Origin: a virus | Length of the DNA stretch: 20,815 nt | Reading direction: 5' to 3' (one strand) | IMG/VR virus record: IMGVR_UViG_3300043436_000762 | Location: 1-20,815 of that record | Shown: piece after piece, positions 1-20,815 of the stretch | Layout of the letters: every line of letters starts with the position of its first letter | Numbering within the stretch: position 1 is the stretch's first letter | Translations under genes and position numbers: made by a program | The notes under the pieces: generated by a model | Databases searched by the model: none | Told to the model about the DNA's origin: nothing | Seen by the model: the letters and a program-made list of their open reading frames with translations, nothing else

Positions 1-1
1 G

Positions 2-286
2 AGGGTATCAAATGAAAAGGCCAAATTGGTTACAAAACAGCGTGATCTTGCTATTGACAGTGGTAATCTCAAGTTGCGCCTCAAAGCGTCCTGCCCCATA
101 CAAGCCCCCACAGATTCCACAACTCCCGCAGGAGATAGTGGAGGAGAAGCACGAGCCGACCTTGACCCAGAGGTTGGAAAAGCTCTTTTCGCAATAGCCG
201 AGGAGGGTGATCGAGCAATAACCAAGCTGAACGCTTGTATCTCTCTTTATAACCAAGCACTTGAATCACAAAAGGAAATCAAATGA
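2..286 (+). CDS. Rz: Inner-membrane spanin, Rz-like, 5' partial
   Basis: The reading frame is open from the window edge and 94 residues are visible, so the start and the expected N-terminal membrane anchor lie upstream. The visible part contains LKLRLKASCP, an acidic patch (ADLDPEVGKAL) and a helical C-terminus. This is the usual layout of the periplasmic half of Rz/i-spanin proteins, in which a conserved R-x-(K/R)-A-x-C-P stretch is followed by an ALFAIAEEGDRAITKL-like helix. Known role of the family: with the outer spanin it joins inner and outer membranes and completes lysis. The stop overlaps the endolysin start by four bases (ATGA at 283-286). The o-spanin gene lies wholly inside this one in another frame, which strongly supports the call. 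The motif similarity is from memory, not from a search. Confidence 0.8.
   Translation, partial: RVSNEKAKLVTKQRDLAIDSGNLKLRLKASCPIQAPTDSTTPAGDSGGEARADLDPEVGKALFAIAEEGDRAITKLNACISLYNQALESQKEIK
12..197 (+). CDS. Rz1: Outer-membrane lipoprotein spanin, Rz1-like, nested in Rz
   Basis: Codes for 61 residues. After MKRPNWLQNS comes a hydrophobic stretch (VILLLTVVIS) ending in the lipobox I-S-S-C with Cys22, so it should be cut by signal peptidase II and lipidated. The mature part is short and proline-rich (PAPYKPPQIPQLPQ), typical of Rz1. It ends in a charged helix (LTQRLEKLF) that could pair with the i-spanin. A good ribosome binding site, GAGGG, precedes the ATG. The gene is fully embedded in the Rz frame, one of the two standard Rz/Rz1 arrangements. 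Small size, lipobox and nesting together make the call firm. Confidence 0.87.
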   Translation: MKRPNWLQNSVILLLTVVISSCASKRPAPYKPPQIPQLPQEIVEEKHEPTLTQRLEKLFSQ

Positions 287-747
287 ACCTGTCAGCAAAT
301 TTTACCCTCAAAGAACTAACAAAGTCAGACACAGCTACCAGACTGGGGCTGGACAACACACCTGATGATGAGGCTTTGGAGAACCTGAAGACTCTTTGCG
401 AGAAGGTGCTTCAGCCTGTTCGTGACCACTTTGGCAAGTCTGTAACCGTTAACTCTGGCTACCGTAGCCCTGAGTCAAATGCCGCTGTTGGTGGCTCTAA
501 GACTTCTGACCATTGCAAGGGTCAAGCCGCAGACATCGAGATTGATGGTGTTGCTAATCCCGATCTGGCGCAATGGATTATGGATAACCTTGACTACACT
601 CAACTTATCCTTGAGTTCTACGAGCAGGGTAAACCCTCAAGTGGGTGGGTTCATGTTAGCTATAACCCAGACAACTTGAAAAAGCAAGAACTGACAGCCG
701 TTAAGGTTGCGGGGAAGACTCAGTACTTGCAAGGACTACAGGCATAA
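283..747 (+). CDS. Endolysin, M15-type zinc peptidase (L,D- or D,D-peptidase)
   Basis: Codes for 154 residues with no signal peptide or added cell-wall binding domain, so it is a single-domain cytoplasmic endolysin that would need a holin (none seen here). Visible M15 hallmarks: SGYRS at 58-62, the zinc signature S75-D-H77 followed by G-Q-A-A-D84, glutamate E111 in LILEFY, and the last zinc histidine in GWVH at 121-124. H77, D84 and H124 are the expected zinc ligands. The family cuts peptidoglycan stem peptides. The ATG overlaps the Rz stop (ATGA), so lysis genes are translationally coupled, here in the order spanins then endolysin. The 3' end overlaps by 47 bases with the convergent small gene on the minus strand. 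Confidence 0.9.
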   Translation: MNLSANFTLKELTKSDTATRLGLDNTPDDEALENLKTLCEKVLQPVRDHFGKSVTVNSGYRSPESNAAVGGSKTSDHCKGQAADIEIDGVANPDLAQWIMDNLDYTQLILEFYEQGKPSSGWVHVSYNPDNLKKQELTAVKVAGKTQYLQGLQA

Positions 748-904
748 GCGGACGCTTGCAATAGTGTTTAGGGGTGAGGTGTTCATACAAGATCACCTCA
801 CCGCACTTCTGGCATAACCAAGCCGTACCCATTACGACATCAGTCTGGCGGTCACCTCTGACCCCTTTAGTTCTGCCATAGAAGGTGCGTATTTTGACTA
901 TCAC
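701..904 (-). CDS. Small zinc-binding protein of unknown function
   Basis: Codes for 67 residues from a GTG start. Residues C31, C34, H42 or H47 and C49 (CQKCG ... KHYC) form a plausible single zinc site. The start is chosen because GTGA at 901-904 overlaps the stop of the preceding 58-codon gene, the same coupling seen all along this minus-strand operon. It is the last gene of the operon and its 3' end runs 47 bases into the convergent endolysin gene. No family recognised. The C-terminal 20 or so residues are low in features, perhaps because this part is constrained by the overlapping endolysin. Confidence 0.55.
   Translation of the reverse strand: MIVKIRTFYGRTKGVRGDRQTDVVMGTAWLCQKCGEVILYEHLTPKHYCKRPLMPVVLASTESSPQP
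773..802. other. 9-base inverted repeat at the convergent gene junction
   Basis: GGTGAGGTG at 773-781 is the exact reverse complement of CACCTCACC at 794-802, with a 12-base loop. It lies 25 bases after the endolysin stop and inside the opposing zinc-protein gene. No run of T follows on either strand, so it is not a classic intrinsic terminator, but it could slow or stop transcription of the endolysin message. Confidence 0.35.
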
Positions 905-1077
905 TTTGCGGCTCTAGCCTTGCTGTAAGTTGTGAAGTTCTCACGCACCCTAAGACCCCTATTTTTAAGCTCTGTATTAGCCGCTTTAAGGGCTACTTCT
1001 TGACGTTTAGCCCTCTTATCTGTCTGCCACAAACTTGGTTCGTTAGTGGACTCAAATGCTGATTTAACTTTTTCCAT
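901..1077 (-). CDS. Small basic protein of unknown function (58 aa)
   Basis: The product begins MEKVKSAFESTNEPSLW and continues with a strongly basic helical stretch (DKRAKRQEVALKAANTELKN) ending in KARAAK. It is supported by its position in the chain: its ATG lies inside the 3' end of the preceding gene (14-base overlap) and its stop overlaps the next GTG start by four bases. There is no clear Shine-Dalgarno, so translation may depend on coupling. High Lys/Arg content would suit nucleic-acid binding, but there is no recognised domain and the function is unknown. Confidence 0.5.
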   Translation of the reverse strand: MEKVKSAFESTNEPSLWQTDKRAKRQEVALKAANTELKNRGLRVRENFTTYSKARAAK

Positions 1078-1243
1078 CTTTTGATTTGCTTTTTAGTGGG
1101 TGAATGCCAGCAGTCTCAGTGCGCCTCATTTGCTCTCTACGCTTTGAACCGTTGATTTTGCCAATGTTTATATAAGATAACTCTTTGTCCCTCGTCCAGA
1201 TTGATGCGCCAGAGAAGTCAAATGCGTTTGTTGGTGGGTTCAT
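1064..1243 (-). CDS. Small basic protein of unknown function (59 aa)
   Basis: The product begins MNPPTNAFDFSGASIWTRDKE and has a basic second half (GSKRREQMRRTE). The ATG overlaps the preceding stop by four bases (ATGA, 1240-1243) and has AGGGG seven bases upstream, so the start is well supported. No domain recognised. The acidic-aromatic N-terminus followed by an arginine-rich segment is compatible with a nucleic-acid-binding or host-interaction peptide, which is only a guess. Confidence 0.55.
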   Translation of the reverse strand: MNPPTNAFDFSGASIWTRDKELSYINIGKINGSKRREQMRRTETAGIHPLKSKSKDGKS

Positions 1244-1476
1244 TTCAAACCCCTGATGTAAATAGCAAAGCTGTGCAATGTGTCCTTGCCAAACCCTTCC
1301 ATCTTCAAGATGGCATCAGCCACTTCTTCAATCACTTGGCTCCTGTATGGGTTTAGGTCGCTATACAAGCCAAGACGTTCATTCTCATTGCGTATGGCTT
1401 GTAACACTGCTTGTTTACGCCACAGGCTTTGACGTTCAATGTCGTTGAATGCCTCGTCTTCTGGGTCTTCAATCAT
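1240..1476 (-). CDS. Conserved-looking small phage protein, unknown function (78 aa)
   Basis: Begins MIEDPEDEAFNDIERQSLWRK. The ATG at 1476 is preferred over an in-frame TTG at 1482 because AGGAG sits seven bases upstream of the ATG. It overlaps the previous gene by eight bases and the next by four. The DPEDEAFNDIE start is a pattern I associate with small genes in betaproteobacterial phages, from memory only. The sequence is predicted mostly helical, with no membrane segment and no cysteines. Function unknown. Confidence 0.65.
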   Translation of the reverse strand: MIEDPEDEAFNDIERQSLWRKQAVLQAIRNENERLGLYSDLNPYRSQVIEEVADAILKMEGFGKDTLHSFAIYIRGLK

Positions 1477-1687
1477 GACCAAACTCCTGTAGTTCGTTGA
1501 TGCGTTTGTAGAGCCTGAAGATGCGTTGCTCGTTGTAGTTCACCAAGGCTTGCGAGTACTCCACAGAAGTCTCAGCTTGCATCTTGGCGTGTTGCGCCTC
1601 GATGAGTTCCTTGTGAGCCACCTCCAATGGAGTCTTTGCTCTAAGCAAATCTTTGACGTATTTGATTGTTAAGTCTCGCCAGTTCAT
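1469..1687 (-). CDS. Small helical phage protein, unknown function (72 aa)
   Basis: Codes for MNWRDLTIKYVKDLLRAK followed by a long amphipathic helix (roughly residues 20-66) with many Ala, Glu, Gln and Lys residues and no glycine or proline breaks, so a coiled coil or helical hairpin is likely. The ATG overlaps the preceding stop by four bases (1684-1687). No enzymatic motif. Function not known. Confidence 0.65.
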   Translation of the reverse strand: MNWRDLTIKYVKDLLRAKTPLEVAHKELIEAQHAKMQAETSVEYSQALVNYNEQRIFRLYKRINELQEFGHD

Positions 1688-1932
1688 GCAACAGCCTTTT
1701 TAATTTGAGCCTTTGCGTCATCAAGAATCTTCTCAACTGACGCAATGAGTTCTTTGTTTGATTTTTGTGGTATTGGTTTTGGAGTCATCTTCACCCCTAG
1801 AACCCTACCCATTTCCATAGTCCGATCATCTTCAATCTTTTGGCAAAGATATTCACGCAACCACTTTGCACCACCAAGTTCTCTCCACTTTGCTTGCTGG
1901 CTTAATGTCAACTTCACACCTACGTTAATCAT
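1684..1932 (-). CDS. Small protein of unknown function, possible DNA-binding fold (82 aa)
   Basis: The N-terminus MINVGVKLTLS is a beta-strand-like segment followed by QQAKWRELGGAKWLREYLCQKIE, an arrangement of short strand plus two helices that resembles ribbon-helix-helix regulators. I cannot confirm that fold. The C-terminal half is lysine-rich and helical. The ATG overlaps the previous stop by four bases (1929-1932) and a purine-rich stretch (GAAAGAAGAA) precedes it. Function unknown. Confidence 0.6.
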   Translation of the reverse strand: MINVGVKLTLSQQAKWRELGGAKWLREYLCQKIEDDRTMEMGRVLGVKMTPKPIPQKSNKELIASVEKILDDAKAQIKKAVA

Positions 1933-2246
1933 TTCTTCTTTCGTTCAGTTACAAGAATAATTCTTTCAATCTTGCGGTCACTACCGCATCTGTATTGCAT
2001 TGCACTATTCCTAACCCACTGGTCACAAACTGGACATTTCACTATCTTTCTTCCCGCTCGTCCCGATTTACCAGATACAACGCAAACCCGATACACACGC
2101 AAATTCCCAATATCGAGCCGAAAATCCCTGCTAAGAAGACGTAAAGCACTGTTTCCAACATTTGATTTCTCCTTTTCTTCTGAATCAAAGTACATGAGAG
2201 CCAAGGCGCAAAGTACCGCAATAACAATGGCATTCCAGTACTTCAT
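1929..2246 (-). CDS. Small membrane protein with C-terminal zinc-like motif, unknown function
   Basis: Codes for 105 residues. One membrane helix near the N-terminus (AIVIAVLCALALMYF, about residues 6-20) is followed by a charged segment and a C-terminal Cys pattern C71-x2-C74 ... C87 (CPVCDQW ... YRCG) with a lysine-rich tail. Its ATG overlaps the preceding stop (2243-2246) and its stop overlaps the next ATG (1929-1932), so both ends fit the operon chain. Oddly, a second same-strand frame inside it encodes a very hydrophobic 39-residue peptide with a strong ribosome binding site. An in-frame GTG at 2042, touching the stop of that nested gene, could alternatively start a separate 37-residue zinc peptide. 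Which products are made is not settled by sequence alone. Confidence 0.5.
   Translation of the reverse strand: MKYWNAIVIAVLCALALMYFDSEEKEKSNVGNSALRLLSRDFRLDIGNLRVYRVCVVSGKSGRAGRKIVKCPVCDQWVRNSAMQYRCGSDRKIERIILVTERKKK
2042..2161 (-). CDS. Nested small membrane protein (39 aa)
   Basis: Codes for MLETVLYVFLAGIFGSILG, then ICVCIGFALYLV, then a charged tail NRDEREER. It is a single membrane helix with an acidic/basic cytoplasmic end. AAGGAG lies seven bases before the ATG, one of the best ribosome binding sites in this operon, which is the main reason to believe it. It is completely contained, in a different frame, within the 105-codon gene. The protein looks like small phage membrane proteins (holin-like or superinfection-exclusion-like), but nothing specific can be assigned. 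Confidence 0.5.
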   Translation of the reverse strand: MLETVLYVFLAGIFGSILGICVCIGFALYLVNRDEREER

Positions 2247-2509
2247 TTTGCGGATGCAATGACTTCAAGTTCAAGGTCTTTGATTCTGTCTTTGAGAATC
2301 TCCACCTCTTGCTCTAGCTTGGTAACCTTTTTCTCTAGCCGCTTGCGGCTCATAGACTCACCCTTTGACCAGCCAATCAAGGCGGCATCATCAGCCACCT
2401 TGGTGATTAGCTGGATGATGTCATTGCGAGACATGAAGCCACCAGCAATGTCCTTGGTTGGCGCAATGCGTGTTACCAGTTCTTCAAGTTCCTGTTTGAA
2501 TGTAGTCAT
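2243..2509 (-). CDS. Small coiled-coil protein, unknown function (88 aa)
   Basis: The start MTTFKQELEELV is chosen because its ATG overlaps the upstream stop (ATGA at 2506-2509) and GAGGG lies six bases before it. A longer in-frame version has no such support. The last 40 residues (about 48-84) are a heptad-like coiled coil rich in Lys, Glu, Leu and Ile (KRLEKKVTKLEQEVEILKDR). The N-terminal half contains DIIQLITKVADDAALIGW. It probably forms dimers or larger assemblies. Function unknown. Confidence 0.65.
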   Translation of the reverse strand: MTTFKQELEELVTRIAPTKDIAGGFMSRNDIIQLITKVADDAALIGWSKGESMSRKRLEKKVTKLEQEVEILKDRIKDLELEVIASAK

Positions 2510-2739
2510 GCTTCCCTCGCTTTCAACATTGAGTCTGCCATTTGATAAGAAGCCATAGAAATATCTTCTAACCAACCCTTGTGTTCTAAAAAATCACAAG
2601 GGTGATAGTTGTGCATCAACCCTTGCAAAGCCTTTGCCGCAAAGTAGTCACGCAATGTCATGCCGCCGTGAGGAACAATTCCTCCGCAATCAGAGCCTTT
2701 ATATTCAACTGTGTGTGGAAATGCTGGTGGGTTGTTCAT
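2506..2739 (-). CDS. Conserved-looking small phage protein, unknown function (77 aa)
   Basis: Begins MNNPPAFPHTVEYKG. It has the string GGMTLRDYFAAKALQGLM in the middle and ends AYQMADSMLKAREA-like (here SYQMADSMLKAREA). I recall this combination of an NPPAFP start, MTLRDYFAAKA and a MADxMLKAREA end in many phages of Proteobacteria as a hypothetical protein. The start at 2739 is set by a four-base overlap with the stop of a 29-codon gene, in preference to an in-frame ATG at 2751. Function unknown. Confidence 0.7.
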   Translation of the reverse strand: MNNPPAFPHTVEYKGSDCGGIVPHGGMTLRDYFAAKALQGLMHNYHPCDFLEHKGWLEDISMASYQMADSMLKAREA

Positions 2740-2825
2740 GAAGACCACCATGCCACAAGCAGAACAGCAAAGCCGATACCGATGGCGATAGCCGCTAGGA
2801 CATCAAGAAGTTTCTCATTTGTCAT
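2736..2825 (-). CDS. Very small membrane peptide (29 aa)
   Basis: Codes for MTNEKLLDVLA then a hydrophobic helix AIAIGIGFAVLLVAWWSS. GAGG lies seven bases before the ATG. The ATG overlaps the previous stop and the stop overlaps the next start, each by four bases, so it fills exactly the gap between two well-supported genes. That fit is the main evidence at this size. It is a single membrane helix with no soluble domain. Its role is unknown. Confidence 0.6.
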   Translation of the reverse strand: MTNEKLLDVLAAIAIGIGFAVLLVAWWSS

Positions 2826-3070
2826 ACTGATACCTCACTTAGTTGCAGAACTTCAATGATTGTGTTGTCATCCAAGTAGCGTCTATGACGCTCTTCATTT
2901 TTAAAATCCCAATCGTATTTGTTAAGATAAATCTGCTTATCGGATTTTCTCCACATCCAGCCAATGTGCTTGTAAATGGTCTTACCACCAACAATTTTGA
3001 ATGCAATATCAGTTGGTAATTTGTCATCTTCTGACATTATGTATAAATCAATCAGTGTCATTTGAGTCAT
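2822..3070 (-). CDS. Small protein of unknown function (82 aa)
   Basis: Three ATG codons lie in a row at 3076, 3073 and 3070. The third is preferred because GAGGAG is seven bases upstream of it and only one base from the first. The product begins MTQMTLIDLYIMSEDDKLP and is rich in aromatic and charged residues (GWMWRKSDKQIYLNKYDWDFKN), suggesting a small folded beta-rich domain. There are no cysteines or membrane segment. Its start overlaps the end of the 53-codon gene by 23 bases. Function unknown. Confidence 0.6.
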   Translation of the reverse strand: MTQMTLIDLYIMSEDDKLPTDIAFKIVGGKTIYKHIGWMWRKSDKQIYLNKYDWDFKNEERHRRYLDDNTIIEVLQLSEVSV

Positions 3071-3209
3071 CATCATTCTCCTCACAGAGTTCACAGGTTG
3101 GGTGGTCGGGGTCACGGCAATCTGGGTGAGCCGCAAGGTTTGACTGGTAGCGGCGGCGGTGGAAGTCCTCCGCTTTCATGTAGTCAAGGTCTGATTGGTC
3201 TAGTGGCAT
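3048..3209 (-). CDS. Small acidic zinc-knuckle-like protein (53 aa)
   Basis: Begins MPLDQSDLDYMKAEDFHRRRYQ. C31-x4-H36-x2-C39-x2-C42 (CRDPDHPTCELC) gives four potential zinc ligands in twelve residues, followed by an acid tail (EENDDDSNDTD). AAGGA is six bases before the ATG. It lies eight bases after the preceding gene and overlaps the next by 23 bases. Known families with such patterns bind nucleic acid or proteins; I do not recognise this one. Confidence 0.6.
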   Translation of the reverse strand: MPLDQSDLDYMKAEDFHRRRYQSNLAAHPDCRDPDHPTCELCEENDDDSNDTD

Positions 3210-3217
3210 GGTTGTCC

Positions 3218-3490
3218 TTAGTAATCTTGACCAGCACGAGCGGGTTGTGCGCCAAGGAATTGGGGGTTATAGGGTGAGTAGTAAACAAATGGGGTTGCCT
3301 TACGCTCGGCAAATTGAGTGACCCACTTTTGTTCTTGATCTGTCATGATGCAAGACAAGTCCATATCAATCCAAAAACCAACTTCATCACCACTGCAATC
3401 AACAATGTGAATGTCGCTAACACCTAATTGAATGGCTCGGCGTACTGTCTCTAAGAGTTCAAGTTTGTTAGTGAATGTGTAACGTGTCAT
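3218..3490 (-). CDS. Protein of unknown function (90 aa)
   Basis: Begins MTRYTFTNKLELLETVRRAI and includes GVSDIHIVDCSGDEVGFWIDMDL, an alternating strand-helix pattern suggesting a small alpha/beta domain. It ends in a tyrosine/proline-rich tail (FVYYSPYNPQF). AGGAG lies eight bases before the ATG. A 51-base gap separates it from the first gene of the operon. No family recognised. Confidence 0.65.
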   Translation of the reverse strand: MTRYTFTNKLELLETVRRAIQLGVSDIHIVDCSGDEVGFWIDMDLSCIMTDQEQKWVTQFAERKATPFVYYSPYNPQFLGAQPARAGQDY

Positions 3491-3541
3491 TTCAATTCTC
3501 CTGTTAGGTTGAAAGTGGAGGCCGTGGCCTCCTTGGGTTGA

Positions 3542-3739
3542 TTAAGTTGCTTTGCGCTCATCCATCTTGGCGTTAAATTCAAACTGTTTGCTTGAAGCGC
3601 ATTTGACACAACGAAACTGGCTAGGCTCTTGTTTGAAATCAGACCAGTTAACAGATATTGGAGTTCTGAGCATATTGCGTCCACAAGCTGTCTTTGATGC
3701 CCATCCTGTGCCAGACTTGTTGAGGTGTGTAACTTGCAT
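3542..3739 (-). CDS. Small zinc-binding protein, first gene of the minus operon (65 aa)
   Basis: Codes for MQVTHLNKSGTGWASKTACG ... RCVKC ... ERKAT. H5, C19, C44 and C47 are candidate zinc ligands, a layout I have seen in small unannotated phage proteins. AGGAG sits seven bases before the ATG. A longer same-strand frame here (3487-3804) lacks both this binding site and the cysteine pattern, so this frame is preferred. It is the promoter-proximal gene, facing the divergent HTH gene. Function unknown. Confidence 0.7.
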   Translation of the reverse strand: MQVTHLNKSGTGWASKTACGRNMLRTPISVNWSDFKQEPSQFRCVKCASSKQFEFNAKMDERKAT

Positions 3740-3869
3740 TTGAATCTCCTGTTTGTGTTGCTGATGTTGCCAATCATACAGAAGTTGATTAGGTAGTCAT
3801 ACAACTATTATTTAATCCCCCTCACTTCACTGGGTTATTTAATCAGGTGTTGGTTGACCATCCAATCAA
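3740..3869. promoter_or_regulatory. Divergent control region between the two early operons
   Basis: The 130 bases between the minus-strand mini-gene operon and the HTH gene must carry promoters for both. The plus strand has TTGATT at 3785-3790 followed after 15 bases by TATTAT, a weak -35/-10 match with a short spacer. The minus strand has TATGAT about 20 bases after TTGTAT. Neither is a good consensus, so the exact promoters are uncertain. The region also contains a repeated 10-mer listed separately. Confidence 0.45.
3808..3844. repeat. Two direct copies of TTATTTAATC, possible operator
   Basis: TTATTTAATC occurs at 3808-3817 and 3835-3844, starts 27 bases apart. They flank a pyrimidine-rich stretch in the divergent intergenic region, next to a gene for a phage-type HTH protein. 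Binding by that protein is inferred from position only. Confidence 0.4.
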
Positions 3870-4121
3870 ATGTCTCTAGAATCCATCCCCATGAACACAC
3901 AAACCATGCAACTTATTGATTCCATTAGGGAAAAGGCTGAAAAGGCTGGCTTCACCATCACTGATGTGGCTAGGCGAGCTGGTCTTGACCCCTCTCAGGT
4001 TAGCCGTTACGCCACTGGAAAGACCATACCACTGGTAACTTCCATCAAACGGCTAGAAGAATCGGTAGATTCCCTGATTCAGAGCCGCCTACAAGCCCTA
4101 CAAGGGGGTCAAAATGACTAA
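3870..4121 (+). CDS. Small HTH (XRE/Cro-like) transcription regulator
   Basis: Codes for 83 residues. A helix-turn-helix of the XRE type is clear at about 28-52: FTITDVARRAGLDPSQVSRYATGK, where TDVARRAGLDPSQVSRY is the turn and recognition helix. The C-terminus (LEESVDSLIQSRLQAL) is a probable dimerisation helix. The protein is too short for a CI-type repressor with a cleavage domain, so Cro-like control is more likely. The start could also be ATG at 3891 (76 residues); neither start has a good ribosome binding site, so the first is given. It heads the plus-strand replication operon, diverges from the mini-gene operon, and overlaps the resolvase gene by eight bases. It probably controls the region between the two operons. 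Confidence 0.8.
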   Translation: MSLESIPMNTQTMQLIDSIREKAEKAGFTITDVARRAGLDPSQVSRYATGKTIPLVTSIKRLEESVDSLIQSRLQALQGGQND

Positions 4122-4587
4122 GCGCACCTTGGGTATTGATGTTGGTCTTAATGGTGCTATCGCCTTGGTTCAGGACGGTGAGTTAATTGGTGTTGTAGAT
4201 ATGCCAACAGTCACCCTAGACCGCAATGGCAAAGCCAAGCGTCAGGTGTCAGTGCCTGAACTGGTAGACATCATCAAGCAGTTTGACCCGACAGATGTAT
4301 ATACAGAACGTGTTTTTGCTATGGCAGGGCAGGGGGTGACAAGCGTCTTCAGCTTCGGGCGTAGCCTTGGTGTTGTTGAGGGTGTGCTTGGCGCATTACG
4401 CATTAAAAACAGCCTAGTTACACCGCAAACATGGCAAAAGGGAATAGGCGTAACTGGCGGCAAAGATGGCTCAAGAGCCAGAGCAATGGAGTTGTTCCCT
4501 GACCAAACTGCACTGTTCAAGAGGGTCAAAGATGATGGCAGATCAGATGCCGCACTCATCGCATTGTGGGGGTCAAAGAATGGATGA
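4114..4587 (+). CDS. RuvC-like Holliday junction resolvase
   Basis: Codes for 157 residues, the usual RuvC size. The RNase H fold signature is visible: first strand LGIDVGLNGAIAL with D9, then TERVFAM with E65, and the last acidic pair in DDGRSDAALIA with D141/D145. FSFGRSLGVVEG at about 79-90 is the typical helix after the second catalytic residue. The family cuts four-way DNA junctions. In phages it resolves recombination and replication intermediates or debranches DNA before packaging. AGGGGG precedes the ATG, which overlaps the HTH stop by eight bases. Confidence 0.88.
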   Translation: MTKRTLGIDVGLNGAIALVQDGELIGVVDMPTVTLDRNGKAKRQVSVPELVDIIKQFDPTDVYTERVFAMAGQGVTSVFSFGRSLGVVEGVLGALRIKNSLVTPQTWQKGIGVTGGKDGSRARAMELFPDQTALFKRVKDDGRSDAALIALWGSKNG

Positions 4588-4804
4588 CAAAGAACGTCAA
4601 GTAATGCGTGACCACATTGTTTGGTTGTCAGTTCAGCTTGAACAAGAACGCAAGCAAAACCAATCAACAGTTGTGTTCCTTAAAAGAATCCTAGACCCTG
4701 AAGACTTGGGTCATGCTGTATCAAATGAAACAAGGCAACTCGCCTACCAATTACTCATTAACCATCATCACATTGAGAGAGACACATGGCAACAAAACAA
4801 CTGA
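4580..4804 (+). CDS. Small helical protein, unknown function (74 aa)
   Basis: The start MDDKERQVMRDHIVW at 4580 overlaps the resolvase stop by eight bases and is preceded by a G-rich site, which fits better than a longer frame beginning at 4466 inside the resolvase gene. The product is mostly helical, with a charged Gln/Glu-rich centre and a histidine-rich end (INHHHIERDTW). Its 3' end overlaps the nuclease gene by 19 bases. No family recognised. Confidence 0.6.
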   Translation: MDDKERQVMRDHIVWLSVQLEQERKQNQSTVVFLKRILDPEDLGHAVSNETRQLAYQLLINHHHIERDTWQQNN

Positions 4805-5874
4805 ATCTTAGAGCATCAGCATCTAGTCGTTGGATAGCCTGTCCCGCCTCTGCCAAGTTGTCAGCACAAATGCCCTATGTGGAAGGTGGCGAAGCGGCGA
4901 AGATAGGAACAGCGATTCACAAACTTGCAGAACACTGCTTCAAAGGTGACCTAGACCCCACAAAGTTTGAAGGCCAAGTCTTTGAAGGCATCACCATGAC
5001 TGAGGAGAACTGTGAGTTTGCTCTTGAGCATCTCAAAGCCATCTGGAAGATTGAAGATGAATTGGGTGCTGGCAGTGTTCAGGTTGAGCAGTTCATCCCC
5101 TATCAGGACACACAAGTTTGCAAGGTAGGTGGCACGACTGATGTGATTGGCATCTCGAAAGAGAAACGCAAACTCATCATTGCGGACTTGAAGACTGGAC
5201 GAGGTTACGTTGACGCTGATAGTGACCAACTCAAGTTATATGGGTTGTCAGCCCTCAATAAGGACAACTTGTTTCGGGACATCTCGACTGTGGAACTGTG
5301 GATTATTCAACCCCATCATGGTGAGTTGCGTAAGCACTTAATGACTATTCAGGAGTTGGTTGATTGGGAGCACTATGTTCTTGCGCCAGCTATTGAGAAT
5401 GCCTTGAACCCTGCATACCCACCAACGCCATCGGATTCAGCCTGTCAGTATTGCCCCGCAAAAACTATCTGCCCTGCACAGCAACAGATTGTTGAAGTGG
5501 TTGCATCTGCGCCACCAATAGAAGTGCTTTCAGAGCAACAGATTAGCGTCTTGCTGACGCAATTCGATATGGTTGAGGACTACATCAAGGCTGTGAGAGA
5601 TCACGCCTTAAAACGCATGGAATCAGGTGCTGTCATTGATGGCTGGCAACTCACGCCTAAGAGAGCATTACGTTCATGGACAAAAGAATCAGATGTTGTC
5701 CCTGCACTCTTAGCTTGTGGACTCACCATAGATCAGATCGTGAAGCAAGAACTCATCACCCCCGCACAAGCGGAGAAACTGTTACCGAAAGACTTGAAGC
5801 AATCTATTGAACCGTTAACTTCCCGCATATCCAGTGGATTAACGCTTGCAAGAGACAAAGGTCTGACGCAATAA
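4786..5874 (+). CDS. PD-(D/E)XK nuclease, DUF2800/Cas4-like, probable Fe-S cluster
   Basis: Codes for 362 residues. The RecB-type nuclease core is visible: GTAIHKLAEH with H45, E101 in QVEQFIP, D119 in GTTDVIG, D134-x-K136 in IIADLKTGRG, and QLKLYGL at 148-154. These are the metal-binding and catalytic residues of the family. Cysteines fit a Cas4/AddB-like iron-sulphur domain: one before the core (C19 in WIACPAS) and three after it (C220-x2-C223-x5-C229 in ACQYCPAKTIC). The C-terminal 130 residues are helical. The likely role is exonuclease processing of DNA ends in phage recombination with the downstream ssDNA-binding protein and the upstream resolvase. The DUF2800 family name is from memory. 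Confidence 0.83.
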   Translation: MATKQLNLRASASSRWIACPASAKLSAQMPYVEGGEAAKIGTAIHKLAEHCFKGDLDPTKFEGQVFEGITMTEENCEFALEHLKAIWKIEDELGAGSVQVEQFIPYQDTQVCKVGGTTDVIGISKEKRKLIIADLKTGRGYVDADSDQLKLYGLSALNKDNLFRDISTVELWIIQPHHGELRKHLMTIQELVDWEHYVLAPAIENALNPAYPPTPSDSACQYCPAKTICPAQQQIVEVVASAPPIEVLSEQQISVLLTQFDMVEDYIKAVRDHALKRMESGAVIDGWQLTPKRALRSWTKESDVVPALLACGLTIDQIVKQELITPAQAEKLLPKDLKQSIEPLTSRISSGLTLARDKGLTQ

Positions 5875-5896
5875 TCACACCCCCAAATCCCCCACC

Positions 5897-5910
5897 GTGA
5901 CATCTGTCAC
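5897..5910. promoter_or_regulatory. Perfect 14-base inverted repeat before the ssDNA-binding protein gene
   Basis: GTGACATCTGTCAC has 6-base arms and a 2-base centre, followed by A and six T. It lies 22 bases after the nuclease stop and 36 bases before the next ATG. The loop is too short for a good RNA hairpin, so it may be a protein-binding palindrome. A weak terminator is the other reading. Confidence 0.4.
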
Positions 5911-5946
5911 ATTTTTTCAACTTTAACTTTTAACAGGAAACATCAA

Positions 5947-6549
5947 ATGAACTTAAATCTCTCAGGCGGCGGCGGTAACGGTAACTACATCCGATTCAGC
6001 CCACAAGCAAATGCATGGTCAAACCAAGATGGTGAATTCCAACTTGGTAAATTCGTGTTCGACATCGAGAACATCCAAACAGGTTGGATGCTCATCGCAA
6101 CTGGAATCTTTGAATTCGCACCTGATGACTCGTTGGGTCGTAAAGGTGCTCAACCATCACCCGAACACAAACGAGGCTTTAAGGTCACGTTCTACAACAA
6201 AGAGATCGGTGTTGCAGAGTGGAGTGCTAACGGTGCGGGTTCTAATATGGGACTTGAAGCACTGTACAAACTGGCGGCTCAAGGTTTGTCAGCCAATGCT
6301 GGTAAATTGCCTGTCGTGGAGTACAAGGGTTCACGCCCTGAGAAGGTAGGCAAGGGAAGCACACGAGTGCCGATCTTTGAAATCTCAGGTTGGGTGGCAC
6401 GACCAGCGGCATTGGCAGAAGGTGGAGAACCTGAATATGTTCAAGTGCCTACAACTCAAGTTCCAGCACCAGTGTCCAAGCCAGCACCTACACCAGTTGC
6501 CAAACCCGCACCATCACCAGCAATGAGTGATGATGAGATGTTCAGCTAA
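5947..6549 (+). CDS. Probable phage single-stranded DNA-binding protein
   Basis: Codes for 200 residues. The first 155 residues look like a beta-rich domain with many aromatic residues (YIRF, WSNQDGEF, FVFDIENIQTGWMLI, VTFYNKEIG). They are followed by a flexible Pro/Ala/Lys linker (about 166-192, repeats of PAPT/PAPS) and an acidic end MSDDEMFS. A beta-barrel plus disordered linker plus acidic tip ending in an aromatic residue is the plan of bacterial SSB and T7 gp2.5-like proteins, whose tails recruit replication partners. It sits between the recombination nuclease and the primase-helicase and is followed by a strong terminator. No sequence family is certain. Confidence 0.62.
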   Translation: MNLNLSGGGGNGNYIRFSPQANAWSNQDGEFQLGKFVFDIENIQTGWMLIATGIFEFAPDDSLGRKGAQPSPEHKRGFKVTFYNKEIGVAEWSANGAGSNMGLEALYKLAAQGLSANAGKLPVVEYKGSRPEKVGKGSTRVPIFEISGWVARPAALAEGGEPEYVQVPTTQVPAPVSKPAPTPVAKPAPSPAMSDDEMFS

Positions 6550-6569
6550 ACACTGACCACCTCACAGCA

Positions 6570-6600
6570 CCAGAGTTTCGGGGGAGACTCTGGTTTTTTT
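6570..6600 (+). terminator. Strong intrinsic terminator after the ssDNA-binding protein gene
   Basis: CCAGAGTTTC at 6570-6579 pairs with GAGACTCTGG at 6584-6593 over ten base pairs (one G-U) with a GGGG loop, followed directly by seven T. It lies 20 bases after the stop codon. It ends the first plus-strand operon and separates it from the methyltransferase and primase genes. Confidence 0.9.
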
Positions 6601-6609
6601 GTCCCCTAA

Positions 6610-7698
6610 ATGGTAGACACTATGAATTTGATTGAATTTGGCGATTGCAGAGACACAATGCGCCGATGGAAAGACCAAGGAATCAAGGCGCAAACGTGCG
6701 TTACAAGCCCTCCTTACTATGGTTTGCGTGACTATGGAACAGCCAAGTGGGAAGGTGGTGATGCTGACTGCGAACACTCAATCTCCATGCCTACAAAATG
6801 GAATGACCCCAAACGTGGAACAAGTGTTTTAAGACCTGAAACAGCTCATCGAGGTGGTTCATCTACCAATTGCCACAAATGCGGCGCAACAAGAATTGAC
6901 TCTCAGCTTGGATTGGAAGAAACCCCAGAGCAATACATTGACGCAATGGTCGAGGTGTTCCGATGCGTTTGGGATGTGCTTGAAGACAATGGGACGCTAT
7001 GGCTGAACATTGGAGATAGTTACTCACGCCAAGGTGGACAGGCTAATGCTCAAACAATTGCAGATTGGAAGGATGTGCATAGAACCGCAATTAAGGCTAG
7101 TTCTGGGGCTGATGGTTGCAAGCCAAAAGACCTTATCGGCATCCCTTGGATGCTTGCCTTTGCATTGAGGGCTGACGGCTGGTATCTACGTCAAGACATC
7201 ATCTGGCACAAGCCAAACCCAATGCCTGAGTCGGTGCAAGACAGATGCACTAAGTCGCATGAATACATCTTCTTGATGAGCAAGTCGCAGAAGTATCACT
7301 ACGACCATGAAGCGATTAAAGAAGAGGCAATTAGTGCTGGCATGATCAGTGGTTCTTTTCAGGGTAGACAGGGTGGCGCTGAATACCACACACAAAGCGG
7401 CGGTGTTGGCAGTGAAGCAAAAGAATACCTAAACAAGAATAAGCGTAGTGTTTGGACGATACCTGTCAAACCTTACGAAGGCGCACATTTCGCAGTGTTC
7501 CCGCAAGACTTGATTGAACCTTGCATCCTTGCTGGCGCACCTGTTGGCGGTATAGTCCTTGACCCTTTCATGGGTAGCGGCACTACAGCTCAAGTAGCAC
7601 AGCAACTGGGTCGGCAGTACCTTGGCTGTGAACTGAACGAAGACTACAAACCCCTACAACAAAAAAGATTGCGCCAAATGTCTTTGGTGCTGGAGTAA
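6610..7698 (+). CDS. DNA methyltransferase (beta-class, adenine-N6 or cytosine-N4)
   Basis: Codes for 362 residues. The catalytic motif IV is TSPPYYGLRDYG at about 32-43. The AdoMet-binding motif I comes near the C-terminus as LDPFMGSGTT (317-326). The order IV before I marks the beta class. The SPPY form is common in N4-cytosine enzymes but also occurs in N6-adenine ones. An insert after motif IV has C54, H56, C88 and C91 (DCEH ... NCHKCG), a possible zinc knuckle. No restriction enzyme is adjacent, so it is an orphan enzyme, perhaps for escaping host restriction. ATG at 6622 (MNLIEFGDCRD) is an equally good start, and neither has a clear ribosome binding site. Confidence 0.9.
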   Translation: MVDTMNLIEFGDCRDTMRRWKDQGIKAQTCVTSPPYYGLRDYGTAKWEGGDADCEHSISMPTKWNDPKRGTSVLRPETAHRGGSSTNCHKCGATRIDSQLGLEETPEQYIDAMVEVFRCVWDVLEDNGTLWLNIGDSYSRQGGQANAQTIADWKDVHRTAIKASSGADGCKPKDLIGIPWMLAFALRADGWYLRQDIIWHKPNPMPESVQDRCTKSHEYIFLMSKSQKYHYDHEAIKEEAISAGMISGSFQGRQGGAEYHTQSGGVGSEAKEYLNKNKRSVWTIPVKPYEGAHFAVFPQDLIEPCILAGAPVGGIVLDPFMGSGTTAQVAQQLGRQYLGCELNEDYKPLQQKRLRQMSLVLE

Positions 7699-7701
7699 AC
7701 A

Positions 7702-9732
7702 ATGTCAGCACAAGAATTAGCCACTACGCTTGGAAACGCCAAGAAAGTAGGGAATGGTTACTTAGCATCTTGCCCTGTACCTAGTCACGGTCAAGGCAAC
7801 GGCGACAAGCATCCAAGCCTATCCATCACAGAATCAAGTGATGGGAACTACCTCTTTAAATGCCACGGTGGATGCGATCAGCACACCGTATTCAACACCA
7901 TCAAGGACATGGGACTTCTCCCTGCCTTACCCCAACAAGATAGACCCGAATACCTATCAAGCATCAAGCCGCTACCCTACATCCAGACACCAACATTCCA
8001 ACAGGAATGGCATTACACAGATGAAGATGGTGTCTCCCTGTTCGTGAAGCAAAGATTCAAGACCAATGACAGCAAGGGAAAGACTTACAAGACTCTGAGA
8101 GTCATGCCCGACAACTCAAGGGTTGGTAAATTAGGAGATTGCAGAATCGTCCCCTACAAGCTACCCGATCTGCAACAGGCAACAGCCGCTGGACGAGTTG
8201 TCTACATCACTGAAGGTGAGAAGGCGGCAGATGCCTTGGGCAGTTTGGGGGTTGTAGCCACCACAAGTCATGCTGGTTCAGGCAATTGGAGTCCTGAACT
8301 GAATCAATACTTCACAGGTGCAAACGTGGTAATCGTGCCTGACAACGATGTCTCAGGTTGGGGTTACGCTACCAAAGTGGTAGAGGCACTGCTACCAGTT
8401 GCTAAGAGTGTCAGGGTGCTGGATTTAGACCTCAAACACCCCAAAGAGGATGCCTTTGAGTGGGTCACTAAGTATGGTGGTGACAGGGAAACACTAGCTT
8501 CAAGGGCTAGAGCCTGTGCGGTCATCAAGTCGGTAGATGATGTCTGGTTGCCGCAAAGATTGAAGTTGGATGTGCCTGAAGTTGAAGCATCTCAATCTGA
8601 ATCTTCCCAAAAGTCACGGTTTCTGGTCGAGTCTTGGGATTCCATAAAGGATGAGCCAGTAGAGTGGCTCATTGAGGACATCATCCCTAAGAAGGCATTT
8701 GTAGCCTTATATGCACCACCAGCGTCTTACAAGTCGTTTATTGCCCTAGATATGGCAGAGGCGATAGCTACAGGCCGTGACTGGATGGGTAAGGCCGTTA
8801 AGCAGTCAGGTGTGGTGCTGTACATCGCAGGTGAAGGGCATGGAGGCTTGGGCGCAAGGATTAAGGCTTGCAAGATAAAGAACGACAGCCCTGATGGTGC
8901 TCCCTTGTACGTCATCAGGGCGCAAATCAACCTGAGATCGAGCCAAGAAGACTTTGATAACTTAATTAGCGCAATCAACGACTTACTTGAGACAGTTGGA
9001 GAAAAGCTACAGATGATTGTGCTTGACACCCTGATGAGGATGTCTGGTGGCGGCTTTAACGAGAATTCCTCAGAAGATATGGGTGGCTTCATCACCCAAG
9101 CTGGCAAGCTACAGGCTTTATACGAGTGTGCCTTGCTGGTCATCCATCACAGCGGTAAGGACGTAACAAAGGGACTGCGAGGCCATAGCTCTTTGCTTGG
9201 AGCCGTGGACACTGAACTTGAGATCAATAGGTTAGATAGTGCGGTGAATTCAGGGAATGAAGCCGTTAAAGGCTCAGGCACTATCACCGTGACCAAGCAA
9301 AAAGATGGGTCAGATGACATAGCGATTGGCTTTGATGTCGTGGCAATTGATGTCTCAACGTCAGCCTTGGGCTTTGAATCAGTCACCTCACTGGCTGTTC
9401 AGGCCAACACTGAGATAGTCCAGAACACTAAGAAGAACGCTAAAAACAACCAAGGTAGTGGTGGGAATCAGCGTTTGGAGATGGATTCACTCATGAAAGT
9501 GATTAAGAATAAAGCCTCATATCGTGAGGTGGAAGGTACTACACGCTATGGAGTGACTTTGGAGGACTGGAAGGGTGAATTCTGGTCTATGAAGGGTTGC
9601 ACTGATGACGATAAAGCGGCATTTCAGAAGGCTTGGACACGAGCCAGAGAGAGACTTGTGGACGCTAAGAAGGTTGTAATAGGGTCTGGATTCGTCTGGT
9701 TGAAGACAGATTCTGAGAGGTTCGGAGTATGA
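7702..9732 (+). CDS. Primase-helicase: zinc finger, Toprim and RepA-type ATPase fusion
   Basis: Codes for 676 residues. The N-terminal primase zinc site is C24, H29, C54, C58 (CPVPSH ... FKCHGGC). The Toprim region is at about 165-250, with E171 in TEGEKAADAL and D214/D216 in VPDND. From about 315 there is a RepA/RecA-like ATPase: Walker A APPASYKS (338-345), a variant with tyrosine in place of glycine before lysine; LYIAGEG at 373-379; Walker B MIVLD (438-442); and VIHHSGKD at 480-487. The last 90 residues look like a winged-helix region. Known relatives combine priming and helicase activity in phage or plasmid replication. The gene follows the methyltransferase by three bases. No polymerase is seen nearby. 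Confidence 0.9.
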   Translation: MSAQELATTLGNAKKVGNGYLASCPVPSHGQGNGDKHPSLSITESSDGNYLFKCHGGCDQHTVFNTIKDMGLLPALPQQDRPEYLSSIKPLPYIQTPTFQQEWHYTDEDGVSLFVKQRFKTNDSKGKTYKTLRVMPDNSRVGKLGDCRIVPYKLPDLQQATAAGRVVYITEGEKAADALGSLGVVATTSHAGSGNWSPELNQYFTGANVVIVPDNDVSGWGYATKVVEALLPVAKSVRVLDLDLKHPKEDAFEWVTKYGGDRETLASRARACAVIKSVDDVWLPQRLKLDVPEVEASQSESSQKSRFLVESWDSIKDEPVEWLIEDIIPKKAFVALYAPPASYKSFIALDMAEAIATGRDWMGKAVKQSGVVLYIAGEGHGGLGARIKACKIKNDSPDGAPLYVIRAQINLRSSQEDFDNLISAINDLLETVGEKLQMIVLDTLMRMSGGGFNENSSEDMGGFITQAGKLQALYECALLVIHHSGKDVTKGLRGHSSLLGAVDTELEINRLDSAVNSGNEAVKGSGTITVTKQKDGSDDIAIGFDVVAIDVSTSALGFESVTSLAVQANTEIVQNTKKNAKNNQGSGGNQRLEMDSLMKVIKNKASYREVEGTTRYGVTLEDWKGEFWSMKGCTDDDKAAFQKAWTRARERLVDAKKVVIGSGFVWLKTDSERFGV

Positions 9733-9745
9733 CACTACTGTATGT

Positions 9746-9861
9746 TTATCCACTGGACAAACCGGACAAACCGGACAAATGTCCAAATTGTCTGTCCGAG
9801 TTTATGTGGACAAACCACCTCTTGTCTATGAACAAGAGGTTTGTCCACTGTCGGTTTGTCT
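9746..9861. repeat. Cluster of 9-base iteron-like repeats with a hairpin and DnaA-like box
   Basis: GGACAAACC occurs in tandem at 9755-9763 and 9764-9772, with a variant copy (GGACAAATG) at 9773-9781 and a further exact copy at 9808-9816. It recurs inverted at 9838-9846 and, with one change, at 9853-9861. TTATCCACT at 9746-9754, one base off a DnaA box, abuts the array. A hairpin spans 9806-9848: a 9-pair arm, a 3-base bulge, an 8-pair arm and a 6-base loop. Eight T lie 21 bases further on. The array fills the gap between the primase-helicase and the next gene. It may be an initiator or regulator binding region, or a terminator with extra repeats. Confidence 0.6.
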
Positions 9862-9890
9862 GTTGTCTGTTTTTTTTGTAGAGGTTAAAA

Positions 9891-10535
9891 ATGGTTCGAA
9901 AATTGTCACGTAAGGAAGTTCCGGATGTTCAAGTGCCAAAGCGCAAGGCAACAGATTTTGAGATTGCGTCAAACTCGATTTTGGTTGAGTTGGACAAGCG
10001 CAAGGTGCAACATGAGGAAAAATGGGGTGTTGATAGATTGATTACTTTAGTTGACAGTGAGTTTAGGACGAAGTTTTGGGGTCAGATGGGTAGAGTTTGG
10101 GACTCTTTGGACTTTCAAGACCTTGATCGGTTGGCTAGAGCAGTTCAAGGCATGGTCAAAGGTTATGACGCTTTGGAGAAGTGGGCTGTAGAGAATGAGG
10201 TTGACCCGAACCCTCCGATCAGGTTTGTGGAGTGGATGAACCAGAAGGGTATCCGCATGGCTGTCTGTCAGACAGTCAACGATGCGGTCAATCTACAGAA
10301 CAAACGCAAAGACCTCACCATCTGGAGTATGGAGGAAATGGAAGTCATCCTCAATGACGAGTTGGTGCAAGCCATCGTCAAGGTCAAAGCCTTTGACCCA
10401 ACAGCCAAGGTCATCAGCTTTAAGGCTGGTGAAGGGTTTGGCAAAGGTTCAGGGTTTGAGGACTTGGCTGATGACCTTCACGCCTTTGAAGGTGGCGGCG
10501 ACTATGTGCCGAAGCACAAGAAGATTGGGGAGTAA
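9891..10535 (+). CDS. Conserved-looking phage protein of unknown function (214 aa)
   Basis: The N-terminus is basic (MVRKLSRKEVPDVQVPKRKA). The core has EEKWGVDRLITLVDSEFRTKFWGQMGRVWDSL, then ARAVQGMVKGYDALEKWAVENEVDP, then PPIRFVEWMNQKGIRMAVCQTVNDA. I recall this series in a family found in many phages beside replication or terminase genes and annotated as hypothetical. The product is helical, soluble and without membrane segments. GAGG is seven bases before the ATG. Because it follows the primase and a repeat cluster and precedes the candidate origin, a role in replication or packaging control is possible but unproven. Confidence 0.75.
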   Translation: MVRKLSRKEVPDVQVPKRKATDFEIASNSILVELDKRKVQHEEKWGVDRLITLVDSEFRTKFWGQMGRVWDSLDFQDLDRLARAVQGMVKGYDALEKWAVENEVDPNPPIRFVEWMNQKGIRMAVCQTVNDAVNLQNKRKDLTIWSMEEMEVILNDELVQAIVKVKAFDPTAKVISFKAGEGFGKGSGFEDLADDLHAFEGGGDYVPKHKKIGE

Positions 10536-10537
10536 AG

Positions 10538-10780
10538 ATGGCGAGGCCGACCAAGAGAGATACCAAGTACTTCCAGCGCAAGTTAACGCCAGAGGAGTTA
10601 GTGCTGTTACTTCAAGCTGGTGAGGGAAACATTACCGAAGGCTGGCTGGAACTTCAGCGGGTTTACGTCCATGTTTGGAGTTTGGGTTACAGGCCGTTTA
10701 TGCCGCTTGAAAGCGTAGAGGTAACCTACACCATGCAAGACGCTATTGATGGCGTTCCTGACCCCTTTGGCGGCGTTTAA
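10538..10780 (+). CDS. Small protein of unknown function (80 aa)
   Basis: Begins MARPTKRDTKYFQRKLTPEELVLLLQAG. The basic RPTKRD start resembles an AT-hook-like or terminase-small-subunit-like N-terminus, but the rest (GWLELQRVYVHVWSLGYRPFMPL) matches nothing I know. It starts three bases after the preceding stop and is the last gene before the long non-coding region. Function unknown. Confidence 0.6.
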   Translation: MARPTKRDTKYFQRKLTPEELVLLLQAGEGNITEGWLELQRVYVHVWSLGYRPFMPLESVEVTYTMQDAIDGVPDPFGGV

Positions 10781-10970
10781 ATGGCATTGGCTTGCGGATT
10801 ATCTGGATGCTTTGAGTCTTGTATCTTTTAATAATTGAAATGTCTAACAAATCAATCTGTTACTACTTAAAAGTCTTATGACTAAAAGTTTGGTTAGTAC
10901 CCCGAAAAAGCACCCTCCGCTTCTTTCACTCTTCGCCTCCCGCCAGCCGCCGAACCGCCGACTTGTCGAG

Positions 10971-11192
10971 TTATCCACAGGCAAATGCCAAAGTTATGCA
11001 CAATCTTGCAGGCTGGTTTCAAATCGAGTTTCATTCGGGCATTGCGTGTAATGCTTTCAGATATTATTAGTTAACATAATGGACATTGTATAAAGCCAGA
11101 TATGTCAGCAGTTTGTAAGCGTACAGAAAAACATCAATAGAATCAACGACTTGCAGATGTTATCCACACTATCCACAAGTGCCTGTGGATAA
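10971..11192. other. Candidate replication origin: cluster of DnaA boxes beside an AT-rich stretch
   Basis: The exact DnaA box TTATCCACA is at 10971-10979 and 11160-11168, and its reverse complement TGTGGATAA at 11184-11192. TTATGCACA at 10994-11002 also fits the loose consensus TTWTNCACA. CTATCCACA at 11169-11177 is one base off. Between the two groups, about 11055-11100 is AT-rich (GATATTATTAGTTAACATAATGG), a possible unwinding element. AAGTGCCTG is repeated at 11177-11185 and 11191-11199. Host DnaA binds such clusters at chromosome, plasmid and some phage origins. The surrounding genes are all phage genes. Confidence 0.65.
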
Positions 11193-11397
11193 GTGCCTGA
11201 CTTTTTGGATGGGGGGGAGGGGGTCGGGTCTGGTCGTGATAATTGTGGGAGCCTCCGCTGTTCTGAAAAAGCAAAACCAGCAAAATCCCAACAAACCACT
11301 ATCCCGATTTAAAAAAAAAGAGAAGTTGGTGACCCCCATAAGGCAGGGTATGGATGCAAATCAGCAACGACAAACTTCCAGCGGAGCCAAACCGCTT

Positions 11398-11611
11398 TCA
11401 CCAACACGACTGGGAACTTGCACAATCCCCATGCGTGTTAGTTGTTGGTCGGCGGCTACGTGCTCTTTCAGTGAACGCCCTGCTGGAAGGTTCTTTGGTT
11501 CACGACCCGTTACAAATCCATTTCTCACCAACACGACTGGGGACTTTTGGGAGCTACCCTTAATCCAAGCTTCGCTACCTTGGAAAAAATCCCCATGCGT
11601 GTTAGTGCTGG
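11398..11611. repeat. Two copies of a split inverted repeat upstream of the terminase genes
   Basis: A left arm containing TCACCAACACGACTGGG occurs at 11398-11419 and again at 11525-11546, 22 bases with one mismatch. A right arm containing AATCCCCATGCGTGTTAGT is identical at 11424-11442 and 11588-11606. The right arm is close to the reverse complement of the left (CACTAACACGCATGGGGA against CACCAACACGACTGGGGA), so each pair can fold as a hairpin, with a loop of under 10 bases in copy 1 and about 45 in copy 2. Further small inverted repeats lie between them (CTTCCAGC at 11375 with GCTGGAAG at 11482, and GTGAAC with GTTCAC). They may be terminase recognition sites (pac/cos) or a structured RNA. 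Confidence 0.6.
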
Positions 11612-11752
11612 ACGCAGGGAGCCCCGAACAGTAGCAAGCAAAGACTTGAAGGAGGTAGTTCGGTTACTTTGCGCCAGCAAGACAAATCTATCATATTGCG
11701 TGAAAAAAAGCCATAATCCCCCAACATCACGCCCACAACGACAAGGACAATC

Positions 11753-12178
11753 GTGAACATAGAACACATTGACGAGATTCAGGATGAACAGCCAGAGCCA
11801 CAAAAGAAGAAGGCTGGTAGACCCAAAGGCACATTTGGCCTAAAGCGGCAGATACAGGAGTACGCTAGGAATCCCGCCTTGGCCTTGCCTAAGACTGACC
11901 ACCAGCGGCTCAAAGAGTTGAAGGATATGCTGATTAAGTCTAGCGGTAAGGATGTCGTAGAAAAGATGATTTCCATTGCGTTGAATGACAACCATCCTGC
12001 TCAAATGGCGGCTATCAAGATGTGCGTTGACCGTACATTGCCTGTGAGTATGTTTGAGAAGGATAAGAGCCAAAGGAGTGCAGTCACTATCAATATCACT
12101 GGCATTGGCGCACCTACAGTAGCGACAACGACAATTGAGCCTGAATATATAGAAGATATTGAGGCTAAGAATGGCTGA
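11753..12178 (+). CDS. Probable terminase small subunit
   Basis: Codes for 141 residues from a GTG start with AAGGA six bases upstream. The N-terminus is acidic, then comes a basic AT-hook-like KKKAGRPKGTFGLKRQ (about 18-33). A helical core follows (LKELKDMLIKSSGKDVVEKMISIALNDNHPAQMAAIKMCVDRTLP), then a C-terminal segment ending in an acidic tail. Small DNA-binding proteins with this plan are usually found just before the large terminase, where they pick the packaging site. The sequence itself does not match a terS family I can name. Position, an eight-base overlap with terL and the basic motif support the call. Confidence 0.6.
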   Translation: MNIEHIDEIQDEQPEPQKKKAGRPKGTFGLKRQIQEYARNPALALPKTDHQRLKELKDMLIKSSGKDVVEKMISIALNDNHPAQMAAIKMCVDRTLPVSMFEKDKSQRSAVTINITGIGAPTVATTTIEPEYIEDIEAKNG

Positions 12179-13430
12179 TCTGAACTTTGCGCTATTGCCG
12201 TGGCAACAAGAGGTCTACGCCGACAAAACGAGGTTCAAGGTTGTGGTGGCTGGTCGGCGGTGCGGTAAGTCACGCCTTGCCGTGACTACCTTACTGATTG
12301 AGGGGTTAAGCTGTCCCGCTGGCAGTGCTGTGCTTTACGTTGCGCCGACCCAAGGTCAGGCGAGGCAAATTGTCTGGGATGTCCTGTTGGATGTTGGTCG
12401 GGAGATTATTCAGAGTAGCCATGTGAACAACATGGAAGTGACTTTGATTAACGGTGCAAAGATATATGTTCGGGGTTCTGACCGTCCTGACACCTTGCGG
12501 GGTGTCAGTCTGACATACGCAGTCTTGGACGAGGTAGCCGACATCAAGCCAGAGACTTGGGAGCAGGTTATCAGAGCCAGCTTGTCCGACAAGAAGGGTC
12601 GTGCCATGTTTATTGGTACGCCCAAGGGTCGGAACTGGTTCTTTGATCTGTACAACTTGGGTCAGGATGAGGTCGACCCTGACTGGAAGTCGTGGCATTT
12701 CACCACTAAGGATAACCCGCTAATTGACGAGGCTGAGATTGAGAGTGCCAAGAAGACACTCAGCACCTTTGCGTTTAAGCAGGAGTATCTTGCCAGCTTC
12801 AACAATGCTGGCTCTGATGTCTTCAAGGAAGAATGGGTGAGATATGGGGAAATCCCTGATATGGGTTCTTACTTCGTGGCTGTTGACTTGGCGGGGTTTG
12901 AGGAGGTGGCTAAACAGGCCGCTAACTCTAAGAAGCGTCTAGACCAGACTGCTATATCTATAGTGAAGGTGACTGATGATGGTAAGTGGTATGTAGAGAA
13001 GATTTTGCATGGTCGGTGGGACATTCGGACTACGGCTGTGAACATTCTGATGGCGATTCGTGACTACAAGCCTTTGAGCATTGGGATTGAGCGGGGTGCG
13101 TTAAAGAATGCTGTGCTTCCCTATTTGTCGGATTTAATGCGAAAATCCAACATATATGCTCATATTGTGGATTTGACGCATGGGAACAAGAAGAAGTCAG
13201 ACCGTATCATTTGGGCATTGCAGGGAAGGTTTGAGCATGGCAGAATCGTGCTTAACAAGGAAGAGGACTGGACAGAGTTCCTAGATCAACTGTTGATGTT
13301 TCCATCGCAGGGTGTTCAGGATGACTTACCAGACTCCCTTAGTTATATAGATCAGTTGTCTATAACCTCATACTTTGAGGCAGATGATGAAGACGAGTGG
13401 CAACCAGTTGACATCATTAGCGGAGTGTGA
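12171..13430 (+). CDS. terL: Terminase large subunit
   Basis: Codes for 419 residues from ATG 12171 (MADLNFALLPWQQEVY); an upstream in-frame start at 12159 is less likely. The ATPase half has the adenine motif LLPWQQEVY, Walker A AGRRCGKS (27-34), Walker B YAVLDE (116-121) and the coupling motif FIGTPKGRNWF (about 147-157). The nuclease half has D239 in FVAVDLAG, E307 in IGIERGA and the final acidic cluster VQDDLPDSLSYID (D384 to D388). This is the RNase H-like nuclease that cuts concatemeric DNA, joined to the packaging motor. It acts at the portal with the small subunit. It overlaps the previous gene by eight bases. Confidence 0.95.
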   Translation: MADLNFALLPWQQEVYADKTRFKVVVAGRRCGKSRLAVTTLLIEGLSCPAGSAVLYVAPTQGQARQIVWDVLLDVGREIIQSSHVNNMEVTLINGAKIYVRGSDRPDTLRGVSLTYAVLDEVADIKPETWEQVIRASLSDKKGRAMFIGTPKGRNWFFDLYNLGQDEVDPDWKSWHFTTKDNPLIDEAEIESAKKTLSTFAFKQEYLASFNNAGSDVFKEEWVRYGEIPDMGSYFVAVDLAGFEEVAKQAANSKKRLDQTAISIVKVTDDGKWYVEKILHGRWDIRTTAVNILMAIRDYKPLSIGIERGALKNAVLPYLSDLMRKSNIYAHIVDLTHGNKKKSDRIIWALQGRFEHGRIVLNKEEDWTEFLDQLLMFPSQGVQDDLPDSLSYIDQLSITSYFEADDEDEWQPVDIISGV

Positions 13431-13433
13431 CAG

Positions 13434-14834
13434 ATGGCAGATCAGATGCAACCAACACCAAGAAGCACCATACTGGGGTTGTTCTCTGATATTGTTAATT
13501 TGCCTTTGCAGTACATGAGTTCGCCTGAGAGGACTCAGCAGATGCAGGGGACTGCTCAGTTCCTTTACGAGACTGGAATCCCAAAGACGTTAGAACGGTT
13601 GTCCTATGGCGACTCGTTGTTCTCTGGGGCTGGAATGACATTGCGCCCAAGGGAAGAAACGATCAATGCGGCAATGAATGTTGCGCCCTTTGTTAAGCCA
13701 GCCGCTGTGATGGCTGGTCGTACAGGTAGAGCAGTCGGACGCATGGCTGGAGAAGAAATCAATGCCGCCATGACTGGTCAGCCTACAAGGTCATTGCTTG
13801 GTGCGATGACACCACAACCGATGCGTATTATTGAAAAGAATCCAGCTCCATTTGTTGTTAAACATGGAACAAATCAACCATTTGACGAGTTTAAGTCTGG
13901 AATGGGCGTAACTGCAAAGCACATTTATACGACACCAGAAGAGTATGCAAAAGATGCCGCAAAATATGGTGAAACATTAATAACTGCACAAGCATCACCC
14001 AAAAGTCTAATTGACTTCAGTTCAGAAGGCAAGCTAGACAAGCCAACCATAAATGCCTTAAAGAAGGCCGCAAAAGACGCAGGTATAACAGACCAATACT
14101 ATCCATTTGAGTCTTTTATGGATGATTTAATGTCTGGACAGTTGTACCAAAAAGGTGGTGGGTCAAGGACTCAGGATGCATTACTTTCGGAATTGTTTAC
14201 CAAATATCAGGCAGTCAAAATGCCAGATGCGGCAGTTGGGGGCGGCATTTCAAAAAGCGTTGTGTTCGAAAATCCTGAATTGTTGAAAATAGTTCCCGAA
14301 AATCCGACAATCACTTCATTGCCAGTTGAGCAGAGCATCAATGATTTCTCTTATAGAGGAAGCCACACCGCACCAAGTTCTGAATTCGGCGCACCATTGT
14401 ATGACTTGACTGGTGGTGGTCAGATGTATCCTGCTGATGTTTATTCTGCAAAAGCGGATCAGTATTATGGAAGTGGAAATATCAGGGCAGACCTTGAAGC
14501 CTTTAATCTAGCCAAACGAGTTCGTGGCAATCCTGATGCTGAAGTCACCATATATCGGGCAGTTCCCAAGAATGCCGACATTTCCAACATCAATGCTGGT
14601 GATTGGGTGACATTGACTAAGGATTACGCTAAGGGGCATGGCGAGTCTGTTTTGCGTGGTGACTACAAGATTCTTAGCCAAAAAGTCAAAGCCAAAGAAC
14701 TTTGGACAAATGCTGATTCCATTCAAGAGTTTGGCTATCAGCCTGAATCTTTGACTCAGCAAGTGCCAACTCCAATTGAAAACCCCACATTTACCGACCC
14801 CTTTGGAAATACAATCGGTTCATCTATAAGGTAA
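13434..14834 (+). CDS. Two-domain ADP-ribosyltransferase-like phage protein
   Basis: Codes for 466 residues. The N-terminal 130 residues (LGLFSDIVNLPLQYMSSPERTQQMQG and RPREETINAAMNVAPF) resemble a module I recall in front of varied toxin-like domains in phage proteins. Domain 1 (about 138-288) starts FVVKHGTNQPFDEF and has HIYTTPEEYAKDAAKYG and SKSVVFENPELLKI, as in the ADP-ribosyltransferases of polyvalent phage proteins, with H144 and Y165 in the H-Y-E positions. Domain 2 (about 330-435) has IYRAVP with R375, WVTLTKDYA with T393/T395, and SIQEFGYQP with E432, like R-S-E type enzymes with Thr for Ser. It lies between terL and portal, so it may be packaged and injected. Activity is not proven. 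Confidence 0.65.
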   Translation: MADQMQPTPRSTILGLFSDIVNLPLQYMSSPERTQQMQGTAQFLYETGIPKTLERLSYGDSLFSGAGMTLRPREETINAAMNVAPFVKPAAVMAGRTGRAVGRMAGEEINAAMTGQPTRSLLGAMTPQPMRIIEKNPAPFVVKHGTNQPFDEFKSGMGVTAKHIYTTPEEYAKDAAKYGETLITAQASPKSLIDFSSEGKLDKPTINALKKAAKDAGITDQYYPFESFMDDLMSGQLYQKGGGSRTQDALLSELFTKYQAVKMPDAAVGGGISKSVVFENPELLKIVPENPTITSLPVEQSINDFSYRGSHTAPSSEFGAPLYDLTGGGQMYPADVYSAKADQYYGSGNIRADLEAFNLAKRVRGNPDAEVTIYRAVPKNADISNINAGDWVTLTKDYAKGHGESVLRGDYKILSQKVKAKELWTNADSIQEFGYQPESLTQQVPTPIENPTFTDPFGNTIGSSIR

Positions 14835-14838
14835 CACT

Positions 14839-16881
14839 ATGGCAACAGACAAGTTAGAACAGAACCAGTTTTATCAGCCAACAGAGGCTGACAAAGAAAT
14901 CACTGCCTTTGTTGTTGACCACTGCCAACGGTGGCGTGATTACCGTGACGTTAACTTCCTCCCTGACTGGCTGGAATACGAGCGCATCTTCCGTGGTCAA
15001 TGGGCTTCTGAAGACAAGACTCGTGAATCAGAGCGTAGCCGTATCGTCACCCCCGCCACACAACAAGCCGTAGAAACCCGCCATGCTGAGATCATGGAAG
15101 CTATCTTCGGTCAAGGCGACTTCTTTGACATTGAAGACAATATCCAAGACATTGGCGGCAACCCCATTGATGTTGAGTTGATTAAGTCTCAACTGATGGA
15201 AGACTTCAAGAAAGACAAGATTAGGAAATCTATCGACCAGATTGAGTTGATGGCTGAAATCTATGGGACTGGCATTGGTGAGATTATTGTCTCGACAGAG
15301 AAGGAGTACATCCCTGCCACTCAGCCTATCCCGAACCAGCAGGGTCAAGCCGCTATTGGTGTGATTGAACGTGATCGTATTGCGGTCAAGATTACACCTG
15401 TGAACCCCAAGAATTTCTTGTTTGACCCCAATGGGACATCAATTGATGACTGTATGGGTGTGGCTGTAGAGAAGTATGTCTCGATTCACAAGGTTGTGCG
15501 TGGTATTGAGCGGGGTATCTACCGCAAAGTAGACATCACGCCCACCTATGAAGACACTGATTTGGAGCCTACACAGGAAGTTAGCCAGTATCAGGATGAA
15601 AAGGTGCTGTTGTTGACGTATTACGGCCTTGTGCCTCGTGAATACCTCAACAATATGCAAGAAAACAAGGATATTGTTGAGTTGTTTCCTGAAAACTCAG
15701 CCGCTGAAGACTACACCGACATGGTTGAGGCCATTGTGGTCATTGCCAACGATGGTTTGTTGTTGAAAGCTGAAGAAAACCCATACATGATGAAGGATAG
15801 ACCCATTCTGAGCTATCAGGATGACACTATTCCTAACCGTTTGTTGGGTCGTGGTACGGTTGAAAAGGCTTTCAATATGCAAAAAGCTATTGATGCCCAG
15901 ACTCGTAGCCACTTAGACTCTTTGGCGCTGACAACTAGCCCCATGATTGCTATGGATGCGACTCGTATGCCTAGAGGTGCTAAGTTTGAGGTCAAGCCCG
16001 GAAAAGCCATCCTCACAAATGGCGCACCAGCAGACATCATGATGCCATTCAAGTTTGGCGCTACTGACCCAAGCAACTTAGCGACTGCCCAAGCGTTTGA
16101 GCGTATGTTGTTGCAAGCAACAGGTACGCTTGACTCACAGGGCATGGTCAGCCAAGCCACTAGAGATGGTGGTGGTTCTGGAATGTCTATGGCTGTGGCC
16201 TCGATCATCAAGAAATACAAGCGTACATTGGTGAACTTCCAAGAAGATTTCTTGATTCCATTCATCAAGAAGGCGGCTTTTAGGTTCATGCAGTTTGACC
16301 CAGAGCGTTACCCTTCTGTGGACATGAACTTCATCCCAACGGCCACTTTGGGCATCATTGCTAGAGAGTATGAGCAACAGCAATTTATTGGTTTGTTGCA
16401 GACTTTGGGTGCTAATACGCCAGTTCTGCCGATCATCTTGAAGGGCATTGTGGCTAACTCTAGTTTGACCAATCGCATGGAGATGATTAAGGCTTTGGAC
16501 GAGATGATGAAGCCTAATCCTCAACAGCAAGAGATTGAGCAGATGCAAGCACAGTTGGCTATGCAAGCGGCACAAGCACAGATTGCGGTTCAGACTACTC
16601 AGGCTGAAGAAAACAAGGCCAATGCTGTGAAGTTGTCTATGGAAACTCAGTTGATGCCGCAAGAGATTCAGGCCAAGAACATGGCTTCTATCACCAAGAA
16701 CCTGCCTAATGAAGATATGGCATCTTCACAGGAATTCGACAAGCGGGTTAAGATTGCTGAACTGATGTTGAAAGAGGCAGACATCAAGAACAAGTCTAAG
16801 ATTGTCGAGTTGCAAATGGCTGACAAGCAAAGCAAGGTTGAGAATGACTTTTTAGACAGATTGTCTAGGGAACTCACATAA
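14839..16881 (+). CDS. Portal protein (P22-like, large podovirus type)
   Basis: Codes for 680 residues, within the range of P22-type portals. Typical parts: an N-terminal helix with YRDVNFLPDWLEYERIFRGQW, RSRIVTPATQQAVETRHAEIMEAIFG, a wing domain, the clip/stem region around RPILSYQDDTIPNRLLGRGTVEKAFNMQKAIDAQTRSHLDSLALTTSPM (given here in shortened blocks: RPILSYQDD, LLGRGTVEKA, AIDAQTRSHL) and ATGTLDSQGM. The last 130 residues are Gln/Ala/Lys-rich helices (QEIEQMQAQLAMQAAQAQ) that fit the coiled C-terminal barrel. It forms the dodecameric ring through which DNA enters and leaves. AAGG is eight bases before the ATG. Confidence 0.9.
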   Translation: MATDKLEQNQFYQPTEADKEITAFVVDHCQRWRDYRDVNFLPDWLEYERIFRGQWASEDKTRESERSRIVTPATQQAVETRHAEIMEAIFGQGDFFDIEDNIQDIGGNPIDVELIKSQLMEDFKKDKIRKSIDQIELMAEIYGTGIGEIIVSTEKEYIPATQPIPNQQGQAAIGVIERDRIAVKITPVNPKNFLFDPNGTSIDDCMGVAVEKYVSIHKVVRGIERGIYRKVDITPTYEDTDLEPTQEVSQYQDEKVLLLTYYGLVPREYLNNMQENKDIVELFPENSAAEDYTDMVEAIVVIANDGLLLKAEENPYMMKDRPILSYQDDTIPNRLLGRGTVEKAFNMQKAIDAQTRSHLDSLALTTSPMIAMDATRMPRGAKFEVKPGKAILTNGAPADIMMPFKFGATDPSNLATAQAFERMLLQATGTLDSQGMVSQATRDGGGSGMSMAVASIIKKYKRTLVNFQEDFLIPFIKKAAFRFMQFDPERYPSVDMNFIPTATLGIIAREYEQQQFIGLLQTLGANTPVLPIILKGIVANSSLTNRMEMIKALDEMMKPNPQQQEIEQMQAQLAMQAAQAQIAVQTTQAEENKANAVKLSMETQLMPQEIQAKNMASITKNLPNEDMASSQEFDKRVKIAELMLKEADIKNKSKIVELQMADKQSKVENDFLDRLSRELT

Positions 16882-18932
16882 TGGATATTCTTGACTTAGA
16901 GCGCAAGCTAGGTATTGAGAATATGACTGCTGATGAGCAGATGGCTTTGCTGACTGCGCTACAAAAGTCTGCTGAAGAAAAAGCCGCTAAAGCCAGAGAA
17001 GAAACCATAGGCAAGAGTGCTGAGTTGGTCATTCAAGGCTTAAAGCGCATCAAAACTGACCTTGAGAGTCGATTTGCAGACTTGAATTCCTCTATTCAAG
17101 ATCGTGCTTCTAACTTGCGTAATGGCATTGATGGCAAGGATGGACGAGATGGAAAAGATGGAAAGTCGGGTAGAGATGGACTCAAAGGCGATAAAGGTGA
17201 CGCTGGTCGAGATGGGCGTGATGGAGTGGATGGTGCTGACGGTGTGTCTGTTACCGATGCTCGCATTGATTTTGACGGTAGCCTTATTATCGTCTTGTCT
17301 ACTGGTCGTGAACTCAATGTTGGTGAAGTTGTTACTCCTGACCTTGCAGAACGCATCAAAGTCATTACTAATGGTGGCGGCACTTCTCAGTCTGTACTTG
17401 ATACTCTAGCTTCCCTCCAAACCCAGATTAACAACCTGATTCCTAGCCAATCAGGGAATTCTGGCAAGTTCTTAACTACCAATGGTTCTACCCTTTCATG
17501 GGGTTCTGCTGTTGGTGGTTTGAGTTACCAAGGAACATGGAATGCGTCTACAAACACTCCTACTCTCACTTCTAGTGTTGGGACAAACGGCTACTATTAT
17601 GTTGTTGATACTGCTGGTTCTACAAACCTAAACGGTATCACTGACTGGAAAGCAGGGGACTGGCTGATCTTCAATGGCTCTACTTGGCAGAAGATTGACC
17701 AAAGTTGGGCGATTGCTGGTGTAAACGACAACATCACATCAATGACTGGCATCACAGGTGGTATCTCATCACCTGACTTTATCCAGTTTGATACTGCCGC
17801 AACTGTTACAAATGCAACTGGTAAGTTGTATTACAACGCTGAAGATCAATTCCAAACATTGTCATTCCAGATGAATGGCAATCAGATTCAGCACATTGGT
17901 GAAGAACTGTATTATCGAGTCAAGTTATCTTCTGCGGCTACCAAAGGCCAAGTGTTGATGTTCACTGGTACTCTTGGTGCTAGTGGTGGATTGAGAGCCG
18001 CACCAGCTACAGGGTTGCAACCAGAACAAGCACACTATATTCTTGGTGTTGCTGGTGAAACTGGTTCTACAAATGATTGGATATTTGTCACGACCTTTGG
18101 CGAAGTCAAGTCAATCAATACGACTGGTGGGGCAGAGAGTTGGGCGCAAGGTGATGTTCTTTACTACAACCCATCTGTCACAGGTGGTTTGACCAAGACC
18201 AAGCCATCTGTGCCTAATGCTATTTGCATTGTGGCGGCTGTTGTTCATGTTGGCTCCTCAAATGGCGTATTGTTTGTTCGTCCTACCTATGGCTCTGTAT
18301 TGGGTGGAACAGATGGAAATGTAAATTTCACATCGTTAGCATCTGGCAACACCTTGATTTACGATGCTGTGGCTGGTGTTTGGGAAAATGCTTTCCTAAC
18401 TGATGGCACAGGTATCAGCATTACTGAGGGTGCGGGGACTATCACTATTACCAACTCTGCACCTGACCAAACAGTTGCATTGACTGGTGCGGGTACAACG
18501 TCTATCAGTGGTACATATCCCAACTTCACCATCACTTCAAATGATGCTTTCACAGGGACTGTGACTTCTGTCACTGGGACTTCTCCTGTTGCGTCTTCTG
18601 GTGGTACTACTCCAGCCATTTCATTGTCTGCAAGCTATGGCGACACTCAGAACCCTTATGCTTCTAAGACTGCAAACTATGTCTTAGCCTCACCTAATGG
18701 TTCTTCTGGAGTGCCTACATTCAGGGCGATTGTTGCGGCTGACATTCCTACGTTGAACCAGAACACTACAGGGACTGCCGCATCAACACCCAAGTTGCTG
18801 ACCACAAACTTTACAATTGAAGAATCTGGCGGTAAATTGCTGTTTAAGTATGGAGCAACGACAATTGCTTCTATGTCTTCAACTGGAGTCATCACTTCTG
18901 CAACAAACATTGTTGCAAATGGAACACCTTAA
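16881..18932 (+). CDS. Tail fibre protein with collagen-like repeat
   Basis: Codes for 683 residues. The ATG overlaps the portal stop by one base (TAATG). Residues 1-75 are helical and probably coiled (MDILDLERKLGIEN ... ESRFADLNSSIQ). Residues 82-121 hold about 13 Gly-X-Y triplets (GKDGRDGKDGKSGRDG), a collagen-like triple helix that would trimerise the fibre. Then comes a long Ser/Thr/Gly-rich beta region (for example NGITDWKAGDWLIFNGSTWQ and a TGTVTSVTGTSP repeat) usual in phage fibre shafts. There is no chaperone or peptidase domain at the end. It probably contacts the host surface. Its position directly after the portal is unusual, as fibres normally come after the capsid and tail genes. 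Confidence 0.82.
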   Translation: MDILDLERKLGIENMTADEQMALLTALQKSAEEKAAKAREETIGKSAELVIQGLKRIKTDLESRFADLNSSIQDRASNLRNGIDGKDGRDGKDGKSGRDGLKGDKGDAGRDGRDGVDGADGVSVTDARIDFDGSLIIVLSTGRELNVGEVVTPDLAERIKVITNGGGTSQSVLDTLASLQTQINNLIPSQSGNSGKFLTTNGSTLSWGSAVGGLSYQGTWNASTNTPTLTSSVGTNGYYYVVDTAGSTNLNGITDWKAGDWLIFNGSTWQKIDQSWAIAGVNDNITSMTGITGGISSPDFIQFDTAATVTNATGKLYYNAEDQFQTLSFQMNGNQIQHIGEELYYRVKLSSAATKGQVLMFTGTLGASGGLRAAPATGLQPEQAHYILGVAGETGSTNDWIFVTTFGEVKSINTTGGAESWAQGDVLYYNPSVTGGLTKTKPSVPNAICIVAAVVHVGSSNGVLFVRPTYGSVLGGTDGNVNFTSLASGNTLIYDAVAGVWENAFLTDGTGISITEGAGTITITNSAPDQTVALTGAGTTSISGTYPNFTITSNDAFTGTVTSVTGTSPVASSGGTTPAISLSASYGDTQNPYASKTANYVLASPNGSSGVPTFRAIVAADIPTLNQNTTGTAASTPKLLTTNFTIEESGGKLLFKYGATTIASMSSTGVITSATNIVANGTP

Positions 18933-18948
18933 GAAAGGGAATTAGAAA

Positions 18949-20058
18949 ATGGCTGTCTCACTTGTAAGTACAGGGGTAACGTTCCCTGATAGTTCTACGC
19001 AGACCACTGCGGCGACTGGCTTTGGGTTTAAAAACCGCATCATCAACGGCGCAATGGTTATTGACCAGAGGAATGCGGGGGCGAGTGTTACGCTTACATC
19101 TGGAACGTTGTATACCGTTGATCGTTTTGGTGCTTTTGAAGATACTGATGGTGGCATGACTGCTCAACAATCTTCGCAAGCACCAGAAGGCTTTACAAAA
19201 TCTCTTTTATTTACGACAACTTCTGCCGATGCTTCTTTGGGGGCGACACAGTCCTGTGTTGTTGTTCAGAGAATTGAAGGAAATAATACTGCCGACTTAG
19301 GTTGGGGAACTGCTCTAGCAAAGACTGTTACTTTGTCTTTTTGGGTTCGTAGTTCACTTACTGGCACTTTTAGCGGTAGCTTGATGAATTCTGCCGCTGA
19401 TAGAAGCTACCCATTTACCTACACAATCTCATCCGCAAACACTTGGGAGCAAAAGTCAGTAACTGTTTCTGGCGACACATCAGGTACATGGCTTACTGAC
19501 AACGGTATTGGTATTCGTGTGCATTTCAGTCTTGGTTCTGGCTCCTCTTATTCTGGAACCGCTGGCGCATGGGCTACTGGTTTGTTTTTTGGCGCTACAG
19601 GCGCAACATCTGTTATAGGCACAAACGGAGCCACTTTCTACATCACAGGTGTCCAGCTTGAGAAAGGCTCAACAGCAACGAGCTTCGACTACAGGCCGTA
19701 TGGCACTGAGTTGGCTTTGTGTCAGCGGTATTTTTACCAGTGGTCAGCGGCAAATGCGGCTTCAGCAATTGTGGGAAGCGGTCAGGCGTTTAATGCTACT
19801 CAGGGGTATATCTTGCTGAAAACAGCAATGACCATGCGAGTTCCTCCAGTAACATTTAGTTCAGCGGGAAGTTTTGGAAGCGTGACTTCAAGTGGGGGTG
19901 GCGTGGCTGTAACGGCTTTAAGTTTAGTTAGTTCTTGGACTAACGAAAACATGATTACATTACAGCCCACCGCTTCTGGCTGGGCATCGGGAAATGCTAT
20001 TTTAATGAGCGCTGGTGCTGATGCGGCTTGCAGATTAAATTTTAGTGCGGAACTCTAA
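18949..20058 (+). CDS. Tail fibre or receptor-binding protein
   Basis: Codes for 369 residues. The start SLVSTGVTFPDSSTQTTAAT and the following GFGFKNRIINGAMVIDQRNAG resemble the head of many environmental phage fibre proteins. There, an INGxMxIDQRN strand precedes a carbohydrate-binding-like jelly roll (here about 45-245: YTVDRF, TLSFWVRSS, WEQKSVTVSGD, GVQLEKGSTATSFDYRPYGTEL). The LEKGSTATSFDYRP string is a strong clue for this class. The C-terminal 120 residues (CQRYFYQWSA onward) are a beta-rich tip that would set host range. GGGA is present before the ATG. It follows the collagen fibre by 16 bases and may be its distal partner. Confidence 0.8.
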   Translation: MAVSLVSTGVTFPDSSTQTTAATGFGFKNRIINGAMVIDQRNAGASVTLTSGTLYTVDRFGAFEDTDGGMTAQQSSQAPEGFTKSLLFTTTSADASLGATQSCVVVQRIEGNNTADLGWGTALAKTVTLSFWVRSSLTGTFSGSLMNSAADRSYPFTYTISSANTWEQKSVTVSGDTSGTWLTDNGIGIRVHFSLGSGSSYSGTAGAWATGLFFGATGATSVIGTNGATFYITGVQLEKGSTATSFDYRPYGTELALCQRYFYQWSAANAASAIVGSGQAFNATQGYILLKTAMTMRVPPVTFSSAGSFGSVTSSGGGVAVTALSLVSSWTNENMITLQPTASGWASGNAILMSAGADAACRLNFSAEL

Positions 20059-20059
20059 A

Positions 20060-20227
20060 ATGTATAAATTGATTAAAAACTTCACTGACACAGAGCCAAC
20101 ATCTGTAATTCGTCTATCTGATGGATTGCAAATTGTTTTAAACACTGATGGCTCAGACTACCAAGAATATTTGAAGTTCTTGGCTGAAGGCAACACACCA
20201 GAGCCAGCAGATGAGGTGACAGGGTGA
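20060..20227 (+). CDS. Small protein of unknown function after the fibre genes (55 aa)
   Basis: The start MYKLIKNFTDTEPTSVIRLSDG is one base after the fibre stop and gives a better N-terminus than an in-frame ATG at 20045 inside the fibre gene. The product has alternating strands and an acidic end (GNTPEPADEVTG). Similar short proteins often sit beside fibre genes in phages of this style, possibly as fibre caps or assembly helpers, but that is only context. Confidence 0.6.
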   Translation: MYKLIKNFTDTEPTSVIRLSDGLQIVLNTDGSDYQEYLKFLAEGNTPEPADEVTG

Positions 20228-20463
20228 CCCCAGAACTCCAACGCTATTACGAGTCCCGCTTTGACATGATGAGCATGGAAGGCTGGAAGGACTTGACTAT
20301 TGACATTGACAATATGATAGAGTCCTTGAATAATATAAGCGTGATTCCTGATGAAAAGACCTTGATGTTCAGAAAAGGTGAACTTTCCATCTTGACTTGG
20401 CTGAAAACCTTGAAAGAGGTCAGCGAACGAGCCTACGAGGAATTGAATGAAAAGAATGTATGA
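20224..20463 (+). CDS. Small helical phage protein, unknown function (79 aa)
   Basis: Starts at GTG with a four-base overlap (GTGA) with the preceding stop and GAGGTGACAG upstream. The product begins MTPELQRYYESRFDMMSMEGWKD and is helical. RYYESRFDMMSMEGWK is a pattern I have met in small phage structural-region proteins that carry no assigned function. No cysteines or membrane segment are seen. It overlaps the zinc-ribbon gene by 17 bases. Confidence 0.7.
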   Translation: MTPELQRYYESRFDMMSMEGWKDLTIDIDNMIESLNNISVIPDEKTLMFRKGELSILTWLKTLKEVSERAYEELNEKNV

Positions 20464-20674
20464 ATTTGTCTGTGAAAACGGACACAAAATTGAACGGTAT
20501 TGCAATTATGAGTTGCAATCTGTTCAGTGTGAGTGCGGTGGTTCAGCCAGTCGCATCATGAGCGCACCTAGCGTTAAATTGGAAGGGTGGTCAGGTCATT
20601 TCCCAACTGCACATATGCAGTTTGACCATAAACACCGTGAAAAGTTAGCGGCAGAGCGCAAAGCCACAACATAA
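20447..20674 (+). CDS. Small zinc-ribbon protein, FmdB-like N-terminus (75 aa)
   Basis: The N-terminus MYEFVCENGHKIERYCNYELQ with two cysteine pairs (C9 and C19, then QCECGG with C28 and C30) forms a zinc ribbon like FmdB-family regulators. It is followed by ASRIMSAPSVKLEGWSG and a basic tail with FDHKHREKLAAERK. This combination is frequent in podoviruses just ahead of scaffold or capsid genes; its function there is unknown. An internal ATG at 20456 (MYEFVCE) is an equally plausible start. The stop lies inside a hairpin. Confidence 0.75.
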   Translation: MKRMYEFVCENGHKIERYCNYELQSVQCECGGSASRIMSAPSVKLEGWSGHFPTAHMQFDHKHREKLAAERKATT

Positions 20675-20691
20675 GCATTTATGCCGTTGTG
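20665..20691 (+). other. Hairpin over the zinc-ribbon stop codon
   Basis: CACAACATAA at 20665-20674 can pair with TTATG and GTTGTG at 20679-20691 (two short stems with a small bulge and a GCAT loop). It contains the TAA stop. No T-run follows, so it is not a full terminator. It could trim or stabilise the downstream message. Confidence 0.3.
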
Positions 20692-20732
20692 ATCTCCTAG
20701 AACCCAAAAGTGGCAGGAAAAAGGAAAAAACA

Positions 20733-20815
20733 ATGTTGATTGATAACCCAGACGAGTTGCAAAGTGAATTAGAAGTCGTTGAAAAGCAGAAACTTCATTC
20801 CACAGTTGAGCAAGT
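20733..20815 (+). CDS. Start of the next gene, 3' cut by window edge, possible scaffold protein
   Basis: Twenty-seven residues are visible, beginning MLIDNPDELQSELEVVEKQ, with a very good site (AAAAAGG) eight bases before the ATG. The start is acidic and helical. In podovirus genomes the gene after portal, fibre and zinc-ribbon genes is often a scaffold or capsid protein, and the acidic helix would suit a scaffold. The visible part is too short to decide. Confidence 0.5.
   Translation, partial: MLIDNPDELQSELEVVEKQKLHSTVEQ

Follow-up and report, generated by a model that had tools for sequence, protein, structure and literature searches.

A leftward chain of small genes

The window (the whole stretch of DNA that was analysed, 20,815 nt) contains on its minus strand, from 3739 down to 701, a chain that we read as 14 tiling ORFs and one nested ORF. 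This agrees with the earlier note, which had counted about 15 mini-genes of 29 to 105 codons, the shortest being g5 and the longest g8. The chain and its flanks are as follows.

4114..4587, plus strand: RuvC-like Holliday junction resolvase, first gene of the divergent replication operon (phrog_1770, 6.9e-30)
3870..4121, plus strand: divergent HTH regulator (phrog_3, 2.9e-06)
3773..3800, minus strand: predicted chain promoter, ATGACT-16-TATGAT
3542..3739, minus strand: g1, 65 aa, CxxC-containing head, tail-less here; omega-like 0.25
3491..3541, minus strand: g1-g2 spacer, GC-rich inverted repeat (GGAGGCC ACGGCCTCC) and AACAGGAGAATTGAA leader
3218..3490, minus strand: g2, 90 aa, variable head and constant 22-aa C-terminal tail (YYSPYNPQFLGAQPARAGQDY; tail at about 3221-3286)
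3048..3209, minus strand: g3, 53 aa, CRDPDHPTCELCEE, zinc-type motif; omega-like 0.33
2822..3061, or 2822..3073 with an earlier start, minus strand: g4, 79-83 aa depending on the start (extra in-frame ATGs at 3070, 3073 and 3076); omega-like 0.30
2736..2825, minus strand: g5, 29 aa, single-TM peptide; omega-like 0.31
2506..2739, minus strand: g6, 77 aa, GMTLRDYFAAKA protein; PHROG 2201 (unknown function), 4.5e-20; omega-like 0.43
2243..2509, minus strand: g7, 88 aa, C-terminal coiled coil; core, 50/50 relatives
1929..2246, minus strand: g8, 105 aa, N-terminal TM helix, linker, beta segment and C-terminal zinc-ribbon-like CPxC...C
2042..2161, minus strand: g8b, 39 aa, single-TM, wholly within g8 in the +1 frame; AGGAG ahead of the ATG
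1929..2042, minus strand: possible internal GTG start, overlapping the g8b stop (TAGTGA / GAGTGA) in 50/50 relatives
1684..1932, minus strand: g9, 82 aa, accessory, 5/50
1469..1687, minus strand: g10, 72 aa, 36/50
1240..1476, minus strand: g11, 78 aa, 33/50
1064..1243, minus strand: g12, 59 aa, basic, 20/50
901..1077, minus strand: g13, 58 aa, basic, 18/50
701..904, minus strand: g14, 67 aa, GTG start, CxxC...H/C zinc-type motif; core, 49/50; 47 nt at its 3′ end are shared with the convergent endolysin gene
283..747, plus strand: M15-type endolysin, the convergent flank of the chain (phrog_894, 3.1e-48)
12-197, plus strand: Rz-like o-spanin of the lysis cassette

Adjacent genes overlap at 11 of the 13 junctions of the chain, by 4 nt (ATGA or GTGA) at eight and by more (8, 14 and 14 nt or more) at three, and are separated at two, g1/g2 (51 nt) and g2/g3 (8 nt); the claim that nearly every junction is an ATGA or GTGA overlap was therefore overstated. 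Homologues in related contigs, which are not independent of one another and whose trees are blurred by recombination, gave N/S (omega-like) values of 0.20-0.44 for every chain ORF (16 ORF segments), indicative of purifying selection. Because such values hold throughout, and because the core genes occur in 49 or 50 of 50 syntenic relatives (g7, g8 and g8b in all 50, g14 in 49), we conclude that the chain is made up of real small genes and is not a product of chance.

A sigma70-type promoter sequence (minus strand, 3800-3773) lies inside the 3740-3869 interval, from which the earlier note had expected transcription to start and on the far side of which a HTH/RuvC-like/exonuclease operon runs divergently. 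The form TTGAC[TA]-16-TATGAT is present in the main HTH-g1 intergenic interval of 118 of 126 unique relatives, as against 0.58 expected in shuffled sequences; the copy in the window is degenerate, with ATGACT at -35. Some relatives have a dyad, TTGACTA-N2-TAGTCAA, over the -35 (perfect in only 37/126), and the HTH regulator is a candidate for a repressor acting on the intergenic region that the two operons share. The conserved promoter and the omega-like values bear out the suggestion of a single operon of genuine small genes, and the zinc-type, membrane and coiled-coil segments that had been listed as its content are seen in the chain proteins.

Gene content compared across related phages, a check that the note had proposed, revealed a variable front and a core of g7, g8, g8b and g14. 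The promoter-proximal slots are hypervariable, with homologues of g1 and g2 in 5/50 relatives and of g4 in 9/50. Judged by sequence comparison, the promoter-proximal end appears to be a section of swappable cassettes, which may span g1 to about g6; the conserved core, which would comprise g7, g8/g8b, g10, g11 and g14, lies distally. A hypervariable front together with core genes is consistent with an accessory early locus.

As the phrase "no recognisable function" had anticipated, Pfam, PHROGs and PADLOC (whose models are of defence, not anti-defence) gave no functional assignment for representative chain proteins, and Rfam had no match within the window. No relatives of g8 or of the terminase were found in GTDB genomes, which were searched for a prophage or host link, and no cultured relatives were found for g7, g8, g14 or the tail described below. 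What stands of the proposed early host-takeover locus is the operon, its genes without recognisable function, the promoter and the accessory-type hypervariable front; early timing and a host-directed role we infer, and a host-takeover or anti-defence function of the chain is plausible.

Comparison with more than 150 related contigs brought out two points that were absent from that earlier reading, a dual-coding nested pair (g8/g8b) and a shared C-terminal tail.

The constant tail and the nested pair

The C-terminus of g2 is a constant 22-residue tail (..APYNPQFLGAQPARAGQDY) that we found on 88 unique proteins of related phages, the heads of which fall into at least 24 families when split at blastp E<0.01, a search that remote homologues may escape. 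Tailed proteins were retrieved with short DNA patterns and, because these fix QFLGAQPA, omega is skewed downwards there; near-invariance extends to tail residues that the patterns leave free (N, D and Y at 100%). The core motif has only five other occurrences in 2.9 million viral contigs. Among annotated phage records the tail was not found, a single plasmid match (E 7) being a chance one, and no description of such a tail was found in the open-access literature (subscription papers were outside the scope).

Several heads occur both with and without the tail. That of g1, tail-less in the window, has the constant tail in relatives L256 and L429, and that of g4, also tail-less here, is tailed in L033, L040 and L130; in each case the tail joins exactly where the tail-less form ends. 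A hairpin leader, of the same kind as that in the g1-g2 spacer, precedes 34 of 85 tailed genes (1.2% in shuffles). The tail is dispensable, since only 17 of the 50 syntenic relatives possess it, and its presence showed no correlation with other chain gene families beyond the head families themselves. A rule that only the last head of an array is tailed was discarded, as several tails precede a spacer and further genes.

In the second feature, every one of 81 unique homologues keeps the g8 frame open over the length of g8b, whereas none of 1200 neutral simulations kept it open in all leaves, a mean of about 40% of leaves gaining stops. In control genes, alternative frames are nearly always closed. 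Stop-creating changes are depleted in the g8 frame (S* 0.34 and N* 0, against S* of about 2-5 in most controls), and a tree-based test gave an SN/SS of 0.36 (CI 0.22-0.60). Tree-based tests were used because a simple four-fold-site comparison was indecisive, owing to mosaicism, and codon permutation was weak. Constraint on the g8 amino acids in the overlap is moderate, most g8b-silent changes still altering g8, and g8b itself has an omega-like value of 0.44. By these measures, g8 and g8b appear to form a dual-coding nested pair with both frames under purifying selection; for tailed phages this is a further instance of dual coding, one backed by deep sampling and by statistical tests.

In L147, L151, L155 and L156, a stand-alone g8b-like gene occupies the same position and is preceded by a different gene. 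Of the two, g8b probably came first, with g8 overprinted on it; the origin of the overprinted gene can be followed because sister lineages retain one of the two genes alone. Hypothetically, the internal GTG at the g8b stop would yield a free zinc ribbon. When the predicted g8 structure (mean pLDDT 66) was used as a fold query, no match fell below E 1, and PDB sequence searches with g2 and g8 gave nothing significant; PF04606 is matched at E<1 by 8 of 37 g8 homologues (best 7.4e-06), the window protein being without a match. A Rz/Rz1 spanin pair was considered for g8/g8b and rejected, g8b having no lipobox (a TM segment in the alignment) and lying on the strand opposite the lysis cassette.

A proposed explanation and its alternatives

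We propose, with a probability of roughly 0.6, that the chain is a leftward early operon composed of an exchange section with swapped heads and a conserved core that includes the dual-coding pair. The operon would belong to an uncultivated lineage of tailed phages; transcription by host RNA polymerase probably starts at a single sigma70-type promoter, located between g1 and the divergent HTH gene, and translation would be coupled from one overlapping gene to the next. Small effector heads may be swapped between phages, apparently via homologous recombination between constant flanks, namely the upstream hairpin/RBS leader and, in one gene per genome, the 22-residue C-terminal tail. As for the tail, we consider it most likely to serve as a docking or address peptide, which would bring alternative heads to one common partner.

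Is this instead an ordinary hypervariable early accessory region, in which the pair and the tail reflect shared ancestry and mosaicism only? Accessory early gene clusters without known function are common in phages, and the front slots here are hypervariable. However, shared ancestry leaves unexplained why 24 heads with no relationship to each other end in the same 22 near-invariant residues, and the g8 frame is open against the neutral expectation; we consider this alternative unlikely. Alternatively, does the tail act as a regulatory nascent peptide in the ribosome exit tunnel, slowing termination at ...DY* and controlling the next gene, with the head irrelevant? The invariant N..F.GAQPA lies 6-15 residues ahead of the equally invariant DY-stop, the heads can be exchanged for one another, the tail stop is in many cases followed directly by an RBS or a start, and known arrest peptides have a C-terminal motif on unrelated N-termini (PMC10987492). 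Nevertheless, the tail end reads RAG[EQ]DY-stop, with R and G variable and RAG not followed by the proline on which RAGP-type arrest depends (YwcI P91A; PMC10987492); some tails precede a hairpin spacer and not a start, and tail-less genomes carry the same genes downstream. This explanation seems to us about as improbable as the first.

A little less probable again is that the tail is a mere homology anchor, a hitch-hiking coding end, for head-swapping recombination. Heads do sit between a constant leader and a constant tail, and some tail codons are fixed (GCA at Ala12, 48/48), but codons otherwise vary synonymously beneath constant amino acids, L258 for instance differing at many third positions and not in the protein. 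Since the codons diverge and the amino acids are conserved, selection acts on the protein. Very improbable, finally, is that g8 encodes no protein and that the real genes are an N-terminal TM ORF, g8b and a zinc-ribbon ORF started at the GTG that overlaps the g8b stop in 50/50 relatives: a frame open by chance has a probability, given the g8b protein, of 0.05-0.44 per sequence, but 81/81 open frames against 0/1200 simulations, the depletion of stop-creating changes and the SN/SS of 0.36 argue otherwise.

A further possibility, to which we give somewhat less than even odds, is that the chain houses a plug-in effector system. In this, the phages would use a single early slot to fuse one fixed C-terminal peptide, either a docking tag or a regulator acting on the ribosome, to small heads of at least 24 unrelated kinds; the heads would pass from phage to phage as cassettes, and the core downstream of the slot would include the dual-coding membrane/zinc pair. 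Small early phage proteins rank among the main sources of host-takeover and anti-defence functions and are nearly unfindable by homology; the constant tail is a sequence handle that pulls them from metagenomes (88 found), and it suggests a common partner.

Relation to known systems

Rz1 of phage lambda is nested in Rz and, like g8b, is a small membrane-type protein encoded wholly within another gene in the +1 frame. The same is true of E of phiX174, an internal overlap in D (PMC8227390). Unlike in these systems, g8b, which has no lipobox, is by its position no lysis gene, being on the strand opposite the lysis cassette with its own Rz-like o-spanin, and g8 bears a zinc-ribbon-like end. The long g8 C-terminus of relatives matches the Ogr/Delta and NrdR zinc ribbons (PF04606 and PF22811, 7.4e-06 and 6e-05), whereas the short form of g8 in the window has no significant match and is fused to a TM segment; by present evidence g8 is neither a late activator nor an NrdR repressor.

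The arrest peptides SecM, ApdA, ApdP and YwcI share with the tail a constant C-terminal motif, unrelated N-termini and a position directly upstream of another gene, but the tail lacks the RAPP/RAGP-type proline and no Sec/YidC gene lies downstream of it. No C-terminal RAPP-like motif with the essential proline is seen in the tail. Polymorphic toxins, like the tailed genes, join a constant part, within one slot, to any of many interchangeable partners, although here the constant part is a 22-aa C-terminus and the variable part N-terminal, and no toxin or immunity gene was recognised in the chain. PeSL cassettes have reportedly been described in T4-type phages. As in the chain, small early ORFs are shuffled between phages and stem-loops lie in intergenic leaders, the stem-loop here accompanying 34/85 tailed genes against 1.2% in shuffles. 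The present phages, however, are not T4-type, their portal having 20-25% identity to that of HTVC/CRP-type phages, and their constant element is a protein-coding tail too, not only non-coding DNA.

A minus-strand chain with a variable and a conserved end

The window is an uncultivated virus record of 20,815 bases, classed as linear, and database comparison found no annotated near relative. Terminase, portal and structural genes make up its right part, and the portal has only remote matches (20-25%) to HTVC/CRP-type and other aquatic phages. The chain of overlapping mini-genes that the earlier note had placed at 701-3739 is indeed there, as 14 tiling ORFs (g1, promoter-proximal, to g14, distal) and one nested ORF.

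3800-3773, minus strand: window promoter copy, ATGACT-16-TATGAT
3739-3542, minus strand: g1, first tiling ORF
904-701, minus strand: g14, last tiling ORF
one flank, plus strand: M15 endolysin and Rz-like spanin
other flank, plus strand: HTH, RuvC-like and exonuclease operon

That "nearly every" junction is an ATGA or GTGA overlap was too strong a statement, as this is true of eight of the 13, with three longer overlaps and two gaps. The g14 3' end overlaps the convergent endolysin gene by 47 nt (701-747). We conclude that the chain ORFs are no chance reading frames but encode proteins kept under purifying selection: N/S, estimated by parsimony from as many as 91 unique homologues of each gene, was 0.20-0.44 in every chain ORF segment (with small samples for g2, n=4; g9, n=6; g4, n=10; and g1, n=12), compared with 0.12-0.22 for the endolysin, HTH, RuvC and exonuclease genes.

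Related loci were unselected for the chain because endolysin and RuvC served as the queries. Across 50 distinct syntenic regions, the window among them, g7, g8 and g8b were always present and g14 was present in 49, but g1, g2 and g9 each occurred in 5 and g4 in 9, counts that are not independent events because the contigs are related and mosaic. When the ORFs were clustered, 54 families resulted, 21 of which had one member only. Hence the chain has a hypervariable part near the promoter and a core at its distal end. In library scans the families matched by chain proteins were almost all of "unknown function".

Of 126 unique relatives, 118 have a chain-strand sigma70-type promoter, TTGAC[TA]-16-TATGAT, in the HTH-chain interval (expectation from shuffles, 0.58), in agreement with the transcription start region proposed earlier. 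A perfect dyad across the -35 box (TTGACTA-N2-TAGTCAA; 37/126) might serve the divergent HTH protein as an operator. The chain would be expressed early, and an anti-defence role is a reasonable candidate for its hypervariable proteins.

Elsewhere in the window, on the plus strand, a structural gene has a collagen-like GxY repeat stretch (16881-18932; GKDGRDGKDGKSGRDGLKGDKGDAGRDGRDG...), and a 466-aa ORF between terminase and portal (13434-14834) has a C-terminal part (VTIYRAVPKNADISNINAGDWVTLTKDYAKGHGES) that by eye looks like an ADP-ribosyltransferase-type domain. The DNA methyltransferase gene (6610-7698) shares ~70-80% DNA identity with very different phages, its neighbours do not, and it is probably mobile.

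Two reading frames in g8 and g8b

2246-1929, minus strand: g8, frame open straight across g8b
2161-2042, minus strand: g8b, wholly inside g8, +1 frame, AGGAG ahead of its ATG

This nested open arrangement is found in all 50 regions and in 81 unique g8 sequences, whereas alternative frames of g7, g10, g11, g14, endolysin, HTH and RuvC are closed in essentially every sequence. Stop-creating changes, which occur at normal rates in these controls, are depleted in g8b/g8. Simulated along a tree without g8 constraint, g8b never kept all leaves open (0/1200), ~40% of leaves on average gaining stops. Thus both frames are maintained. Amino-acid constraint on the g8 frame is moderate: changes silent in g8b that alter g8 occur at ~0.36 times the rate of changes silent in both frames (95% CI 0.22-0.60), the equivalent same-offset control ratios being mostly 0.6-2.3 (g3, 0.43).

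A few more distant contigs (L147, L151, L155, L156) have a stand-alone g8b-like peptide in the same place (best match E 6e-06), with a different upstream gene and the g8 frame closed; therefore g8b is probably the older gene, upon which g8 was overprinted. In a modest AlphaFold model of g8 (mean pLDDT 66), a low-confidence linker follows the N-terminal TM helix, and the end of the protein is rich in beta structure. The C-terminal zinc-ribbon-like end has interchangeable long and short forms, the long one matching Ogr/Delta and NrdR ribbons. Between the otherwise similar g8 genes of L103 and L107 this end is swapped directly after the g8b stop. A GTG overlapping that stop (50/50 regions) could be the start of a free ribbon.

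A constant tail on variable heads

The g2 protein ends in ...YNPQFLGAQPARAGQDY, a constant 22-aa tail behind a variable head. Pattern scans over 2.9 million viral contigs, with matches then translated, gave 88 unique proteins with this tail at the C-terminus, in 24 head families (blastp E<0.01); elsewhere in those contigs the motif has only five, chance-like, occurrences. QFLGAQPA/EFLGAQPA was built into the search patterns. The last two of these left free the N two places ahead of Q/E and the D-Y at the end, all of which are invariant; of these residues, our filter required the final Y alone. The tail also occurs in lineages with HTH/RuvC merely 43-57% identical to the window's, and had no match in annotated phages (collections and open-access literature searched).

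One tail is the usual number in a contig; L402 and one further contig have two. Two loci, L121 and L127, lie on a single 41,153-base contig (3300028025_001978). Their RuvC/HTH/chain sets differ and both include a tailed gene, representing either two joined phages or a real duplication.

The same heads are also found without the tail. Window g1 stops at KMDERKAT, where its L256 counterpart runs on as KMDAKKAI-SFQHNAPYNPQFLGAQPARAGEDY, and g4-type heads bear the tail in L033, L040 and L130. Heads that lack the tail often finish in -VAA, -VTA, -KAA or -AAA (for example window g1, 3' end 3542-3550, and many loci), for which GCATGA overlaps with the next gene account in part, not entirely. Of 85 tailed genes, 34 follow a GC hairpin leader, compared with 1.2% after shuffling, and heads may have been exchanged between constant leader and constant tail.

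What, then, would the tail do? Our first choice among three readings is a docking tag. It may instead be no more than a recombination anchor; against this, tail codons differ while the residues stay constant. Separately, Ala codon 12 is GCA in 48/48 unique tails, with several codons at other Ala positions (window tail codons lie within 3221-3286). Ahead of the anchor, though behind the docking tag, we place regulation by the nascent chain, for which arrest peptides offer good precedent: they too join constant C-termini to unrelated N-termini (PMC10987492), but their defining proline is absent from the tail.
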